Part shown: positions 1 through 64,000 of the stretch, in pieces | How positions within the stretch are numbered: the first letter of the stretch is position 1 | How the letters are laid out: each line of letters begins with the position of its first letter | Source: Acidobacteriota bacterium | Lineage (GTDB): Bacteria; Acidobacteriota; Terriglobia; 20CM-2-55-15 | DNA: 64,000 nt | Reading direction: 5' to 3' | NCBI GenBank assembly: GCA_022821145.1 | Contig: JAJEEE010000056.1 | Span: forward strand, 1-64,000 | Position numbers and translations under genes: made by a program | The notes under the pieces: generated by a model | Database searches by the model: none | Told to the model about the DNA's origin: nothing | Seen by the model: the letters and a program-made list of their open reading frames with translations, nothing else

Positions 1-82
1 CCGCGGCGCCGGCGGCGGCGCTCTTGAAGAAGTCGCGTCGAGGGACGTTCCGTTTCTTGTCGTCCTCGGGTGATTCGGACAC
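1..82 (-). CDS. Tat-exported protein, N-terminal fragment (cut by window edge)
   Basis: Only the first 27 codons lie in the window. A GTG start at 82 follows a strong Shine-Dalgarno AAGGAGGT about 7 bases upstream. The peptide is charged (SESPEDDKKRN) and then has PRRDFFKSAAAGAA, a clear twin-arginine signal (R-R-x-F-F-K followed by a small hydrophobic stretch). The mature protein is therefore expected to be folded, often cofactor-bearing, and exported to the periplasm. Nothing in view identifies the enzyme. About 210 bases separate it from the PepSY gene and no other gene was seen there. Confidence 0.75.
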   Translation of the reverse strand, partial: MSESPEDDKKRNVPRRDFFKSAAAGAA

Positions 83-293
83 CGGCGGACCTCCTTGCGG
101 GGTGTGGTGTCGGGTGCGGGACGCCGCGCGTTTCCATGACGCCGCCCCGCGGGGCAACCCGCGGCCCAATCGGCGGCATGGGTCCGGCGGCGCGCCCCGG
201 CCCGGTCTGCTATCGAGAACACACCATAGTCGAATCACCGGACGCCTCAAAGCCCTTTTTGCTCTCGCGCGAGTGCTTCTCAGGGCGCCCCGA

Positions 294-1805
294 CTATGGG
301 GTCCGGGTCCGCCGCAGGGCGCGCCCCACGCGCTGGAACCCCAGGCCCATCCCGATCAGGCTGGTCGCCAGCCCCCCGATGCTGAGGACGATCACGCCGA
401 TGTCCCACGCCGGCCGATTGTGATACCAGAAGCCGAAGTCGAGGCTGTGGAAGCCGTTGTAGATCCACCGGTCCAGCCGTCCGCGGTCGGTCAGCCGCCG
501 CATCAGCCGGCTTCGGGCCGGATCGATGTAGAGCCACGTGCGGTCCGCGTCGCCGAGCTTGAAGCGGACCACGGGCAGGGGCGGGGCGCCCGCCCTGGGA
601 TAGTAGTAGTGGTCGTAGGCCGTCAACGTCTCGGACTCGACGACGGCGCCGTCGCCGAAGGCGCCGCGCACCTGATCGAGGAGACGCGCCGGCGAGACCG
701 CGCCGGCCGGCGGCCCGGGCGGCGATGCGGACATCAGCGTCTCGCGGCCGTCCCCGCCGACGGCGACGTAGTGGGGCCGGCCCTGGATTCGCAGGAACCG
801 CAGTTCCTTGACGCCGTTTCCGGCGGCCGCCGCCCAAACGTCCGGCTCGGCCTTCGGGAACAACCCCAACTCGAGCGGGCCGCCGGTCAGGGTCCGCTCC
901 AGGCGGGCCGTGTCCACGCCGCCCTCGGCGGCCCATCCCCACGGGTCCATCGACAGCAGCCCGCTGAAGACCCATGTCAACGTGAACAGGCCGAAGACGA
1001 AGCCCGTCACGTAGTGCCAGCGCATCCATCCGCGGTAGGGCGCGTATTCCAGCAGGCGGCGGAACCGGAACGGGCGCGACGGGCGGAACTGGAGCAGGCC
1101 GACGAACAGGCCCAGAAGCGCCATGGCGCAGCCGGCGGCGGCCAGCCAGATGACGGTCTGCGCCCACAGCGGCCCGTTCAGGCGCAAGGGCGTGAAGTAG
1201 AGCCAGTGCGGAATGGCCGCGACCCATGCCAGGGCGCGCGTGCCGCGCGTCGTCAGGACCGCCACTTCCCCGGTCCGTTCGGAGACGTAGAGCTCGGTGC
1301 GCGCGCGGTCGTTCACGCGGATCCGGTGCATCGGCAACCGGGCGCGCTCGACCAGCGTCCACTGGTCGGCCTCGTGGAGAACGCCGGCGTGCTCGAGCCG
1401 CGCGCCGGAATCGCCCACGAAACGCGCGGCCACCGACAACGCGTCGCCGGGGTCCACACCGAACAGCAGCTCGCCGGTGTCGGCGAAGACCGTCACGTCC
1501 CCGCGCGTCGTGAACCGGTACGCCGGCCGGCCCATCACCGTCAGGAGCGCGGCGCGGTCCGGGTGGCCGCCGAGCCGCGCGGCCTCGGCGGCCTCGGACG
1601 GGCCGAGGCGGACGCGGGAGAAGTCCAGGGACGGCATCCGGGCCAGGCGGGTCTCCGGCGACAGCGCCGGCATGCCGCGCGCGTAGATCATGGCGATGCC
1701 CGACACGAACCAGGCCGCGAACAGCAGGCTGAACGGAATGCCCGCGTAGCGATGGATTCGAATGGCCCACCAGCGGACGTGGGACAGCCCGGGGACGGGC
1801 ATCAT
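294..1805 (-). CDS. PepSY-associated transmembrane protein
   Basis: About 503 residues. An N-terminal membrane segment (residues about 16-34, after RWWAIRIHRYAGIPFS) is followed by a large PepSY-type extracytoplasmic region. Further hydrophobic segments lie near 230-260, 300-320 and close to the C-terminus (ending RRTRTP). The order TM - PepSY - TM pair - PepSY - TM fits the iron-regulated or PepSY_TM family, linked to reductase or metal-uptake roles at the inner membrane. The start ATG overlaps the stop of the sensor kinase (ATGA), so it is translationally coupled as the last gene of a regulator-kinase-PepSY operon. Substrate unknown; a metal- or redox-related role is inference. Confidence 0.8.
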   Translation of the reverse strand: MMPVPGLSHVRWWAIRIHRYAGIPFSLLFAAWFVSGIAMIYARGMPALSPETRLARMPSLDFSRVRLGPSEAAEAARLGGHPDRAALLTVMGRPAYRFTTRGDVTVFADTGELLFGVDPGDALSVAARFVGDSGARLEHAGVLHEADQWTLVERARLPMHRIRVNDRARTELYVSERTGEVAVLTTRGTRALAWVAAIPHWLYFTPLRLNGPLWAQTVIWLAAAGCAMALLGLFVGLLQFRPSRPFRFRRLLEYAPYRGWMRWHYVTGFVFGLFTLTWVFSGLLSMDPWGWAAEGGVDTARLERTLTGGPLELGLFPKAEPDVWAAAAGNGVKELRFLRIQGRPHYVAVGGDGRETLMSASPPGPPAGAVSPARLLDQVRGAFGDGAVVESETLTAYDHYYYPRAGAPPLPVVRFKLGDADRTWLYIDPARSRLMRRLTDRGRLDRWIYNGFHSLDFGFWYHNRPAWDIGVIVLSIGGLATSLIGMGLGFQRVGRALRRTRTP

Positions 1806-3220
1806 GACACCGCGTGCAGCGGGCCGGCCTGCGCGACGGAGGCCCCGGGCAGCGTGATCCGGAACCGGCAGCCGGCGCCGCCGGAGTCCTCCAGCGTCAA
1901 GCGCCCGCCGTGAGCCTCGACGGCCCACTTCGCGATCGACAAACCCAGGCCCACGCCCGCGCTTCCGCCGGAGGCCGGGGCCCCGTCCGCGCGGAAGAAC
2001 CGGTCGAAGACGCGGTCGCGCAATTCCGGGGCGATGCCCGGACCGGTGTCCACCACGTCGACGATGCCGCCGCCGCCGGCGTGATCCACGAGCACCGTGA
2101 CGCGTCCGCCCTCGGGCGTGTGCCGGATGGCGTTGTCGACCAGGTTGATCAACGCCTGGCCGAGCACGAGCCGGTCCCCGTCGAAGGTCACGTCCCTCAA
2201 CCGCTCGACGCGCACCGACTGCCGCTTCTCCTCGGCCAGCACGTCGAGCTGTCCGACGACATCGGCGGCGAGGCCGCCGAGATCGATCCGTTCCGAGGAC
2301 AGCCGGATCGGGCCGGCGCCGGTTCGAGACAGCATCAGCAGGCGCTCCACCAGGCGCGTCATGCCGTCGGCCTCCTCGAGCATGCTGCCGATGACCTGCC
2401 GGTAGGCGGCGGCCGTCTTCGGCTGGCGCAGGCCGACTTCGCCGACGCTGCGGATGGCCGTCAGCGGCGTTCGCAACTCGTGCGAGACGTCGGAAGTGAA
2501 ACGGCGCATCTGCTCGAACGACGACTCCAGGCGGGTGAGCGTGTCGTTGAACACCGTGGCCAGCCGTCCCAGCTCGTCGTCCGGGTTCTCCACCGGCAGA
2601 CGGTCTCCCAGACGGTCGGCCGTGATGGAGCGGGCCCGATCCGCCATGCTCCGGACCGGCGCCAACGCTCCCCGAGCCAGGGAGTATCCCCCCAGACCCG
2701 CCAGGGCCACGCCGACGGGCAGGCCGAGCAACAACACCAGGAGCAGCTCGACGCGCTCGCCCCGCATGGGTCCTTCCGATCGGGCCACCTGGATCACGTA
2801 GGGCCGGTCCCCGATCCGCGACTCGCCGCTCAGCACCCGCCACGGCGGCTCAACGTCGTCCACGGACACGATCGCGTCACGGGCGTCCACTGCGAGCGTG
2901 TCGACGCTTGGGACGAGGCTGCGCTGGGCGTTCCAGGTGCTGTAGAGCAGGTCGCCGTCCAGGCTCCACACGCGAAGCCACGGGCTGGCGTCGGTGTCCG
3001 CGCTCGCGTCGAACGTGCCGAGCGACCCGTCGGGCAGCCGCTCCAGCATTTCGTTCGGCCACTGAAAGTCGGCGCGCAGCCGGTCGTTCAGGCTCTCGGA
3101 GCCGTTGCGGCTGACCACGACGAACACGGTGCCGGCGTACACGGTCAGGATGGCGACCATGACGGCGACGTTCCAGAACGTCAGCCGGATCCGGAACGCG
3201 GAAATCGGCCCCAGCGTCAC
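1802..3220 (-). CDS. Sensor histidine kinase (OmpR-type partner, CusS-like layout)
   Basis: 472 residues. TM1 is about 18-37, a periplasmic loop about 38-155, TM2 about 157-180, then HAMP (LAPVRSMADRARSI). The dimerisation H-box FTSDVSHELRTPL has phospho-acceptor His247. The ATPase core shows an N box (NLVDNAIRH), G1 (DTGPGIA), an F box and G2 (GVGLGLSIA). The periplasmic loop is short, as in heavy-metal or envelope sensors. It overlaps the upstream response regulator by 4 bases (3217-3220) and the downstream PepSY gene by 4 bases, so the three form one cotranscribed unit. The stimulus is not shown by the sequence; metal or redox stress is a guess from the PepSY partner. Confidence 0.9.
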   Translation of the reverse strand: MTLGPISAFRIRLTFWNVAVMVAILTVYAGTVFVVVSRNGSESLNDRLRADFQWPNEMLERLPDGSLGTFDASADTDASPWLRVWSLDGDLLYSTWNAQRSLVPSVDTLAVDARDAIVSVDDVEPPWRVLSGESRIGDRPYVIQVARSEGPMRGERVELLLVLLLGLPVGVALAGLGGYSLARGALAPVRSMADRARSITADRLGDRLPVENPDDELGRLATVFNDTLTRLESSFEQMRRFTSDVSHELRTPLTAIRSVGEVGLRQPKTAAAYRQVIGSMLEEADGMTRLVERLLMLSRTGAGPIRLSSERIDLGGLAADVVGQLDVLAEEKRQSVRVERLRDVTFDGDRLVLGQALINLVDNAIRHTPEGGRVTVLVDHAGGGGIVDVVDTGPGIAPELRDRVFDRFFRADGAPASGGSAGVGLGLSIAKWAVEAHGGRLTLEDSGGAGCRFRITLPGASVAQAGPLHAVS

Positions 3221-3900
3221 GGCGCCGTCTCCCCGAGCGCGAAGCCCACGCCCCGGACGGTGTGGATCAGCCGGGGCGCGCCGCCGGCGTCGATCTTCCG
3301 CCGGAGTCGCGCGATGTGGACGTCGATGACGTTATCGATCGGCGTGGCGCGTTCGGTCACTTTCCAGACGTCGCGGGCGAGCGTCTCCCGTGACACGGTC
3401 CGTCCCTGGCGCCGGAGCAGGTATTCGAGCAGCTCGAACTCCCGGGTGGTCAGATCCACCGGCTGGCCTGCGCGGTCGACCTTGCGCGTGAGCAGATCCA
3501 TGTGCAGGTCCGATACGCCGAGCGACAACGCGTCGTCGATGCGCCCCCGACGGAGGAGCGCCCGGATCCGGGCAAGCAGTTCCTCGAACGCGAACGGCTT
3601 GACCAGGTAGTCGTCGGCGCCGCTGTCCAGCCCCAGGACGCGGTCTTCGAGCGTGTCCCGGGCGGTCAGCAACAGCACCGGCGTCTGGACGCCCTGCTCC
3701 CGGAGCGTGCGGAGCACCTCCAGGCCGTCCCGTCCCGGCAGCATCACGTCGAGCAGAATCAGGTCGAACCGCTCGGCCGACGCCCGGAAGAAGGCGTCCT
3801 CGCCCGTCTCGGCGATCGCCGCTTCGTAGTGTTCGCCCTCCAGGCCCTCCTGGAGGGCCCCGGCGACCTTTTGCTCGTCCTCGACGATCAGGATACGCAC
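3217..3900 (-). CDS. OmpR-family response regulator
   Basis: 227 residues. The receiver domain has the acidic pair ED (7-8), phospho-acceptor Asp51 in LILLDVMLPG, a switch Thr in LLLTARD and Lys in LVKPF. The C-terminal winged helix (about 130-225) contains LTTREFELLEYLLRR and a DNA-recognition region ending IHTVRGVGFALGE. It is the first gene of the regulator-kinase-PepSY operon and overlaps the kinase start by 4 bases. It should be phosphorylated by the adjacent kinase and act at local promoters; targets are unknown. Confidence 0.92.
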   Translation of the reverse strand: MRILIVEDEQKVAGALQEGLEGEHYEAAIAETGEDAFFRASAERFDLILLDVMLPGRDGLEVLRTLREQGVQTPVLLLTARDTLEDRVLGLDSGADDYLVKPFAFEELLARIRALLRRGRIDDALSLGVSDLHMDLLTRKVDRAGQPVDLTTREFELLEYLLRRQGRTVSRETLARDVWKVTERATPIDNVIDVHIARLRRKIDAGGAPRLIHTVRGVGFALGETAP

Positions 3901-3951
3901 CTTCCGCCCCGCATCCCAGGATTCGGTGATGGTCTCACAGGCCCGGAAGAC

Positions 3952-3985
3952 AACGAAGCCCCGACCCGGGGGCCGGGGCTTCGTT
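3952..3985. terminator. Strong GC-rich hairpin between the regulator and a secreted-protein gene
   Basis: A perfect 12-bp stem (AACGAAGCCCCG at 3952-3963 pairing with 3974-3985) encloses a 10-base loop. It sits about 27 bases after the stop of the leftward gene at 4012-4812 and upstream of the regulator. The arms end in AA/TT but no real U-tract follows, so it is either a weak intrinsic terminator or a 3'-end stabilising stem. Confidence 0.6.
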
Positions 3986-4011
3986 CCAGGCTTCGAAACG
4001 ATCGGTCCGCG

Positions 4012-4812
4012 TCAGCGCGCCTGGGGCGTGGACGAGAAGAACGGGTTGCCGAAGTCGTCCCGCAGATCGAGCAGGAACTTGTTGTTCTCCTGGCAGATGT
4101 ACTCCTGCAGCTCCTGGCCCTCGCGCCACTCGATGTCCCACGCGATGGTCCACGGCTCGGTGTAGGCGCCGGGATCGTCGATCGTCGTCTCGTAGCGCAG
4201 CGTGTTCCGGTCCGGGCGCGTGATCCGCTCGACGGTCCGCAGCATGCCGGTGTGCATGTGCCCGCCGAAGTCCAGCCAGGTCTTCTCGTTGAAGCCGACC
4301 GTGTCGACGACGAGCGTGTCGCCGTCCCAGCGGCCGACGGAATGCCCGAAATAGGTCGGGTTCAGCGCGTCGCCCTCCGGATGCGCGCGGCCGTCCATGT
4401 GGATCTCGCGCCAGACGTGGGCGCCGCCCTCGTAGATGATGATGATGCGGTCCTCGTCCTGGATGATCTCGGCCGGATACGGCGTCCCGAACGCGCGTGG
4501 ACCGCCCGGGGGCAGGCAGAACCCTTCGGGATCGTAGGCCACGTTGTTCGAGGCGTTGTATGCGTGCATCGCCCGGGTCCAGGGCAGGAACGGGACCTCG
4601 CCGCCGTCGACCTTGAAGTCGGCGAAGTTCCGGATCCAGGGCAGTCCCCACACCCCGTCGCCGCCCAGGTCGACCGTGCCGTCGGGCATTCGAGGGGTCG
4701 GCGGCGCGTCGGCGGATCCGTCCTGCGCCCACGCGGCGGGCGCGAGCGCCAGGAGGCCGGCGGCGGCCAGCGCCAGGAGTCGGTGGTTTCGGTTCCTCAA
4801 TGCTGTTCGCAT
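4012..4812 (-). CDS. Secreted protein of a family common in Acidobacteriota, function unknown
   Basis: 266 residues with an N-terminal signal peptide (RLLALAAAGLLALAPAAWA, cleavage before QDG). The core has GFCLPPGGPRAFGTPYPAEI, then HSVGRWDGDTLVVDTVGFNEKTWLD, then HTGMLRTVERITR and a TIDDP...TEPW ending. The same core occurs in the proteins at 8606-9643 and 9643-10560, so these are paralogues. I know no biochemical role for the family; location is periplasmic or extracellular. The start follows GAGGAG. It lies 10 bases downstream of the small secreted gene at 4823-5224 and is likely cotranscribed with it. Confidence 0.8.
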   Translation of the reverse strand: MRTALRNRNHRLLALAAAGLLALAPAAWAQDGSADAPPTPRMPDGTVDLGGDGVWGLPWIRNFADFKVDGGEVPFLPWTRAMHAYNASNNVAYDPEGFCLPPGGPRAFGTPYPAEIIQDEDRIIIIYEGGAHVWREIHMDGRAHPEGDALNPTYFGHSVGRWDGDTLVVDTVGFNEKTWLDFGGHMHTGMLRTVERITRPDRNTLRYETTIDDPGAYTEPWTIAWDIEWREGQELQEYICQENNKFLLDLRDDFGNPFFSSTPQAR

Positions 4813-4822
4813 GACCGTCTCC

Positions 4823-5224
4823 TCAGTTGAGCACCACGCGGAACGTCCCGTCCTCGTCGCCGTGGGAATAGGTTCCCGAGTAGGTCCGGTTCGTCCAGGA
4901 ACCCAGGTTCTCCAGCGTGCCGACGGCCGTGTAGCGCTCGACGCCGGACCGGGTGGGGACCATGGCCTCGATGGTCAGCGTCCAGGTGGACGGGTCCAGC
5001 TCGGCGCGATCGATCGCGATCGCGTTCGGACCGGGGTTGATGGTGCCCGAGATCTCGTTGCCGTCCCAGTCCAGCAGCAGCAGGATGCGGTTGCGGTGGT
5101 CCTCGGTCGGTCCCCAGTCGCCGCTCCATGATCCCTTGACGGGATGCCCGGCCTGCGCCAGCGCCGTCGCGGCGATCGCCAGGCAGGCGATAAGGGAGAA
5201 AAGACGCGATGTTCCGGTCTTCAT
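4823..5224 (-). CDS. Small secreted protein, unknown function
   Basis: 133 residues: a signal peptide (RLFSLIACLAIAATALAQ) and a compact beta-rich mature part (HPVKGSWSGDWG..., LLLLDWDGNEISGTINPG, GTFRVVLN). The ATG at 5224 is preferred over the in-frame GTG at 5236, because AAGGAG is 11 bases before the ATG and overlaps the GTG. It is followed 10 bases later by the paralogous secreted protein, suggesting an operon. Residues W-G-D-W and the turn-rich pattern suggest a small barrel, but no known family is claimed. It is divergent from the DUF6152-like gene at 5405. Confidence 0.7.
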   Translation of the reverse strand: MKTGTSRLFSLIACLAIAATALAQAGHPVKGSWSGDWGPTEDHRNRILLLLDWDGNEISGTINPGPNAIAIDRAELDPSTWTLTIEAMVPTRSGVERYTAVGTLENLGSWTNRTYSGTYSHGDEDGTFRVVLN

Positions 5225-5337
5225 CGTTGAATCCACTCCTTAGACGGTATCCGTCTCGTTGAATCGAAGACCCGAATATAGCATCAGTCGCGGCCGGAGC
5301 GGCAACCGAATCGCCGTCGGGCGCGGGCCGCCCGACC

Positions 5338-5367
5338 TTGACAGCCGGCGACCGCCCGAACGACAAT
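5338..5367 (+). promoter_or_regulatory. Sigma-70-type promoter for the 5405-8005 genes
   Basis: A perfect -35 TTGACA (5338-5343) and a -10-like GACAAT (5362-5367) are separated by 18 bases. The predicted start lies about 30 bases before the ATG at 5405, leaving room for the GGAGGT ribosome site. Confidence 0.5.
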
Positions 5368-5404
5368 TCATGCTCGCTTCGGTTCCGAACCTGGAGGTAT
5401 CTCG

Positions 5405-5809
5405 ATGAAGACGAGGCTGGCAATCGCATTCGCCGCGGCGGGCGTCCTGGCCGCGGCGTCCGTTCCCGTCCTGGCGCACCATTCCTTCGGCGCGGAGTTC
5501 GACGCCGAGCAGACGTTCGAGTACTCGGGCGTGGTGACCAAGATCGAATGGCTGAATCCGCATGTCTACTTCTACATGGACGTTACGATGGACGACGGCT
5601 CCGTCGAGAACTGGGCCATGGAGATGGGCAGCCCGAACGGCCTGATGCGGCGGGGTTGGACGCGCAACTCGCTGCGGATCGGCGACACCGTCTCGACTGC
5701 CGGCAGCAAGGCCCGCGACGGCAGCGCCAAGGGGAACGCGCGCACGGTCGTCCTGGCCTCGGGCCGGCAACTGTTCGCCGGGTCCTCGCAGGACGCCGAG
5801 AACAACTAG
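5405..5809 (+). CDS. DUF6152-like secreted protein
   Basis: 134 residues. The signal peptide (LAIAFAAAGVLAAASVPVLA) is followed at once by HHSFGAEFDAEQ, then GVVTKIEWLNPHVYFYMDV and a W-A-M-E-M-G-S-P-N motif. The HHSFxAEFD start and NPH motif are the hallmarks of this family; I assign DUF6152 from memory. The paired histidines at the mature N-terminus could bind metal, which is inference. A paralogue is at 8040-8441. The start follows GGAGGT. It heads a rightward group with the dihaem cytochrome (79-base gap) and the LigC-type dehydrogenase. Confidence 0.8.
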   Translation: MKTRLAIAFAAAGVLAAASVPVLAHHSFGAEFDAEQTFEYSGVVTKIEWLNPHVYFYMDVTMDDGSVENWAMEMGSPNGLMRRGWTRNSLRIGDTVSTAGSKARDGSAKGNARTVVLASGRQLFAGSSQDAENN

Positions 5810-5888
5810 GAGCCGCCCGCCCGATTCTGGCCGGGCCGCGGCCGCGGCCCGGTCGATTCCGTCTCTGTCCCGGGAGTCCCATACGCCT

Positions 5889-7034
5889 ATGCCAAGGAGC
5901 GTCTTCAGTCCGCGCCTGCTTGCCGGGTGCCTCGCCGCCGCCCTGTGCGTCCAACCGGGCGCGGGGGCCGCTCAGGAGCCGGAAACCCTGCTGGCCCGCG
6001 ACTTCTTCCTGAACGTGCCCGACATGGGCGACGTGCCCGTGGACGAGTTCATGGAGACCATGGGAATGTTCGCGGCCGCGCTGGGCCTGAACTGTGCCGA
6101 TTGTCACACGTTCGAGAGCAGCAGCAGTTGGGAGGCCTACGCGGACGAGACCGACATCAAGGAGACCTCGCGCCGGATGATCCGGATGGTGCGGGCCATC
6201 AACGAGGAGAACTTCGGCGGGCAGCAGTTCGTCAGTTGCTGGACCTGCCACCGCGGGGACCTGCGGCCCCGGGTGGTCCCGAACCTGGAGATCCAGTACT
6301 CGGCGCCGATCGACGACCCCAACGAGGTGTTCTTCGCGCCCGACCCGGACGCGCCTCCGGCGTCGGACATCTTCGACGAGTACATCGCGGCCATCGGCGG
6401 CGCCGGGGCCGTGGCGGCGCTGGACGGCTTCGAGGCCGACGCCGTCTACAACGGTTTCGACACCGGTTTCGAGGACGCCGAGGCGGAGCTCTACGCCACG
6501 CGGCCCGACCGGCTGGCCATGACCGTCCACGCGCGGCCCGGCGACAGCGTCCGCGTCTACGACGGCGAGCGGGGGTGGATCGCCGCCACCGACAAGCCCA
6601 TGCCGCTGATGACGCTGACCGGCGACACGCTGGGAGGCGCCCGGCTCGATGCGGTCCGGCTCTTCCCCGACGCGCTCCAGGCGGAGCGCAACTTCTGGCA
6701 GATCGGCTACACCGTCCTCAACGACGCCGAGGTGCGCGTGCTGCGCGGCATCAGTCCCGGCCAGGCCCCCGTCAACCTGTATTTCGACGACGACGGGCTG
6801 ATGGTCCGGATGCTGCGCTTCGTGGACACCCCGGTGGGCCGCGTCCCCACCCAGATCGACTTCTCGGACTACCGCGAGGTGGCCGGCGTCCGGATCCCGT
6901 TCCAGTGGACGTCGACCTGGACGAACGGCCAGGCGTCGGTGCGGCTGACGGATGTGCGTCCGACGGCGGACGTCGACCCGTCGCGCTTCGACACGCCGCC
7001 CCCGTCGCCGCCGGCTCGGGCCAACGTTAACTAG
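5889..7034 (+). CDS. Dihaem cytochrome c, reaction-centre cytochrome subunit-like
   Basis: 381 residues. A signal peptide (residues about 1-28, cleaved near GAAQE) is followed by two c-type haem sites, CADCH (69-73) and CWTCH (117-121), in an N-terminal domain resembling the photosynthetic reaction-centre cytochrome family but with two haems rather than four. From about 190 to the end the protein has no haem motif and resembles lipoprotein-carrier-like beta structure (VRVYDGERGWIAATD, RIPFQWTSTWTNG). This is a fusion commonly seen in non-phototrophic Acidobacteriota. No photosynthesis genes are present, so a role as a periplasmic electron carrier for a neighbouring oxidation is likelier. It is 29 bases upstream of the LigC-type gene. 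Confidence 0.82.
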   Translation: MPRSVFSPRLLAGCLAAALCVQPGAGAAQEPETLLARDFFLNVPDMGDVPVDEFMETMGMFAAALGLNCADCHTFESSSSWEAYADETDIKETSRRMIRMVRAINEENFGGQQFVSCWTCHRGDLRPRVVPNLEIQYSAPIDDPNEVFFAPDPDAPPASDIFDEYIAAIGGAGAVAALDGFEADAVYNGFDTGFEDAEAELYATRPDRLAMTVHARPGDSVRVYDGERGWIAATDKPMPLMTLTGDTLGGARLDAVRLFPDALQAERNFWQIGYTVLNDAEVRVLRGISPGQAPVNLYFDDDGLMVRMLRFVDTPVGRVPTQIDFSDYREVAGVRIPFQWTSTWTNGQASVRLTDVRPTADVDPSRFDTPPPSPPARANVN

Positions 7035-7063
7035 CACACCCAATAGCACACGGAGCAGACCGT

Positions 7064-8005
7064 ATGAAGATCAGCATGGTTGGAAGGGGCGCGTTCGCCA
7101 AGAAGCACCTGGCGGGGCTGGCCCGGATCGACGGCGTGGAAGTCGCCTCCATCGTCGGGCGCGTGCCCGAGACCACCGAGGCCACCGCGCGGCAGTTCGA
7201 CATCCCGCACTGGACGACCGACCTGGCGGAATCTCTGGAGCAGCCCGGGATCGAGGCCGCCATCCTGACCTCGCCCACGCAGGTCCACGCCGCTCAGGCC
7301 GAGCAGGTGATGCGGGCCGGCAAGCACGTCGAGATCGAGATCCCGATCGCCGATTCGCTGGCCGACTCCCGGCGCATCCTGGAGGTCCAGCAGGAGACCG
7401 GCCTCGTGGCGATGGCCGGCCACACGCGGCGCTTCAACCCCAGCCACCAGTGGATCCGCAACAAGATAGCGGCCGGCGAGCTGTCGCTGCAGCACCTGGT
7501 CGTCCAGACGTTCTTCTTCCGCCGGACCAACATGAACGCCGAGGGCCAGCCCAGGAGCTGGACCGACCACCTGCTCTGGCACCATGCGTGCCACACGGTC
7601 GACCTGTTCCAGTACCAGACGGGCGAGACGGCGTCGGACGCGTTCGCCGTCCAGGGGCCGACGCACCCGGAGCTGGGCATCGCAATGGACATGACCATCG
7701 GCATGAAGACGGCGTCGGGCGCGGTCTGCACGCTGGCCCTGTCGTTCAACAACAAGGGGCCGCTGGGGACGTTCTTCCGCTACATCTGCGACAACGGCAC
7801 CTACATCGCCCGATACGACGACCTGGTCGACGGCGACGAGAACCCGATCGACGTGTCGCAAGTGGACGTGTCGATGGACGGCATCGAGCTGCAGGACCGC
7901 GAGTTCGTCGCGGCCATCCGCGAAGGGCGGGAACCGAACGCGAGCGTCGCCCAGGTGCTGCCGGCGATGGACACCCTCCACCGTCTCGAGCAGTCGTTGC
8001 GGTAG
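7064..8005 (+). CDS. ligC: 4-carboxy-2-hydroxymuconate-6-semialdehyde dehydrogenase (LigC type), Gfo/Idh/MocA family
   Basis: 313 residues, the usual length for LigC. The Rossmann start ISMVGRGAFAKKHL is followed by KHVEIEIPIADS and the family-specific stretches GHTRRFNPSHQW, SWTDHLLWHHACHTVDLF and GPLGTFFRYICDNGTYIARYDDLV. These closely match Sphingobium LigC as I remember it. The enzyme oxidises the ring-cleavage product of protocatechuate to 2-pyrone-4,6-dicarboxylate using NAD(P)+ in the cytoplasm. GGAG lies 8 bases upstream of the ATG. The matching dioxygenase and aldolase lie 6 kb away on the other strand; no LigI or LigJ was found in the window. Confidence 0.85.
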   Translation: MKISMVGRGAFAKKHLAGLARIDGVEVASIVGRVPETTEATARQFDIPHWTTDLAESLEQPGIEAAILTSPTQVHAAQAEQVMRAGKHVEIEIPIADSLADSRRILEVQQETGLVAMAGHTRRFNPSHQWIRNKIAAGELSLQHLVVQTFFFRRTNMNAEGQPRSWTDHLLWHHACHTVDLFQYQTGETASDAFAVQGPTHPELGIAMDMTIGMKTASGAVCTLALSFNNKGPLGTFFRYICDNGTYIARYDDLVDGDENPIDVSQVDVSMDGIELQDREFVAAIREGREPNASVAQVLPAMDTLHRLEQSLR

Positions 8006-8039
8006 GCGGGAACGTCCGCCGCCCGGGCGCGGGTTGGGG

Positions 8040-8441
8040 CTACTGCGGCTGTTCGATCGCGGAGCCGCCGGACAGGAAGATGCGCCGCCCGTCGGGGAAG
8101 GTCATGTCCCGTCCGTTGGCCCGGTTCGATCCGTCCAGCGCCCGGAAACCGTCGACGAGGATCTCGGTGCCGACAGGCAGCGTGTTCTGATTGACGCCGC
8201 GCCGGAACAGCGCGTTGGGCGTCCCGCCCTCGATCATCCAGCGGGTCACCGTGCCGTCGTCCTCGGTCACGTCGATATGGAACCACGAGTGCGGGTTGAT
8301 GAACTCCACGCGGACGATCGTTCCCCTCAGATTGACCGGTTGCTCGGCGTCGAACTCGGCCGAGAACGCGTGATGCGCCCAAACGCCGGCCGGGACGGCC
8401 AGCAACAGCAGGACGGGTCCGGCGGCGGCCTTGGCATTCAT
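8040..8441 (-). CDS. DUF6152-like secreted protein (second copy)
   Basis: 133 residues: a signal peptide (AAAGPVLLLLAVPAGVWA) then HHAFSAEFDAEQPVNLRG, VEFINPHSWFHIDV and WMIEGGTPNALFRRG. It shares the HHxFxAEFDAEQ start, NPH motif and G-P-N-x-L-x-R-R-G stretch with the protein at 5405-5809, so the two are paralogues. It converges on the LigC-type gene (34-base gap) and is divergent from the secreted-protein pair at 8606-10560, sharing a 164-base intergenic region with it. Function unknown. Confidence 0.8.
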   Translation of the reverse strand: MNAKAAAGPVLLLLAVPAGVWAHHAFSAEFDAEQPVNLRGTIVRVEFINPHSWFHIDVTEDDGTVTRWMIEGGTPNALFRRGVNQNTLPVGTEILVDGFRALDGSNRANGRDMTFPDGRRIFLSGGSAIEQPQ

Positions 8442-8544
8442 TGCGAGTGCTCCTCTCCCGGTCCGAACCGGGCGATGGTACTCGAATGATCCCCGCGATC
8501 GGAATCGATGTCAACGAACGCGGCGGGACGCAAGTCGAGAGTCG

Positions 8545-8574
8545 TTGCCAGGGCGTCCGTATTGGCGGTACCCT
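8545..8574 (+). promoter_or_regulatory. Possible promoter for the 8606-10560 pair
   Basis: TTGCCA (8545-8550) and TACCCT (8569-8574) are 18 bases apart and end about 31 bases before the ATG at 8606. The -35 is good and the -10 is poor, so this is tentative. Confidence 0.3.
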
Positions 8575-8605
8575 GACCGCAACGCGCAGATCGGGAGGTC
8601 TTCCA

Positions 8606-9643
8606 ATGAGCGGCCGTATTGCCTTGTTCGCGGGTGTGGCGGGTGTCGCCGTCCTTGCATCGGCGTGTCTTGTCCCCGCCGCGCACGCCCAGTCGGCCAC
8701 CGAGCCGGACACGCCGTTGACGCCCTGGGGCGACCCGGACCTGCAGGGCGTCTGGGCGAGCGACTCGGCCACGCCGCTGGAACGTCCCGCGGCGCTCGAA
8801 GGCCGCGCGACTCTGACGGATGAGGAAGTGGCGTTGCTGGAACGGCGGGCGGGGGAGCTCTTCAACGGCGAGACCGACGCCGCGTTCGGAGACAGCGTGT
8901 TCAACGCCGTCTTCAACGAGGCCACGGACTTCACCTCCACGGACACGACCGGCAACTACACCCAGTTCTGGCTGATCGATCGCTGGTTCGAGAACCGCAC
9001 GTCGTTGATCGTGGACCCGCCCGACGGCCGGATCCCACCGCTGACGCCCGAGGCCGAGGCCCGGCAGGAGGCCCAGCGCGCCCAACGCGCCGCCGAGCGC
9101 GCGGCCTCGCCGTTGCCCCGCGGGCCCGAGGACTTCGCCGCGGGCCTCCGCTGCACGGGCGGCCGCGTGCCCATGACCGGACGCGGCTACAACAGCAACT
9201 ACCAGATCGTGCAGGCGCCGGGATACGTCGTCATCAACATGGAGATGATGCACGACGCCCGGATCATTCCCCTCGACGGGCGGCCGCACGGTCCATCCCA
9301 CATCCGCTCCTACGTCGGCGACTCGCGCGGGCGTTGGGAGGGCGGCGCCCTGGTCGTCGAGACCACGAACTTGAGAGCCGGAGGGCGCGCGACCGGCGCG
9401 TCCACGGGCGAGAACCTGCGCCTGATCGAACGGTTCTCCCGTGTCGGGGCCGAATCGCTCCGGTACGAGTTCACCGTCGACGATCCCACGACCTGGACGC
9501 AACCCTGGACGGCGGTGATCTTCATGAGGCCGGCGCCGGGCACGGGTCTGATGTACGAGTTCGCGTGTCACGAGGGCAACTACGCTCTCGAATACGCTCT
9601 CCGTGGCGCGCGCATGCAGGAAGCGGAAGCGGGTTCGAACTAG
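8606..9643 (+). CDS. Secreted protein of the W-x-G-x-x-L-V-V family, unknown function
   Basis: 345 residues. The ATG at 8606 is chosen because GGGAGG is 8 bases upstream and it begins a signal peptide (ALFAGVAGVAVLASACLVPAAHA). The mature part starts with PLTPWGDPDLQGVW, a motif of this family, has an Ala/Arg/Glu-rich helix near 150-175 (EAEARQEAQRAQRAAERAA), then the core YVGDSRGRWEGGALVVETTN and LRYEFTVDDPTTWTQPW. It is longer than the paralogue at 4012-4812 owing to the N-terminal insertion. Its stop overlaps the GTG start of the next gene by one base. No enzymatic role is known to me. Confidence 0.78.
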   Translation: MSGRIALFAGVAGVAVLASACLVPAAHAQSATEPDTPLTPWGDPDLQGVWASDSATPLERPAALEGRATLTDEEVALLERRAGELFNGETDAAFGDSVFNAVFNEATDFTSTDTTGNYTQFWLIDRWFENRTSLIVDPPDGRIPPLTPEAEARQEAQRAQRAAERAASPLPRGPEDFAAGLRCTGGRVPMTGRGYNSNYQIVQAPGYVVINMEMMHDARIIPLDGRPHGPSHIRSYVGDSRGRWEGGALVVETTNLRAGGRATGASTGENLRLIERFSRVGAESLRYEFTVDDPTTWTQPWTAVIFMRPAPGTGLMYEFACHEGNYALEYALRGARMQEAEAGSN

Positions 9644-10560
9644 TGCGGCGACCGTCGACGATCGCGATCGGGGTTGCCGCGATGGCCCTGGGCTGTTGGG
9701 CCGCCGCCGCGGCCCAGGACTTCAACGCTCCCCGCCTGGAGGGTACGCCGTATCCGGACCTGAACGGGATCTGGCAAACCCTGAACACGGCGCACTGGGA
9801 CCTGGAAGCCCACGTGGCGCGGCCGGGTCTGGCGACCGAGCCCGGCCCGGACGGGGACGTGCCGGCGGCGGCCGTCCTGGCGCTCGGGGCGATCGGGGGC
9901 GTTCCCGGCGGGGCCGGTGTCGTCGACGGCGGGCCCATCCCGTACCAGGAATGGGCCCTGGCCCGGAAGCAAGAGAACTTCGAGAACGCCCTGGCGCGCG
10001 ACCCGGAGGTGAAGTGCTTCCTGCCGGGGGTCCCGCGCGCCACGTACATGCCCTATCCCATGCAGATCGTCCAGAGCACGGACCGGATCCTGCTCGTCTA
10101 CGAGTACGCGTCGGCGAACCGCACGATCTACATGAACGACGTGGGTCCGGCCCCGGCGCCCTCCTGGATGGGGCACTCCGTCGGCCGCTGGGAAGGCGAC
10201 ACGCTGGTGGTCGAGGTGACCGACCAGCGCGCGGAAACGTGGCTCGACCGGGCCGGGAACTTCCATAGCGGGGCGTTGCGCGTGACGGAGCGGTACACGC
10301 CCCTCGGCCCCGACCATATCCAGTACGAAGCGACGATCGACGACCCGGAGGTCTTCACCCGCCCCTGGACGATCCGCATGCCCCTGTATCGCCGCGTGGA
10401 GCCCGACGCGCAACTGACCGAGTACCGCTGCGTGGAGTTCGTCGAGGAACTCCTGTACGGTCACCTGCGGAGCGAGCCACTGATCCGGCGTTGGGAGGGA
10501 GACTTCGGAACCCTTGGCGGAAACGTCGTCATCGACGTCACGCGCTCCCCGGACCCCTGA
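9643..10560 (+). CDS. Secreted protein of the same family, unknown function
   Basis: 305 residues from a GTG that shares its G with the preceding TAG stop (coupled translation). The signal peptide is TIAIGVAAMALGCWAAAAA, cut near QDF. The core is CFLPGVPRATYMPYPMQIV, GHSVGRWEGDTLVVEV, HSGALRVTERYTP and YEATIDDPEVFTRPWTI. The order of motifs matches the 4012-4812 protein more closely than its immediate neighbour does. It is the last gene before a 770-base repeat region. Periplasmic or extracellular; function unknown. Confidence 0.75.
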   Translation: MRRPSTIAIGVAAMALGCWAAAAAQDFNAPRLEGTPYPDLNGIWQTLNTAHWDLEAHVARPGLATEPGPDGDVPAAAVLALGAIGGVPGGAGVVDGGPIPYQEWALARKQENFENALARDPEVKCFLPGVPRATYMPYPMQIVQSTDRILLVYEYASANRTIYMNDVGPAPAPSWMGHSVGRWEGDTLVVEVTDQRAETWLDRAGNFHSGALRVTERYTPLGPDHIQYEATIDDPEVFTRPWTIRMPLYRRVEPDAQLTEYRCVEFVEELLYGHLRSEPLIRRWEGDFGTLGGNVVIDVTRSPDP

Positions 10561-10615
10561 GCCGGACGCGTCACGGGCGCCGCCGGATGGATATGGGCGG
10601 ATGACCGGGGCGATG

Positions 10616-11290
10616 GTGCGTGAGCCTTGGGCACGAAGCACCGGGGGTTCGGTCGAGGGAACCTTCTCGCGTCTGCCTCAAAGGGTACCCGCGGCGTCAG
10701 TTCAAGAAAACCATTCGTCGGGACAGGCCGCACGTCGGGGGTTACGGGGCGTGGCGGCGGAGGTTTCCTGGCGGGAGGGAAGAGATTACTTTCTTGGGCT
10801 AACGCCTCGCCGTCCGGCTCGTTGTTCAGTCGCGGCGAGGAACGCCGCGACTACACCGGGGAGAAGAACTAGACGGCAGTGCGTGATCCTTGGGCGCCTG
10901 GGGCACGAAGCACCGGAGGTTCGGCCAAGTGAACCTTCTTGCGTCTGCCCCAAGGGTACCCGCGGCGTTCCTCGCCGCGGGTGGACAACGCGGCGCCAGC
11001 CGCGGCGTCAGTTCAAGAAAACGATTCGTCGGGACAGGCCGCACGTCGGGGGTTACGGGGCGTGTCGGCCGAGCCTTCCCCGGGCGAGGGAAGAGATTAT
11101 TTTCTTGGGCTAACGCCTCGCCGTCCGGCTCGTTGTTCAGTCGCGGCGAGGAACGCCGCGACTACACCGGGGAGAAGGCCGGGACCGCGGTGCGTGATCC
11201 TTGGGCGCATGAAGCCACGGAGCATGATCTTGTATTCGATTCATCTCTCCGACCCCCCCCCGCGGCGTCAGTTCAAGAAAACAGACCCGC
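10616..11290. repeat. Long degenerate tandem repeat, three units, intergenic
   Basis: The 770 bases between 10560 and 11330 hold no credible gene. Units begin with GTGCGTGA at 10616, 10879 and 11190. The first two are 263 and 311 bases and very similar; the third is truncated, keeping both ends but losing the middle. A shared anchor, GCGGCGTCAGTTCAAGAAAA, is at 10691, 11002 and 11262. Each full unit contains a perfect 7-bp hairpin CGCGGCG-AGGAA-CGCCGCG (10831-10849 and 11142-11160). Unit 2 has an extra block of about 40 bases (about 10967-11006) carrying an inverted copy of that hairpin arm. Long overlapping reading frames exist here on both strands, but they follow the repeat and lack start signals, so they are not called as genes. 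Confidence 0.85.
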
Positions 11291-11329
11291 TGACAACGAC
11301 GCCATGAACTTTCCCGACGCTACAGCCCC

Positions 11330-12739
11330 CTAGATGAACCCCAGCATCGGGCCGACGATGGGGAGCAGGATCGTCATCATGATCACCCACAGGATGCTCA
11401 GGACGATGCCCGGCCCCAGCATGTCGAGCATCTTGTAGTAACCCTTCCCGTAAGTCAGCAGCGGCACGGCGTCGATGGGCAGCAGGAACGCGCACGACGC
11501 GGTGAACGCCACCGGCAGCGCGTAGAGCGCGGGGTTGACGCCCGTATTCTGGGCCAGGATCGTCAGCGGCGGGATCAGCACGGTGACGATGACCGGGTTG
11601 ATCGGCAGCACCAGGTGGATCAGCACCGTGAACGTGCTGATCAGCGCGATGACCGCCATGGGGGTCCAGTCGGCGATGCCGCCCAGCGACGAGTCCACCA
11701 GCCACTGGGCCAGCCCCGTCCCCACCGACGCATTGCCCAGCGAGGTGACGCCGCCCACCAGCAGCAGGGCTTCCCAGCCGGTTCCGGCCTGGGCCTGCTT
11801 CCAGTTCAGGATGCCGATGCCCGGCAGGAACAGGGCCACCGCGCCGGCGATGCCCACGACGTAGACGTCGAACATCGTATACCAGGTGCTGAGGATCCAC
11901 AGCGTCACCATGATCGCGAGGATAAGCAGCACCTTGGTCTCGGCTCCGCTCATCGGACCGGCCGCCGCCCGCTCGGCGCGGATCTCGTCCGCGCCGCCGA
12001 TCGTGGCGACCTCCGGCTTGTAGAAGCGGGCGATGATGAAGGCCGCCAGCGGCAGCAGGACGATGACCATGGGCATGCCGATCGCCATCCACTCGAGGAA
12101 CCGCACCTCGATCCCGCCGAACTGCCGGAGCTGGTCCAGGCCCAGCAGGTTGATGGAGCTGCCGGCCGGCGTGCCGACGCCGCCGATCAGCGCCCCGATC
12201 GGTATGCCGATCATCAGCGCCTTGGCGAACGCGGAGCCCGGCTTCAGCTCCATCTTCTCGATGATGCCCAGTCCGATGGCCATGAAGATGGCGCACGCCG
12301 GCACGTCGGACATGATCAGCGACATGATGCCGGTGCCGATGACGAACACCCAGATGACGCGCGTGCTGTCGGTGCCCGCGAGACTCAGCAGCCACAGGGC
12401 GAACCGCCGCGCCAGGCCCGTCGTCGTCACGGCCTGGGCGATGACGAACATCACCAGGACGAAGAAGAACACCGGCGTGACCCAGGCGGTGAACGCCTCG
12501 CGGATGTTGGCGGTGATCCCCATCAGAGGCTGGAGCATCAGGACCAGCACCGACGTGATCGCGATCGGTATGGCCTCGGTCACGAACAGGATCAGCGCCA
12601 CGGCGAACAGGGCCGCCATGCGCTGGCCTTCGACCGACAGGCCGTCCGGCGTCGGCAGCGCCATGATCAGGAGCGCCGCGGCGATGGAGGCGACAATGCC
12701 CCAGAGCGCGCGCCGGTTCATGGAAGAGGGGTCAGCCAT
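11330..12739 (-). CDS. DASS (SLC13) family anion:sodium symporter
   Basis: 469 residues, almost entirely hydrophobic, with about 11-12 membrane segments. Motifs include PIAITSVLVLMLQPLMG near the N-terminus, SDVPACAIFMAIGLG, a GGVGTPAGSSINLLG loop typical of the substrate/sodium site, and LPINPVIVTVLIPP. The family moves di- and tricarboxylates, sulfate or related anions across the inner membrane with sodium. It is the last gene of the aromatic meta-cleavage operon and overlaps the oxidoreductase upstream by 8 bases. An aromatic acid or a ring-cleavage carboxylate is the likely substrate; that is inference from position. The start follows GGAGG. Confidence 0.85.
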   Translation of the reverse strand: MADPSSMNRRALWGIVASIAAALLIMALPTPDGLSVEGQRMAALFAVALILFVTEAIPIAITSVLVLMLQPLMGITANIREAFTAWVTPVFFFVLVMFVIAQAVTTTGLARRFALWLLSLAGTDSTRVIWVFVIGTGIMSLIMSDVPACAIFMAIGLGIIEKMELKPGSAFAKALMIGIPIGALIGGVGTPAGSSINLLGLDQLRQFGGIEVRFLEWMAIGMPMVIVLLPLAAFIIARFYKPEVATIGGADEIRAERAAAGPMSGAETKVLLILAIMVTLWILSTWYTMFDVYVVGIAGAVALFLPGIGILNWKQAQAGTGWEALLLVGGVTSLGNASVGTGLAQWLVDSSLGGIADWTPMAVIALISTFTVLIHLVLPINPVIVTVLIPPLTILAQNTGVNPALYALPVAFTASCAFLLPIDAVPLLTYGKGYYKMLDMLGPGIVLSILWVIMMTILLPIVGPMLGFI

Positions 12740-13655
12740 CGTTTGAGTCCTCCGTTGCCGGCGCCCGCGCCGACAGCGATTCGATCGCCGCCGCGATGGC
12801 CCGGTAGTCCTCGGGGGGATCGCCGTTGAACCAGTCTCGAATGCCCAGGCGCGCGCACCGGTCCTGGACCCGTGCGGCGGCTGCCGCCATGGTCGGCTCG
12901 ATTCCGATCGCGTCCAACATGCGCGCCGCCTCGTCCATCTCCCGCGCGCGCCGCTCCCCGTGGATCGCCACGCGGCGGCTCATGTAGCCGGCCATCCGGG
13001 GCCAGTCCACGCCGGGGAAGCTCTCTTCCAACGATGCGAAGACCCGCTCGCCGGCGTCGAAGCGGCCGGCCGCAAGCGCCGACTCGACGATCAGGGCCTC
13101 CAGGCCCTTTATGACGATGCTGCGGCACAGCTTCACCGCGGCAGCCGCCCCCACCCTACCCGAAACCACGTCCATCCGCATCCCAAAAGACGCGAGCGCG
13201 TCGACCAGTTCGCCGGCGTCGGGCCCGGCCAGCAGGATCGGGGCGCGATGCCCGCGCCCCGGGGCCGGCGCCATGATCGCGCCTTCGACGAAGCGCGCCC
13301 CGGCGCCGGTGACGACGGCCTCGACCTCGCGCTTGGCGTCGGGGGACACCGAGTTCAGGTCGGCGTAGAGATGGCCGGCGTCCAGGAAGGGCGCGCATTG
13401 CCGGGCGGCCGCGGCCGCCTGGTCGGCGGTGACCAGCGAAAGGAGCACATGGCCGGCTTCGGCCAGCGACGCGGGCGAATCCACGAGCGGCACGCCGCTT
13501 TCGGCCGCATGCCGTCGGATGCGTTCTCCGAGCGCTGGGTGTTTCGCGTTCAGGTCGTAGGCCGCGATGGATTCGAGCCCGGCTTCCTTCAGGCCCCGTC
13601 CGATGTGGAAACCGGCTTCGCCGAAACCGATGACGCCGACCGATGGCGGGCTCAC
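12732..13655 (-). CDS. NAD(P)-binding 6-phosphogluconate dehydrogenase-like oxidoreductase (DUF1932 type)
   Basis: 307 residues from a GTG preceded by GGGAAGG. The N-terminal Rossmann fold has GVIGFGEAGFHIGRGL, then VLLSLVTADQA and LYADLNSVSPDAKREV, placing it in the 6PGDH/hydroxyisobutyrate dehydrogenase superfamily. The C-terminal helical half (KLCRSIVIKGLEALIVESALAA) resembles DUF1932. It lies between the ring-cleavage dioxygenase (11-base gap) and the transporter (8-base overlap). It may reduce or oxidise a ring-cleavage intermediate; the reaction is not known. Confidence 0.8.
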   Translation of the reverse strand: MSPPSVGVIGFGEAGFHIGRGLKEAGLESIAAYDLNAKHPALGERIRRHAAESGVPLVDSPASLAEAGHVLLSLVTADQAAAAARQCAPFLDAGHLYADLNSVSPDAKREVEAVVTGAGARFVEGAIMAPAPGRGHRAPILLAGPDAGELVDALASFGMRMDVVSGRVGAAAAVKLCRSIVIKGLEALIVESALAAGRFDAGERVFASLEESFPGVDWPRMAGYMSRRVAIHGERRAREMDEAARMLDAIGIEPTMAAAAARVQDRCARLGIRDWFNGDPPEDYRAIAAAIESLSARAPATEDSNDG

Positions 13656-13666
13656 GCGCCTTCCCG

Positions 13667-14815
13667 TCAGTTCGTCGCGGCCCGGCGCCGGTGGTCTCCG
13701 TATATGACGTGCAAGGTCATCAGGGCCTGCAGGGGGTGTACGCCTTCCTTGACCAGCGGGGCGCAGTAGTCGCTGACCGTGCCGGCGTTCTTCACGTCGA
13801 TCAACGCGCGGGCCGCGGTGCGTTCCGCCTCGGTCAGCTTCCACTCCGAGGCCACGCCTTCGAAGTCCTCGATCAGCGCCGCGCGCATGTCGCGGCGGGT
13901 CCGGGCCTGGAAAAGCAGCTTGTTCAGCTTGAAGGCCTCCTCGGGCGGGTGCACGTAGAACTCGAACCCGGTGTCTGGAAACGCGTACCGGTCGGGCCAG
14001 TCGCCGGTCCGCTTCTTCTCGACCTCGGGCAGGAACTGCATCATCGCGTGCCCGTGATGCCACGTCGGCGTGTACTGGAGCAGCCGCCCGTGCCGGGCGC
14101 CGATGGCGCCGAACATCATCGACCACGTCAGCAGCTCCGTGTTGCCCGTGGCGTCCAACTGCTCCACGCTCATGTCCAGCAGCGCCTCGACGTTGCCGTC
14201 CTCGAGCTGCCCGATCATCCAGTAGTCGAAGTCGAACTCGGGTTGCGGATAGCGCTCCGTGCCGGGATAGTGCGACATGCCGCCGCTGGCCAGGATGGCC
14301 CAGCGTTCCGGCCGCGACTCCATCAGCTCGGCGATCTTGCGCCCCACCGCCGCGCAGCGCCGCGTGCTCGGCAGCGGCGGCATGTAGACGTTGGTGTGGA
14401 TGGGGACGATCGGGATGTCCCGCTTCTCGAGCAGGAACTCCATGGGCACGGCGAAGGTGTGGCCCAGCATCGCGTCCTCGGAGTACGAGATGTCGAAGTC
14501 CGCGCGGACCAGGCCTTCGAGCAGGTGGTTCGCCACGCCGTGGTGGATGGGCCAGTCGTACTCGCGGCCCGCGAACTCCGCCTGCGCGCTGGCGCCGGCG
14601 ATCATCGCGAACGTCGGGACGCAGGTCTGCGAGAACGTTTCCAGGTGGTCGCTGCCCAGGAACAGCAGGACGTCGGGCCGGGTCTCGTCCAGCAGCCGCC
14701 CCAGTTGACCCATCGCGGCGATCGACGCGTCCAGTTGCGCCGGATCCTCGTCGGGCGGGCGTGACAGGAGTTGGGGCGCGTGGCAGCTTGCCATCGCGGC
14801 TACGATTTCACCCAT
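13667..14815 (-). CDS. Extradiol ring-cleavage dioxygenase, fused LigB-LigA (gallate / protocatechuate 4,5-dioxygenase type)
   Basis: 382 residues. The LigB-like catalytic domain spans about 1-280: His12 (SCHAPQ), His57 (GSDHLETF), the probable catalytic His182 (SGGMSHYPG) and an acidic ligand probably near Glu227. A C-terminal LigA-like helical domain spans about 285-375 (AFKLNKLLFQARTRRDMRA...GVHPLQALMTLHVI). Fusion in this order is the layout of gallate dioxygenases such as DesB, though this protein is somewhat shorter than the roughly 420 residues I recall for them. The iron(II) enzyme would open gallate or protocatechuate beside the ring hydroxyls in the cytosol. GAGGAG precedes the ATG. 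It is the second gene of the operon, 17 bases after the aldolase. Gallate versus protocatechuate preference cannot be decided from the sequence. Confidence 0.85.
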   Translation of the reverse strand: MGEIVAAMASCHAPQLLSRPPDEDPAQLDASIAAMGQLGRLLDETRPDVLLFLGSDHLETFSQTCVPTFAMIAGASAQAEFAGREYDWPIHHGVANHLLEGLVRADFDISYSEDAMLGHTFAVPMEFLLEKRDIPIVPIHTNVYMPPLPSTRRCAAVGRKIAELMESRPERWAILASGGMSHYPGTERYPQPEFDFDYWMIGQLEDGNVEALLDMSVEQLDATGNTELLTWSMMFGAIGARHGRLLQYTPTWHHGHAMMQFLPEVEKKRTGDWPDRYAFPDTGFEFYVHPPEEAFKLNKLLFQARTRRDMRAALIEDFEGVASEWKLTEAERTAARALIDVKNAGTVSDYCAPLVKEGVHPLQALMTLHVIYGDHRRRAATN

Positions 14816-14832
14816 GTCGGCGGCTCCTCGCT

Positions 14833-15510
14833 CTACTTCTCGAATTCCACGCCCAGGCGGATCAGCTTGTCGCGCAGGCCGTCCATGTCCAGCCCGAGCT
14901 CTCCTGCCTTCAAGCGGGCGCGCTTCGTCTCTTCCTTGTCGATCCGTGCCTGGGCCGCTTCGGCCACCGCCCCGACGTCCTCGCGCGCCACGACGCACAC
15001 GCCGTCGGCGTCCCCGATGACGGCGTCGCCGGGCCGGACGCGCGCGCCGGCGCAGACGACGTCTATGTTGACCGAGCCGGGCGTCTCCTTGACCGTGCCC
15101 TTCGAGTGGACGGCCCGCGACCAGACGGGGAACGCCATCTCGGTCAGGTCGCGGGTGTCGCGCACGCCGGCGTCGATGACGAGTCCCCGAACGCCGTGCG
15201 CCCGGCACGACTCGGCCAGCAGGTCGCCGAAGTATCCGTCGGTGCAGTCGGCGCTGACGGCGACCACCAGGACGTCGCCGGGCCGGACCGTGTCCAGGGC
15301 GGCGTGGATCATCATGTTGTCGCCGGGATGGGCCAGGACCGTCACGGCCGTGCCCGCCGCCTGCGCCGACGGATAGATGGGCCGCATGTAGGGATGCATC
15401 AGGCCCGTGCGCCCCTGGGCCTCGTGGACCGTGGCCACGCCGTAGGCGCCCAGCCGCTCCACGGCGGCCGCGTCCGCGCGCTCGAAGTTGTATACGACTC
15501 TGTGTTTCAA
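14833..15510 (-). CDS. ligK: 4-carboxy-4-hydroxy-2-oxoadipate aldolase (LigK/RraA-like)
   Basis: 225 residues from a TTG start with GAGGT 7 bases upstream; this start gives the family's normal length, and upstream in-frame codons look non-coding. The RraA-like fold has TVHEAQGRTGLMHPYMRPIY, HPGDNMMIHAAL, GLVIDAGVRDTRDL (the Arg-Asp pair typical of the Mg-dependent aldolases) and GDAVIGDADGVCVV. It splits 4-carboxy-4-hydroxy-2-oxoadipate into pyruvate and oxaloacetate, the last step of gallate and protocatechuate 4,5-cleavage. First gene of the operon. Confidence 0.88.
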   Translation of the reverse strand: MKHRVVYNFERADAAAVERLGAYGVATVHEAQGRTGLMHPYMRPIYPSAQAAGTAVTVLAHPGDNMMIHAALDTVRPGDVLVVAVSADCTDGYFGDLLAESCRAHGVRGLVIDAGVRDTRDLTEMAFPVWSRAVHSKGTVKETPGSVNIDVVCAGARVRPGDAVIGDADGVCVVAREDVGAVAEAAQARIDKEETKRARLKAGELGLDMDGLRDKLIRLGVEFEK

Positions 15511-15565
15511 TGCCCGACCTCTGATCCGGTTCCGTGCGCGGGAGCCGCGACCGAGCCGGGCAGTA

Positions 15566-15594
15566 ATGATAAGGGGGCGGGCGGCTCGGTACAA
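15566..15594 (-). promoter_or_regulatory. Promoter of the aromatic meta-cleavage operon
   Basis: On the minus strand, TTGTAC (15594-15589) and TATCAT (15571-15566) are exactly 17 bases apart. Transcription should begin near 15559, about 49 bases before the TTG start of the aldolase. The MITE ends only 12 bases upstream of this promoter. Confidence 0.6.
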
Positions 15595-15606
15595 GGCCGT
15601 GTCCCG

Positions 15607-15772
15607 CTAGGAGCCTGTGGTGAAACCCCGCGTCGCACCGAGACCGGTGAGGCGCCCGTCCCGCAAGGCGCGAGGAGGGAGCATATTCCCGATATGTGAC
15701 CAACGAGCAACGCAGTCCGGACGGGATGCGTCGCCGGTCGAATGCAGCAGGGGTTTCACCACAGGCTCCTAG
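15607..15772. mobile_element. 166-bp MITE-like element with 23-bp perfect terminal inverted repeats
   Basis: Positions 15607-15629 and 15750-15772 are perfect inverted repeats (CTAGGAGCCTGTGGTGAAAC..., 23 bp). The outer CTAG, or the TA inside it, could be a target-site duplication, as for IS630-type transposons that duplicate TA. The 120-base core has no reading frame of note. The right end supplies the TAG stop of the neighbouring AlbA_2 gene and the left end sits just upstream of the aldolase promoter. Confidence 0.8.
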
Positions 15773-16971
15773 GCCAGCAGGCGCAGGGTGAAGCGTTCAC
15801 CCTCCTCGATCAACTCCGGCTCCGTGCCGTTGTGCTTCCGCATCCCCGCGACGATCTTGCGTGGAATGCCCATCCCCATGTGCTCCAGGTAGCCGTAGTC
15901 GTACATGACGTCCTTGAGGAGCTGGTTCCGGTATGCCCGCGTGCCGGCGCGCATCCGGTCCGGCGTGATCCCGTTCGGAAGCCGGCCCGGCGAGACGATC
16001 TCCAGCCGGTCGCCGTAGAGGGCCAGCTCGACGTCGGTTCCCGTCAGCAGGTAGTCGCGGTGAATCAGCGCGTTCACGATCCCTTCGCGGAGCGCTTCCG
16101 CGGGATAGGCGGGTCTCTCCACGCGCCGTCCGCCTTCGAGCTTGACGGTTCCCGGCGCGTTGCGGCGCACGAACTCCAGCGCCTTTTCGACCAGGCCGTT
16201 CTCGACGATCTCGCCGTCCGCGCCGAGCAGGGGCGTCATCGGACCGCGCAGAGTCTTCCGCTCGCGCGCGGCGTAGTCCTTTTCCGTTCCCAGAAAAGCG
16301 GCGGCGTCGATGCCGGCGTGAGGAAGAAAGCGGTTCGGCGTCTTGCCGAACAGCAGCATGCCTCCGACGCTGACACCCTCTTCGGTCATGATCTCGGTGT
16401 TGACCAGGAGTGTTTTCCAGCCGGCTTCGTCGTCGTCGTTGCGCACGTCCTGCCCCCGGACGCGGCCGAAGTAGTCCCGAAGCCGCCGACGGTCCAAGTC
16501 CGTCGTGTCGGCGCCGGAAACGGGCCCGAGCTCCGCGCGGATGGCGCCGCGCTGCTGGAACAGCCGCCGCAGTTCCTCCGGAGAGGTTTCCCGGCTCTGG
16601 GTGCCGACCCGGATGTAGTACCGGTTCCCGTGCTGGCGCCACAGGCTGTGCACGTCGAATCCGCGCGTCACTCGGACAAGGGCCACGTCCCGTCCCGCCT
16701 CCACGTCCCGAACCACTTCGTAGAACGGGATGATCGCCGGCCGGATCTTGTCGCGGCATGTTGTCATGACCCATTCTTCCAGGCCGTCGCGGGTGATGCC
16801 CCTCACGCCGCCGTCGTCTTCAACGCCGAGAAGAACGATCCCGCCATCCAGGTTCGAGAGCGCCACCAGCTCCTTGGCCAGTTCGTGGTTCTGGATCGCG
16901 TCGCGCTTGAACTCGACCCCGGAGCTTTCGCCGTTGCGGATGATTTCCAGCAGCCTGGTCCGTGTCGTCAT
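15769..16971 (-). CDS. AlbA_2 (Schlafen-like) domain protein with C-terminal ATPase-like region
   Basis: 400 residues. The N-terminal AlbA_2 domain (about 5-120) has ESSGVEFKRDAI, LAKELVALSNLDGGIVLLGVEDDG and RYYIRVGTQSRETSPEELRRLF. The middle is less conserved. The C-terminal part (about 285-395) has PAEALREGIVNALIHRDY and LEIVSPGRLPNG, as in HATPase_c_4-type regulators of this family. Such proteins are often called transcriptional regulators, and some sit in defence regions; the true role is uncertain. The stop codon TAG lies in the MITE terminal repeat, so the last residues may have been changed by insertion. Single gene. Confidence 0.8.
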   Translation of the reverse strand: MTTRTRLLEIIRNGESSGVEFKRDAIQNHELAKELVALSNLDGGIVLLGVEDDGGVRGITRDGLEEWVMTTCRDKIRPAIIPFYEVVRDVEAGRDVALVRVTRGFDVHSLWRQHGNRYYIRVGTQSRETSPEELRRLFQQRGAIRAELGPVSGADTTDLDRRRLRDYFGRVRGQDVRNDDDEAGWKTLLVNTEIMTEEGVSVGGMLLFGKTPNRFLPHAGIDAAAFLGTEKDYAARERKTLRGPMTPLLGADGEIVENGLVEKALEFVRRNAPGTVKLEGGRRVERPAYPAEALREGIVNALIHRDYLLTGTDVELALYGDRLEIVSPGRLPNGITPDRMRAGTRAYRNQLLKDVMYDYGYLEHMGMGIPRKIVAGMRKHNGTEPELIEEGERFTLRLLA

Positions 16972-17084
16972 GCCTGGGAACCCATGATCGGTACGCCGCG
17001 AGTTTCCATGGTACCCGGTCCCGCCCCCATTTGGTCTTTCCCCGCGCGGTATGTCACTATTCGGGACCCCGAACGGTTCTGACC

Positions 17085-17582
17085 ATGCCCGATCCCGACA
17101 CCGACGCCACGCGGTCCGCCCTCGCGCTGAAGCTCGCCGACGCCACCCTGGAGACGCTGCGCGATCCGCGCGGCGCGCTGCTTCCCATTCTCCACGCCAT
17201 CCAGGAAGAAATGGGGTGCATTCCCGAGTCCGTGATCCCGGCCGTGGCCGAGCGGTTGAACCTGACGCGCGCCGAGGTCTACGGCGTCGTCACCTTCTAC
17301 GCCGACTTCCGCACCGAGCCGCTGGGCCGCTCCGTCGTGCACGTCTGCCTGGCCGAGTCCTGCCAGGCCCTGGGAAGCGCGGCCGTCGCCGACGCGGCGA
17401 AGGCGCACCTGGGCGTCGACTTCGAGGGCACGACCGCGGACGGGGCGTTCACGCTGCGCAAGGTCTATTGCCTGGGCAACTGCGCGCTGTCGCCCAGCGT
17501 CATGATCGGCGGCGACGTCCACGGCCGGGTCTCGCCCGGCGCGGTCGGGGAACTGATCGAAGCCGGGAGGGCCGGGCCGTGA
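17085..17582 (+). CDS. fdsG: NAD-dependent formate dehydrogenase gamma subunit
   Basis: 165 residues, NuoE/thioredoxin-like [2Fe-2S] family. It has ILHAIQEEMGCIPESVIPAVAERL and YGVVTFYADFRTEP. Its four cluster cysteines appear in CLAESCQALG and in KVYCLGNCALSPSVMIGG. In FdsG the cluster sits in the electron path toward the flavin. The next gene's GTG overlaps its TGA (GTGA), so the operon is tightly coupled. No clear ribosome site precedes the ATG at 17085. Confidence 0.88.
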   Translation: MPDPDTDATRSALALKLADATLETLRDPRGALLPILHAIQEEMGCIPESVIPAVAERLNLTRAEVYGVVTFYADFRTEPLGRSVVHVCLAESCQALGSAAVADAAKAHLGVDFEGTTADGAFTLRKVYCLGNCALSPSVMIGGDVHGRVSPGAVGELIEAGRAGP

Positions 17583-19141
17583 CGGCGCGCGTCTTCGTTC
17601 CGCGCGACTCCGGCGCGCTCGCGATGGGCGCCGAATCGGTCGCCGCGGCCATCCGGGACGAGGCCGGCCGGCGGGGGGAGCCGGTCGACGTCGTCCGCAC
17701 GGGCTCGCGCGGCATGTACTGGCTCGAGCCGCTGGTCGAGGTGGACGCCGGCGGTTCGCGGGCGGCGTACGGGCCCGTCGCCGCCTCCGACGTCGCCTCG
17801 CTGTTCGACGCGGGCTTCCTGGCCGGCGGCGCGCACGCGCTGGGGCACGGGCCGGTGGAGGCGATCCCGTACTTCGCGAACCAGGAGCGCGTCACCTTCG
17901 CGCGCGTCGGCATCGTCGATCCGTGGTCGCTGGACGACTACCTCGACACGGGCGGCTTCAAGGGGCTGGCGAACGCGCTCTCGATGGGCGGCGCGGAGAT
18001 CGTCGATACCGTCACCGAGTCCGGTTTGAGAGGCCGCGGCGGCGCCGCGTTCCCCACCGGGATCAAGTGGAAGACGGCGCTGGATGCGCCCTCCGACGTC
18101 AAGTACGTCGTCGCGAACGCCGACGAGGGCGACTCGGGGACGTTCTCGGACCGGATGGTCATGGAGGGCGACCCGTTCATGCTGATCGAGGGCATGATCA
18201 TCGCCGGGCTGGCCATCGACGCTCGCGAGGGCTACATCTACCTGCGGTCCGAGTACCCCCACGCCCACGAGACCCTCCGGCGCGCCATCGCCACCGCCTA
18301 CGACCACGCCTACCTGGGCGACGACATCCTGGGCAGCGGCCGCGCGTTCCACCTGGACGTCCGGCTGGGCGCCGGCGCCTATATCTGCGGCGAGGAGACC
18401 GCGCTGCTGGAGAGCCTGGAAGGCAAGCGCGGCATGATCCGGCCGCGCCCGCCGCTGCCCGCGGTGTCGGGCCTGTGGGGCCGGCCGACGATCCTGAACA
18501 ACGTCATCACGCTGGCCTCGGCGCCGCTGATCTTCGAGAAGGGCGCGGCGTACTACAAGGACTACGGCATGGGGCGCTCCCGGGGCACGCTGCCGTTCCA
18601 GGTCTCCGGCAACATCCGGCGGGGCGGTCTCGTCGAGAAGGCCTTCGGCCTGACCCTGGGGGACCTGCTCTACGACTTCGGCGGCGGCAGCCGGACCGGG
18701 CGGCCCATCCGCGCCGTGCAGGTGGGCGGCCCGCTGGGGGCCTACATCCCCGAATCCCAGTTCGACACGCCCCTCGACTACGAGGCCTTCAGCGGCATCC
18801 GCGCCATGCTGGGCCATGGCGGGGCCGTCGCCTTCGACGACACGGTCGACATGGCCGCGATGGCGCGCTTCGCCATGGATTTCTGCGCCGAGGAGTCGTG
18901 CGGCAAGTGCACGCCCTGCCGGATCGGGTCCACGCGCGGCGTGGAGGTCATCGACCGCATCCGCGCGGACGCGGATCGGTCCGGGAACCTGCGCCTCCTG
19001 GGCGATCTGACCGACCTCATGCTGTACGGCTCGCTGTGCGGCCTGGGCGGGTTGATCCCCTATCCCGTGGTCAGCGCGCTGAAGCACTTTCCCGAAGACT
19101 TCGGCGCCGAGGATGTGAAAGAATTGAATCTTCCGTTCTGA
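17579..19141 (+). CDS. fdsB: NAD-dependent formate dehydrogenase beta subunit (flavoprotein)
   Basis: 520 residues from GTG. An N-terminal thioredoxin-like region (about 1-110) precedes a NuoF-like core. The core has the NADH/FMN site motifs GLRGRGGAAFPTGIKW, VVANADEGDSGTFSDR and GAGAYICGEETALLESLEG. The [4Fe-4S] cysteines are in ESCGKCTPCRIGSTRG with a fourth Cys in YGSLCGLGG. FMN here passes electrons from formate to NAD+. It overlaps fdsG and is 31 bases before fdsA. Confidence 0.9.
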   Translation: MTARVFVPRDSGALAMGAESVAAAIRDEAGRRGEPVDVVRTGSRGMYWLEPLVEVDAGGSRAAYGPVAASDVASLFDAGFLAGGAHALGHGPVEAIPYFANQERVTFARVGIVDPWSLDDYLDTGGFKGLANALSMGGAEIVDTVTESGLRGRGGAAFPTGIKWKTALDAPSDVKYVVANADEGDSGTFSDRMVMEGDPFMLIEGMIIAGLAIDAREGYIYLRSEYPHAHETLRRAIATAYDHAYLGDDILGSGRAFHLDVRLGAGAYICGEETALLESLEGKRGMIRPRPPLPAVSGLWGRPTILNNVITLASAPLIFEKGAAYYKDYGMGRSRGTLPFQVSGNIRRGGLVEKAFGLTLGDLLYDFGGGSRTGRPIRAVQVGGPLGAYIPESQFDTPLDYEAFSGIRAMLGHGGAVAFDDTVDMAAMARFAMDFCAEESCGKCTPCRIGSTRGVEVIDRIRADADRSGNLRLLGDLTDLMLYGSLCGLGGLIPYPVVSALKHFPEDFGAEDVKELNLPF

Positions 19142-19172
19142 GGCCGCCCCGGGCGGCGACCGGAGCCCGATC

Positions 19173-22022
19173 ATGCAATCCATCACCGACCGCGACCTGG
19201 GGACGCCCCGCCCGAAAACGACACGGACCGTCACCGTCGAGATCGACCACCGGACGGTCGAGGTCCCCGAGGGCAGCACCGTCATGCACGCCGCGGCGGC
19301 GAACGGCATCGCGGTGCCCAAGCTGTGCGCGACCGACAGCCTGGAGCCGTTCGGCTCCTGCCGCCTGTGCCTGGTCGAGATCGAGGGCCGGCGCGGCTAT
19401 CCGGCGTCCTGCACCACGCCCGTCGAGGCGGGCATGAAGGTCCGGACCCAGAGTGAGCGGCTGGCCGATCTGCGGCGGGGCGTGATGGAGCTCTACATCT
19501 CGGACCACCCGCTGGACTGCCTGACCTGTCCGGCCAACGGGCACTGCGAGCTGCAGGACATGGCGGGCGCGGTCGGCCTCCGCGACGTCCGCTACGGTTA
19601 CGAGGGCGTCCACCACCTCGACGCCGAGACGGACGCGTCGAATCCCTACTTCGCGTTCGACCCCTCGAAGTGCATCGTCTGCAGCCGCTGCGTCCGCGCC
19701 TGCGAGGAGACGCAGGGCACGTTCGCGCTGACCGTCGACGGGCGCGGGTTCGCCTCGACGATCGCGGCCGGCATGAACGAGCCGTTCATGGACTCGGAGT
19801 GCGTGTCCTGCGGCGCCTGCGTCCAGGCCTGCCCGACCTCCACGCTGATGGAGAAGTCGGTCTATGCGCACGGCCAGCCCGATCGGACCGTCACCACCAC
19901 GTGCGCCTACTGCGGCGTCGGCTGCTCGTTCAAGGCCGAGGTCAAGGGCACGCAGGTGGTCCGCATGGTGCCCAACAAGGACGGCCAGGCCAACCACGGG
20001 CACTCCTGCGTCAAGGGGCGGTTCGCCTACGGGTACGCGTCGCACCCGGACCGGATCACGCAACCGCTCGTACGCGCCTCGATCGACGATCCCTGGAAGG
20101 AGGTGTCCTGGGACGACGCGATCGCGCACGCCGCTTCCGAGTTCAAGCGCATCCGCGACCGGTACGGCCGCAACGCCCTGGGCGGCATCACGTCGTCGCG
20201 GTGCACGAACGAAGAGGCCTACCTGGTCCAGAAGCTGGTGCGGGCGGGGTTCGGCAACAACAACGTCGACACCTGCGCGCGCGTCTGCCATTCGCCCACC
20301 GGCTACGGCCTGAAGACGACGCTGGGCACGTCGGCCGGCACGCAGGCGTTCGACTCGGTCGAAGAGGCCGACGTGGTGATGATCATCGGCGCCAACCCGA
20401 CCGACGGCCATCCGGTATTCGCTTCGCAGATGAAGCGGCGCCTGCGCGCCGGGGCGCGGCTGATCATCGTCGATCCGCGGGTGATCGACCTGGTCCGGAC
20501 GCCCCACGTCCAGGCCGACCACCACCTGCAGTTGAGGCCCGGCACCAACGTGGCCGTGATCAACGGCTTGGCCCACGTGATCGTCACCGAGGGGCTCACC
20601 GACGACGCGTTCGCCAACGAGCGGTGCGACCCGGACGAGTACGCCGAGTGGAAGGCGTTCGTCTCGCACGAGAAGTATTCGCCCCGCAACGTCGAGCGGA
20701 TGACCGGCGTGAGAGCCGAGACGCTGCGCCGGGCCGCGCGCCTGTACGCGAAAGGGCCGAACTCGGCCATCTACTACGGCCTGGGCGTCACCGAGCACAG
20801 CCAGGGGTCCACCATGGTCATCGGCATGGCCAACCTCGCCATGGCCACGGGCAACATCGGCCGCGAGGGCGTGGGCGTCAGCCCGTTGCGCGGACAGAAC
20901 AACGTGCAGGGCTCCTGCGACATGGGATCGTTCCCGCACGAGTTGTCCGGCTACCGGCACCTGTCCGATGGCGAGACACGCCGGTTGTTCCAGCAGGACT
21001 GGGGCGTCGAGATCGACCCGGAGCCCGGCCTCCGCATCCCGAACATGTTCGACGCCGCGCTGGACGGCAGCTTCAAGGGCATGTACATCCAGGGCGAGGA
21101 CTTCGTGCAGTCCGACCCCAACACGCAGCACATCGAGGCCGCGATGCGGGCCATGGAGTGCGTCATCGTCCAGGACCTGTTCCTGAACGAGACGGCCAAG
21201 TTCGCGCACGTCTTCTTTCCCGGCGCGACGTTCCTGGAAAAGGACGGCACGTTCACCAACGCGGAGCGCCGGATCCAGCGCGTCCGGAAGATCATGCCGC
21301 CGGCGGCGGGGATGGCCGACTGGGAAGTCACCCAGGCGTTCTCCAACGCCATGGGCTATCCGATGCGCTACGCGCATCCGTCGGAGATCATGGACGAGAT
21401 CGCGCGCCTGACGCCGACCTTCCGGGGCGTCAGCTTCGAGACGATCGACCGGCTGGGGAGCGTGCAGTGGCCGTGCAACGACGCGATGCCCGAAGGCACG
21501 CCCACCATGCACGTCGGCGGCTTCGTCCGGGGCAAGGGCAAGTTCGTCGTCACCGAATACGTCGAGACCGACGAGCGCTCCAGCCGCCGGTTCCCGCTGC
21601 TGCTCACCACGGGACGCGTGCTCGCCCAGTACAACGTGGGCGCGCAGACGCGGCGGACCCCGAACCGGGAGTGGCACGACGAGGACATCCTGGAGATCCA
21701 TCCCCACGACGCCGAGCAGCGGGGCATCGCCGACGGCGGGCTCGTGTCGCTCGCCAGCCGCGTCGGCGACACCGTCCTGAAGGCCCGCGTCACCGAGCGC
21801 ATCCAGCCGGGCGTGGTCTACACGACGTTCCACCACCCGCTCTGCGGCACGAACGTCGTGACGACCGAGAACTCCGACTGGGCCACCAACTGCCCGGAGT
21901 ACAAGGTGACCGCGGTGGAGGTGGCGCCCGTCACGCGGCTGTCGGAGTGGCAGGAGCAGTACCGGGACTTCACCCGCAAGCAGGAGGATCTGCTCCGGGA
22001 ACGCGCCTCGGTCCGGACCTGA
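19173..22022 (+). CDS. fdsA: NAD-dependent formate dehydrogenase alpha (molybdenum) subunit
   Basis: 949 residues. The N-terminal [2Fe-2S] domain has Cys52, Cys63, Cys66 and Cys80. A HxxxCxxCxxxxxC site (DHPLDCLTCPANGHC) and two ferredoxin motifs follow (CIVCSRCVRAC, CVSCGACVQAC). A further [4Fe-4S] site (CAYCGVGC, 244-251) precedes the molybdopterin domains. The active-site residue is Cys372 in DTCARVCHSPT, at the position of selenocysteine in E. coli FdhF, so this is a Cys enzyme. It oxidises formate to CO2 in the cytoplasm and can run in reverse in related enzymes. The fdhD-type sulfurtransferase normally needed for maturation is not in this window. Confidence 0.92.
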   Translation: MQSITDRDLGTPRPKTTRTVTVEIDHRTVEVPEGSTVMHAAAANGIAVPKLCATDSLEPFGSCRLCLVEIEGRRGYPASCTTPVEAGMKVRTQSERLADLRRGVMELYISDHPLDCLTCPANGHCELQDMAGAVGLRDVRYGYEGVHHLDAETDASNPYFAFDPSKCIVCSRCVRACEETQGTFALTVDGRGFASTIAAGMNEPFMDSECVSCGACVQACPTSTLMEKSVYAHGQPDRTVTTTCAYCGVGCSFKAEVKGTQVVRMVPNKDGQANHGHSCVKGRFAYGYASHPDRITQPLVRASIDDPWKEVSWDDAIAHAASEFKRIRDRYGRNALGGITSSRCTNEEAYLVQKLVRAGFGNNNVDTCARVCHSPTGYGLKTTLGTSAGTQAFDSVEEADVVMIIGANPTDGHPVFASQMKRRLRAGARLIIVDPRVIDLVRTPHVQADHHLQLRPGTNVAVINGLAHVIVTEGLTDDAFANERCDPDEYAEWKAFVSHEKYSPRNVERMTGVRAETLRRAARLYAKGPNSAIYYGLGVTEHSQGSTMVIGMANLAMATGNIGREGVGVSPLRGQNNVQGSCDMGSFPHELSGYRHLSDGETRRLFQQDWGVEIDPEPGLRIPNMFDAALDGSFKGMYIQGEDFVQSDPNTQHIEAAMRAMECVIVQDLFLNETAKFAHVFFPGATFLEKDGTFTNAERRIQRVRKIMPPAAGMADWEVTQAFSNAMGYPMRYAHPSEIMDEIARLTPTFRGVSFETIDRLGSVQWPCNDAMPEGTPTMHVGGFVRGKGKFVVTEYVETDERSSRRFPLLLTTGRVLAQYNVGAQTRRTPNREWHDEDILEIHPHDAEQRGIADGGLVSLASRVGDTVLKARVTERIQPGVVYTTFHHPLCGTNVVTTENSDWATNCPEYKVTAVEVAPVTRLSEWQEQYRDFTRKQEDLLRERASVRT

Positions 22023-22026
22023 TCGG

Positions 22027-22248
22027 ATGGAAGTCCGCAGACTGGTCAAGATGGCCAACGACATCGGGGCCTTCTTCGAGCGCGGGGGCGACGCCGGCGG
22101 CGTGGCCAACCACATCCGCATGTTCTGGGACCCGCGCATGCGGCGCGAGATCCTCGTCCACCTGGACGAAACCGGCGGCGACGGCCTGACGCCGATCGTG
22201 CGGGAGGCGCTCCAGCAGCACGGCCACGAACTCGATCCCGGATCATGA
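22027..22248 (+). CDS. fdsD: Formate dehydrogenase delta subunit
   Basis: 73 residues, the usual size of FdsD. Motifs are LVKMANDIGAFFE, VANHIRMFWDPRMRREI and a C-terminal helix. FdsD is a small accessory subunit of the soluble Fds complex. It starts 4 bases after fdsA and its stop overlaps the next small gene by 4 bases (ATGA), consistent with one transcript fdsG-B-A-D-x. Confidence 0.85.
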   Translation: MEVRRLVKMANDIGAFFERGGDAGGVANHIRMFWDPRMRREILVHLDETGGDGLTPIVREALQQHGHELDPGS

Positions 22249-22550
22249 TGAAGCGTGTTGAGGAGATGAGCGGCCGCGGCCGGCTCGAATGCGGCGGCGC
22301 CGTGTATCCGGGAGTTCGGTACGACGTGGCGCGGTACCAGGGCTATTCGCCCGCGGGGTTGCCCGTGCCGGGCCGGTTCCGGCTGGACGGCTCGATCGAT
22401 GCGGCCGTCCTGGGCGACGCCGCCGAACGCGTCGGCTCGAGCGTGACGCTCGGGCTGGACGACGGCCGGAGCCTCCGGTTGACGCTCGTCGACAGTGACG
22501 GCGGCGTCCTGGCCGAAGGGCACGGGCCGTCGCGCTGCGGCTGCTGTTAG
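22245..22550 (+). CDS. Small protein with C-terminal Cys cluster, unknown
   Basis: 101 residues if the ATG overlapping the fdsD stop is used; an ATG at 22248 and one at 22266 are alternatives. No signal peptide. Beta-rich (GRLECGGAVYPGVRYDVARY, SVTLGLDDGRSLRLTLVDSDGG) and ending RCGCC. The C-terminal cysteines and the position after fdsD suggest an accessory or cofactor-handling role for formate dehydrogenase; this is inference. No family recognised. Confidence 0.55.
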   Translation: MMKRVEEMSGRGRLECGGAVYPGVRYDVARYQGYSPAGLPVPGRFRLDGSIDAAVLGDAAERVGSSVTLGLDDGRSLRLTLVDSDGGVLAEGHGPSRCGCC

Positions 22551-22556
22551 CCGCCC

Positions 22557-22586
22557 TTGTACAATTCCGCCGCGGGCTGCTACGAT
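22557..22586 (+). promoter_or_regulatory. Promoter for the membrane-protein genes at 22637-24357
   Basis: TTGTAC (22557-22562) and TACGAT (22581-22586) lie 18 bases apart, shortly after the fds-linked small gene and about 50 bases before the ATG at 22637. The hexamers resemble those upstream of the aldolase operon. Confidence 0.5.
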
Positions 22587-22636
22587 TCTGCGGCCCTCGG
22601 GAGCAACGAGAACGGAAAAACAGGACACGTGACGCC

Positions 22637-23212
22637 ATGCAGAACAGGACAGTGATGATCGCCGGCTTCCTGGCCGGGTTCGTGAGCGCCCTCGTGTGGG
22701 TTCTCGGCACCGACGTCTTCCAGGGCCTGAGGCTCTGGTTGGAAGCGACGTTCTTCGGGACGTTCGTCCGCGAATCGACGTCGGCGTTCGGCTATCCGAC
22801 GTTCATCGTGCTTCACACCGTCGGCCTGGCCGTCGTCGTCGGCACGAGCACGCTGGTCGCGCTTCGTGTTCTCGGATTCGCGTCGACCATTCCGATCGCG
22901 CCGCTCGGGCGGCTGTTCCCGCTGATTTGGGGCGGGTTCGCGATCAACCTGTTCTCCGGAAGCGGCCTGGCCGCGGCGACGGCCGACGGGCAGTTGACCA
23001 ACCCGGTGTTCACCGCGAAGATCGTCTTCGTGGTCATCGCCGTCACGGCGATGTTCCTGCTGCAGAAGTCGCTGTTCGTGGACGCGCCCGAGCGCGAGCC
23101 CACCGTGACCCGCCTGCACCGGCAGTTGGCCGGGTCGATGGTCGGCTTATGGCTGCTGGCGATGGTGGCCGGGCGCCTGATCGCCTACGCCGGCGTCATC
23201 GTCGGTCGTTGA
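22637..23212 (+). CDS. Four- to five-helix membrane protein, unknown
   Basis: 191 residues with hydrophobic segments near 8-28, 58-80, 90-105, 130-150 and 165-185. A conserved-looking FIVLHTVGLAVVVGTSTLVALRVL lies in the second segment with a His that could bind haem; NLFSGSGLAAA and FTAKIVFVVIAV follow. It resembles DUF6644/DUF2214-like proteins, recalled without certainty. It precedes another multi-helix protein (22-base gap) and a 36-residue membrane peptide, which together look like a small inner-membrane assembly. Confidence 0.6.
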   Translation: MQNRTVMIAGFLAGFVSALVWVLGTDVFQGLRLWLEATFFGTFVRESTSAFGYPTFIVLHTVGLAVVVGTSTLVALRVLGFASTIPIAPLGRLFPLIWGGFAINLFSGSGLAAATADGQLTNPVFTAKIVFVVIAVTAMFLLQKSLFVDAPEREPTVTRLHRQLAGSMVGLWLLAMVAGRLIAYAGVIVGR

Positions 23213-23234
23213 ACCGGGTTCGAGGAGTCGCCTC

Positions 23235-24179
23235 ATGAACTTTATCGCTGAGCTGTTCGACATGAACTACGCGCATGTCCACATCGTGTTGAACCACTTC
23301 CCGACCGTCGGGGCCGCCATCGCGTTCGGGCTGCTGATGTACTCGTTGTTGCGCCGGCACGCCGAGCTGGAGGAGATCAGCCTGGTGCTCCTGATGGTGC
23401 TGGCGCTGCTGGGGATCCCGACCTTCATCACGGGCGCCGCCGCCGAGAGCACCATCAGCGTGCGTTCGGACACGGCGCTGGTCGAGGCCCACAAGGACGC
23501 CGCGGTGATCGCGTTCGTGCTGCTCGCCCTGACCGGGACCGCCGCCTGGCTCGGCCTGTGGCAGTCGCGCCGGTTCAAGCGCGTGGCCATGTGGAACCAG
23601 GTCGCCGTGTGCGGGCTCTCGCTCGTCACGCTGATCGCGATGGTCTGGACCGGAACGATGGGCGGCGAGATCAGCCACGTCGAGATCCGCGAGGAAGGGA
23701 TGGTGATTCCCGCCGAGGCCGAGACGGGCCTCAACGGGGAACTTGAGGCGTGGGTGCTGGACAACGCCTGGGTGTGGCCCGCCGGCGAGACGCTGCACTT
23801 CACCGGCATGACGATGTTGTTCGGCGTCGCCGTGCTGGTCAACCTGCGCCTGGTGGGCCTGCTCCGCAGTATCCCGTTCCGAGCGCTGCACCGGTTGTTG
23901 CCGATCGCCATCGCGGGTTTCGGCATCTCGCTGATTTCGGGCATGCTCCTGTTCAACGCCAACCCGATGCGGTACATCGCCGTGCCCACGTTCTTCCTGA
24001 AGATGTTCCTGCTGGTCGTCGCGGCGATCCTCGTGCTCTACGTGACGGTCTTCGACACCACCTGGAACCTGCGCGCCGGCGACAAGCCGCCGGTGGTGGC
24101 CAGGACGATCGGCGTCGCGACGACGGCCATGTGGTTGTGCGTGCTGTATTTCGGCCGGATGATCCCGTTCCTGGAGTAG
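23235..24179 (+). CDS. Multi-pass membrane protein with HxxLNHFP motif, unknown
   Basis: 314 residues and about eight membrane segments. The N-terminus NYAHVHIVLNHFPTVGAAIAFG resembles the opening of DUF2231-type membrane proteins, with several His on helices that could hold haem (HVHIVLNH, EAHKDAA, LHFTG). The C-terminal half (from about 190) repeats features of the preceding protein: LHFTGMTMLFGVAVLVNLRLVGLL aligns by eye with its FIVLHTVGLAVVVGTSTLVALRVL, so the proteins are related. Possibly a redox-linked membrane module; not established. Confidence 0.62.
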   Translation: MNFIAELFDMNYAHVHIVLNHFPTVGAAIAFGLLMYSLLRRHAELEEISLVLLMVLALLGIPTFITGAAAESTISVRSDTALVEAHKDAAVIAFVLLALTGTAAWLGLWQSRRFKRVAMWNQVAVCGLSLVTLIAMVWTGTMGGEISHVEIREEGMVIPAEAETGLNGELEAWVLDNAWVWPAGETLHFTGMTMLFGVAVLVNLRLVGLLRSIPFRALHRLLPIAIAGFGISLISGMLLFNANPMRYIAVPTFFLKMFLLVVAAILVLYVTVFDTTWNLRAGDKPPVVARTIGVATTAMWLCVLYFGRMIPFLE

Positions 24180-24246
24180 CCCGGCGAGACGCGTTCCGCG
24201 GCGGCGACGGGGCCGCCCGACACTCATCTGCTACTGGGAGAGCCGC

Positions 24247-24357
24247 ATGCTGGCACTATGGGTTTTCTTGGCCGTCGCCGTGGTCGTGGGGGTCGCGTTC
24301 TCGGCGATCTGCCTGCTCGACCGGGAGGCCGCCCGCCACGAGACCGACGACGAGTAG
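24247..24357 (+). CDS. 36-residue single-pass membrane peptide
   Basis: An ATG with GGGAG 7 bases upstream opens a 36-codon frame: MLALWVFLAVAVVVGVAF continuing SAICLLDREAARHETDDE, then TAG. One strongly hydrophobic helix (about 2-25) is followed by a charged, acidic tail. Codon use and the ribosome site suggest it is real and the third gene after the two membrane proteins. Small proteins of this type often are accessory subunits of membrane complexes. Confidence 0.6.
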   Translation: MLALWVFLAVAVVVGVAFSAICLLDREAARHETDDE

Positions 24358-24429
24358 GCGCGGCCGACGCCGTCGACTGCAATGCCTGCGGGCCGCTACA
24401 ATATGACCACGGGCCGTTAGCCTGCGCCG

Positions 24430-25054
24430 ATGTCCGACAGCACACGCTTTGCGCTACGCTCGGTCAGCGTTGTCGTGACTGCCCAGTTTCACAATCCGTC
24501 GATTCCCAATCCCGACTTTCTCGTAACCGATGACATCGTCCCGGAGGACTGGAAGGTCACGGACACGCTCACAACTCCACCGGTTTCGGTCGTAAGGTAC
24601 GATAATGGGGTTGAGTGGGCTCTCGATCAGTCGCGCATGACGGTAACGGAAAGAGCCGGACCCGATTTTCGGGACGTTTACCAAGTCCATGAGCCCGTAA
24701 TCGCCTACGTAAAAAGGGCTGGCGTACGTGCCCTACAGAACCCTTGGACTCAACTGCTTGGTGTCGCGGCAGCGGGCCGATTCGCGCCGCTGGCTCATAG
24801 AGCGGTTCGGAACGAATTGGCTGGCCGATGAAACGTCCTTACGGGCGATGACTCCCAAGTTCTCGCTGGATGCCGAAGATGCCGTGTGCCATATCAGTGC
24901 GGAACCGTCCGACGACGGAGACGGGTTCAATGCGGACTGCAATGTGCATCATCCGGGACCGCTCTCCTCTGAAAGAATATGTGCCGCCATTCGGCGCTGG
25001 CCCGAGAGACAGAAGCATGTTCTTGCAGCACTCGCGATGCTGTTCGGAGATTGA
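24430..25054 (+). pseudogene. Frameshifted unknown gene (two overlapping frames)
   Basis: An ORF from ATG 24430 reads FALRSVSVVVTAQFHNPSIP through VHEPVIAYVKR, then goes on in poor composition to 24831. The frame ending at 25054 takes over just after a run AAAAAGGG at 24711-24718, with LAYVPYRTLGLNCLV and a well-formed C-terminus. Removing one A from the run joins them as IAYVKGLAYVPYRTLGLNC, giving about 207 residues. A natural frameshift, a sequencing error or a programmed +1 shift could all explain it. It is 5 bases before the next gene and probably cotranscribed. Family not recognised. Confidence 0.6.
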
Positions 25055-25059
25055 ACGAC

Positions 25060-25686
25060 ATGAGCAGTTCGGAAACCACGGTCAGCCCTCGGTTCGAGGA
25101 AGTTTGCCGGAGTGCCGCGTTGGCGGCGCTGGCTCGCCAGGAGTTTTCGCCTGTCGGACATCATGAGCGGTGGCACGCTGAGAATTGGCTTGTGCCGGAG
25201 GTTATCGGACCGTTCGCGAGTTCGTGGGTTGCGGGCGAGGTCGGGAGTCGGACGGATGATCCCGCGTCACATTTGATTGACCGCGTGCTCGGTGCGACCG
25301 AGCCGTGCGATATCGTTGCGGCCGTTCGGTTGCTGGGTTTTCGCGCGATCGCCGATCGCCTCGAGTACCTGCAAGATCTTTCCGGTGAGGATGATTCCGA
25401 CGAGCCCGCAATGGTGCTCGATTCTCTTCGAGAGTTGGCGTTCTTTCTTGTGAGCGATCATCACTATGGGGATCCGGAAATCGCAATCAGCCCGGACGGT
25501 TGCCTGCAGACAGAGTGGCCGGTCGGGCGCACCGGGATCATCGCGATGAAGTTTCTACCGACCGGGTTCATCCAGTTCGCCGGTGTCTCCGGTCCGGCCG
25601 GCGATCACCCGATGCTCCGCGTCCATGGGACGTTGCCAAGAGTTCGGGCGTTGAGTGTTGTCGAAGCGTTCCAGGGAACGTCGTAA
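25060..25686 (+). CDS. Unknown cytosolic protein
   Basis: 208 residues, no signal or membrane segment. An Ala-rich N-terminal helix (FEEVCRSAALAALARQEF) is followed by HHERWHAENWLVPEVIGPF, then SLRELAFFLVSDHHYGDPEIAISPDGCLQTEWPV and KFLPTGFIQFAGVSGP. The second half looks like a small beta domain. Composition is less GC-rich than the surrounding metabolic genes. It starts 5 bases after the frameshifted gene. Likely an accessory gene; no function assigned. Confidence 0.6.
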   Translation: MSSSETTVSPRFEEVCRSAALAALARQEFSPVGHHERWHAENWLVPEVIGPFASSWVAGEVGSRTDDPASHLIDRVLGATEPCDIVAAVRLLGFRAIADRLEYLQDLSGEDDSDEPAMVLDSLRELAFFLVSDHHYGDPEIAISPDGCLQTEWPVGRTGIIAMKFLPTGFIQFAGVSGPAGDHPMLRVHGTLPRVRALSVVEAFQGTS

Positions 25687-25766
25687 GTGGGTTCCGATAC
25701 ACTGCCCGACGACGATCATCTCTCGAGGTACTGCAAGCCTCGGCGGTCGGAAGGGGCGGGTTGCCG

Positions 25767-26126
25767 ATGCCGGCCGCGTTCGAGCTAAGGCCTGGTGAGG
25801 ACTATCTGTCCGTCAACTGGCTCGAATACTGGCGTGCCCGGGATTTCGAGACGGCCATCGAACATGTGCGAGACGTCTTCCGCACCCAGGGCTTCGGTCT
25901 CAGGGCGAACGGGAGATTCGCTGTGCTCAACGTCGGGGCCGTACGGACGGCCGTTTCGGAGAACGTGAACGGTGTCGGCAACGTCCGGCGAGTGCCGCTC
26001 GCTGACGACGATTCACACAGCGGTGTTTTCGGATACGCGACAGACGACTTTGCGGTCGCGGTCGCCATTCGGGCGCTTGTCACTCGCGACAGCGTGCATC
26101 CGGCCATAGCGGACACATCCGCGTGA
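25767..26126 (+). CDS. Unknown small protein
   Basis: 119 residues from ATG 25767 (AAGGGG about 12 bases upstream). It begins FELRPGEDYLSVNWLEYW, has an amphipathic helix ETAIEHVRDVFRTQG and a beta-rich remainder ending VHPAIADTSA. It follows the 25060 gene by 80 bases and may form a set with it and the frameshifted gene. No family recognised. Confidence 0.5.
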   Translation: MPAAFELRPGEDYLSVNWLEYWRARDFETAIEHVRDVFRTQGFGLRANGRFAVLNVGAVRTAVSENVNGVGNVRRVPLADDDSHSGVFGYATDDFAVAVAIRALVTRDSVHPAIADTSA

Positions 26127-26162
26127 CGGGGTCCGGCTTCAGCTTCACGTCCAGCGGAAACC

Positions 26163-27461
<1,299 letters not shown>

Positions 27462-27498
27462 GCCGTTTGTGCCTCCCGATATGCCAAGGCGGGCGCGA

Positions 27499-27837
27499 TC
27501 AGAGTACTTCGTCGCCGGTTTCACCGGTGCGGATCCGGATCGCCTCGTCGATGGGGCCGACGAACACCTTTCCGTCGCCGATCCGTCCCGTCTGCGCCGT
27601 GTCCTGGATCGCCCGGGTGATTTTCGAGGCGTTGGCGTCGGCCACGACGATCTCGATCTTGACCTTCGGGACGAAATCCACGGCGAATTCCGCGCTCCGG
27701 TATTTCTCGAGGTGGCCTTTCTGGCGTCCGAAGCCCTTCACCTCGGTCACGGTCATTCCGGTCACGCCAAGCTGCGACAGCGTGTCGCGCACCTCGTCGA
27801 GTTTTTGCGGCTGGATAATCGCCGTCACCAGCTTCAT
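27499..27837 (-). CDS. glnK: PII nitrogen signalling protein, Phe at T-loop position 51
   Basis: 112 residues. ATG 27837 has GGAGG upstream, and the family start MKLVTAIIQPQKLDEV fits. T-loop: VKGFGRQKGHLEKYRSAEF. Tyr46 is present, but the residue at 51, the tyrosine that is uridylylated in E. coli GlnB/GlnK, is Phe. The PROSITE-like stretch KVKIEIVVADA and TGRIGDGKVFV are intact, as are ATP/2-oxoglutarate-site residues. It probably binds and closes the Amt channel when nitrogen is plentiful but cannot be modified at position 51. Confidence 0.92.
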   Translation of the reverse strand: MKLVTAIIQPQKLDEVRDTLSQLGVTGMTVTEVKGFGRQKGHLEKYRSAEFAVDFVPKVKIEIVVADANASKITRAIQDTAQTGRIGDGKVFVGPIDEAIRIRTGETGDEVL

Positions 27838-28260
27838 GCGATGCCTCCTCCGGTGTCTTCTGGATGCACGATCGCCGCCGTCGAGCGGCGCCACTATAAC
27901 CTATGGGATCGTGATCCCGAAGCGGATTTTGCGGTCGCCCGGGTTGTCGCTCGCAACGAGTCTTCACTGATCGATCCGACACGAGCGGCTGTTGTTCCGG
28001 TTTCCGGGGCCTGGTGTCGCCGGGATGCGCCGTGCGCGATGATTCCGGCTTTGGGCGAGGTCCCGCCCCGGCATTCCGCCAAACGGGCGCGGCCACATCG
28101 GCGTGATCGGGATCCGTTGGCGATTGCGTTGGAAATGACACGGAAATATAGGCCGATTCATACACTGGAATATCCTATATAACAATAAATATATCAACAC
28201 ATTGAATGACTATTTGTATTGACTTGACGTGACAAATAAACGGAAATATCATGGTTCGCC
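27838..28260. other. Intergenic region between glnK and fic
   Basis: 423 bases without a convincing gene. The left part carries a minus-strand TATAGT (27898-27893) suited to a glnK -10, with a perfect palindrome GGGATC-GT-GATCCC (27905-27918) just upstream, a possible operator. The right part (from about 28130) is strikingly AT-rich for this genome and contains the fic promoter. Confidence 0.5.
28224..28252 (+). promoter_or_regulatory. Promoter of fic, probably giving a leaderless transcript
   Basis: TTGACG (28224-28229) and TATCAT (28247-28252) are 17 bases apart. Transcription would start within a base or two of the fic ATG at 28261, and there is no ribosome-binding site before that ATG. 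Confidence 0.6.
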
Positions 28261-29454
28261 ATGGCGATCAGGTACCGTATGCCGGATGACTGGATCCAAT
28301 ACGATCCGTCAGCGATTCTGGGGCCGCTGACCGATGCCAAGGCCGCCGTCTATTCCTTGACCCAGATGCCGTATCAGCAGAGCTGGGTGCGCGCGTTGCA
28401 ACACGTTCAATTGAAGTCCGAGGTCGGCGGCACTTCCAAGATCGAGGGGGCGGACTTCACCGACGAAGAGCTGGAAGAAGCCATGCTGGCGGATGCGGAG
28501 AATCTCGCGACCCGGTCGCAACGCCAGGCTCACGCTGCTGTTGAGACGTACCGGTGGATTTCCGGTTTGCCGAACGATCGACCGATCGACACCGGCTTGA
28601 TTCGGGAGGTCCACCGAATGATGGTTACCGGCGCCGATGACGATCACTGTCCACCGGGCCAAATGCGACAGACCGACCAGAACGTGACCTTCGGGACTCC
28701 GCGACATCGCGGGGCGAGCGGCGGGAAGGAATGCGCCCATGCGTTCGGCGGTCTGATGCACGCCGTCGCTCACGAATTCCGGTCTCACGACCTGCTGGTT
28801 CAGGCGCTCGCGCTCCACTACCATTTCGCATCGATTCATCCTTTTCTCGATGGAAACGGCAGGACGGCGCGGGCGGTCGAGGCCTTGTTTCTTCAGCGCG
28901 CGGGGCTCAGAGACACGCTCTTCATCGCGATGTCGAACTACTACTATGACGAGAAGATCTCGTATTTGAAGAAATTGAGCGAAGTTCGGGCCCACAACCA
29001 TGATCTCACCCCGTTCCTGCACTTCGGACTGAAAGGCGTAACGCTCCAATGCCGTCGGTTGTTTTCGACGATCAGGAAGGAAGTGTCGAAGGCGTTGTAC
29101 AGGGATGTCATGTATGACCTCTTCGGCCGGCTCAAGACCGGAAAGCGTCGATTCCTCGCCAAGCGTCAGGTGGAAATTCTCAAGATGCTCCTGGATATCG
29201 AGAAGATCAAGCTGAGGGTGTTGTTCGACCGAACCGGCAGTTTCTACGTGTCGCTCAAGAATCCCCGGAAGGCGTTCATTCGGGACATCGCAGACCTGTT
29301 GAACCTAGACGCGATCCGTGTCACGGAAGAATCCACGGGCGACGACCTTGTAATCTCGATACGACTGGAATGGCCGACTGAAATCACGGAAACGGATTTC
29401 TTCGCCCGCGTGAAGAAGATGCCGAAAGCCAAGCCCCACTCCTTGACTTTTTGA
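28261..29454 (+). CDS. Fic-domain protein (AMP-transferase type) with N-terminal inhibitory helix
   Basis: 397 residues. An inhibitory motif [S/T]xxxE[G/N] is present as TSKIEG (58-63), so this is a class II, self-inhibited Fic protein. The active-site loop is HPFLDGNGRTAR (193-204), the full consensus with catalytic His193. The C-terminal region (about 280-397) is likely a winged helix-type domain (FLAKRQVEILKMLLDIEKI, ...FIRDIADLLNLDAIRV). Such proteins transfer AMP (or remove it) on protein hydroxyls; the target is unknown. Composition is more AT-rich than neighbours and it stands alone, so it was probably acquired by transfer. Confidence 0.88.
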   Translation: MAIRYRMPDDWIQYDPSAILGPLTDAKAAVYSLTQMPYQQSWVRALQHVQLKSEVGGTSKIEGADFTDEELEEAMLADAENLATRSQRQAHAAVETYRWISGLPNDRPIDTGLIREVHRMMVTGADDDHCPPGQMRQTDQNVTFGTPRHRGASGGKECAHAFGGLMHAVAHEFRSHDLLVQALALHYHFASIHPFLDGNGRTARAVEALFLQRAGLRDTLFIAMSNYYYDEKISYLKKLSEVRAHNHDLTPFLHFGLKGVTLQCRRLFSTIRKEVSKALYRDVMYDLFGRLKTGKRRFLAKRQVEILKMLLDIEKIKLRVLFDRTGSFYVSLKNPRKAFIRDIADLLNLDAIRVTEESTGDDLVISIRLEWPTEITETDFFARVKKMPKAKPHSLTF

Positions 29455-29498
29455 GTTTCGTTGCGGTCCGGCGCCACCGCCGGACGGTGGCATGGATT

Positions 29499-30665
29499 CT
29501 ACGAAACCATCACCGTCCGCGGGAACTGCGCGTTGTGCTCGAGGAACGTCTCCTTGACGGCCGACAGCTCCTCGTCGGTGACCTGGGTCACGCCGTTGAC
29601 GTCCGTGGCGCGCGAGACCAGCGTGTGCTCGCCGGCCGCCGCGCCGTCCCAGTCGAAGGTGAACAGCTTCCAGGAATACCGGGTATTGGCGGGATCGAGC
29701 GTGGCGCGCCGCCACGGGCCGTCGTCGACGCGGACCTCGACCGATTCCAGCGGCGTGCCGTCGTTCAGGACGAAGCCCAGGATCCGGTGCGTCCCGCCCT
29801 GGCGGGTCACCCGTGCGATCACGGACTTGATCCGCAGCCGCGTGACCTCGGTCTCGTTGAACTTCACCTCCCCGCCGATCTCCTGCTGGCGCACGGTGCG
29901 GTACCAGCGCGCCTGGAAGTGGCCCACGAACCGTTCCTGCTGGACGTGCATGCCGGTCACCCACTTGACGTTGGCCACGCCGTACCACCCGGGCACGACG
30001 ACGCGGGCCGGCGCGCCCTGGCGGGCGCCGAGCGGCTCCCCGTTCAACGCGTAGGCGATGATCGCGTCGCTTTCCATCGCGTCGCGGAGCGACATGCTGC
30101 GGGCGAACTGCGACTCGAACGTGATGTCGTTGCCGCGGAAATTCCCCGTCTCCTCGCCGCGGTCGGCGCCCAGGAACACGACTTCCCGGGCGCGGTCGGC
30201 CACGCCCGCCTCCTCGAGCAGGTCGCGGACGCGCGTTCCAGTCCACAGTCCGCACGAGGACAGGCCCTGGACGCTGCGCGCGCTGTTGCCCGAGCACTCG
30301 TACCCGGCCGGCATTTCCACCGGCTCGTGCGAGCGGATGTCGGCCAGGGACAGTTCCGCGGGGTTGTCCACCAGGCCGGTCAACTGCAGCCGGTAGGCGT
30401 CGGGATCGAGATCGGGCACGGGATAGTGCGCGATCGAGAAGAACTCGTCGGTCGGGGTGAACAGCCCGTCGATGTTCCGGATGTCGTACAGCCGGACCCG
30501 GCCTTCGCCGCCGGGGTTGAACGTCGGCGGGATATCGGTGAACGGGACGACGGCCTCGCCCTGAACCAGGGCGGGAAAGGCCCACCGCGGCACGGCTGCG
30601 AGGGCGCCGGTGGCGGCCAATCCCATTTTCAGGACGTCGCGGCGGGCAAGGTGCGGCATCGACAT
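29499..30665 (-). CDS. Tat-exported sulfite oxidase-family molybdoenzyme (SoxC/SorA/YedY superfamily)
   Basis: 388 residues; ATG 30665 has GAAGGAG 8 bases upstream. Tat signal ARRDVLKMGLAATGALAA. The molybdopterin domain has the Mo-ligand Cys124 in YECSGNSARS and the sulfite oxidase patterns GLWTGTRVRDLLEEAG and GWYGVANVKWVTGMHV. A C-terminal Mo-co_dimer domain (about 285-388) has RGGTHRILGFVLNDGTPLESVEVRVDDGPWR. It would be a periplasmic oxidoreductase of a sulfur compound or related substrate. A cytochrome partner is not adjacent, so the electron acceptor is unknown. Confidence 0.87.
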   Translation of the reverse strand: MSMPHLARRDVLKMGLAATGALAAVPRWAFPALVQGEAVVPFTDIPPTFNPGGEGRVRLYDIRNIDGLFTPTDEFFSIAHYPVPDLDPDAYRLQLTGLVDNPAELSLADIRSHEPVEMPAGYECSGNSARSVQGLSSCGLWTGTRVRDLLEEAGVADRAREVVFLGADRGEETGNFRGNDITFESQFARSMSLRDAMESDAIIAYALNGEPLGARQGAPARVVVPGWYGVANVKWVTGMHVQQERFVGHFQARWYRTVRQQEIGGEVKFNETEVTRLRIKSVIARVTRQGGTHRILGFVLNDGTPLESVEVRVDDGPWRRATLDPANTRYSWKLFTFDWDGAAAGEHTLVSRATDVNGVTQVTDEELSAVKETFLEHNAQFPRTVMVS

Positions 30666-30761
30666 GGCTGTGCTCCTTCGGGCCCGGAACGAGCCCGCGG
30701 GCTCGGCGCGAGCCCAGCCCGCCTTGTACCACGAACCCGCCGCCATTGCGAACCAATTACA

Positions 30762-32399
<1,638 letters not shown>

Positions 32400-32445
32400 G
32401 TCGGCTCTTCTTTCTCCCGTGGAATCAGTTAGATAGATGCGAATG

Positions 32446-32472
32446 ATGGCAGTCGGATGCTGCGAGTGCCAA
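32446..32472 (-). promoter_or_regulatory. CIRCE-like HrcA operator upstream of groEL
   Basis: Read on the minus strand: TTGGCACTC, nine bases, GACTGCCAT. The left half matches 8 of 9 positions of the CIRCE consensus TTAGCACTC and the right half 6 of 9; the N9 spacer is exact. It ends 47 bases before the groEL ATG. Confidence 0.65.
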
Positions 32473-32556
32473 TTCTAGCACGGAACCCGGCCCGGTTGCG
32501 ACCGGGGCGCGGACGGTGGAGCGCCGCCGGCGGAACAAAACCGGCCGTGAGTACGT

Positions 32557-33615
32557 ATGATGGGGGTCATGACCGAGAGGGGACGGAAGATCCTGTTCGG
32601 CGCCATCGCCGCCCTGGGCGGCGTGGCGATTCTGTGCATCGCCATCGTCGTGGGCCTCGTCGTCTGGGTGATGCGCCCGGGCGAGGTCATCGACCCGGAA
32701 CGGCTCCGGGACGGCGGCGCCGTCGGCTACGGCGAATGGACGCTGAGCCTGGACGACCCCGGCACGGAGGGGTTCGTCACGCTGTTGACGGAAACCCTGT
32801 TGACGGCGGCCGGCGACGGGCCGGCCGACGTTCCGGAGGCGTTGGGGGAGCTGGCCGACAACGCGTTTCCCGCCGTTGCGGTCTGGACGCTCCATGCGGC
32901 TCCCGGTTCGGGCGCGGACCGCCACCTGGTGGGCGTCGCGTCCGTGGGCATCGGCAACGCATGGGTGGCCGGCGACCGGATCGCCGCGTTCCTGCTCGAT
33001 GACGCGGACGACCCCATCTCCGTCCACGAGCACGGCGCGGAGCGCATCTACGTCTTCGAAGAGCTGGACACGGATTTCCAGGCCGCGCTCTTCGCGCGGT
33101 CCGGCGGCGTCTTCGCGGCGTCCGACCTGGACACGGCGCGCCGGGCCGTCGATCTTCTCGACGCGCCGGCGGACGCCGTCGCATCCGTGACGGAGCTCGG
33201 GCGGCTGTTCGAGGCCACCTCCGGCGCGCTCCGGATCGTCCTGACCAACACCGGCGGCGTCCTCGCCCGCCTGGTCGGGCCACTCGGCGTCGTAGAGCCC
33301 GTGAACCCCGAAGTCTGGAGCGCCGTGACGGCCGTCACGGTGACGGGGGGCTTCCAGGCCGACGGCGCGTTCGCCGCCGTCGTGGAGCTCGCCTCCGACG
33401 ACCCGGGCGTGTCTTCTCTGGCCGCGGCGCCGGTGGCCGAGGCGCTTCTCCGCGCGGGCGTGGACGAACTGGGCGACCTGGATCCGCCGCTGGATCTGGA
33501 CGTGGAGATCGAGACCGTCGAGGTCGCCACGGGCGTCCGTATCGACGTCCGCGTTCCCGGTCTCGTCGACGCGCTGGCCGAGCGGATGCCCGTTTCGGCG
33601 CGGCCGAACCGTTGA
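32557..33615 (+). CDS. Membrane-anchored protein, unknown
   Basis: 352 residues (starts at 32557, 32560 or 32569 are possible). One N-terminal membrane helix (about 13-38, LFGAIAALGGVAILCIAIVVGLVVWV) anchors a large acidic extracytoplasmic domain (GEWTLSLDDPGTEG, VFEELDTDFQAALFARSGGVFAASD, VRIDVRVPGLVDAL). Rich in Asp, Ala, Val with few lysines. No recognised domain. It is divergent from groEL, the two starts about 158 bases apart. Confidence 0.65.
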   Translation: MMGVMTERGRKILFGAIAALGGVAILCIAIVVGLVVWVMRPGEVIDPERLRDGGAVGYGEWTLSLDDPGTEGFVTLLTETLLTAAGDGPADVPEALGELADNAFPAVAVWTLHAAPGSGADRHLVGVASVGIGNAWVAGDRIAAFLLDDADDPISVHEHGAERIYVFEELDTDFQAALFARSGGVFAASDLDTARRAVDLLDAPADAVASVTELGRLFEATSGALRIVLTNTGGVLARLVGPLGVVEPVNPEVWSAVTAVTVTGGFQADGAFAAVVELASDDPGVSSLAAAPVAEALLRAGVDELGDLDPPLDLDVEIETVEVATGVRIDVRVPGLVDALAERMPVSARPNR

Positions 33616-33643
33616 GGCCGCCCGAGGCCGGGCGTTGCGCAAT

Positions 33644-33668
33644 ATTTTCGCGATCGTCACGCGAAAAT
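33644..33668. terminator. Perfect inverted repeat after the 32557 gene
   Basis: ATTTTCGCG (33644-33652), 7 bases, then CGCGAAAAT (33660-33668): a perfect 9-bp stem 28 bases after a stop codon. T-run only within the stem. It may be a terminator, or an operator for the next gene; it also covers the alternative ATG at 33667, favouring the later start at 33694. Confidence 0.5.
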
Positions 33669-33693
33669 GTGTATCCTGTTTTCCGTGAGCAGG

Positions 33694-34401
33694 ATGAAGC
33701 CGTTGACGGCCCTCGGGGCGGCCCTCGTTCTTCTCTTCGCCGTCCGGACCCACGCCCAGAGCCTGGGCGGCTCCCCGGCTTCCATGAACCGCCAGCACCG
33801 GCAGGCCCGGGCCCACGACTTCACGTTCATGGAAAGCGCGGCGCGCATCCGCCGCTTCGTGGCCGCCGATCTTCTCGTTCCGCTCGAAGGCAACCGCGAC
33901 TACGACCTGCACGAGGTGTCGTATCCCTACGCGCGCCCGGCCGTCCGGCTGTTCGTCGAGCGATTGTCCGGCCAATACCGCTCGGCGTGCGGCGAGACGC
34001 TCACGGTGACCAGCCTGACCCGCCCGCTGGACGAGCAACCCCGTAACTCCCACGACCAGTCCGTGCACCCCACCGGCATGGCCGTCGACCTGCGGGTGCC
34101 GCCGACGCGCGCGTGCCGCGACTGGCTGAACCGCGTGCTGTTGCAGCTCGAGGGCGCCGGCGTCCTGGAAGCCACCCGCGAGCGAAGCCCGGCGCACTAC
34201 CACATCGCGGTGTATCCCGGCCCGTACGAGCGGTACGTCCGCAGGCTCGAGTCGCGCGCCCGCGACTACGTCGTCCAGCGCGGCGACGCGCTGTTGCGCA
34301 TCGCCCGCCGGGAGGGCACGTCCGTGGCGGCCCTGGTGGCCGAGAACGGCCTGAGAAGCGACCGCATCTACCCCGGCCAGGTTCTCCGCATCCCCAACTG
34401 A
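33694..34401 (+). CDS. Secreted M15-like peptidase (DUF5715-like) with C-terminal LysM
   Basis: 235 residues from ATG 33694, which begins a good signal peptide (LTALGAALVLLFAVRTHAQ). The central domain has the zinc-site pattern of M15/VanY-type peptidases: SVHPTGMAVDLR (H-x6-D) and HYHIAV. A LysM domain closes the protein (YVVQRGDALLRIARREGTSVAALVAENGLRSDRIYPGQVLRI), which should bind peptidoglycan. Likely a periplasmic cell-wall carboxypeptidase or endopeptidase. Single gene. Confidence 0.8.
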   Translation: MKPLTALGAALVLLFAVRTHAQSLGGSPASMNRQHRQARAHDFTFMESAARIRRFVAADLLVPLEGNRDYDLHEVSYPYARPAVRLFVERLSGQYRSACGETLTVTSLTRPLDEQPRNSHDQSVHPTGMAVDLRVPPTRACRDWLNRVLLQLEGAGVLEATRERSPAHYHIAVYPGPYERYVRRLESRARDYVVQRGDALLRIARREGTSVAALVAENGLRSDRIYPGQVLRIPN

Positions 34402-34717
34402 CAAGCCGCGATCGGACCGCCCGGGCGAATCGCCGCCGTTGGACGGCCCGGTCTCACGGCCGCGGAATGCCTCGGCAGATAACGCGAAGCGCCCGGGGCG
34501 TGGGCGAATATCGCGCATGGTATGAGCGATATTCAGCGATCGGGAGATTCTCGATGTCCGGACGCGCGAAGGTCTGCGCACGCGTAAGAGCGCCATGCCG
34601 GAGTATTCCGAAGATCGGCGAGGCTGCGCGTCTGTGGGTGACCCGCCTGACGCGCCCGCCCGCGGCAGGACTCCGTACCGTTGACGGTTGCCTGTAACTC
34701 ATAGTATGGTGACCCAT
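34402..34717. other. Intergenic region before vapBC with a 9-bp inverted repeat
   Basis: About 315 bases with no supported gene. It contains GAATATCGC (34506-34514), 11 bases, GCGATATTC (34526-34534), a perfect inverted repeat that could be an operator or RNA stem, and at its end the vapB promoter. Confidence 0.5.
34681..34710 (+). promoter_or_regulatory. Promoter of vapBC, probably leaderless
   Basis: TTGACG (34681-34686) and TATGGT (34705-34710), 18 bases apart. The transcript would start at or beside the vapB ATG (34718), which lacks a ribosome site. Confidence 0.5.
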
Positions 34718-34957
34718 ATGAAGACAACCATTGATATTGCCGATGAGCTGCTGGATCGGGCGCGGGAACGGGCCAGAACCGAGAAAAAGACGTTGAAAGA
34801 TATCGTCGAGGAAGCGCTCCGGCGGCAATTGGCTGTCAAGAAACCGGCGAGTCCGTTCAGGTACCGTCCCTGCACGGTCAAGGGGAACGGCTTGCAACCA
34901 GGGGTGACCGAAGGAGACTGGGAGCGCGTTCGGGACTTGATTTACGGACTGGGGTAG
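34718..34957 (+). CDS. vapB: VapB-type antitoxin
   Basis: 79 residues. MKTTIDIADELLDRARERA continues into a ribbon-helix-helix N-terminus (TEKKTLKDIVEEALRRQL); the C-terminal tail (about 48-79) should wrap the toxin. Six bases before the PIN gene. The pair is a type II toxin-antitoxin module; the antitoxin normally also represses the promoter. ATG 34718 chosen over an in-frame upstream codon because the preceding residues do not resemble the family. Confidence 0.85.
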   Translation: MKTTIDIADELLDRARERARTEKKTLKDIVEEALRRQLAVKKPASPFRYRPCTVKGNGLQPGVTEGDWERVRDLIYGLG

Positions 34958-34963
34958 CCGGCA

Positions 34964-35398
34964 ATGATGGCTGTCGATACGAATATCCTGGTGTATGCCC
35001 ATCGCGAAGACTCCCCGTGGCATGAGTCCGCGTCGTTGGTGCTTGCCGGGTTGGTCGAGGGAAACGCCGATTGGGCCATCCCATGGCCGTGCGTTTGGGA
35101 ATTCGTATCCGTGGCCACGCATCCGCGGATCTACGATCCACCCAGCTCGTCGGCCGAGGCGCTCCGCGCCGTGCAGTCGTGGTTCGAATCACCGACCCTG
35201 CGCTTGCTGGCCGAAGACGGTGCGATGTTCAAGACCATGCAACGCGAGATCACGGACTCCAGAGTTACCGGCGGTGCGGTTCACGACGCGCGTATCGCGG
35301 CGATTTGCGTGCGGCACGGGGTCAGCGCGTTACTGACTGCCGATCGCGACTTCAGCCGGTTCTCTCGACTCCGGACGCGGAACCCCTTGCTTGCGTGA
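34964..35398 (+). CDS. vapC: VapC-type PIN-domain toxin
   Basis: 144 residues (or one fewer from the second ATG). The PIN acidic residues are in VDTNILVYA (Asp5), WEFVSV (Glu near 46), VHDARIAAICVRHG (Asp near 108) and LLTADRDFSRF (Asp near 126-128). It should be a Mg-dependent ribonuclease acting on tRNA or rRNA, held off by the VapB upstream. Confidence 0.88.
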   Translation: MMAVDTNILVYAHREDSPWHESASLVLAGLVEGNADWAIPWPCVWEFVSVATHPRIYDPPSSSAEALRAVQSWFESPTLRLLAEDGAMFKTMQREITDSRVTGGAVHDARIAAICVRHGVSALLTADRDFSRFSRLRTRNPLLA

Positions 35399-35475
35399 TC
35401 CGCGAAGCCAGGTTGGCCTCGCCGACTGACGGCGCAACAGCCGTCGGGAACGGAAACACGACGATTGCGCCGTCC

Positions 35476-36210
35476 ATGGTCGAGCACACTACCGATCCAA
35501 CGCCGCCGGACGCGCGCCCGCCGACGAGGGGGTCGGGTATCCCGGCCGCCGTGCTCGCGGGGCTGGCCGTCGCGGGTCTCGCGATTCCCGGGATCGGCGC
35601 GCGCTACTACGTCCACGGGGACGTCCACGTCATCCATTCGGTTCTGAGCCTGTTCTTCTCCGTCAACCTGCTGATCTGCGCGTGGGAGGCGTGCCTGTTC
35701 CTTCGGCGGGACCATATCGAGAAACGCGCCGCGTACTGGCGGACGCGGAAAGTCGCGACCGGCCGGGTCCCGGCCCGCGAGTTTCTGTCCACCCGCGTGC
35801 CGTTCGGACGAATCCTGTCCCCGACCGTCTGGGCGGACGTCTGGGCCACCTACGCGGTCGTCGACCCGTCTTTCTCGGACCGCCGGTCGTTCGGTTTCAA
35901 CGTGGACGTCGTCAACGGCTTCGTGACGCCCGTTCCCACGCTGATCCTGTACGCGGCCTGCACCGTCGAGTTCATGCCCGCCGCCGTCGCCGGCATTCTC
36001 GGGACGATGCTCTTCTGGCAGTGGACCTACGGGACGTCGGCCTACTATGTGAGCTTCTTCGTGGCCGGGAGGCAGCGCCATATCACGCGGGGCGAGTTGT
36101 ACGCCAACATCGGCGCCCTGAACGCCCCGTGGGTGCTGTGCCCGATGCTGGGGCTGTACGTTTCCATCCGCCTGATCCTGGACGGCGACTACAGCGTCCT
36201 GGGTTTCTGA
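35476..36210 (+). CDS. Multi-pass membrane protein, unknown
   Basis: 244 residues. After a Pro-rich N-terminus come about five membrane helices (near 23-41, 52-72, 150-165, 170-190, 215-235). Recurrent charged motifs: RRDHIEKRAAYWRTRKVATGR, WATYAVVDPSFSDRRSFGFNVDVVNG and ELYANIGALNAPWVLCPMLGLY. The last two are likely functional loops (WATYAxVDPSF). No family recognised. Ribosome site weak. Confidence 0.6.
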   Translation: MVEHTTDPTPPDARPPTRGSGIPAAVLAGLAVAGLAIPGIGARYYVHGDVHVIHSVLSLFFSVNLLICAWEACLFLRRDHIEKRAAYWRTRKVATGRVPAREFLSTRVPFGRILSPTVWADVWATYAVVDPSFSDRRSFGFNVDVVNGFVTPVPTLILYAACTVEFMPAAVAGILGTMLFWQWTYGTSAYYVSFFVAGRQRHITRGELYANIGALNAPWVLCPMLGLYVSIRLILDGDYSVLGF

Positions 36211-36354
36211 ACGCCGAACGACCGGGCGCTCCCGCCGCGGGCGCCCTTTTTCCACGACATGTTCCGTTTCACTGGTGAGCCGCTCCGGGCCCGGATACAA
36301 TCCAACGTCCGAACCGATCGACACACGGGATCTTCCCGACGAGGAGACGCTGCC

Positions 36355-37371
36355 ATGCATTCGATGATCGTTACCGGCGCGCTCGCCGCCGCCGCCGTTC
36401 TGGCCGCCGCGCCTACGCCCGCGTCCGCCGCCGCGTTCGACCTGGGCCCCATCCCGTTGAACTGCGACCGGGCGTGCCTGGAGGACGTGGTGGACCAATA
36501 CCTGGCCGCCGTCGTCGCGCACGACCCGTCGCTGCTGCCGCTGTCGGCCGACGTCATGTACACGGAGAACAACCAGGTGATGGACGTCGGCGACGGGTTC
36601 TGGAAGACGGCCGAGGACCGGGGCCGCTACACGCACGTCTTCGCCGATCCCGAGTTCGGGCAGGTGGCCTACATGGGCACGATGATCGAGGCCGGCAACC
36701 CCATCCTGATGAGCCTCCGGCTCCGGATCCAGCTCGGCCGGATCACCGAGATCGAGAGCGTCTACTTCAAGCCCGGGGGCGGGGGGCCCAACAACATCGC
36801 CGCGATGGACGCGCCCCACGTGCCCGAGGACTTCTGGTTCCGCTCGATCCCGCCCGAGGACCAGATGTCGCGCCAGGAGCTGATCGCCATCGCCGACGGC
36901 TACTTCACCGGCCTGCAGCGCAACGACGGCCGGGGCATCCACGGCACGGGCACCTATCCGTTCACCGACGACTGCCACCGGATCGAGAACGGGTCGCCCA
37001 CCACCAACGTGCCCCTCAGGCCGGACCAGGACCCCGACGCGCTGAACGTCTTCTCGATGGGCTGCCTGGAAGCGTTCGAGCTGGGCATGTACTACATCGT
37101 GCAGAGCAACCACCAGCGCCGGTATCCGGTGGTGGACCGCGAGCGGGGCGTCGTCTACGCGCACGCGGTCTTTGACCAGGGAACGGTCAACTCGGGCACG
37201 CTCTCCGACGGGCGCCCGCATTCCTACGCGCCGGGGTTCAGCCGGCCGTCGAGCATCCTGGTGACCGAGGCCTTCCTGATCGAGGACGGCAAGATCCGGA
37301 GCGTGGAGATGGTGGGTCCGGGGGCCGTCTACCACATGAACTCGCCGTGGGGCGGCCTCAGCGGCGATTAG
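36355..37371 (+). CDS. Secreted NTF2-like (DUF8021-type) protein, unknown role
   Basis: 338 residues; ATG 36355 has GAGGAG upstream. Signal peptide IVTGALAAAAVLAAAPTPASA. The mature protein has CDRACLEDVVDQYLAAVVAHDPSLLPLSADVMYTENNQ, a snoaL/NTF2-like beginning, then GRYTHVFADPEFGQVAYMGTM. A second similar region starts near 180 (LIAIADGYFTGLQRNDGRGIHGTGTYPFTDDCHRIENG). I recall fungal and bacterial DUF8021 proteins of this sort; catalytic role unknown. Its last nine codons are duplicated at 39034. Confidence 0.7.
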   Translation: MHSMIVTGALAAAAVLAAAPTPASAAAFDLGPIPLNCDRACLEDVVDQYLAAVVAHDPSLLPLSADVMYTENNQVMDVGDGFWKTAEDRGRYTHVFADPEFGQVAYMGTMIEAGNPILMSLRLRIQLGRITEIESVYFKPGGGGPNNIAAMDAPHVPEDFWFRSIPPEDQMSRQELIAIADGYFTGLQRNDGRGIHGTGTYPFTDDCHRIENGSPTTNVPLRPDQDPDALNVFSMGCLEAFELGMYYIVQSNHQRRYPVVDRERGVVYAHAVFDQGTVNSGTLSDGRPHSYAPGFSRPSSILVTEAFLIEDGKIRSVEMVGPGAVYHMNSPWGGLSGD

Positions 37372-37385
37372 CGCCGCCGGGCGGC
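37348..37385. repeat. Direct repeat, left copy, bounding the protease block
   Basis: 38 bases that cover the last codons of the 36355 gene (TGGGGCGGCCTCAGCGGCGA...). A copy with 3 mismatches is at 39034-39071. Between the copies lie the protease gene and its small partner. Confidence 0.65.
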
Positions 37386-37612
37386 AGAGGGGGCCCAGCG
37401 GCCCAGGTGCGCCCCGCCGAACATCCGCGGCTTCGACATGATCGACCGGATGCGGCTGTCGGTTGCGATCTTGCCCCGCTCGATCCGACGTAAGAGTTGC
37501 CCGGCACAAGACATCCTGCCTATTCCCTGCTGACGATCGAAACACCGAAGAGATCAACGGCGGGGTAGCAGAGTAACAACGAGGCGTGAGTACAGCAACG
37601 GTCTCGACGAGG

Positions 37613-38575
37613 CTACTGTCGCTGTATCGGGATGGGTAAACCTGGGAAAGGACTTGGCGGGGCCCAGTTTTTCACATACATGCGGTCCAGGTCAGAGTGG
37701 AGGATTTTGCTTGCGGGACCCTTTTCACAGGCGATGGTGAACAGATGATAAAGGGTCAACACGGCTTCTTGAAGCGGCTGGTTGTCTTCAAGATCTTCGA
37801 TCACGACGTTCTGTGAGCGGGCTTCGTTCCGGTCGATACGGCGTCCGTGGCTCTTATGCGTCGCCGCGTCGTTGAAATGCCGGGCTACGGTTCCGGCCAA
37901 AGCGTTGGCGTCGGTGCGGCCGGCGAACATGTAGCGTTCCAACCATTCAGCCACCATGCGCTCGCCATAGTCGAGAGCGTTTCTAGCCTCTTGCAACAGC
38001 GCGGGCCCGATCGTCTGCAAGACCGGAAACCACGCGCCCGCGGCTGCGGCGTTCTCGAGGATTTCTTTCTTCGCTTGATCGAATTGGTCCACGATGGCGC
38101 GGGCGGATTGTGCTCGCTGTCCCATGAGAAATTGCGGATCGATCGGTCCGAGCTGGCTCTGGCGACCCATGACAATTCGGTTGGCGGCCAAGCTGATCAT
38201 CGTGCCGGCCGACATGGCGTACGTGGCCACGATCACCTCGATGTCGTCGAATTTGGACCGCAGGTAGGCGACGATGGTTTCTGCCGCGTTGGTGACGCCC
38301 CCGGGAGAGTGGAGCACGAGCGTCAACCCTTTGGCCCAAGTCATGCCGAACATGACCGACATGAAAGCATTCAGGTCCTCATGCGTAATCTGTAATCGAT
38401 TTGCAGGAGCTTGGGGTTTTTGGAGGAACGCCGAGGCGTATAGGATTACGTGACGATCGCCACGCAACCGTGCGATTTCAGCCAAGTATCTTGCGGATTC
38501 TGTTCGTAGCCAGCGGCTGCGCTCTCGTTCGGGTAGCGCCTCGATCCGATCGACCAAGTCGTTCCACGAGGGCAT
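37613..38575 (-). CDS. Serine dehydrogenase proteinase (SDH/ClpP-crotonase fold)
   Basis: 320 residues. ClpP-class motifs: LVLHSPGGVTNAAETIVAYL (oxyanion region) and VATYAMSAGTMISLAANRIVMGRQSQLGPIDPQ, with the nucleophile Ser in M-S-A-G-T-M. No signal peptide, so cytosolic or membrane-associated. The family is named for a protease acting on serine dehydrogenase. In genomes like this it usually stands apart from that enzyme, so the true target is open. Composition is lower in GC than neighbours. It is 18 bases downstream of a small helical gene. Confidence 0.85.
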   Translation of the reverse strand: MPSWNDLVDRIEALPERERSRWLRTESARYLAEIARLRGDRHVILYASAFLQKPQAPANRLQITHEDLNAFMSVMFGMTWAKGLTLVLHSPGGVTNAAETIVAYLRSKFDDIEVIVATYAMSAGTMISLAANRIVMGRQSQLGPIDPQFLMGQRAQSARAIVDQFDQAKKEILENAAAAGAWFPVLQTIGPALLQEARNALDYGERMVAEWLERYMFAGRTDANALAGTVARHFNDAATHKSHGRRIDRNEARSQNVVIEDLEDNQPLQEAVLTLYHLFTIACEKGPASKILHSDLDRMYVKNWAPPSPFPGLPIPIQRQ

Positions 38576-38593
38576 GTTTCGAGTGCAGAGGAA

Positions 38594-38809
38594 TTATTTT
38601 TCGGGCCAGATGGTCAGGGTCAGCGGAACGTCGGATGGCGGCGGCGCAAGCGAATCCGCCCAGACGCTCGCCAGTGAGGCCGTTTGGCTGATTTTGAGGT
38701 ATTCGTCGTACTGCTTCTCCGCTTGCGCCAACGCGTCGAATACACGCGCATCGTCTGCGGCCACCTTTGCCTTGTCGTCAACGTAAGGCTTCGCGGTTTC
38801 GCCGGCCAT
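38594..38809 (-). CDS. Small helical partner of the protease gene
   Basis: 71 residues from ATG 38809, with AAGGGAG 6 bases upstream (a GTG one codon earlier is less well placed). Charged helix (KAKVAADDARVFDALAQAEKQYDEYLKISQTA) and a Pro-rich, hydrophobic end (PPPSDVPLTLTIWPEK). It starts the two-gene unit with the protease. Unknown; possibly an adaptor or inhibitor. Confidence 0.65.
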   Translation of the reverse strand: MAGETAKPYVDDKAKVAADDARVFDALAQAEKQYDEYLKISQTASLASVWADSLAPPPSDVPLTLTIWPEK

Positions 38810-39033
38810 CACGTACTCCCTTGTGGCGTTTCGTAGAATCGCCGCATCGTTGGGGCGGAGCGGGATCCAATCGCTCAGGATCGCACGATGTGGCGCTACG
38901 TTGTGGATCGTAACACTCTGCCGTGGGATTGTACATGCGAGGCACGGCGTCGCGACGCACTCGATGCGTTCCCGTAGGCGAGGCGCGATGACGCCCCAGA
39001 AGCTCGCTCTCGGCCAAGAAAGACCGAGGGCCC

Positions 39034-39071
39034 TGGGGCGGACTCAGCGGCGACTAGCGGCGCCGGGCGGC
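39034..39071. repeat. Direct repeat, right copy
   Basis: Matches 37348-37385 at 35 of 38 positions. It reads PWGGLSGD-stop on the plus strand, as at the end of the 36355 gene, although the codons upstream bear no similarity, and it also encodes the 3' end of the ASCH gene on the minus strand. Confidence 0.65.
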
Positions 39072-39382
39072 TGTCCGGGCCAGCCGGGGTCCATCGGCCG
39101 GCGCTCGCCCCGGATGTAGTGGAACTCGATGAAGTAGACCGTCGTCCCCGCGCCGTGCCGCGCGGTCTTCAGCAGGTCGTCGACACTGTCGAATCCCGAC
39201 TCGACGGCCATGGCCTCGGTGATGTCGCCGATCCCGATCTCCCGGATCGACGTCACGACGACTTGCCCGTGCCCCAGCCGGTAACGGCCGCCCACTTTGA
39301 CGTGCGGCCATCGCCAGATGCGGATGCTGGTGGTGATCTCGCCGCGCTGGATGCGGCGCCTCAGCTTCTTGGCGAATACCAT
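39044..39382 (-). CDS. ASCH-domain (PUA-like) protein
   Basis: 112 residues from ATG 39382. The ASCH fold is seen in AKKLRRRIQRGEITTSIRIWRWPHVKVGGRYRLG, VVVTSIREIGIGDIT and AVESGFDSVDDLLKTARHG. ASCH domains resemble PUA/EVE domains and bind RNA or act as small nucleases/hydrolases. It lies 20 bases downstream of the ferredoxin-MBL gene and is probably cotranscribed. The C-terminal Pro/Gly tail overlaps the direct repeat at 39034. Confidence 0.75.
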   Translation of the reverse strand: MVFAKKLRRRIQRGEITTSIRIWRWPHVKVGGRYRLGHGQVVVTSIREIGIGDITEAMAVESGFDSVDDLLKTARHGAGTTVYFIEFHYIRGERRPMDPGWPGQPPGAASRR

Positions 39383-39402
39383 GATGCAGCCGGTCCGCCG
39401 CC

Positions 39403-40269
39403 TCAGGCGACGGACCGCATCCACTCCACGCACGCCCGCATGCGGTCAGCCATGTCGTCCGCCGGATAATGGGCCGGCCGGCCGTGGCCGGGCAGCACCC
39501 ACTCGAACCGGTAGTCCCGGAGCCGCTCCATCGAGCGGATCGTCTCCGGCCAGGAGTACCAGTTGTGGCGGCGGAACGCCACCAGGCGTCCGTAGGACGG
39601 CGACCACGCCAGGTGGTCGCCCGTGAACAGGAAGCGCTCCTTGTAGAGAAGCACCATGTGGCCGCGCGTGTGCCCCGGCGTGGGAATGGCCAACAGGCCG
39701 GGTCCCAGCTCCACGGGCGCGCCGCCCTCGAGCCGGCGCTCGGCGTCGATGCGGCCGGCTTCATGGCGATGGATCACGCGCTCGCAGCCGAAACGGGCGT
39801 GGAACCGCGCGTGGTCGGCCACGTCGTCCCGGTGCGTCAGGAACATCGTTCGCACGCCGCCCAACGCCTCGATGCGGCGGATGAGCGCGCCGGCGAAACG
39901 CGGCGAGTCGACCAGGACGTTGCCCTCGGGACGGACGATCAGGTAGCTCCGCCCCCCGAAGGAGCGGCGCGACGCGAACCCGCAGAAATGGACGTCGCCG
40001 TCGATGAGTTCCGGATAGGCCGCCGCGGCCCGGCGGAAATCCGCCGCACGGCGCGTCCCGATCGATCCCGTCGGACAGACCACGAGCGCCCGGGCGGCGT
40101 CGAACCGCGCCGTCTCGGTGTCGGGCTGCGCCCGGACCACCGAGTAGCCGTCCCGCTGGACGAAGACCTCCGGGGCGATCTGCCGGCACAGGTCGCAGTC
40201 GATGCACGAATCGTCGACGAAGAAATCGCCGGCGGCGTTCCCCTTCAGGCTGCGCGCGGGATCAGCCAT
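39403..40269 (-). CDS. Ferredoxin-metallo-beta-lactamase fold fusion hydrolase
   Basis: 288 residues. The N-terminus is a [4Fe-4S] ferredoxin-like domain: CIDCDLC (Cys22, 25, 28) and Cys65 in VVCPTGSI. Then an MBL domain with FLTHRDDVADH (variant of HxHxDH), TPGHTRGHMVLL, FTGDHLAW and LPGHGRP metal motifs. Several acidobacterial and cyanobacterial proteins show this fusion. An oxidative or hydrolytic activity with electron input is likely; substrate unknown. Cytosolic. Confidence 0.82.
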   Translation of the reverse strand: MADPARSLKGNAAGDFFVDDSCIDCDLCRQIAPEVFVQRDGYSVVRAQPDTETARFDAARALVVCPTGSIGTRRAADFRRAAAAYPELIDGDVHFCGFASRRSFGGRSYLIVRPEGNVLVDSPRFAGALIRRIEALGGVRTMFLTHRDDVADHARFHARFGCERVIHRHEAGRIDAERRLEGGAPVELGPGLLAIPTPGHTRGHMVLLYKERFLFTGDHLAWSPSYGRLVAFRRHNWYSWPETIRSMERLRDYRFEWVLPGHGRPAHYPADDMADRMRACVEWMRSVA

Positions 40270-40316
40270 TGGCCCCGGCGGTCGGTCGAATCGACGTCCA
40301 CATGGTGTGGGCGATG

Positions 40317-40730
40317 TTAACACCCCACGACCCGGGCGTGACCCCGGGCGCCGTACTCCAGGATCCCGGCGTCGCGCGTCGCCAGGACGTAGTCGAAAGC
40401 GCGCGCCGTGGCGATGATGATGCGATCCGCTGGATCGGCGGGCGGTTTTCCCGGCAGGCTGGCCGACGCGATCAGCACGGACGCAGGCATCGCGGCCAGC
40501 GCCACGGACGGCAATCCGCAGAATCGTTGGAACCACAGGGCGGGATCGAGCGCCAGCGAGATCTTGTCCTTCGCCGCGAGCGTCGCGATTTCCCAGGCCG
40601 TGATGGGGGACACGAACAGGGTGGCGCCGCGCCGGTAGGCGTCCTGGAGTTCGCTGGCGGCCGGCTCGCGCAAGGGATCGTCGTGGGCCATCCAGATGAC
40701 GGCGCACGTATCGAGCAGGTAGTCGTTCAC
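40317..40730 (-). CDS. PIN-domain toxin (VapC family)
   Basis: 137 residues from a GTG. Motifs: LLDTCAVIWMAHDD (first Asp), SPITAWEIATLA (Glu), DPADRIIIATARAFDYVLATRD (last Asp pair). Expected to be a Mg-dependent ribonuclease. It lies 7 bases after the antitoxin-like gene. The layout antitoxin-PIN is the typical VapBC order. Confidence 0.85.
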   Translation of the reverse strand: MNDYLLDTCAVIWMAHDDPLREPAASELQDAYRRGATLFVSPITAWEIATLAAKDKISLALDPALWFQRFCGLPSVALAAMPASVLIASASLPGKPPADPADRIIIATARAFDYVLATRDAGILEYGARGHARVVGC

Positions 40731-40737
40731 CGGGGCG

Positions 40738-41142
40738 CTACCGCGCGGCGTTCCAGTCGTCGCCGGTCGGATCCGTCAGGCTCGCGCCGGGCGATATCGT
40801 CACGGTATCCTTCAACGCGCCGAAGATGTCCGCCAGTGAACCGGTCCGTTCCGCCGTGGAGGCCTCGCCGGCGGAACCCGGAACCGGCGCATCCGGCGCA
40901 GCCTTCCGGAACACGAGCGCGCGTTTCTCCATGTCGACCTTCTCGGTTCGGTATCCGGCGGCGAGCCAGGCCTTCGTCATGACCCAGTTGCCGGCGTTGT
41001 TCGACCACAACGCGCGGTGCCTGAACGCGGCCGGCGGCAGCCGCACGCCGATGAGGCGCTCGATGTCCTGGAACGTCATGGGCAGGCGGGCGCGGCCCGA
41101 GTCGCGCAGGTGAGCCTCCAGCGGCGCATACTTGCTCTTCAT
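40738..41142 (-). CDS. Unusual antitoxin-like protein: DUF7662-like head with antitoxin tail
   Basis: 134 residues. The N-terminal 65 residues (KYAPLEAHLRDSGRARLPMTFQDIERLIGVRLPPAAFRH then RALWSNNAGNW) resemble DUF7662, not a usual antitoxin DNA-binding fold. The C-terminal tail (DIFGALKDTVTISPG...DPTGDDWNAAR) resembles the toxin-binding tails of Phd/VapB proteins. It is 7 bases before the PIN gene. Likely the cognate antitoxin with an unorthodox DNA- or RNA-binding head; family name from memory. Confidence 0.6.
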   Translation of the reverse strand: MKSKYAPLEAHLRDSGRARLPMTFQDIERLIGVRLPPAAFRHRALWSNNAGNWVMTKAWLAAGYRTEKVDMEKRALVFRKAAPDAPVPGSAGEASTAERTGSLADIFGALKDTVTISPGASLTDPTGDDWNAAR

Positions 41143-41341
41143 GACGATGCGTCCTTCAGCCACGGGGCGTGACTGGATCGCGTCTGGCCGCCAAGAACCA
41201 CGAGCTTCTCACGAATCGCGAATACGACTCGACACTCCGTCGGGCGGCGCCTGCGGACGCCCGCGAATCTTGCCCGTTCCGGCTCCTTGGTCGTCCTGAC
41301 AACTACTAGAAAGCCTACTGTGTGGCTATATGGCCGTCAAG

Positions 41342-41375
41342 TTGTCGTCCGCGGACAGTTGTCGTCCGCGGACAG
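41342..41375. repeat. 17-bp direct tandem repeat
   Basis: TTGTCGTCCGCGGACAG occurs twice in a row (41342-41358, 41359-41375) just in front of the higB remnant. Each copy contains the palindrome GTCCGCGGAC. It may be a duplicated operator or a replication slippage. Confidence 0.75.
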
Positions 41376-41380
41376 CAGAG

Positions 41381-41503
41381 AAGGTCGATCGGATGCTGGC
41401 CCGCCTCGACGCGATGGCCGAGCCGGAGAACGTGGACCGGCCGCGGTGTCTCGTGCACGGTCGTGGAGAGTGACCGCGCAGGTGTCTGGTCGAGTACCAT
41501 TAG
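41381..41503 (+). pseudogene. higB toxin remnant
   Basis: One frame reads [21 protein letters not shown] then VHGRGE-stop, then after four codons LVEYH-stop. This matches the middle (R-L-x-x-L-x-A-x-x-x-P-E-D) and the last residues (...V-x-Y-H) of HigB/RelE-type toxins, with the core between them missing and an internal TGA at 41471. The intact higA begins 20 bases later. No start codon for a full toxin is seen. Confidence 0.65.
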
Positions 41504-41522
41504 GGAGAAAGGGGGATCTGGC

Positions 41523-41804
41523 ATGCCGATGAAGAACCCGCCGCATCCCGGCTCGTCCGTCCGCCGTGATTGTCTGGAACCTCTGGGTTTGGGCGTGACC
41601 GAAGCGTCCGAACGCCTCGGTGTCAGCCGAAAGCAGTTGTCCGACGTGGTCAATGGTCGTTCCGGCATATCGCCGGAAATGGCCATCCGCCTCGACAAGG
41701 CATTCGGCGGCGGCGCCGATACCTGGTACAGCTTGCAGGCCGCCTATGACCGTAGACACTCGGCGACATCAAGATGCAACGCATCACGGGCGCGCAGTGA
41801 TTAG
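41523..41804 (+). CDS. higA: HigA-type antitoxin (XRE family), orphan
   Basis: 93 residues. [41 protein letters not shown] is the HigA helix-turn-helix region; [27 protein letters not shown] completes it. The opening [10 protein letters not shown] is typical of the family. GGGAGAAAGGGGG lies upstream. Its toxin partner is ruined (41381-41503), so this would act only as a DNA-binding regulator or anti-addiction factor. Confidence 0.85.
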
Positions 41805-41861
41805 ATGTCGACCGTCGCGAGTTTCGGGCAAACTCTGAACTCGTACGCTAGTGTCACCACG

Positions 41862-42860
41862 CTACTTGTCCAAGTTGGCCGCCACAGCCATCGCCATTCT
41901 GCGGAGCAGTTCCTTAAGTTCACGCCCTTTAAGGATCGTTACGCCATCGATCTCCGGCGGCAGCCTGTCCCCAACATGTTCGCCCGTCAATACGACGATC
42001 TTCTCGATGATGCGGAGCCCGTCGCGCAAGGGCTTCCACCCTTCGTCCGCTTTCTTGACCTGTTCGACGGCGTCCGTAACGTGTTCTGCGGTGCCCTGCC
42101 AATCTTTTACTTGTAGGGCGATTCCGTAGGAAACGGTCGGTAGTGGCCCCGACATCGTGATCAATATATCCGTGCCGTGAATCGCTTCGCTCGGTCCGCT
42201 TGTTTTTTCGACATGATGGTTCGGAAACAGTGCACTTAACCCGGCTACTAGGGCGTATTCCCATTCGGCGGCGGCGAACTGCTTCGACAACGCTCGGTGA
42301 ACTTTGGTTCCTAATTGATCGTTGAGCGATGCGACGACAGAGATCAAGTGTTTCGTGAAACGTTCGTCCCAGTCCTGATCCGATATCAGCTCGTTGGCGG
42401 GGCGTCTGACCAGGTCTTCGACAGAGTCAGCGCAATCGCTCATGTCCCAAAAACGAGATCGACACTTGAGGGTGGTTCTCACGTCGGCGGCAACGTTCTG
42501 ATTCTGACGGTGAAAGTGCCCACTTTTCTCTGCTGGAAACTGATGACCGTAGTCGCCAAAGTCCTTGTGGATGTCGAACCGGTAACCCTTGTCCCAATCC
42601 TCAGTGGCGCGGGCGATCGTGACGCTTTCCCAGTCGGGAATCCGGGGAATCAAGATAATGTCGCCCTTTTTCACGGATTCGAACATCCGCAGATTCGCGC
42701 GCTGCTCTCTCGGACGTGTAGCCACGTCCAATGTTCGAAGATTCTGGCTCTTATCGTATCCCCACCCCTGCCTGAGTACACCGTGCTCGCGCAATTCGCG
42801 AACATAGAAATCAGGATAACCTTCACTGTCAACGTCGATTCGAAAACCCCAATAGGACAT
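41862..42860 (-). CDS. Putative modification-sensing nuclease: PUA/EVE-like head, PD-(D/E)xK tail
   Basis: 332 residues from ATG 42860 (GGAGGG 8 bases upstream). N-terminal part (1-110): MSYWGFRIDVDSEGYPDFYV, LRQGWGYDKSQNLR, SVKKGDIILIPRIPDW, ATEDWDKGYRFDI and DYGHQFPA. The pattern suggests a PUA/EVE-like reader of modified bases. C-terminal part (160-320): FAAAEWEYALVAGL (Glu201), IHGTDILITM (Asp231) and YGIALQVKDW (Gln250-x-Lys252), the E...D...QxK core of Mrr-type PD-(D/E)xK nucleases. The gene is clearly more AT-rich than the region. Downstream of the WYL regulator by 168 bases on the same strand. Function inferred; no exact family recalled. Confidence 0.6.
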   Translation of the reverse strand: MSYWGFRIDVDSEGYPDFYVRELREHGVLRQGWGYDKSQNLRTLDVATRPREQRANLRMFESVKKGDIILIPRIPDWESVTIARATEDWDKGYRFDIHKDFGDYGHQFPAEKSGHFHRQNQNVAADVRTTLKCRSRFWDMSDCADSVEDLVRRPANELISDQDWDERFTKHLISVVASLNDQLGTKVHRALSKQFAAAEWEYALVAGLSALFPNHHVEKTSGPSEAIHGTDILITMSGPLPTVSYGIALQVKDWQGTAEHVTDAVEQVKKADEGWKPLRDGLRIIEKIVVLTGEHVGDRLPPEIDGVTILKGRELKELLRRMAMAVAANLDK

Positions 42861-43028
42861 CTTGACCACCCTCCGTTGGTAACAACGTGACGACGCCTTC
42901 TGCTCCGGTGCGGCGGCACACGTCGAATCGGGACAGCTTGCACGACTGTGATCTTCCGAAGCAACTACCTAAAGTGACGGCGAGAAGGGGTCGACATCGT
43001 CGCGCGGGAAGGCTCACACAGTCTCGCG

Positions 43029-44072
43029 TTATGAAGCGCCTGTTTCGCGTCCCTCGGCGCGCCCACCCGACTCATACATTCCCGCCAGCCGCCAAGCCTC
43101 AGCGGCGAATTCCTCCCGCAACGACGCCGGTTCGAGCACCTCCACCAGGCTCCCGAACCGCCGCAGCCACCAGCGCAACTCGGACGTATCGTCCACGGTC
43201 GCTTCGACCAGCACCTTCCCGTCGTCGGTCTCCGTCGCGCGGTGATCCTCGGACAGTCGGCTCTCGGTGAGGTGCGCGCCGGCCGCCGAATCGAACAGCG
43301 CGCGCAACCGCAGCTTGTCGGCGCTGTCGGGATAGGCGAACGCGCCGTCGGAGGCGAGATGCGCCTCCAGGCGGAAATCCCGCAGACGTCTCGCCGGCTC
43401 TTCGATCAAGCGAGGTTCGCTCATCCGGTGCAGCACATAGTGGCGGACGTCTTCGTAGTCCCAGGCGGTCGCGAGCAGATAGACGATGCCGGTTCGAACG
43501 ACGATGGCCTGCGGACTCAGGAGCATGGGCCTGGGTTTCTCGTCGTACTTGCCGCGGTACAGGACCTCGATCTTCCGATCGGTCCTCAGCGCTTCGTAGA
43601 CCGTTTCCTGCACGTCCGCGGGAATGGGCGGCGGTATCAGCGCCGGGCCCGGCGTGATGATCGCCGCTCGGTCCTTCCAGGATCCCAACTCGGTCCCCCG
43701 GAGTATCCGGTCGGCGTGCTTGAAATACGGGTCGAGCACGCGCAGTGTCGCCGGCGGCATGATCGACTTCAGGTATTCGGCCGCCAGGCGCAGCACGAAG
43801 GCCGTCGGCGCCGTCATCGCTGGAATCTGTGTCAGGGCGTCCGGGTCCAGCCACGACCAATAGTTGGTGCGGCCGCGCGTGTCCGAGGCGATCGGGAAGA
43901 TCCGGGACAGGCTTTCCAGGCTTCGCTGTACGGAGCGGACGCTGACGGCGAAGTTCGGATCCTTGTCCCGCAGCGCCTCCATGATCTGCCGCGTGCTCTT
44001 GCGATGCGGCGGCGCCGGGATGGCCGTCAGCATCGCGACGTGGCGAAGCGTCGTCTCCGTTGCGGTTCGCAT
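43029..44072 (-). CDS. WYL-domain transcriptional regulator
   Basis: 347 residues. An N-terminal winged helix (about 1-70: ...STRQIMEALRDKD...VSVRSVQRSLESLSRIFPI) is followed by a WYL domain (about 150-245: KIEVLYRGKYDEKPRPMLLSPQAIVVRTGIVYLLA and HYVLHRMSEPRL). A WCX-like C-terminus has LRWWLRRFGSLVEVLEPASLREEF. Such regulators often control phage-defence operons and respond to nucleic acid ligands. It starts 18 bases after the AAA+ gene, so the two are one unit. Confidence 0.85.
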   Translation of the reverse strand: MRTATETTLRHVAMLTAIPAPPHRKSTRQIMEALRDKDPNFAVSVRSVQRSLESLSRIFPIASDTRGRTNYWSWLDPDALTQIPAMTAPTAFVLRLAAEYLKSIMPPATLRVLDPYFKHADRILRGTELGSWKDRAAIITPGPALIPPPIPADVQETVYEALRTDRKIEVLYRGKYDEKPRPMLLSPQAIVVRTGIVYLLATAWDYEDVRHYVLHRMSEPRLIEEPARRLRDFRLEAHLASDGAFAYPDSADKLRLRALFDSAAGAHLTESRLSEDHRATETDDGKVLVEATVDDTSELRWWLRRFGSLVEVLEPASLREEFAAEAWRLAGMYESGGRAEGRETGAS

Positions 44073-44090
44073 GCGTCATTCTATTCCGGC

Positions 44091-46211
44091 TCATGGACGG
44101 GCGCGGAGTTCGCGCGTGAATCCGATCGCCGCGGCGCCTCCGCGCTTGGCGTAGCACTCGACGCGCAGCAGGTCGACGAGCTCGTTGGCGTCGTCCAACT
44201 GTCCCATCAGCTGCGCCGTGCGCCGCACCACGTCGAAGTCCCCCGGTGTCAGCGCGTCCAGAGCCGCCAGGTTCGTTGGCGGCTCGAGCCGGAACCACGT
44301 CCGGAAAGCCGCGGCCGCCGCCTTGGCGTCCAGGTACCCCAGCGTCACCTTGAACAAGAACCGCCGCAGCGTGGCGCTGTCGAGGCTCTCCCGGTAGTTC
44401 GTCGTGCAGGCGAACGGGAGCGGATGGCATTCCATCCACGTCAGCATTTCGTTGACCATGCTGACCTCCCAGCTTCGGTGTGCGCCCCGGCGGTCGGCCA
44501 GCAGCGAGTCGGCCTCGTCGAACACCAGGAACGCGCCGGTGTCGCGCGCCTCGGCGAAGGCGCGGGCGATCTTGTGCTCGGTCTCGCCGACGAACATGCC
44601 CAGGAGATCCGAGGCGCGCCGGTGCAAGACATCGAGGCCCAGCCGGTCGGCGAGGTATCGCACGAACGCGCTCTTGCCGGTGCCCGGCGGGCCGTCCAGA
44701 CAGAGTGAGAATCGCCGTTCATCGCTTCGCTGCAAGCGGTCGGCCAAGCTGACAAGATCCACGCCGGCCGATGTCAGCGTCGGGTCGAACTTCACGGAAT
44801 TCTTGATTCCCGGGCGATCGCAGCGGAGTAATCTGGACAGGTTTTGCACGCTCCGGCGCACCAACTCGTACCCGCCGGCGCCCAGGTCGCCGGCCAGAAC
44901 CGCGCCCTCGGCCACTCCGGGCGTGGCGGTGAACTCGTCCGCCAGCGCTTGCGCCTCCGCATCGGTGGCGTCGATGCCGTGCCGCTCCAGTTGCCGGGAC
45001 CAGATTCCGGCCCTGATGCGGGCGGGCGGTAGCCGCATTTCCACGGCGTACGTCATCCGCCGAAGCAGCGCGGCGTCGATGTTCTCGGCTGAGTTGGTGA
45101 CCCACAGGGTCGGCACGGGCGCTTGCTCGAGCACGCGGTGCAAGAACACCTTGGATGCGGCATGCCCAATCCCGGAACCAAGCATTCCTCTGTGTATCGA
45201 ATCAACCCCCGCGTGCGACAGTAAGTCCTCCATTTCGTCGAACAGAAGCAAGGCTTGCCGACCGCCGCGCAACAGCTCGTGCGCGAGGCAAAGTTCCGCA
45301 AGGCGGTCGCTGTTTCGCGGCTCCTTCCGCTCCGTGCAACCCTCTCCGACGCCGAACAGGCGGACGCCGAGGCGCTCGGCGATAGCCGTGCAAAACGTGG
45401 TCTTGCCCGTTCCCGGCGGACCGTAGATCAGGACGTTGACACCCGTCGCTTCGCGGGCCAAGGCGCCCCGAAGGACGGACTCTACATCCTCGCGATGACT
45501 CCCGAGATGATCGAAGTCGGACCAGGCGAGTTCACCCGGTGGAGGCTTGTCCAAGAGCACGTCGCGCACATCCGCGTGGTCTGCCTCACTCAGCCGGAGC
45601 AACCGCCGCAGGCTTCCGGACAAGCCGATTTCCCAATCGTAATCGACCTGCAGCAGTCCTTTTCGAATCAATGGCGCGTCCAGAGCAAAGCGTTCACGCC
45701 ACACGGCCAGCGGCATCTCCAGCGCGTGGGGCAGCACGTTGTGGTTCACTCTGAGCGCTCCGCTTGCGTAGAGTGCACTCTGCCGCGTCGAGAAAGATTC
45801 AAGCAGGGCGTGGAACTCCCACGACTCAGTGATGAACAGACATGCCTCAAGGATCGCAACGTCCTGCCGTCCGAGGCCGACGATTTCTCCGAGCTGGCGG
45901 ACCCGTCGCGCCCACAGACCGGGTGGGACACCCGACGTCGCGTCTTTCGCCTTCTCGAGAGTTTCGACGAATTGGTGCCACACGCTTGCTGACACGTGAT
46001 TCGCCTTGTCCGATCGTCCAGCCTGTCCTGTCCGGGAGCCGTCACGCAGTGAACTCACGGCGTCGTCTGCATGTCTCTGCACGGCGGTCGGGCCGTTCCC
46101 TTCAGTCAGGTATTCGATGAGGTTTCCCGCTTCCGGAGACGGAAACCGGACTCGTCGCACGATGTTGGCGGTGTAACTGAGGAAGAGATGATCCTCGTAG
46201 TCGACCGGCAT
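44091..46211 (-). CDS. Tandem AAA+ ATPase (CDC48-like, two ATPase modules)
   Basis: 706 residues. AAA module 1: Walker A GPPGTGKT (264-271), Walker B LLLFDEMED (321-329), sensor-like WVTNSAENID and Arg finger region ALLRRMTYAVEMRLP. AAA module 2: Walker A GPPGTGKS (507-514), Walker B FLVFDEADS (561-569), then CTTNYRESLDSATLRRFLFKVTL. The N-terminal 230 residues are a helical, unknown domain. AAGGAGG lies 11 bases before the ATG at 46211. It is coupled to the WYL gene. The fold suggests a protein or nucleic-acid remodelling ring; its exact target is unknown. The pairing of tandem AAA+ and WYL is seen in accessory loci. Confidence 0.85.
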   Translation of the reverse strand: MPVDYEDHLFLSYTANIVRRVRFPSPEAGNLIEYLTEGNGPTAVQRHADDAVSSLRDGSRTGQAGRSDKANHVSASVWHQFVETLEKAKDATSGVPPGLWARRVRQLGEIVGLGRQDVAILEACLFITESWEFHALLESFSTRQSALYASGALRVNHNVLPHALEMPLAVWRERFALDAPLIRKGLLQVDYDWEIGLSGSLRRLLRLSEADHADVRDVLLDKPPPGELAWSDFDHLGSHREDVESVLRGALAREATGVNVLIYGPPGTGKTTFCTAIAERLGVRLFGVGEGCTERKEPRNSDRLAELCLAHELLRGGRQALLLFDEMEDLLSHAGVDSIHRGMLGSGIGHAASKVFLHRVLEQAPVPTLWVTNSAENIDAALLRRMTYAVEMRLPPARIRAGIWSRQLERHGIDATDAEAQALADEFTATPGVAEGAVLAGDLGAGGYELVRRSVQNLSRLLRCDRPGIKNSVKFDPTLTSAGVDLVSLADRLQRSDERRFSLCLDGPPGTGKSAFVRYLADRLGLDVLHRRASDLLGMFVGETEHKIARAFAEARDTGAFLVFDEADSLLADRRGAHRSWEVSMVNEMLTWMECHPLPFACTTNYRESLDSATLRRFLFKVTLGYLDAKAAAAAFRTWFRLEPPTNLAALDALTPGDFDVVRRTAQLMGQLDDANELVDLLRVECYAKRGGAAAIGFTRELRARP

Positions 46212-46402
46212 GGCATTCGTATCCTCCTTGGTGAGCTGATTCGAAGGTACGAACGGTTTGCGTCAAATAACGTCGCGATTGCGTAGTTTTTGGCGAACGC
46301 CGCAAGAAACACCGGCCCGGCGTGGATTACGCCTCAACTGGCAGGATGGGAACGGGCCGCCCCGGCCAAGCCGAGTGCGTGGGCCAAGTCCCCGGCCCCG
46401 GC

Positions 46403-47716
46403 CTACGCCGGCAGGCGGATCGTGAAGGTCGACCCCGAGCCGATGGTGCTGTCGACCGTGAGCGTGCCGCCCTGGCTCTCGACCGCGTGGCGGGCGATGG
46501 CCAGCCCCAGCCCCGTGCCGCCCCCTTGTCGCGTGCGCGCCCGGTCCAGCCGGAAGAAGCGTTCGAATATCCGCGACCGTCCCTCGTGGGGGATGCCGTA
46601 GCCGCTGTCGGCGACGGCGATGGCCACCATCGATTCGCTCGCCGACGCCTGGACGCGAACGTCGCCGTCGGGCCGGTTGTAGCGCACGGCGTTGTCGATC
46701 AGGTTGGCCAGCGCCGTACCGAGCCGCTCCCGGTCGGCGCGGATCCGGATGGACGGGCAGTCGACCTCGATCTCGATGGCGGCGGCTTCCGGAACGCTCC
46801 GGTAGCGCGAAACCTGCTCGTGGATGACCGTCGACAGGTCGAACGTGTCGAGCGCCGACGGCGGCTCGGCCTCGAGGCGGGCCAGATCGAGCATGTCGTT
46901 GACGAGCGATTCCAGGTCGCGCGCGTTGCGTTCGATGATCCGCGCGAACTCCTTGTGGGAGTCCCCGGGCGTTTCGGCGGCGATGGTCTCGGCGTATCCT
47001 CGGATCGACGTCAGCGGCGTCTTGAACTCGTGCGACACGTTCGCGACGAAATCGCTGCGGATCCGTTCGGCTTGGCGGATGTCGGTCAGGTCGTGCAGGA
47101 CGGCGACGACGGTCTCCACCCCGTTCTCCGCGTCGCCGGCGATGGGCGCCAGCGAGGCCTGGACCACGCGGCCCGCCCCGGTGCGGAACTCCACGGTCTC
47201 CACCGGGCGTCCCTCGATGGCGTCGCGGAGGGCCCGGTCCAGCGCCTCGTCCCGGAAGACCTCCAGGCATGTCTTGCCCTCCACGCCGCGCGGGCTGTCC
47301 AGCAGGCGCTCGGCCGCCGGGTTGCCCAGCACGATGCGCGCGTCGGCGTCGAACACGAGGACGCCCTCGGCCATGGCTTCCAGGATCGACTCCAGGTGGT
47401 TGCGCGCCGCGGCCGTCTCGCCGAGCTCGGCGGCCACGTCCTCGGACCATTCGCCCAGCGCCTTGGTCAGCGCCTCGATTTCGGGCGCGCCGCGAATCCG
47501 CGACGGAAGCGTGTCGCCGGGCCGCGCGCCTCGCGCGCGCCGCGTCAACTCCTCCAGCGGTTCGCGGACGTGGCCGCGGACGCGAAGCGCGGCGAACCCG
47601 GCCCCGGCCAGGATCAGGAGGGCGAAGATGGCCGTCGCGGACCGGAACCCGAATATCAGGAAGGCCGGGACCACCCCGACGGCCATCAATGCCGCCACCC
47701 GCCAGTGGATCGGCAT
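46403..47716 (-). CDS. phoR: Phosphate sensor histidine kinase
   Basis: 437 residues from ATG 47716 (GAGTGAGG upstream). Two N-terminal TM segments (about 9-23, 28-45), a linker, a PAS domain (about 107-215: ILEAMAEGVLVFDADARIVLGNPAAERLL), then the H-box SDFVANVSHEFKTPLTSIRGY (His229) and ATPase motifs NLIDNAVRYN, DSGYGIP, GGTGLGLAIARH. Classical PhoR layout. It lies downstream of phoB on the same strand but is split from it by a small XRE gene and a duplicated junction. Senses Pi status through the Pst-PhoU complex. Confidence 0.9.
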   Translation of the reverse strand: MPIHWRVAALMAVGVVPAFLIFGFRSATAIFALLILAGAGFAALRVRGHVREPLEELTRRARGARPGDTLPSRIRGAPEIEALTKALGEWSEDVAAELGETAAARNHLESILEAMAEGVLVFDADARIVLGNPAAERLLDSPRGVEGKTCLEVFRDEALDRALRDAIEGRPVETVEFRTGAGRVVQASLAPIAGDAENGVETVVAVLHDLTDIRQAERIRSDFVANVSHEFKTPLTSIRGYAETIAAETPGDSHKEFARIIERNARDLESLVNDMLDLARLEAEPPSALDTFDLSTVIHEQVSRYRSVPEAAAIEIEVDCPSIRIRADRERLGTALANLIDNAVRYNRPDGDVRVQASASESMVAIAVADSGYGIPHEGRSRIFERFFRLDRARTRQGGGTGLGLAIARHAVESQGGTLTVDSTIGSGSTFTIRLPA

Positions 47717-47740
47717 CGTCCTCACTCCTCGACGTCGTAG
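47683..47740. repeat. 58-bp duplication, phoR-side copy
   Basis: Matches 48126-48183 with only two mismatches. It holds the 5' end of phoR with its ATG and a stub reading GVGRLYDVEE-stop, resembling the end of phoB (GVGYRYDVEE-stop). Confidence 0.85.
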
Positions 47741-47788
47741 AGGCGTCCGACCCCGGCGATCCACCGGGATGGCCGCGTCCGATGTCCC

Positions 47789-48070
47789 CTATCGAGACTG
47801 CAACGCTCGCTTGACGGCTTCCGGCTCCCGTGCGATGACGCGCAGGAGCGTCGCCGCCGGCCCGCTCACTTGACGCGTCCCCTGCTCCCATTTCCGGTAG
47901 CCGGAAAGGCTCATTCCCATCAGGGGCGCCATCTGCGCCTGCGTGAGCCTGACTTGCGTGCGGACCTCACGGGGAGTGACGGGAGCGTGAACCATGGCCG
48001 GGCCCGCACCCTTCGCATGGGCCAGGGCTTCATTGAGGGACCGGATCAAGTCGTCGGCGAACGTACTCAT
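47789..48070 (-). CDS. XRE-family helix-turn-helix protein (NadS/HigA-like), inserted in the pho operon
   Basis: 93 residues from ATG 48070. The HTH is TPREVRTQVRLTQAQMAPLMGMSLSGYRKWEQGTRQVSG. The N-terminal DLIRSLNEALAHAKG and C-terminal PAATLLRVIAREPEAVKRAL are typical of NadS-type antitoxins. A toxin gene that would accompany it was not found. It lies between phoB and phoR and is bounded by the 58-bp duplication, so it came in as a small insertion. It could now be transcribed with the pho genes. Confidence 0.8.
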   Translation of the reverse strand: MSTFADDLIRSLNEALAHAKGAGPAMVHAPVTPREVRTQVRLTQAQMAPLMGMSLSGYRKWEQGTRQVSGPAATLLRVIAREPEAVKRALQSR

Positions 48071-48125
48071 TTCCTGCTCTCGTGCGCGGCCTTCAGCGTG
48101 CGCCCGGCAGCCACGCGCCACACCC

Positions 48126-48183
48126 CCATCCATGCCGCCACCCGCCAGTGGATCGGAATCGTCCTCACTCCTCGACGTCGTAG
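48126..48183. repeat. 58-bp duplication, phoB-side copy
   Basis: Holds the end of phoB and a stub of phoR in which the start codon has become ATT in place of ATG. The other copy is at 47683-47740. Confidence 0.85.
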
Positions 48184-48839
48184 CGGTATCCCACGCCGCG
48201 CACGGTCTGTATGTTCCGGCCCTCGGCGCCCAGCTTTCCCCGCAGGCGCCGGACGTGCGTGTCGAGCGTGCGCGAGTCGGAGTCCCCATGATAGCCCCAC
48301 ACGTGATCCATCAGGTAGGCGCGCGTCAACACCTTCCCTCCGGCCTTCACCAGCGTGAAGATCAGGTCGAACTCCTTGGCGGTCAGCGTGACGGCCATGC
48401 CGTCGAGGGTGGAGCGGCGCCGTCCCGCGTCCAGCGTGAGCCCGCCCGACACCAGGGTCTTGCCCGACGCGGCGCCCGTGCGTCGCAGCAGCGAACGGAC
48501 GCGCAGCACCAGCTCGCGGGGGCTGAACGGCTTGACCACGTAGTCGTCCGCCCCCAGCTCGAAGCCCAGCACGCGGTCGATCTCCTCGCTCCGGGCGCTG
48601 AGCATCAGGATCGGCAGCGCGGGGCCGGCCTGGCTGCGGATGGCGCGGCACACCTCGTTGCCGTCCAGGTCGGGCAGCATGAGGTCCAGCACCACCAGGT
48701 CCGGAGTCCGTTCCAGGGAGTGCGCCAGCCCCTCGCGGCCGCTCTCCACGGCCGCCACCTCGAAGCCCGCCTGCTCCAGGTGGTGGCGGACCAGGCGCCG
48801 GATATCCGGGTCGTCGTCAACGATCAGCACTCGTTCCAT
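48165..48839 (-). CDS. phoB: Phosphate regulon response regulator
   Basis: 224 residues. Receiver: [12 protein letters not shown], phospho-acceptor Asp52 in LVVLDLMLPDLDG, LMLSARSEE, YVVKPFSPREL. Winged helix: VTLTAKEFDLIFTLVKAGGKVLTRAYLMDHVWGY and TLDTHVRRLRGKLG. The gene overlaps phoU by 23 bases. As PhoB it would activate pst and other genes at Pho boxes when phosphate is low. Confidence 0.92.
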   Translation of the reverse strand: MERVLIVDDDPDIRRLVRHHLEQAGFEVAAVESGREGLAHSLERTPDLVVLDLMLPDLDGNEVCRAIRSQAGPALPILMLSARSEEIDRVLGFELGADDYVVKPFSPRELVLRVRSLLRRTGAASGKTLVSGGLTLDAGRRRSTLDGMAVTLTAKEFDLIFTLVKAGGKVLTRAYLMDHVWGYHGDSDSRTLDTHVRRLRGKLGAEGRNIQTVRGVGYRYDVEE

Positions 48840-49497
48840 GGCGGATGTCCTGCCCGCGGACCAGGAACACGACCATTTCGGCGATGTTGGCCGCGTGGTC
48901 GCCGACGCGTTCGAAGCCCTTGGCGATGAAGACGAACTTCAGGGACCGCGAGATGGTCCGGGGATCCTCCATCATGTAGGTCAGCAGCTCGCGCAGCAAC
49001 TGCTCGTACATGTCGTCCAGCATCCGGTCGTCGCGGATCACCTGCTGCGCCAGGTCCGCGTCGGCGTTGACGAAGGCGTCCAGGCTGGTCCGGAAGATCT
49101 GCTGGGCGGTCCGCGACATGATGGGCAGATCGACCAGCGGCTTGAATTCGGGTTCCTCCAGGAGCTCGGAGACGCGCTTGGCCGTGTTGGCCCCGATGTC
49201 GCCGATGCGCTCCACGTCGCGGACGATCTTCAGGACCGCGCCCAGGAACCGCAGGTCGCTGGCCACGGGCTGCTCCAGGGCGAGCGTCCGCAGGCACAGG
49301 TCGTCGATCTCCAGCTCCAACCGGTCGATCTGGTCGTCGCGGTCGATCACCTCGCGGGCCAGCGACGGGCTGCGTTCCACCAGGGCCCGGGTGGCGTCCC
49401 GGAGCGACTGCTCCGTCAGGCCGCTCATGGCCAGCAGGCGGTCCTTCAGCTCCCGGAGCAGGTTGTCGTAGTGCCCGCTCGTGTGGCGGCGGCTCAT
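48817..49497 (-). CDS. phoU: Phosphate signalling complex protein
   Basis: 226 residues, mostly helix, two PhoU repeats. The metal-binding motif pairs are visible ([18 protein letters not shown] and [18 protein letters not shown], each with E/DxxxD). PhoU links PstB to PhoR and holds PhoR inactive when phosphate is ample. Its ATG overlaps the pstB stop by 4 bases, and its end overlaps phoB. Confidence 0.92.
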
Positions 49498-50258
49498 CCG
49501 AACCTCCCCGTGATGTAGTCCTCGGTTTCCTGTTGATCCGGCTTGGTGAAGAGCTTCTTGGTGTCGCTGCACTCGACGAGGCGGCCGGTCAGGAAGAACG
49601 CCGTTTCGTCCGACACGCGGGCGGCCTGCTGCATGTTGTGCGTGACGATGACGATGGTGTATTGGCTCTTCAACTGGTAGATCAGCTCCTCGATCTTGGC
49701 CGTCGATATCGGGTCCAGGGCCGACGCCGGCTCGTCCATCAGCAGGATCTCGGGCTCCACGGCCAGCGCGCGCGCGATGCACAGGCGCTGCTGCTGGCCG
49801 CCGGACAGCGACATGGCCGACCGGGTCAGCCGGTCCTTCACCTCGTCCCACAACGCGGCCGAGCGCAGCGTCGTCTCGACGATGCGGTCGATCTCGCCCC
49901 GGTCCCGCGCCATGCCGTTCACGCGCAAGCCGTAGGCGACGTTCTCGTAGACCGACATCGGAAACGGGTTGGACTTCTGGAAGATCATGCCCACGCGCCG
50001 CCGGAGCTCGATCACGTCCGTCGCGACGCCGTAGATGTCGGCGCCGTCGATCTCGACGCGGCCCTCCAGGCGGGTGTCCGGGATCAACTCGTTCATCCGG
50101 TTCAGCAGGCGCAGAAACGTCGACTTGCCGCAGCCGGACGGGCCGATCAGGGCCGTCACCTGGCGGGGGGGCACGTCCAGGCTGACGTCGTGCAGCGCCT
50201 GCGCCGGACCGTAGAAGAAATCGACGTTGCCGACGCGGATCTTCAGGGAGCCTTCCAT
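49494..50258 (-). CDS. pstB: Phosphate ABC transporter ATP-binding protein
   Basis: 254 residues. Walker [10 protein letters not shown] (39-47), Q-loop [18 protein letters not shown], signature [15 protein letters not shown], Walker [14 protein letters not shown] and H-loop VTHNM. It powers phosphate import. It overlaps pstA by 16 bases and phoU by 4. Confidence 0.95.
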
Positions 50259-51151
50259 CGGCGCATCCTCTTCCGGATCAGGATCGCGGAAACGTTCAGC
50301 AGAAAGGTCAGGACCAGCAGCACGAGCACCGTGGAATAGAGCAACGGCATGGTTTCGTCCACGTCCGGGGACTGGGTCGCCAGCACGTACACATGATAGC
50401 CGAGCTGCATGAACTGCTCGTTGGGCGCCGCCGGCGGGGGCAGGGCGCCGCGGTAGGGCAGGAAGTAGGCCACGCCGGTGAACAGCACCGGGGCCACCTC
50501 GCCGGCCCCGCGGCTGACGGCCAGGATCGCGCCGGTCATCACGCCGGCCCAGGACTGCGGCAGCACCACGCGGAAGATCGTCTGCAGCCGGGTGGCCCCC
50601 AGCGCCAGGCTCGCCTCCCGGTAGTCCCGGGGCACGGCGCGCAGCGTTTCCTCCACGCTGACGATGACCACCGGCAGCGTCAGCACGGCCATGGTCATCG
50701 ACGCCCACAGGATCGACGGCTGGCCGAAGACTACGCTGCCGCCGTAGAAGGCGCGGTCGATGCCGCCGCCGATCGACTGGATGAAGAAGCCCAGGCCGAA
50801 CAGGCCGAATACGATCGAGGGTACGCCGGCCAGGTTCGACACGGCGACGCGCGTCGCCCGGTACCAGTAGGAGTCCCGGCGAGCGTACTCGGCCAGGTAG
50901 ATCGCGACCAGGACGCCGAAGGGCACGGCGGCGGCCGACATCAGCAGCACCAGCAGCACCGTGCCGTAGATGGCCGGGAAGATGCCGCCCTCGGTCATCC
51001 GGTTCGAGGGCGCCTCGGTGAGGAATTCCCAGGACAGGCGGGCCCAGCCCTTGACGGCGATGTCGCCGACGATGACCGCCAGCATGGCGACGATCAGCAC
51101 CGTCGCGATCAGGCAGAGGGCGACGGTGCCCCCGTCCAGCGCGCGCCTCAT
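50243..51151 (-). CDS. pstA: Phosphate ABC transporter permease PstA
   Basis: 302 residues, six membrane helices, with the permease EAA-type loop [35 protein letters not shown] 51151 overlaps the stop of pstC by 4 bases. Extra loop [32 protein letters not shown] near 245-280 is as in PstA proteins. Confidence 0.92.
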
Positions 51152-52107
51152 GCCGTCCCGAAGAGCCGGCGCCGGAGGTTGGCGTTCACCCGGTCGCCGA
51201 TCCAGTTCAGCCCGGACGTGATGATGAAGAGCAGGACGCCCAGGAAGAAGAGCACCCGGTAGTGGTCGCCGCCGAAGATCACCTCGCCCAGCTCGGCCGC
51301 GATGGTCGCCGACATCGTGCGCGCGCCGGTGAACGGGTCGATGGACAGGACGGCCGCGTTCCCCGACACCATCAGCACGATCATCGTCTCGCCCACCGCG
51401 CGTCCGAAGCCCAGGATCAGGGCCGCGCCGATCCCGGGGCTGGCCGCCGGCACGACCACGCGGACCGCGGTCTGCACGCGCGATGCGCCCAGCGCCAGCG
51501 AGGCTTCCTTGTAGGTGCGGGGGACCGATGACAGGGCGTCCTCGGCCACCGTGTAGATGATGGGGATGATGGCCAGCGACAGGCCGATGCCCGCCGTGAA
51601 CGCGTTCAACCGGAACGTCAGCCCCAGCGTGTCCTGGATCCACGACGCCAGGACGATCAGCGCGAAGAAGCCGACCACGACCGAGGGGATGCCGGCCAGC
51701 AGCTCGACGACGGGCTTGATCCACTCCCGCAGCCGGGCCGGGCCGAACTCGGCCGTGTAGAGGGCGGCGGCCAGCGCCACCGGCGTGCCGACGGCCATGG
51801 CGACGAGCGTCACCTTCAACGTGCCCACCAGCAACGGTATGACGCTGAAGCGCGGGTCGGCCGAGACGGGCTGCCAGTCGAGGGGGCCGGCGAACATCGC
51901 CCCGAGCGAGGTTTCCTCGACGGCGCCCGCGATCAGGGGCCAGGCCTCGCGCGCGACGTAGACGAATATCAGGAAGATGATCGAGATGGCGGCCAGCGAG
52001 ACGGCGAAGATGGCGCGCTCGGCCAGCGTGTCCAGCCGTCGCCGCCAACCGGCGCCGGTACGCGGCGGCGCCCCGGATCCGGAACGCGGCGGATCAGGAC
52101 TTGGCAC
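51148..52107 (-). CDS. pstC: Phosphate ABC transporter permease PstC
   Basis: 319 residues from GTG 52107 (GGAG 8 bases upstream). A Pro/Arg-rich N-terminus, then six membrane helices and the EAA loop [32 protein letters not shown], followed by [19 protein letters not shown]. Partner of PstA in the phosphate channel. It starts 38 bases after the pstS stop. Confidence 0.92.
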
Positions 52108-52145
52108 GTGTCGTCTCCAGCGCCCCCGGCCATCGGCGGGCCCGG

Positions 52146-52997
52146 CTACCGCAGGGGATAGTAGCCCACCTCGGACACGATCGCCTGCCCGTCGGGGCCG
52201 AGCGTCCAGTCGATGAAGTCCCCGACCAGGCCCTCCGGCTCGCCGACGGTGTAGAAGAACAGGTTCCGGCTCAGCGGATAGGCGTTCGTCAGCACGTTCT
52301 CTTCCGAGGGCTCGACCGGGGCGTCGCCCTCGGCGGGGCGGATCGACACGGTCTTGATGCCGGTCGCGTACCCGATCCCGCCGTACCCCACGCCGTTGGG
52401 ATCGTTGTTCACGGCGTTGATCACGGCGGCCGTCCCGGGCAGGGCCTGGTAGCCCGCCGGGAAGTCGGCGTCGTCCATCACGGCTTCCTTGAAGTACACG
52501 TAGGTGCCGGAGCTGTTCTCCCGGCCGTAGAGGACGATGCCGGCGTCCGGGCCGCCCACCTCGCTCCAGTTCGTGATCTCGGCGCGGAAGATCCGATCGA
52601 TCTGGGCGATGGAAAGGGTTTCGACCGGGTTCGCCTCGTTCAGGTACACGGCGAGCGCGTCCAGCGCCACGGGAATCTCCGTGACCTCGGCGCCGCGCTG
52701 CTCGCGGGCCTGTTCCTTCTCTTCGTCCCGCATCGCGCGCGACGCCTGCGCGATGTCGGTCGACCCGTTGATCAGCGCGGCGATCCCGGTGCCGCTGCCG
52801 CCCCCGGTCACCTGCAGGAGCGCGTCGGGGTGCTGGTTCATGTAGATTTCGGCCCACCGCTGCACGAGCTGCACCATCGTGTCCGATCCCCGGACCGTGA
52901 CGGCCTGCCGCTCCGTCACGGGAGCGCAGGCCGCGAAGAGAACCATGCCCGCGGCCGCTGCAAGGGCCGGGAACGCTTGTTTCGAGGGAATGATCAT
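52146..52997 (-). CDS. pstS: Phosphate-binding protein
   Basis: 283 residues. Probable lipoprotein signal (ALAAAAGMVLFAACAP; Cys about 24). The phosphate-binding fold shows VRGSDTMVQLVQRWAEIY, GGGSGTGIAALINGSTDIAQASR and ENSSGTYVYFKEAV. It binds periplasmic phosphate for PstCAB. First gene of the operon, with a Pho-box-like repeat 25-42 bases before its ATG. Confidence 0.92.
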   Translation of the reverse strand: MIIPSKQAFPALAAAAGMVLFAACAPVTERQAVTVRGSDTMVQLVQRWAEIYMNQHPDALLQVTGGGSGTGIAALINGSTDIAQASRAMRDEEKEQAREQRGAEVTEIPVALDALAVYLNEANPVETLSIAQIDRIFRAEITNWSEVGGPDAGIVLYGRENSSGTYVYFKEAVMDDADFPAGYQALPGTAAVINAVNNDPNGVGYGGIGYATGIKTVSIRPAEGDAPVEPSEENVLTNAYPLSRNLFFYTVGEPEGLVGDFIDWTLGPDGQAIVSEVGYYPLR

Positions 52998-53021
52998 GAC
53001 GGGCCAGAATAGCCCACGCCG

Positions 53022-53039
53022 CGTGAACGGCGCGTGAAC
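53022..53039 (-). promoter_or_regulatory. Pho-box-like direct repeat between pstS and ppx
   Basis: CGTGAAC occurs at 53022-53028 and 53033-53039, an 11-base period (GTTCACG on the pstS strand). Tandem 11-bp spaced 7-mers are the form of PhoB sites. It lies 25 bases upstream of pstS and might also serve the divergent ppx. Confidence 0.5.
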
Positions 53040-53200
53040 TGCCGGCAAACTGTTTGAAACATCCCGGGACGGGGCGCGCTTCTGTCCCGAAACGGGGCGC
53101 GCCGCCGCGGACGCCCCCTTTCGTTGTCGGCATCGATCTGCCACAATCCCTTTCCGTGCCGCGTTCCCGGGCCCGCGCCCCGCCGCCGGCACCCCCAATC

Positions 53201-54709
53201 GTGACCGCGCTCGCCGCCATCGACATCGGAACCAACGCCGTCCGGCTCGTCATCAGCGACGTCGACGCCAATCTCGAGAGCCGCGTCGTCCAGAGCGTGC
53301 GCGAGCCGGTGCGGCTGGGCCGCGAGGTGTTCATCGAGGGCGCCATCCGCGAGGACACGATCGGGCGCGCCGTCGAGGCGTTCCGGAAGTTCCGGACGCT
53401 GATCCGCGAGCACGGGGTGGCCGAGGTCCAGGCGGTCGCCACCAGCGCCGTCCGCGAGGCGGCGAACCGCGACATCTTCCTGGACCGGGTCCTGCAGGAC
53501 GCCGGTATCGAGGTCGAGGTCATCAACGCGCAGGAGGAGGCGCGGCTCATCCACCTGGCCGTCTCCCGGAAAGTCGACTTCAAGGACCGCCTGGCGATGC
53601 TGATCGACATCGGGGGCGGGAGCGTCGAGATCACCATCGCGACCCGCGACAATATTCTCCTGGCGGAGAGCTACAAGATGGGATCGGTCCGGCTCCTGCA
53701 GATCCTGGACGAGCACACGCTGGGCGAGGAGCGGTTCAACCAGATGGTCGTCGACTATGTCGACGCCACTCACCGCCGGATGAAGCGCGAGATCGGCAAG
53801 CAGAAGATCCAGCTCGCCGTGGGCACGGGCGGCAGCATCGACAGCCTGGCCGATCTGCGCGCGACGCTCTACGGCAAGAACAGCAACCAGAAGATCACCG
53901 CCCCCGAGCTGGCCGACCTGGTGCGCGACCTGGAAGGGATGACCACCCACGAGCGGGTCGAGCGGCTCCAGCTTCGCCCGGACCGCGCCGACGTCATCGT
54001 GCCGGCGGCCATCGTCCTGAAGGCCATCGTCGAGCGCGCCGGCGTGTCCGAAGTGCTGGCGCCGCGCGTCGGCCTGAAGGACGGCGTCCTGCTCGACCTG
54101 GCCCAACGGGTGTTCCGCGGCCCGTCGCTGCCCGAGGACCAGATCATCGCGTCGGCCCTGCAGTTGGGACGCAAGTTCGCCTTCGACGAGGAGCACGCCA
54201 TGGTGGTGGCGCGGTTCGCCGTCGAGATCTTCGACCGCACGACGCACCTGCACCACCTGGGCGCGGAGAACCGCATCCTGCTCGAGGTGGCGGCCGTGCT
54301 GCACGACATCGGCTATTTCCTGAACGTCTCAGGGCACCACAAGCACACCTACTACCTGTTGACGGCGTCGCCCATGGTCGGGCTGAGCCCGGCCCAGGCG
54401 GCCATCGTCGCCAACACGGCCCGCTACCACCGGAAGTCGTTCCCGAAGACGCAGCACGAGCCCTACCGCGTGCTGCCCCCGCGCGACCGCGTGACCGTGT
54501 CCAAGCTGGCCGCCATCCTGCGGCTGGCCGACGCGCTCGATTACGAGCACGCCGGCAAGGTGCGCGGCATCGATGTCCGGGCCGACGCCGACGGCGTTCG
54601 GCTTATACTGGCAGGCGACGGCGACCTGCTGCTGGAGAAATGGGCGCTGGCCAAGAAGGCCGCGCTGTTCGAGAGCGTCCTGCCCGGCCGCGTCACCGTG
54701 GAGACATGA
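53201..54709 (+). CDS. ppx: Exopolyphosphatase / pppGpp phosphatase family with HD-like C-terminus
   Basis: 502 residues from GTG 53201. ASKHA fold: AAIDIGTNAVRLVISDVD, AQEEARLIHLAVSRK, MLIDIGGGSVEITIAT and VGTGGSIDSLADL. The C-terminal HD-like domain (about 315-480) has VLHDIGYFLNVSGHHKHTYYL and LAAILRLADALDY. Cleaves polyphosphate from its ends (or pppGpp). It is first in a cluster with two kinase-like genes, CHAD and SixA, divergent from pst. ATGA overlap with the next gene. Confidence 0.9.
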   Translation: MTALAAIDIGTNAVRLVISDVDANLESRVVQSVREPVRLGREVFIEGAIREDTIGRAVEAFRKFRTLIREHGVAEVQAVATSAVREAANRDIFLDRVLQDAGIEVEVINAQEEARLIHLAVSRKVDFKDRLAMLIDIGGGSVEITIATRDNILLAESYKMGSVRLLQILDEHTLGEERFNQMVVDYVDATHRRMKREIGKQKIQLAVGTGGSIDSLADLRATLYGKNSNQKITAPELADLVRDLEGMTTHERVERLQLRPDRADVIVPAAIVLKAIVERAGVSEVLAPRVGLKDGVLLDLAQRVFRGPSLPEDQIIASALQLGRKFAFDEEHAMVVARFAVEIFDRTTHLHHLGAENRILLEVAAVLHDIGYFLNVSGHHKHTYYLLTASPMVGLSPAQAAIVANTARYHRKSFPKTQHEPYRVLPPRDRVTVSKLAAILRLADALDYEHAGKVRGIDVRADADGVRLILAGDGDLLLEKWALAKKAALFESVLPGRVTVET

Positions 54710-55461
54710 ACCGATCCGGCGACATCCCGGGAAAGCTGATCGCGGTCGAGGGCCTGGACGGCTCGGGCAAGTCCACGCAGCTCTACCTGCTGAAGCGGTG
54801 GCTCGAGCTGCGGGGCTACAAGGTGTTCTTCACCGAGTGGAACTCGTCGTCGATCGTGCGGCAGGCCACCCGCAAGGCCAAGAAACGGCAACTGCTGACG
54901 CCGACGACGTTCTCGCTGATCCACTGCACCGACTTCGCCGACCGCTACGACCGGACGATCCTGCCGCTGCTCCACGCCGGGGCCATCGTGCTGGCCGACC
55001 GCTACGTCTACACCGCGTTCGCGCGGGACGCGGTCCGCGGGTGCGACCGCCGGTGGCTGCGGCAACTCTACGGCTACGCGCGGCGGCCCGACCTGACGCT
55101 GTACTTCAACGTCCCGCTCGAGGTGGCGCTGGGCCGCATCCTGGAAGGCCGCCCGCAACTGAAATACCACGAGGCCGGCATGGACATGGGCCTGTCGCCC
55201 GACCCCTACGACAGCTTCCGCCTGTTCCAGGGGTTGATCCAGGACGAGTACGGCCGCCTCTCCGAGGAGTTCGGCTTCACGGAGATCGACGCGGCCGCGT
55301 CGCCTGAGACGCAGCAGGTCCGCGTCCGCCGCATCGTCGAGGAGCGGATGGACCTCGGCCACCACCGCTGGCGCATTCCGCCCTCCTACGCCGCCGCCCT
55401 GAACCGGCTGGCGGGCGAGTTCGACGGCCATCGCGCGGGCCGGGAGCCCCGGGAGACCTGA
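54706..55461 (+). CDS. Thymidylate kinase-like protein, first of a pair
   Basis: 251 residues. P-loop GLDGSGKST (residues about 16-24) with normal Lys, then HCTDFADRYDRTILPLLHAGAIVLADRYVYTAFARDAVRG (the DRY motif). The fold is that of TMK, but the usual S/T-x-x-A-Y-Q after DRY is replaced, and the insert QLKYHEAGMDMGLSPDPYDSFRLFQGL is unusual. Start overlaps ppx by 4 bases; stop overlaps the next gene by 1 base. Because of the polyphosphate neighbours, its acceptor may not be dTMP. Confidence 0.78.
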   Translation: MNRSGDIPGKLIAVEGLDGSGKSTQLYLLKRWLELRGYKVFFTEWNSSSIVRQATRKAKKRQLLTPTTFSLIHCTDFADRYDRTILPLLHAGAIVLADRYVYTAFARDAVRGCDRRWLRQLYGYARRPDLTLYFNVPLEVALGRILEGRPQLKYHEAGMDMGLSPDPYDSFRLFQGLIQDEYGRLSEEFGFTEIDAAASPETQQVRVRRIVEERMDLGHHRWRIPPSYAAALNRLAGEFDGHRAGREPRET

Positions 55462-56144
55462 TGCCGAAGGGATCCTACGGACACGGGCTGCCGGGCATGG
55501 ACACCGAGGCGCTGCCCGGGAAGCTGATCGTCGTCGAGGGCGCCGACGGCTCGGGACGCTCCACGCAGATCCAGCTCCTGCGCGACGCGCTGGAACGCGA
55601 CGGGCACCCCACGGTCGACGTCGGCCTGAAGCGCTCGCGGCTGGTCGGACGCGAGCTCGACGGCGCGATGCGGGGCAACATCCTGAGCCCGCGCACGCTG
55701 ACGCTGTTCTACGCCACGGACTTCGCCGACCAGCTCGAGAACCGCATCGTGCCGGCGCTCCGCGCCCGGTTCGTCGTCCTGGCCGACCGCTACATCTACA
55801 CCCTGATGGCCCGCGCGCTGGTCCGGGGGGCCGAGCCGGAGTGGCTGCAGCAGGTCTACGGCATCGCGCTGGTTCCCGACGCGGTCTTCTACCTGGCCGT
55901 CAGCCCCCGGGTGCTGGCCGAGCGCAACTTCAGGAAGAACAGCATGCTCGACTACTGGGAGGCCGGGATGGACGTGCGGCGCACGGGCAACATGTACGAG
56001 AACTTCGTCCGCTACCAGCGGCAGATCCAGATCGAGTTCCGGCGCATGGAATCCGTCTACGAGTTCGACACGATCAACGGAAACCGGTCGCCGCGGACCA
56101 TCTTTCGGGAACTTGCTGGTAAAATCGGGCGCCTGTTGAACTAG
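55461..56144 (+). CDS. Thymidylate kinase-like protein, second of the pair, P-loop Lys replaced by Arg
   Basis: 227 residues. The P-loop is GADGSGRST: the Lys of GxxGxGK[S/T] is Arg (CGC codon). Elsewhere it follows the first protein: YATDFADQLENRIVPALRARFVVLADRYIYTLMARALVRG and NSMLDYWEAGMDVRRTGNMYENFVRYQRQ. It shares one base (TGATG) with the first gene. It may be a non-catalytic partner or a kinase using Arg. Start includes an N-terminal extension (GSYGHGLPGMDTEALPG). Confidence 0.78.
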   Translation: MPKGSYGHGLPGMDTEALPGKLIVVEGADGSGRSTQIQLLRDALERDGHPTVDVGLKRSRLVGRELDGAMRGNILSPRTLTLFYATDFADQLENRIVPALRARFVVLADRYIYTLMARALVRGAEPEWLQQVYGIALVPDAVFYLAVSPRVLAERNFRKNSMLDYWEAGMDVRRTGNMYENFVRYQRQIQIEFRRMESVYEFDTINGNRSPRTIFRELAGKIGRLLN

Positions 56145-56152
56145 GAGTCCGC

Positions 56153-56527
56153 GTGCCCCGGAAGACATCCAAGGCGCCGAAACGCTCGTCCACGGCCGTG
56201 GTCGTCAAGGAAGCGAAGCGGCCGAAGCGGGGGCGCGCGTCCGCCGTCGAGCGCGGGCTGGTGGCCCGGCTGGAGCATCTTCGGACGGAGGCCCGGCAAG
56301 TGACCGACGCCTACCTGTCCAACCTGGATTCGGACGTGGCGACGCTGGTCGACTTCCTGGAAGGCGCCTCGGAGATCTCGGCCGGAGGCCGCCCGAAGAC
56401 GCGGACGATGCGGAACTGGACCGCGGTGCTCGACGGGCTGGACCTGAAGCCCCGGAAGGGGCGGCGGCGCGACCTGCGCCGCATCGAGGCAGCCGTCCGC
56501 GAGATGATGAAGACGGCGTTCGAGTAG
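56153..56527 (+). CDS. Small basic protein of unknown function
   Basis: 124 residues from GTG 56153 (AGGAG just upstream). A Lys/Arg/Ser/Thr-rich start (RKTSKAPKRSSTAVVVKEAKRPKRGR) is followed by helices (LVARLEHLRTEARQVTDAYLSNLDSDVATLVDFLEG) and a basic end. It may bind polyanions such as polyphosphate, as its place between the kinase pair and CHAD suggests. No family recognised. Confidence 0.6.
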   Translation: MPRKTSKAPKRSSTAVVVKEAKRPKRGRASAVERGLVARLEHLRTEARQVTDAYLSNLDSDVATLVDFLEGASEISAGGRPKTRTMRNWTAVLDGLDLKPRKGRRRDLRRIEAAVREMMKTAFE

Positions 56528-56533
56528 GCGTCC

Positions 56534-57442
56534 GTGGCCGTCGACGTCCAGCGCCTGAAGCGCCTGCTCGAGGCGCCCCACCTGGGCCTGCTCATCGAGG
56601 GTTTCGACCAGCGCCGCCGCGTCTTCGAGGCCCGTCTCCGGCGCGCGCGGCGCAAGCCGGCCCTGGCCGCCGTCCATGACCTCCGCGTGGCGTCCCGGCG
56701 GCTGCTGTCCATGATCGCCCTGCTCGACGACGCGGCGCCGGTTCCGGGCCTCGTCCGCCTGCGGCGCTCCATCCGCCGCCGGCTGAAGGATCTGGGCGCG
56801 ATGCGCGACGTCCAGGTCCAGATGGGGCTCGTCGAGACGCTGCTCCCCGGCTTCCCGCAGTTGGCCGCCTTTCACGCCGCCCTGGACCGCCGGGAGCGCC
56901 GCCTGGCGAAACGCGCCCGCAAGCGCCTCGGCGAGTGGAGCCTGAAGACGTTCCTCCGCCGCACGGACGGCGTTCTCGACGCCCTGATCGCCGGCTTCGA
57001 CCCGGAGGTCGACTCCCAGGTGGGGCTCCGGATCCAGTCCGCCGTGGAAGACGCGCACCGCCGCGTGGTCGTCGTCCGGGAATGCGTCGATCGGCGCCGG
57101 CCGGAAACGATTCACCGCGTGCGCCTGGCGTTCAAGAAGTTCCGGTACATGGCCGAGATCGTCGCCCCGGCCCGCCGGGACTGGACGCCCGAGCGCCTGG
57201 AGGCCATGCGCGGGTTCCAGGACCGCATGGGCGCGATCCAGGACGCCGGCGCGCTGCTGGACGCCATGGCGGCCTACCGGCGGCGAACGGGGCGCACCTC
57301 CGTGCTGGTGGCCGAGAACGAGGTCCGGCGCCGGCGCGCCGGCCTGATCGAGGCGTTCGTCGAGGTGGCCGACGAGATCCGCTTCTTCCGGCCCTCGCGC
57401 GCGGCGGACACCGCCGACGCCCGGGCCGGGAAGGCCGGTTGA
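56534..57442 (+). CDS. CHAD-domain protein
   Basis: 302 residues from GTG 56534. Two-lobed helical CHAD repeats with HDLRVASRRLLSMIALL, LKDLGAMRDVQVQ and HRVRLAFKKFRYMAEIV, the typical H-x-x-R-V-x-x-R-R/K pattern. CHAD domains bind inorganic polyphosphate. No CYTH domain is fused. It is 6 bases after the basic protein and 3 bases before sixA. Confidence 0.88.
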   Translation: MAVDVQRLKRLLEAPHLGLLIEGFDQRRRVFEARLRRARRKPALAAVHDLRVASRRLLSMIALLDDAAPVPGLVRLRRSIRRRLKDLGAMRDVQVQMGLVETLLPGFPQLAAFHAALDRRERRLAKRARKRLGEWSLKTFLRRTDGVLDALIAGFDPEVDSQVGLRIQSAVEDAHRRVVVVRECVDRRRPETIHRVRLAFKKFRYMAEIVAPARRDWTPERLEAMRGFQDRMGAIQDAGALLDAMAAYRRRTGRTSVLVAENEVRRRRAGLIEAFVEVADEIRFFRPSRAADTADARAGKAG

Positions 57443-57445
57443 GGC

Positions 57446-57949
57446 ATGGAGCTCTACGTCCTGCGCCACGCGATCGCCGAGGAGCGGAACCCGATCGAGT
57501 ACCCCGACGACGCGGCGCGCCCCCTGACCGCGGAGGGCCGGCGCCGCATGCGGCGCGGCGCGCGGGGGCTGGCGCGCATGGGCGCGGCGCTGGACCTGAT
57601 CCTCTCCAGCCCCTACGCGCGCGCCTGGGACACGGCCGAGATCGTCGCCGGCGTCCTCGACGCCCGCCACCGGCTGGAGGCGTTTCCGCCGCTGGCGGCC
57701 GAGGTCGCGCCCGAGGAGGCCGTCGCCGCCCTCGCCGGCCGGTTGGGCGGCATGGTGTCGGTCATGCTGGTCGGGCACGAGCCTCAGCTCTCCGCGATCG
57801 GATCCATCCTGCTCGCGGGCCGCTCCGATGTGGACCTGCGGCTCGGCAAGGGCGGGTCGTTCAAGCTCCTGTGCCCGCGGATCCAACCGCGCGGGGCGAC
57901 GCTGGAATGGTGGCTCACGCCCCGGCAGCTTCGCCGCCTCGCGCCCTGA
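57446..57949 (+). CDS. sixA: Phosphohistidine phosphatase SixA
   Basis: 167 residues. The RHG-type motif is YVLRHAIAEE (His8), with DLILSSPYARAWDTAEIVA and VMLVGHEPQLS (second His). Histidine phosphatases of this class act on His-phosphorylated proteins. It is often found with CHAD and Ppx. Starts 3 bases after CHAD. Confidence 0.88.
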   Translation: MELYVLRHAIAEERNPIEYPDDAARPLTAEGRRRMRRGARGLARMGAALDLILSSPYARAWDTAEIVAGVLDARHRLEAFPPLAAEVAPEEAVAALAGRLGGMVSVMLVGHEPQLSAIGSILLAGRSDVDLRLGKGGSFKLLCPRIQPRGATLEWWLTPRQLRRLAP

Positions 57950-57970
57950 GCCGACGAGGTCGACGGCGTC

Positions 57971-58402
57971 ATGACACGATCCCCGACGCGGGTGCTGTTC
58001 CTGTGCACGGGCAACTCGGCCCGGAGCCAGATGGCCGAGGGCTGGCTGCGCGCGCTTGGAGGCGGCAACTACGACGTCTGTAGTGCAGGCACGGCGCCGA
58101 AGGGGCTGCACCGCCGCGCGGTCGAGGTGATGGCCGAGAGCGGCGTGGACATCGCCGGCCACGTCTCGGAGAACGTCGACGGCTACCGCCACCGGGCGTT
58201 CGACTGCGTGATCACGGTGTGCGACCACGCCCGCGAGCAGTGCCCCGTCTTCCCGGGCGCGCGCTCGCTCCACTGGAGCTTCCCCGACCCGGCGGAGGTC
58301 ATCGGCCCCGGCCAGCTCGACGCCTTCCGCCGCGCCCGGGACGCCATCCGCGCCCGCGTCCGGCGGTTCCTGGCCGAATCGGCTACAGCAGTTCCCGGAT
58401 GA
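57971..58402 (+). CDS. arsC: ArsC-type arsenate reductase / low-MW protein tyrosine phosphatase
   Basis: 143 residues. P-loop CTGNSAR (C12-x5-R18), then SQMAEGWLRALGG and VCSAGTAPKGLHRRAV; later Cys residues in VITVCDHAREQCPVFPG are as in thioredoxin-coupled ArsC. Asp in FPDPAEV is the general acid. Reduces arsenate, an analogue of phosphate, which suits a Pho block. Its end overlaps the convergent CusF-TlpA gene by 20 bases. Confidence 0.85.
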   Translation: MTRSPTRVLFLCTGNSARSQMAEGWLRALGGGNYDVCSAGTAPKGLHRRAVEVMAESGVDIAGHVSENVDGYRHRAFDCVITVCDHAREQCPVFPGARSLHWSFPDPAEVIGPGQLDAFRRARDAIRARVRRFLAESATAVPG

Positions 58403-59123
58403 CGCGCTCGAGCGCGTCCCCGGTGACGAGGCCGACGTGCTTGTCGGCGACGCGGCCGTCGCGCGTCAGGACGAACGTCGTCGGGATGGCCCAGACGCCG
58501 CCGAGGGCCTCCTCGAGGACGCCGTCGCCGACGGCGATCGGGTAGTCGATGCCCAGCTCGGCGACCTGCGCCCGGATGTCGACCATGTTCTCCGGGTCCT
58601 GGGGGATGCCGACCACTTCGAGCCCCTGCTCCCGGTAGGCGTCCCGCAGGCGGTCCAGCACGGGCATTTCCTCGCGGCACGGGGCGCACCAGGACGCCCA
58701 GAAGTTGACGATCGCCACGCGGCCCTCGAGCATCGCCGAGGTCACCGCGCCGCCGTCGAGCCCTTCCAGCGCGAAGGCGGGGAAGGGGCCCTCGTGCGAC
58801 GGGGGGGCTTCCATATGCACGATCGAGGATTCGAACGTGTCGAAGACGACGATGTGGAACTCCACCTCGTCGCCCGCCTCGAAGCCGTCCGCGACGTCCG
58901 GATGCGCAAGCGGAAACGGCATTTCCATCGCCGGCATGTAGTTGGCGATGGCCTCGTGCGAGATCACGACGCTGGAGCGGTCCTCCCCGACGTCGACCAG
59001 CACGCCCCGCGCCTCGTAGGCGCGGATCGGGGTGGGTTCGGCAGCGCATCCGGCCGCAAGAGCGGCGAAGCCGGCCGCCAGAGCGGCGAGCGCCGCCGGA
59101 AAGATCCACCGGGCGGGTTTCAT
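58383..59123 (-). CDS. Lipoprotein fusion of CusF-like copper domain and TlpA-like thioredoxin
   Basis: 246 residues. Lipobox ALAAGC (Cys26). Residues about 33-105 form a CusF-like domain (ARGVLVDVGEDRSSVVISHEAIANYMPAMEMPF, with His56, Met66 and Met68 as copper ligands). Residues about 112-245 form a TlpA/ResA-like thioredoxin (VNFWASWCAPCREEMPVL; Cys146, Cys149). This is a periplasmic, outer-face copper or cytochrome-assembly redox lipoprotein. The ATG follows GGGGAC. Confidence 0.85.
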   Translation of the reverse strand: MKPARWIFPAALAALAAGFAALAAGCAAEPTPIRAYEARGVLVDVGEDRSSVVISHEAIANYMPAMEMPFPLAHPDVADGFEAGDEVEFHIVVFDTFESSIVHMEAPPSHEGPFPAFALEGLDGGAVTSAMLEGRVAIVNFWASWCAPCREEMPVLDRLRDAYREQGLEVVGIPQDPENMVDIRAQVAELGIDYPIAVGDGVLEEALGGVWAIPTTFVLTRDGRVADKHVGLVTGDALERVIRELL

Positions 59124-59199
59124 GTCCCCATTGTGGCCCGTGTCCGCGTCGGCGTCCAGTGAACCGTGGCGCCGGGCATGCACCGGGTGCGTATAGAGC

Positions 59200-59235
59200 G
59201 TCATAAATTCATATGATGTTAGTCATTATTATGAC
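59200..59235 (+). promoter_or_regulatory. AT-rich palindromic control region before the 59265 ATPase
   Basis: GTCATAA (59200-59206) is inverted as TTATGAC (59229-59235), and GTCAT-TATT-ATGAC (59222-59235) is itself a palindrome. The region is far more AT-rich than its surroundings. It could be an operator for an upstream regulator or for autoregulation. Confidence 0.5.
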
Positions 59236-59264
59236 ATTATGCTGACGCCTAAGGAGGTCTGAAG

Positions 59265-60509
59265 ATGGCGGAGACCGCCAATCCCTTCCGTCCGGGGGCC
59301 GGGCATTATCCGCCGTATCTGGCCGGGCGGGATTCGGAAATCGAGTATTTCGCGAAGTTGCTCGAGCAGGGACCGATCCTGGAAAACCTGGTTCTGACGG
59401 GACTTCGCGGCGTCGGCAAGACCGTTCTCCTGGATACGTTCAAGCCCCGCGCCGTCGGGTCCGGCTGGTTGTGGGCGGGCGCCGACCTCTCGGAGTCGTC
59501 CAGCGTTAGCGAGTCGAGCCTCGCAACACGTGTCCTGGCGGATTTGGCGGTTCTGACCTCGGGAATTTCCGTCGCCCCGGACCGGGGGGCGTCGTTCGGT
59601 TTCGCCGGCGAGCTCCGGCCAAGCGATCTCGCCGGGTCGCGGTTGGGTTACCAGACGCTCGTCCGTATCCACAATCAGACGCCGGGACTCGCTTCGGACC
59701 GCCTCAAGGGCGTCCTGGAGCTGGCGTGGTCGCATTTGGCGCGACGCGGCCGGCGAGGCGTCGTCTTCGCGTACGACGAAGCCCAAAACCTGTCGGACCA
59801 CGCCGGGAAGGACGAGTATCCGCTCGCGATGCTGCTCGACGTCTTCCAGTCGCTGCAGAGGAAGGGGCTTCCGCTGATGCTCGTGTTGACCGGTCTGCCG
59901 GCGCTGTTTCCGAAGCTCGTCGAGGCGCGGACGTTCTCGGAGAGGATGTTCCACGTCATGTTTCTCTCGCGGTTGAATCCCGCGCACAGCCGCAAGGCCG
60001 TCGTGAAGCCGATCGAGGATGCGGCCGGCCCCGTGCGGTTCGACGACGCCTCGGTCGACACGATCTGCCGGGTTTCCGGCGGCTATCCCTATTTCATCCA
60101 GTTCATCTGCAGGGAAGCGTTCGACGTCTGGATCCAACGGCGCCCCGATGACGACATGCCGTCGGTTCCCGTCGACGCGATCTTCCGGAAGCTCGATTCG
60201 GACTTCTTTTCAGGGCGGTGGGCGCAGGCGACCGATCGGCAGCGGACGCTCCTGCGGGTGATCGCGTCGCTCCCGGGCGCCGACGACGAGTTCACGGTGC
60301 GACAGATCTTGGAGGCGTCGAAGCGGGGCGACGTGACGGCCAAGCCGTTCAGCGGCAGCCACGTTCACCAGATGCTCGCGTCGTTGATCGCGGCGGGCCT
60401 GGTCTACAGGAACCGCCACGGCCGCTATTCCTTCGCCGTTCCGCTGCTTGCCGACTACATCCGGCGTCAGGACGCGCCCCTCGACGGAGTCGAGCCGCCT
60501 CGGGCGTAA
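59265..60509 (+). CDS. Solo AAA ATPase (archaeal-ATPase/ORC-like group)
   Basis: 414 residues; AAGGAGG upstream. Walker A GLRGVGKT (46-53), Walker B VVFAYDEAQN (about 166), a sensor region LVLTGLPALFPKL and R-finger-like FSERMFHVMFLSRL. C-terminal winged-helix-like region (about 310-400) with RTLLRVIASL and MLASLIAAGLVYRNRHGRYSFAVPLLADYI. Such proteins (COG1672-like) often sit in mobile or defence regions. No partner gene adjacent on the same strand. Confidence 0.75.
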   Translation: MAETANPFRPGAGHYPPYLAGRDSEIEYFAKLLEQGPILENLVLTGLRGVGKTVLLDTFKPRAVGSGWLWAGADLSESSSVSESSLATRVLADLAVLTSGISVAPDRGASFGFAGELRPSDLAGSRLGYQTLVRIHNQTPGLASDRLKGVLELAWSHLARRGRRGVVFAYDEAQNLSDHAGKDEYPLAMLLDVFQSLQRKGLPLMLVLTGLPALFPKLVEARTFSERMFHVMFLSRLNPAHSRKAVVKPIEDAAGPVRFDDASVDTICRVSGGYPYFIQFICREAFDVWIQRRPDDDMPSVPVDAIFRKLDSDFFSGRWAQATDRQRTLLRVIASLPGADDEFTVRQILEASKRGDVTAKPFSGSHVHQMLASLIAAGLVYRNRHGRYSFAVPLLADYIRRQDAPLDGVEPPRA

Positions 60510-60556
60510 ACGCCCGCGCCCCCGGCGCCGGGGTGGTCTCTACCCGCGGCCCGTCG

Positions 60557-60991
60557 TCAGGGCGTGCATCCCGTATCCGCTGGCGGAGGGGGTTCCTCCG
60601 GGGCCGCCCCGGACGCGTCGGCGAAGGGGAAGGGCGACGCCTGGCGCAGTTCGGCGATCCACGCGCCGTCGACGCAGGTCCAGTGCTGGTCGATCTCCCA
60701 CCGGAACTCCCCGAAGGGCGTGATCACGTCGAAGTTGACGCTGGCCACGGCGCGCGTCGCGTCGTCGGACAGCTCGATCGCTTCCACCTCGGGGTCCAGG
60801 AACGGCGGTTCCGGGTTGGTGATGAATTCCAGGCGGACTTCTTCGCGCATGAACTCCGCCGCGCCCGGGCGGTCGCCCGCCACCAGCCGGCGCCAGTACT
60901 CGTCGGCCCGGGGGCCGAGCGCGTCGAACTCGGACTGGACGGCGAAACCCGCCGCCAGCCATGCCGCGGCCGCGATCAGGAGCGGTGTCAT
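60557..60991 (-). CDS. Secreted protein, unknown
   Basis: 144 residues: signal-like N-terminus (LLIAAAAWLAAGFAVQ), then ADEYWRRLVAGDRPGAAEFMREEVRLEFITNPEPPFLDPEVEAIE and FGEFRWEIDQHWTCVDGAWIAEL. Pattern (helix then beta with W-x-x-x-D-G-x-W) resembles small NTF2-like or DUF-type periplasmic domains. GGAGG is before the ATG. No function assigned. Confidence 0.6.
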   Translation of the reverse strand: MTPLLIAAAAWLAAGFAVQSEFDALGPRADEYWRRLVAGDRPGAAEFMREEVRLEFITNPEPPFLDPEVEAIELSDDATRAVASVNFDVITPFGEFRWEIDQHWTCVDGAWIAELRQASPFPFADASGAAPEEPPPPADTGCTP

Positions 60992-61064
60992 CGAACGCCT
61001 CCGTTCCTCTATGACGTATCTAACAGCGGCCTTGGACGAAAATCAACCGCTCCGGCCCGGGCTG

Positions 61065-61661
61065 CTATGCGGCGCCGGGCAATCCGAGCAGCGAACACAC
61101 GTCGCGCCACAGCTTGTCGAACGAGGGCGACGCTCGGGCCGCGTCGAGGTCGAATGCCGTGGTCAGCGCGGCCTGGTGCAGCGTCTCGCGGTACGATTGC
61201 CCCCGCGGCATTTTGGATGTCAGCCATCCTTTCGCGTCCCGGATGGACTCCGGATCGGGCGGGCCGGTCACTGACATGTCCATTCCCTGCTTCCCGGCCA
61301 GCGAGGCGGCGGCTGCCAGGAACCAGGCTTCATACTCCATCTTTGCCAGCACGACCCGGATGGAGCGGTCCCGACGGGTCTCCAAGGCGCGTTCCAGAAC
61401 GCGTCCCGCGACCTCGGCGGGACAATCGCCGTTCGCGTCCATCAGGATCAGGATTCCACCGTCCGGTCCCGCCTTCCGTGCGGCCAGTTCGACGGCGCGC
61501 TCGACTTCTCCGTGTCGCAGAATTCGATTGCGCGCGACGCGAATCGGGCGGGGCGCGTCCATGGTCGTCTCCGGCAAGACGCGTTCCGCGATACGGCGCA
61601 AGAGGACCGGCACGGCTTCCACTTCGCCGTGACCCTCGACGATGGCTACGATGCGGCGTAC
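61065..61661 (-). CDS. DUF4276-type (TOPRIM-like) protein, start codon unclear
   Basis: About 197-199 residues. It begins RRIVAIVEGHGEVEAVPVLLRRI, the E-G-x-x-E start of DUF4276; GILILMDANGDCPAEVAGRVLERAL contains a D-x-D-like TOPRIM acidic site, and LAKMEYEAWFLAAAASLAG follows. No ATG, GTG or TTG lies in frame near the family start; GTA (61661) or ATC (61652) would have to serve, or translation couples from the ATPase whose stop is at 61646. It follows the AAA_21 gene with 3'-5' overlap, forming a two-gene system. Confidence 0.7.
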   Translation of the reverse strand, partial: VRRIVAIVEGHGEVEAVPVLLRRIAERVLPETTMDAPRPIRVARNRILRHGEVERAVELAARKAGPDGGILILMDANGDCPAEVAGRVLERALETRRDRSIRVVLAKMEYEAWFLAAAASLAGKQGMDMSVTGPPDPESIRDAKGWLTSKMPRGQSYRETLHQAALTTAFDLDAARASPSFDKLWRDVCSLLGLPGAA

Positions 61662-62872
61662 GACGCGGGGACGGGACCGAACAACTCGATTTGAGCGGAC
61701 GTCAGGTTCGAGCGGTCCGGGTCCGGGTTGAGCTGGTTCATTCGGAGCAGCTCCCCGGCCGTGTACAGGTGTTCCTTGAACGCCGCGCGTCCCACATCGT
61801 CCAAGGGGCCGAGGCGGCTCTCGCCGTGCTCGACGACGACGGCGACGATCGACTCGGCGGCGATGTCGTCGTCGTCCAGCAGATCGGGGCTGTGGCTGGT
61901 CACCAGGATCTGCGCATGGCCGGCGGCGTCCCGGAGACTGTCTATGAGCACGCCCGCGGCTGCGGGATGGAGCGCGACCTCGGGCTCTTCGATGCCGACG
62001 AGTTGGCGGTCCGCGCCGTTGCGTCCGGAGCCCTGGAAGAGCGCCACCAGGACGCCCAGCGCGCGAAGGGTCCCGTCCGACATGTTTCCGGCGAGGAAAC
62101 GCCACGGATGTTGCGCGCCCCGCACCTCCTGCCGGAACTCCAGTGTCTCTCTCGGACCGATTCGGCGCCGGGTGACCCCGGAGAGCCCCGGGACGACCTT
62201 GCCGAGATAGGCCTCGATCCGCCGCTTGAATTCCGGTGAGCGCGCCTCCAGGTTGGAAAGGACGCTGGCCAGGTTGCTTCCGTCCCGCTTCAGCAGGATT
62301 CCCGGATCCGGCGGTTGCAGATCCCGGATCGCCTCGGGGTTCAGGTTGTAGAACCCTGTCGTCGACAGCGCGTCGTACACGGCGCGGAACGCGTCGAGCC
62401 CGGAGACGGTCACCAGGTAAAGGCGATCGGCTGCGGCGACCGGCGGCGGCGAGAGCGTGCTCTTGACGATCGAACCCCGGTCCACCTTGTAGTAATGAGA
62501 GCCGCCGCCTTCCCGAGGCACGACGTAGCATTCCTCGCCCTGAACTTCGAACCCGCCTTGCGCCATGGCGCCGACGGTGAACGCGTAGTGGCCGCGCCAC
62601 GCCTCGAGATCGAACTCGAGGCGAATCCCGAAATGCGTCGGATGACCGCCCGAGCGCCGGCGCACCTCGCCGATGCCCCCGCGGTCGAGGAGTGCGTGGT
62701 CGATGGAGTAACGCAACGAATCGGCGACGAATCGCAGCGCGTCCAGAAAATTGCTCTTGCCCGAACCGTTCGGCCCGACCAGGAACGAAAGTTGCGCCGG
62801 AGCGATGTCGCAGGCGCAGATGCTCTTGTAGTTGCGTAGCGCGATCCGGGTCAGGAGGCGGCGCTCAGGCAT
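61646..62872 (-). CDS. AAA_21 / OLD-like ATPase, partner of the DUF4276 gene
   Basis: 408 residues; GGAGGAG upstream. SMC/ABC-like: RIALRNYKSI, Walker A VGPNGSGKSN (32-41), signature MSDGTLRALGVLVALF and Walker B QLVGIEEPEVALHP, then ILVTSHSPDLLDDD (D-loop/H-loop). No TOPRIM domain of its own; that is supplied by the next gene. The gene end overlaps the next coding region. The ATPase + TOPRIM layout resembles OLD/Gabija/PARIS-like defence systems but with DUF4276. Confidence 0.82.
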   Translation of the reverse strand: MPERRLLTRIALRNYKSICACDIAPAQLSFLVGPNGSGKSNFLDALRFVADSLRYSIDHALLDRGGIGEVRRRSGGHPTHFGIRLEFDLEAWRGHYAFTVGAMAQGGFEVQGEECYVVPREGGGSHYYKVDRGSIVKSTLSPPPVAAADRLYLVTVSGLDAFRAVYDALSTTGFYNLNPEAIRDLQPPDPGILLKRDGSNLASVLSNLEARSPEFKRRIEAYLGKVVPGLSGVTRRRIGPRETLEFRQEVRGAQHPWRFLAGNMSDGTLRALGVLVALFQGSGRNGADRQLVGIEEPEVALHPAAAGVLIDSLRDAAGHAQILVTSHSPDLLDDDDIAAESIVAVVVEHGESRLGPLDDVGRAAFKEHLYTAGELLRMNQLNPDPDRSNLTSAQIELFGPVPASYAAS

Positions 62873-63258
62873 GCCGCTCCTCCGAACGCGAGCGGATGGA
62901 TACGTGTCCGATCATTCCATGAGCACCTGGGCGGAGACGCCCGAGCCTGTTCCGCGGCGACAGCATACACCGCGCCGACGGTCCCCGCGCGCCCGAATCG
63001 GCCGGCGGCGCGTCGACGCGCGCGCCGCGGGCTGCTACCCTGATCGAACATCGAATCCCGCCACGCCGCCACGCCGCCAGGCCGCCGCGGCGTCCGGGGC
63101 CGGGCCGGCCATCCGTCCGATCGATTTCTTCCGTCTCGAATCCCGCCCGCGGGGCACATGGACCAATATCGCGAAAAGAACACACTGAACGGGCAAGTTG
63201 TCACCCGCACGTCACGCCGACTTTGATAAACGATTGTCTCGTGCGGGGTGAGTTTTCC
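62873..63258. other. Intergenic, no gene seen
   Basis: 386 bases with an imperfect GCC-rich short repeat (about 63060-63090). No promoter of good quality, hairpin or supported coding frame noticed. Confidence 0.5.
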
Positions 63259-64000
63259 ATGTCGCCCCACGCGCAGGGGGGCGCCTTCCGGATGAGAACT
63301 CGAACTGGGCTTCGTTCACGACTCACGATCCGCGTCGTCGGGCTGGTGGTGCTGGCCGGCGTCTTTTTCGGCGCCAACCCCGCCCGGGCGCAGGAGATGT
63401 GTCCGCTCCTTCCCGGCACGACGCCTCCCGAGGCGCCGCCCGTAACGGCGCAACAGGTCGCGGCCGGCGCCGCTCCGCTGATGGAGTTCGCGGTCGGCGT
63501 GAGAAATCAATTCGGTAGCCTGAGCGCCGGAATCGAGACTGTCGGGCAGGCGCTGTATGTCGGATGTCTCGTGCGGCAGGAAGGGGGTCCCTACCGTTCC
63601 GGTTCGACCTACGTCGTGACGTTGACGCCCCACGACGGCCGCGTGTTCGTACACGCCAAGGACATGGCGCTTTCCGGCCGGTTGCTCGACCCCTTCGTCT
63701 TCGGCACGATCCTGCATGCGCTGGGAGTCGCCCAGACCGATCTGGTCAACCTGGCTTCGGACGATCCCCGGACCGCCGCCCTGGCTCAGGCCGCCGTCTT
63801 CAACGTGTTGCTGCAACAGCCGGACGGCGCCTTCGATGCGACCGTCCCCGTACCCGGCCTGAGACCGGGCATACCCGGCGCCTCCGGCCATGCCGCCGTC
63901 TATCTCTCGGGCGCGTTGCGGATCCCGTTCGTGGTGCTCGCCGGATTCGACCTCGACGCGTCGCACGTGGTCGAGGAGGAAATCGATTACGGTTCCCCGG
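63259..64000 (+). CDS. Secreted protein, C-terminus beyond the window
   Basis: An open frame from ATG 63259 (or 63292) to the edge, at least 247 residues. Signal peptide LTIRVVGLVVLAGVFFGANPARA, cut near QEM. Then CPLLPGTTPPEAPPVTAQQVAAGAAPLMEF, YVGCLVRQEGGPYRSGSTYVVTLTPHDGRVFVHAKDMALSGR and AGFDLDASHVVEEE. Two Cys (about 48 and 103) could bridge. No family recognised; function unknown. Confidence 0.65.
   Translation, partial: MSPHAQGGAFRMRTRTGLRSRLTIRVVGLVVLAGVFFGANPARAQEMCPLLPGTTPPEAPPVTAQQVAAGAAPLMEFAVGVRNQFGSLSAGIETVGQALYVGCLVRQEGGPYRSGSTYVVTLTPHDGRVFVHAKDMALSGRLLDPFVFGTILHALGVAQTDLVNLASDDPRTAALAQAAVFNVLLQQPDGAFDATVPVPGLRPGIPGASGHAAVYLSGALRIPFVVLAGFDLDASHVVEEEIDYGSP

Follow-up and report, generated by a model that had tools for sequence, protein, structure and literature searches.

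Secreted DUF6152 proteins are paired with a family of predicted lipocalin-like barrels throughout an acidobacterial genome

Introduction

FABPs, which together with CRBP belong to the calycin superfamily, have 10 strands and ferry hydrophobic compounds in animal cells, and catabolic bacteria have expanded sets of periplasmic binding proteins of the Bug/TctC type. To our knowledge, no analogue of the histidine brace exists on an OB-fold. For the brace itself we use the definition in PMC10952591; the copper proteins that carry it, such as LPMO, CopC and PmoF1, are secreted and combine a mature N-terminal histidine with a second invariant one. CusF and SilF are small periplasmic OB-fold proteins and, according to PMC10656224, are the only OB-fold proteins for which metal binding is the sole function, the ligands being methionines and a tryptophan. 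The Pfam entry DUF6152 (PF19649) gives no function, and a literature search found no paper mentioning it.

Here we describe a locus in a 64,000-nucleotide stretch of an Acidobacteriota genome (contig JAJEEE010000056.1; hereafter the window) that holds three secreted families: G, named for its GDTLVV core; D, which belongs to DUF6152 and in its mature form is predicted to start with His-His; and S, a small family with a GxW motif. D resembles CusF and SilF in being a small periplasmic protein with a predicted OB-fold, but the polar residues it conserves are those of His-His and an NPH motif. Like the histidine-brace proteins it is secreted, with a predicted mature N-terminal histidine and a second invariant one; it differs from them in its OB-fold, in its two adjacent N-terminal histidines and in nearly always having a barrel partner, and any brace-like metal site in it is putative. 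In its predicted model G resembles FABP/CRBP, its best fold match, with GxW on strand A and a helical stretch leading to strand B, but it is bacterial and secreted, has a near-invariant cysteine pair and nine called strands, and has no sequence relative in the PDB. Bug/TctC-type proteins likewise form large sets of secreted ligand-binding paralogues near catabolic genes, whereas G and D are unrelated families and folds, with two partners. In no paper that we found are the pairing of DUF6152 with G, its mature N-terminal histidine or its OB-fold described.

Results

The genes of the locus (Table 1) lie where an earlier note on this DNA had placed them. That note had ascribed a common G-x-W-x-G-D-T-L-V-V core to three proteins; the core is exact in G1 and G3, and G2 lacks the 'DT', although G2 is a true member of the family, with 38% identity to G1 and a match in the genome search. 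The HHxFxAEFDAEQ-type start reported for two proteins is present exactly as HHSFGAEFDAEQ and HHAFSAEFDAEQ in D1 and D2, which score 106.3 and 103.2 bits against a DUF6152 gathering cut-off of 27. D2 and G2 are divergently oriented, and a candidate GTG start of G3 overlaps the TAG stop of G2 by one base, which suggests coupled translation. The haem protein is also as described, with two CxxCH motifs. S has 12 matches in the genome and is found in 19 of 80 related loci; a search for solved relatives in the PDB returned none.

Table 1. Genes between positions 4,012 and 10,560 of the window
Feature	Position	Strand	Basis
G1, secreted GDTLVV-family protein, 266 aa, core GRWDGDTLVV	4012..4812	-	ORF; predicted lipocalin/FABP-like barrel
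S, protein of a small secreted GxW family, immediately upstream of G1	4823..5236	-	ORF
D1, DUF6152 (PF19649), predicted mature start HHSF, NPH motif	5405..5809	+	Pfam E 8.9e-31, alignment
PufC-like dihaem cytochrome c, C-terminal DUF6544-like region	5889..7034	+	CytoC_RC 41.9 bits (cut-off 22.4)
Gfo/Idh/MocA oxidoreductase, neighbour	7064..8005	+	OxRdtase_C E 2.4e-94, GFO_IDH_MocA E 5.8e-20
D2, DUF6152, predicted mature start HHAF, NPH motif	8040..8441	-	Pfam E 8.6e-30, alignment
G2, divergent GDTLVV-family member, GRWEGGALVV, 345 aa	8606..9643	+	sequence comparison, genome search
G3, GDTLVV-family protein, core GRWEGDTLVV	9643..10560	+	sequence comparison, genome search

Both families are large. 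The 4.18-Mb genome of the window carries 88 D genes and 118 to 125 G genes, with mean identities among copies of 32% and 30%, respectively. The lower G count derives from 122 genome matches (150 of 176 candidates scored), reduced to 118 by joining split matches, with one further overlapping pair on contig C85 left unjoined; the higher one comes from a home-made profile run on genes in the fetched loci, called beyond the window by a home-made codon-usage caller. None of 96 aligned G members matched Pfam or NCBIfam at E 0.01 or better, G1, G2 and G3 match no model in either collection (for G1, nothing in NCBIfam exceeded the cut-off), and a profile search of PDB sequences at E 10 returned a single unrelated chain and no detectable homology to FABP/CRBP that would indicate descent from them. 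We therefore dismissed a known enzyme family for G, as none was found in Pfam, NCBIfam or PDB sequences. D likewise had no solved relative in a PDB search. An assembly artefact or contig-end repeats were also dismissed, since 12 of 206 G/D genes lie less than 1 kb from a contig end against 4.3% expected (a level calculated from the lengths of the contigs with G/D genes), which is no clear excess.

The pairing of G and D is well supported. In the genome of the window, 82 of the 88 D genes have a G no more than 2 kb away, where at most 13.8% would do so by chance, and 74 are on the same strand. A G DNA pattern occurs 67 times against twice for its reverse; together with the genome-wide pairing, this indicates that the clustering of paralogues seen earlier exceeds chance. 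In the related loci, which were picked by G alone, 60 of 80 contain a D-G pair within 2 kb, and 91 of 93 D domains are that close to a G. The two are also fused, 13 times in this genome, with D N-terminal in all, and 12 more times in the related loci. Moreover, they co-diverge: r = 0.525 for the 58 unfused pairs of the genome and 0.589 for 68 related pairs, values that in neither case were reached in 5000 permutations.

Across the phylum, D was detected in 10 of 119 genomes and G in the same 10 (Fisher P 9e-15, kinship ignored; by the tool's labels the positives span five families and seven genera). Because candidates were scored only in part in the richest genomes (for D, 38 of 95 in G000; for G, 21 per genome), these searches show presence and not copy number. 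D-G pairs recur in Acidobacteriota, Gammaproteobacteria and sphingomonads; in one Sinorhizobium locus, L197, D occurs with no G in the 20 kb read. Spread by phages or plasmids was dismissed, as no D was found in phages and the plasmid records (eight with G, nine with D) are all alphaproteobacterial. Taken together, adjacency, fusions and shared genomes point to a two-part periplasmic machine, and the earlier proposal of an undescribed periplasmic process common to both families is backed by pairing, fusion and phyletic evidence.

The AlphaFold model of D is an OB-fold, a five-stranded barrel matching PriB/SSB structures at Z 8-9.4 over about 80 aligned residues, most with rmsd 2.2-4.0. Confidence in the domain is mostly above pLDDT 90 and falls below 50 for residues 22-30 at the mature N-terminus of the modelled example. 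For G1, the AF2 model (pLDDT 87.5) is a lipocalin/FABP-like barrel with a strand at 53-56, helices at 63-109 and further strands from 114; the GxW (94% and 87%) falls on the first of these. The best fold match of G is CRBP1 (5h9a; Z 8.9, just above the noise level of the tool, rmsd 3.2, 123 aligned). Best scores of Z 9.4 for D and of Z 8.9 and Foldseek E 1.9e-3 for G are middling, in a range where, by the tool's own caution, sharing a widespread arrangement may be enough; the absence of CusF and other OB proteins from the VIA list carries no weight against them.

Mature D is predicted to start at His-His. Among the 165 of 176 HH-bearing sequences that could be counted, the others having HH too near the start, 155 have a signal-peptidase -3/-1 motif directly before HH; the same motif is found at offsets of -1 to -4 in 18/164 to 72/161 and at +1 to +4 in none. 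Each HH histidine is conserved in 176 of 178 D sequences and the NPH histidine in 179 of 180, and none of the three is missing from any of 38 sequences aligned from Acidobacteriota, Alpha- and Gammaproteobacteria. HH is absent from three D domains, all of them fusions in related loci (L125, L139 and L145), two of which keep NPH. No methionine column reaches at least 85% in D, and a CusF/SilF-type Met/Trp site for Cu(I)/Ag(I) was accordingly not found. By their conservation, the D histidines are a plausible candidate metal site.

By a crude rule, secreted-like genes are more frequent next to G and D (82 of 181) than among controls (75 of 321; genes below 80 aa excluded, P 7e-7). A Pfam scan covered 189 immediate neighbours and no controls, so that enrichment rests on genome-wide searches for PQQ dehydrogenases and Lactamase_B. 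With chance levels again from contigs with G/D genes, 21 of 40 PQQ dehydrogenase genes lie within 5 kb of G/D (22% expected, P 2e-5), a moderate enrichment that leaves about half elsewhere, and 15 of 39 Lactamase_B genes do so (21% expected, P 0.01), also moderate. G is in addition fused with glyoxalase domains and with further unnamed domains, and in sphingomonads TonB-dependent receptors adjoin the pairs. DUF6644 occurs near some clusters, yet at only seven places in the genome and in 5 of 80 related loci, and was dismissed as a core part.

The dihaem cytochrome is a bystander. CytoC_RC (PF02276) matches at two places in the genome, this window and C74:21169-21795; a PufC-type dihaem cytochrome is present in only one of the 79 G/D clusters, and relatives of it turn up in 3 of the 80 related loci. 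Among immediate neighbours, 10 of 189 are CxxCH proteins, compared with 9 of 337 controls, which is no significant enrichment (P = 0.15), and G and D have no CxxCH. The earlier note had suggested metal or haem chemistry: metal may be involved, given the predicted mature His-His and the invariant third histidine, while haem involvement finds no support. The result comes close to what that note had itself named as counting against a link to cytochromes, namely families scattered relative to them.

Discussion

Our preferred reading, which we hold tentatively, is that G and D are the two parts of a single periplasmic module and have repeatedly been duplicated together; at numerous catabolic loci, G would select a small hydrophobic ligand and D would contribute a common metal or redox function. 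We infer the metal and ligand steps and the D-G contact. The G barrel would capture one particular small molecule, hydrophobic or aromatic in nature; in the OB-fold of D, the mature His-His and the invariant histidine of the NPH turn would hold a metal, most likely copper. D would dock onto G and provide the function common to all pairs, and G the specificity. Such pairs may help to take up a variety of organic compounds in the periplasm and to oxidise them in a first step, acting beside quinoprotein dehydrogenases, metallo-beta-lactamase-fold proteins and other secreted enzymes.

A somewhat unlikely but serious alternative is that the pairs are ligand carriers only, with G ferrying hydrophobic compounds through the periplasm, as FABPs do in animal cells, and D a structural adaptor to a receptor or enzyme, free of redox chemistry. 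The FABP-like order of elements in the G model (strand, helices, strands) and its FABP/CRBP match would fit, as would the TonB-dependent receptors of sphingomonads and the secreted neighbours. An adaptor, however, leaves unexplained why His-His and the NPH histidine are near-invariant when D averages 32% identity, and why D keeps its N-terminal place in fusions.

We consider it unlikely that D and the membrane protein DUF6644 act together as CopC and CopD do, with D as the metal (copper) chaperone and G binding a metal-ligand complex. In Sinorhizobium L197 D adjoins a DUF6644-type gene, in L196 a single gene lies between the two, and in Novosphingobium L191 and Sphingobium L192 they are close to each other; a membrane histidine and lysine of DUF6644 are invariant in 30 sequences; and N-terminal-His proteins such as CopC bind copper, according to PMC10952591. 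Yet some 88 D and about 120 G in one genome far exceed the needs of metal homeostasis, and DUF6644 is as rare as described above. It is equally doubtful, to return to the preferred module and its boldest form, that the pairs represent a novel class of copper oxidoreductases in the periplasm, in which an OB-fold subunit, its N-terminal-His copper centre analogous to the histidine brace, would join exchangeable lipocalin-like substrate barrels. A repertoire of dozens per genome would then be the first to attack dissolved organic compounds, comparable to P450 repertoires inside cells.

Expansion without a common chemistry, in which proteins at the surface or secreted from the cell would have diversified to interact with hosts or competitors, would account for the high copy number and the divergence, but strictly conserved motifs, co-diverging pairs and catabolic-type neighbours make it very improbable. 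A haem-based periplasmic process centred on the cytochrome, as the earlier note envisaged, fits its position between D1 and D2 and can hardly be the general explanation, given the rarity of that cytochrome and the lack of significant CxxCH enrichment, on which we dismissed it.

Roughly two hundred genes of a 4.2-Mb genome thus belong to a two-part system, the G half of which is nameless in Pfam and NCBIfam. Where annotation offers only 'hypothetical protein', their pairing, fusions and shared histidines now suggest a concrete and testable hypothesis, a metal protein with an N-terminal histidine together with a ligand barrel, which may be relevant to the handling of diverse organic matter by uncultured soil and marine bacteria.

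Pairing of G and D

Synteny, fusion, co-divergence and phyletic pattern agree that the secreted GDTLVV family (G) and the DUF6152 family (D, PF19649) are one system. In the source genome, 82 of the 88 D had a G inside 2 kb (74 on the same strand), compared with at most 13.8% by chance, and 69 of the 88 had one inside 500 bp. A set of 80 related loci, selected solely on G, included 60 with D within 2 kb of G, and 91 of the set's 93 D domains lay at this distance or closer. The same pair was found on named sphingomonad and rhizobial plasmids. D-G fusion proteins numbered 13 in the genome and 12 in the related loci, with D as the N-terminal part in 13/13 and in the 12, respectively. Unfused pairs showed no fixed gene order, with D first in 30 and G first in 28.

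Distance matrices of G and D correlated for 58 unfused pairs of this one genome (r=0.525; 0/5000 permutations reached this value, maximum 0.215) and for 68 related pairs (r=0.589; 0/5000 permutations). Inside the single genome the co-divergence is not a species-tree effect, though it is explained by joint duplication. Both families carry secretion signals by rule-based prediction, and their genes are closely paired and co-duplicated. D was present in 10 of 119 genomes of the phylum, G in the same 10, and these are spread over 5 families by the tool's labels.

The exception to the pairing was Sinorhizobium sp. C101 (L197:9932-10797), where D adjoins a DUF6644-type gene and no G lies within the 20 kb read. 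In S. mexicanum (L196:9929-12405), D is close to DUF6644-type genes and G is also there. Such an arrangement of D with DUF6644-type genes is possibly a minimal or ancestral module. In the window, two adjoining weak DUF6644-type membrane proteins (22655-24179) lie 12 kb from the G/D cluster; they score below the Pfam cut-off and at E 2e-21 and 8e-27 with a home-made profile.

Genome-wide expansion

In the 4.18-Mb source assembly (99% complete), the G core pattern occurred 67 times, versus 2 for the reversed pattern. A G profile search gave 122 matches (150 of 176 candidates scored), or 118 after split matches were joined, and a locus-based method counted 125. DUF6152 gave 88 matches, every one above the Pfam cut-off. 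The small secreted family S, which carries GHP close to its start and a GxW motif, gave 12; it was found in 19 of the 80 related loci (L151, L153 and L111 among them) and is probably another small barrel. PQQ quinoprotein dehydrogenase genes, about 40 in this 4.2-Mb genome, are a large expansion in their own right. GroEL is 91% identical between the source genome and that of locus L114 ('Acidobacteria bacterium isolate p16x33bins.48').

The gene cluster and its neighbours

Genes of the cluster, in order (window positions)
Order	Gene	Position	Strand	Remark
1	G1	4012-4812	-	exact GxWxGDTLVV core
2	S, small secreted protein	4823-5236	-	
3	D1	5405-5809	+	DUF6152
4	Dihaem cytochrome, PufC-like		+	
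5	Gfo/Idh/MocA oxidoreductase		+	
6	D2	8040-8441	-	DUF6152
7	G2	8606-9643	+	GRWEGGALVV in place of the exact core
8	G3	9643-10560	+	exact GxWxGDTLVV core

The earlier note had ascribed the GxWxGDTLVV core to three proteins; it is exact in two, yet G2 aligns over its full length. By sequence reading, the G2 stop overlaps a candidate GTG start of G3 by one base. Pfam and NCBIfam assigned no family to the G proteins of the window and matched none of 96 aligned G members; the G1 signal region gave one sub-threshold NCBIfam match (E 0.035). The stretch 294-3900, reaching the G1 gene, encodes a membrane protein of PepSY type and then a histidine kinase and a response regulator (named by eye and Pfam domain tally), possibly a regulator of the cluster. 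A molybdopterin oxidoreductase with a Tat-like start lies at 29499-30665 (Oxidored_molyb E 7e-43).

The proposed partnership with a dihaem cytochrome did not hold up as a general one. PufC-like matches occurred at two places in the genome only, with relatives in 3 of the 80 related loci, a rarity that rules this cytochrome out as a regular partner, and CxxCH proteins were 10 of 189 neighbours versus 9 of 337 control genes (P 0.15).

Immediate neighbours of G/D were more often secreted-like (82/181) than control genes (75/321; P 7e-7). Pfam named Lactamase_B (9) and PQQ (8) among 189 neighbours, with fewer amidohydrolases, gluconolactonases, tannases and glyoxalases. Genome-wide, the share lying within 5 kb of G/D was 21 of 40 for PQQ genes, where 22% was expected (P 2e-5), and 15 of 39 for Lactamase_B genes, where 21% was expected (P 0.01). 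G is itself fused with glyoxalase-type domains in L110:5327-7060, with an unnamed N-terminal region in L072:4899-6668, and, in L085:5367-7283 and L062:9343-11244, with a C-terminal domain that on visual inspection resembles a metallo-beta-lactamase; a Pfam scan of this domain in the L085 protein gave no match.

Predicted folds and the histidines of D

A natural D-G fusion from a related genome (L153), folded with a 126-sequence alignment, gave a model with pLDDT 88.7. Its D part resembled OB-folds (PriB 4apv, Z 9.4, rmsd 2.3, 81 aligned; SSBs, Z 8-9) and its G part CRBP1 (5h9a, Z 8.3, rmsd 3.5, 124 aligned). The G1 model (96 sequences, pLDDT 87.5) had CRBP/FABP proteins as top matches (Foldseek E 1.9e-3; Z 8.9, rmsd 3.2, 123 aligned). 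The strand-helices-strands order, with GxW on the first strand, fits a FABP-type calycin, at modest scores that are no proof of function. G also has two nearly invariant cysteines (96% and 91%), as fits a secreted protein. No PDB sequence relatives of D, G or S were found.

His-His stands close to the start in 176 of 181 D sequences; two of the other five look like truncated gene calls of our own, and the remaining three belong to fusion proteins of related loci. A signal-peptidase -3/-1 motif immediately precedes it in 155/165, compared with 18/164, 71/164, 35/161 and 72/161 when shifted by -1 to -4 and with none when shifted by +1 to +4. The prediction is therefore a mature D that starts with His-His. 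Conservation at each of these His (176/178) and at the NPH His (179/180) is among the highest for any position other than glycine, and all three were present in 38/38 sequences from three groups. The copper histidine brace, as outlined in a passage of PMC10952591, consists of an N-terminal His together with a second His. CusF and SilF are called the sole OB-fold proteins dedicated to metal binding in a passage of PMC10656224. The model N-terminus, where His-His lies, is of low confidence.

Possible roles of the pair

In the open-access literature we found no mention of DUF6152, PF19649 or DUF6644, an absence that is not proof, and no G-D pair among the search listings on bacterial calycins, histidine-brace OB proteins or acidobacterial paralogue expansions. 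A pair in which G ferries ligands and D is a structural adaptor is in keeping with the calycin-like model of G, and we consider it somewhat less likely than the scheme favored below. Metal trafficking, with D as a copper chaperone acting with DUF6644, seems improbable. We tentatively favor a scheme in which D would be a metal or redox head common to all pairs and G would supply variable substrate barrels, one head with many barrels; it is the simplest that would account for a conserved D motif alongside numerous, divergent G partners. D may bind metal and contact G, G may bind ligands, and the pair may have a catabolic role in the periplasm.

Follow-up and report, generated by a model that had tools for sequence, protein, structure and literature searches.

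Do three genes that lie close together on one strand of an acidobacterial contig form a single defence system, or are they separable parts that travel together? The window analysed here, the whole stretch of 64,000 nucleotides from contig JAJEEE010000056.1, had been predicted from its sequence to encode a tandem AAA+ ATPase, a WYL regulator and a nuclease with a base-reading domain that act together, the nuclease cutting modified DNA and the ATPase moving or remodelling it. The three open reading frames of the original prediction are all present on the minus strand with the coordinates given for them, although those coordinates left out a HigA-like gene that belongs to the same inserted block:

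44091..46211, minus strand: ATPase gene, 706 aa, tandem AAA (Cdc48-like)
43029..44072, minus strand: regulator gene, 347 aa, N-terminal wHTH followed by WYL and WCX
42870..43028: gap between the WYL and nuclease genes, about 160 bp
41862..42860, minus strand: predicted reader-nuclease gene, 332 aa, with its own GGAGGG ribosome site
about 41518..41804, plus strand: HigA-like HTH antitoxin gene inside the block (HTH_3, 4e-8)
41445..46351: block missing from the sister species G001, 4.9 kb

A 4.9-kb block beside phoR

Read along the minus strand, the ATPase gene is preceded by a Shine-Dalgarno sequence (AAGGAGG, about 12 nt upstream) and followed after 18 bases by the WYL gene, a spacing that agrees with the earlier description, and after about 160 bp more by the nuclease gene. 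No consensus terminator or sigma-70 promoter was found in the block, including the WYL-to-nuclease gap, a result that is uninformative at high GC. In the sister species G001, whose phoR is 98% identical to that of the window, the site is empty and the phoR 3' flank is joined directly to the DNA left of 41444. The 4.9-kb block was recently gained here or lost in G001, and because a single indel spans all three genes, the trio came or went as one piece, together with the HigA-like gene, which is probably a passenger and near which no intact higB was found. The third gene is AT-rich, as had been noted: its GC content is 0.547 and its GC3 0.64, compared with 0.71 and 0.91 in the neighbouring phoR and a GC3 of 0.79-0.84 in the ATPase and WYL genes. 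Because the GC3 values are unlike, composition suggests that the nuclease gene had an origin separate from that of the ATPase and WYL genes.

Two further indels relative to G001 were seen in the window. One (37386-39029) carries the gene for a ClpP-like SDH-type protease (37613-38575) and is bordered by a 52-nt, 85% direct repeat (at 37344 and 39030); the other (47756-48125), between phoB and phoR, carries an HTH_3/MqsA-antitoxin-like gene (47789-48076) and is bordered by a 73-nt, 90% direct repeat (at 47683 and 48126).

A predicted base reader fused to an Mrr-type nuclease

Searched alone against Pfam, NCBIfam, PADLOC and PHROGs, the 332-aa protein gave no convincing family match. It has a relative on the Nitrosococcus plasmid pNHAL01 (26% identity, annotated as 'restriction endonuclease'), and a search seeded with these two proteins recovered another 13 loci, spread over Bacteroidota, Fibrobacterota, Proteobacteria and other phyla; no relatives were found in phage records or in viral contigs, and a weak match in G174 was discarded (40% over only 47 residues). 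Alignment of 12 members from several phyla revealed that E201, G222, E225, G229 and D231 in the C-terminal domain are invariant, that Q250 and V251 are nearly so and that K252 occurs in most. These residues include the PD-(D/E)xK core E…GxD…QxK (E201, D231 and Q250-V-K252) of an Mrr-type domain spanning about residues 195-332, and the alignment puts the conservation of this putative core far beyond chance. Mrr_cat is matched by 8 of the 12 aligned members (best 1.9e-8), and the AF2 model built from the member alignment (pLDDT 86.3) has an alpha-beta core in the nuclease domain. Foldseek comparison of this model with the PDB returned MspJI and Thermococcus gammatolerans McrB first, followed by FokI, YTH domains and Cap4, at modest E-values (5e-5 to 0.1), and a 'Mrr-like domain' protein was among the matches in the viral library. 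The predicted Mrr-type PD-(D/E)xK nuclease half is thus firm on the sequence and the model, and the E...D...QxK core that had been proposed from one sequence holds up across the family.

For the N-terminal domain (about residues 1-150), in which the motif LRQGWGYD is invariant among the 12 aligned members, the AF2 model displays an EVE/YTH-like fold of the PUA superfamily, and Foldseek matched it to YTH domains with a TM-score by target of about 0.5-0.57 and a probability of 0.85-0.98. No member of the 12 has a Pfam EVE or YTH match, and hhalign of the reader against two YTH sequences (approximate queries) gave a probability of 0.1; of the profile checks suggested earlier, the one for Mrr_cat gave matches within the family and the one for EVE gave none. 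The EVE/YTH-like reader assignment therefore comes from predicted structure alone. The fold model, Foldseek and Mrr_cat nevertheless favour the domain call originally made, a PUA/EVE-like domain joined to a PD-(D/E)xK nuclease, and the structure prediction that had been proposed as a check yielded a well-modelled protein (pLDDT 86) resembling MspJI, YTH-McrB and YTH domains. We describe the 332-aa protein as a predicted fusion of an EVE/YTH-like reader with an Mrr nuclease.

It is conceivable that what the N-terminal domain reads is RNA, or DNA without modification, which would make the protein an RNA-activated or sequence-specific nuclease, since most of the single-domain folds closest to it are YTH domains of eukaryotes, readers of m6A in RNA, and since neither an EVE nor a YTH signature is detectable in its sequence. 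The two best two-domain fold matches, however, are MspJI and a YTH-McrB fusion, both DNA-modification-dependent restriction proteins, and the C-terminal domain is of the Mrr type; we regard an RNA or plain-DNA reader as very improbable.

Type IV enzymes in which an EVE- or YTH-like domain is fused to a PD(D/E)XK nuclease have been described, and the YTH-like fusions among them are hard to tell from the EVE ones (PMC7641849). The window protein shares with these modification-dependent endonucleases the N-terminal PUA-superfamily reader, the C-terminal Mrr-like nuclease and a single-polypeptide, NTP-independent design, but its reader lies outside the EVE and YTH sequence profiles and has its own LRQGWGYD signature. 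MspJI is a structural analogue of the window nuclease, and the m6A-binding YTH-McrB of T. gammatolerans has the YTH-like N-terminal fold in common with it; in contrast to YTH-McrB and McrBC, the reader here is fused to a nuclease and not to a GTPase, occurs without McrC and has a Cdc48-like ATPase as its neighbour. Some members of the nuclease family match PDC-S02 weakly, whereas the window nuclease matches no PADLOC model and PDC-S02 is absent from the window.

The tandem ATPase and its WYL partner

The Pfam AAA profile matches two stretches of the ATPase (E=8e-34), which is laid out as a helical/winged N-terminal part (about 1-230), AAA-1 (about 240-430) and AAA-2 (about 490-630). The two full Walker A/B sets of the original prediction are both complete, with Walker A GPPGTGK at 264-270 and 507-513 and Walker B DE at 325-326 and 565-566, and in an alignment of 16 homologues these motifs are conserved, as are the sensor asparagines (373 and 605) and the arginine pairs (384-385 and 616-617). 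Residues 111-688 match phrog_10401 ('ATPase', 225 bits); an AF2 model from two sequences reached a pLDDT of only 48, too low for further use. Because AFG2, NVL and Cdc48 are its nearest relatives of solved structure, the ATPase is most likely a Cdc48-like predicted protein remodeller rather than a DNA motor. Neither this type of ATPase nor the co-occurrence data below supports the proposal that it moves DNA for the nuclease.

Two known systems were considered for this ATPase and set aside. McrBC was rejected on the grounds that the AAA domains resemble Cdc48, AFG2 and NVL and not the McrB-type DNA motor, and that no McrC match was found among the genes examined. IetA, likewise an AAA ATPase and the nearest named defence profile, scored 97 bits in PADLOC and 96.7 bits in NCBIfam, far under the curated cut-off of 510; the window ATPase is moreover a tandem and not a single AAA protein, and no subtilase (IetS) partner was present among the adjacent genes scanned.

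The regulator contains WYL (PF13280, 1.4e-12) and WCX (PF25583, 9.3e-16), both over the Pfam cut-offs, and matches the PADLOC WYL profile (6.3e-29), in line with the earlier WYL call; its wHTH was read from sequence alone. The wHTH-WYL-WCX architecture and the defence-type surroundings are common to BrxR and CapW, the WYL regulators of defence islands, from which the window protein differs in its link to a tandem AAA ATPase.

We surveyed 23 other full-length loci of the ATPase, found on plasmids, in genomes and on a single viral contig. Like the nuclease loci, they form a small set with flanks of at most 10 kb, several of them at contig ends; outside annotated records, genes were assigned with home-made profiles after simple ORF picking. 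The flanks retrieved include a WYL gene at 18 of the 23 loci, and ATPase and WYL protein distances are correlated (Mantel r=0.75, p=2e-4, n=19). ATPase and WYL thus constitute a recurrent, co-diverging module of defence islands. A PD-(D/E)xK nuclease of another family than that of the window is found nearby, and often adjacent, at 14 of the 23 loci: DUF2779 (7), PDDEXK_4-like (5, one below the Pfam cut-off) or AddB-like (4), with overlapping counts. The neighbours of the pair are of defence type, comprising DUF2779, PDDEXK_4/PDC-S26, AddB-like nuclease with UvrD, BREX, PDC-M27 and RtcB; PDC-M27 and PDC-S26, although neighbours of the pair elsewhere, are absent from the window. The window ATPase groups with those of loci L136, L033, L135, L086 and L087 (support 100/100), whereas the window WYL protein joins L090 and L049 (98/98) in the other of the deep WYL clades. 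Because the two fall in non-matching clades, the window pair looks recombined on these trees.

Several of the surveyed loci hold arrangements of their own. A cassette of the ATPase, a DUF2779 (Cas4/RecB-like) nuclease and WYL recurs in L042, L047, L090 and L136, in the order ATPase-DUF2779-WYL in the first three, whereas in L136 WYL and one further gene precede DUF2779; in L047 it lies directly 5' of PDC-M27ABC. This cassette is apparently an unnamed defence set. On the rhodobacteral plasmids L040 (8643-13404) and L041 (8519-13446), the ATPase-WYL pair is followed by an ADP-ribosylglycohydrolase and an AddB-like nuclease, with a UvrD helicase also present in L041.

One machine or a module and a nuclease

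Our preferred explanation, which we consider more likely than not, is that the block is a small mobile defence cassette with two separable units, a Cdc48-like ATPase module regulated by WYL and a modification-dependent nuclease that is self-sufficient, the two perhaps co-transcribed. In the first unit, the ATPase would act as a Cdc48-like oligomeric protein remodeller produced under the control of the WYL protein, which may sense infection or DNA damage through nucleic acid or nucleotide signals; elsewhere the pair would be combined with various PD-(D/E)xK nucleases. The second unit would be a stand-alone type IV-like endonuclease, in which a modified base is flipped and read by the EVE/YTH-like domain and the Mrr-type domain cuts near it with no need of an NTP. 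Lying downstream of WYL in the same orientation, the nuclease gene may share its transcription, while the ATPase would not be needed for cutting. The parts of the block are probably defensive; base reading, cleavage, regulation and an anti-phage role are inferred.

Rather less likely, in our estimate, is a single three-gene system. In this scheme the WYL protein would respond to infection by switching on the operon, the nuclease would find modified phage DNA and cleave it, and the ATPase would act on part of the nuclease complex to activate, recycle or unfold it; the nuclease would be one of several interchangeable PD-(D/E)xK effectors that the ATPase-WYL module can use. Its attraction lies in the shared orientation, the 18- and about 160-bp spacings and the shared indel, and in the frequency with which some PD-(D/E)xK nuclease sits near the ATPase elsewhere. 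In addition, an intact nuclease gene near a contig end in L062 is preceded, at 35 bp, by a decayed WYL gene (269-845), 5'-truncated and frameshifted and about 75% DNA-identical to WYL genes accompanying the ATPase; the same genome carries the ATPase-WYL set intact on a different contig. The ATPase also occurs in 4/13 nuclease-bearing genomes, compared with 7/395 in the phylum of the window, a contrast drawn from unmatched taxa. The remnant and the enrichment lend weak support to a link between the nuclease and ATPase-WYL, and with the co-orientation, the shared indel and the lack of a visible terminator they indicate that the nuclease could be an interchangeable partner of the pair. Yet the exact trio, whose failure to recur had been named in advance as evidence against the prediction, was seen only in the window: this nuclease is beside the ATPase in 0/23 other ATPase loci and the tandem ATPase beside the nuclease in 0/14 other nuclease loci, the latter spread over several phyla. 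The window WYL protein, furthermore, comes from a different clade than those of the nearest relatives of its ATPase, so that the set looks assembled and not co-evolved. Joint action of the three genes gains from the common indel and the recurrent ATPase-WYL pairing and loses from the missing recurrence of the trio, which leaves a three-part machine weakly supported; in agreement with the original description, no named system was found for the three-gene set. The genes might instead be chance neighbours, not co-regulated, in a hotspot for insertions next to the pho genes' operon, given that two other indels relative to G001 lie within 11 kb, each with an accessory gene and direct repeats, that the HigA-like gene of the block is on the opposite strand and that GC differs among the genes. 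We consider this improbable, as the three genes are co-oriented and closely spaced and as the recurrent, co-diverging pairing of ATPase and WYL argues that at least those two are not together by chance.

The tandem-AAA/WYL pair might, as a possibility we put forward tentatively, be central to a widespread but unnamed defence system in which PD-(D/E)xK nucleases (DUF2779, PDDEXK_4, AddB-like) are interchangeable, and the pair would be combined in the window with an undescribed EVE/YTH-like-Mrr reader-nuclease family, so that one regulator-remodeller chassis would drive different DNA-cutting specificities. If the chassis does swap nucleases, this would explain a recurrent pattern, as yet unnamed, in defence islands, proteobacterial ones among them, and make it possible to test directly whether DNA restriction can be powered or licensed by Cdc48-like remodellers. 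If the nuclease does read a modified base, it would represent a new reader-nuclease family with a reader domain invisible to profiles; modification-dependent enzymes act against phages whose genomes are modified and serve as tools to map DNA modifications.

The nuclease family itself keeps other company. A single-AAA gene and a WYL gene close to the Alistipes relative (L052) were weighed as a second trio and rejected, the AAA protein being single (125 bits) and the strand opposite. In a Fibrobacter locus (L057, 3287-10972), a nuclease relative begins 10 bp beyond a complete Azaca set, ZacA-ZacB-ZacC, a system (ZacABC) that is absent from the window; the nuclease can thus join other systems too. 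In L055 (6699-11014), about 1.3 kb separates a relative from a divergent 5mC-type DNA methyltransferase and what is probably the restriction partner of that enzyme. Occurrence without the ATPase, after Azaca and near a methyltransferase is as expected of a self-sufficient effector.
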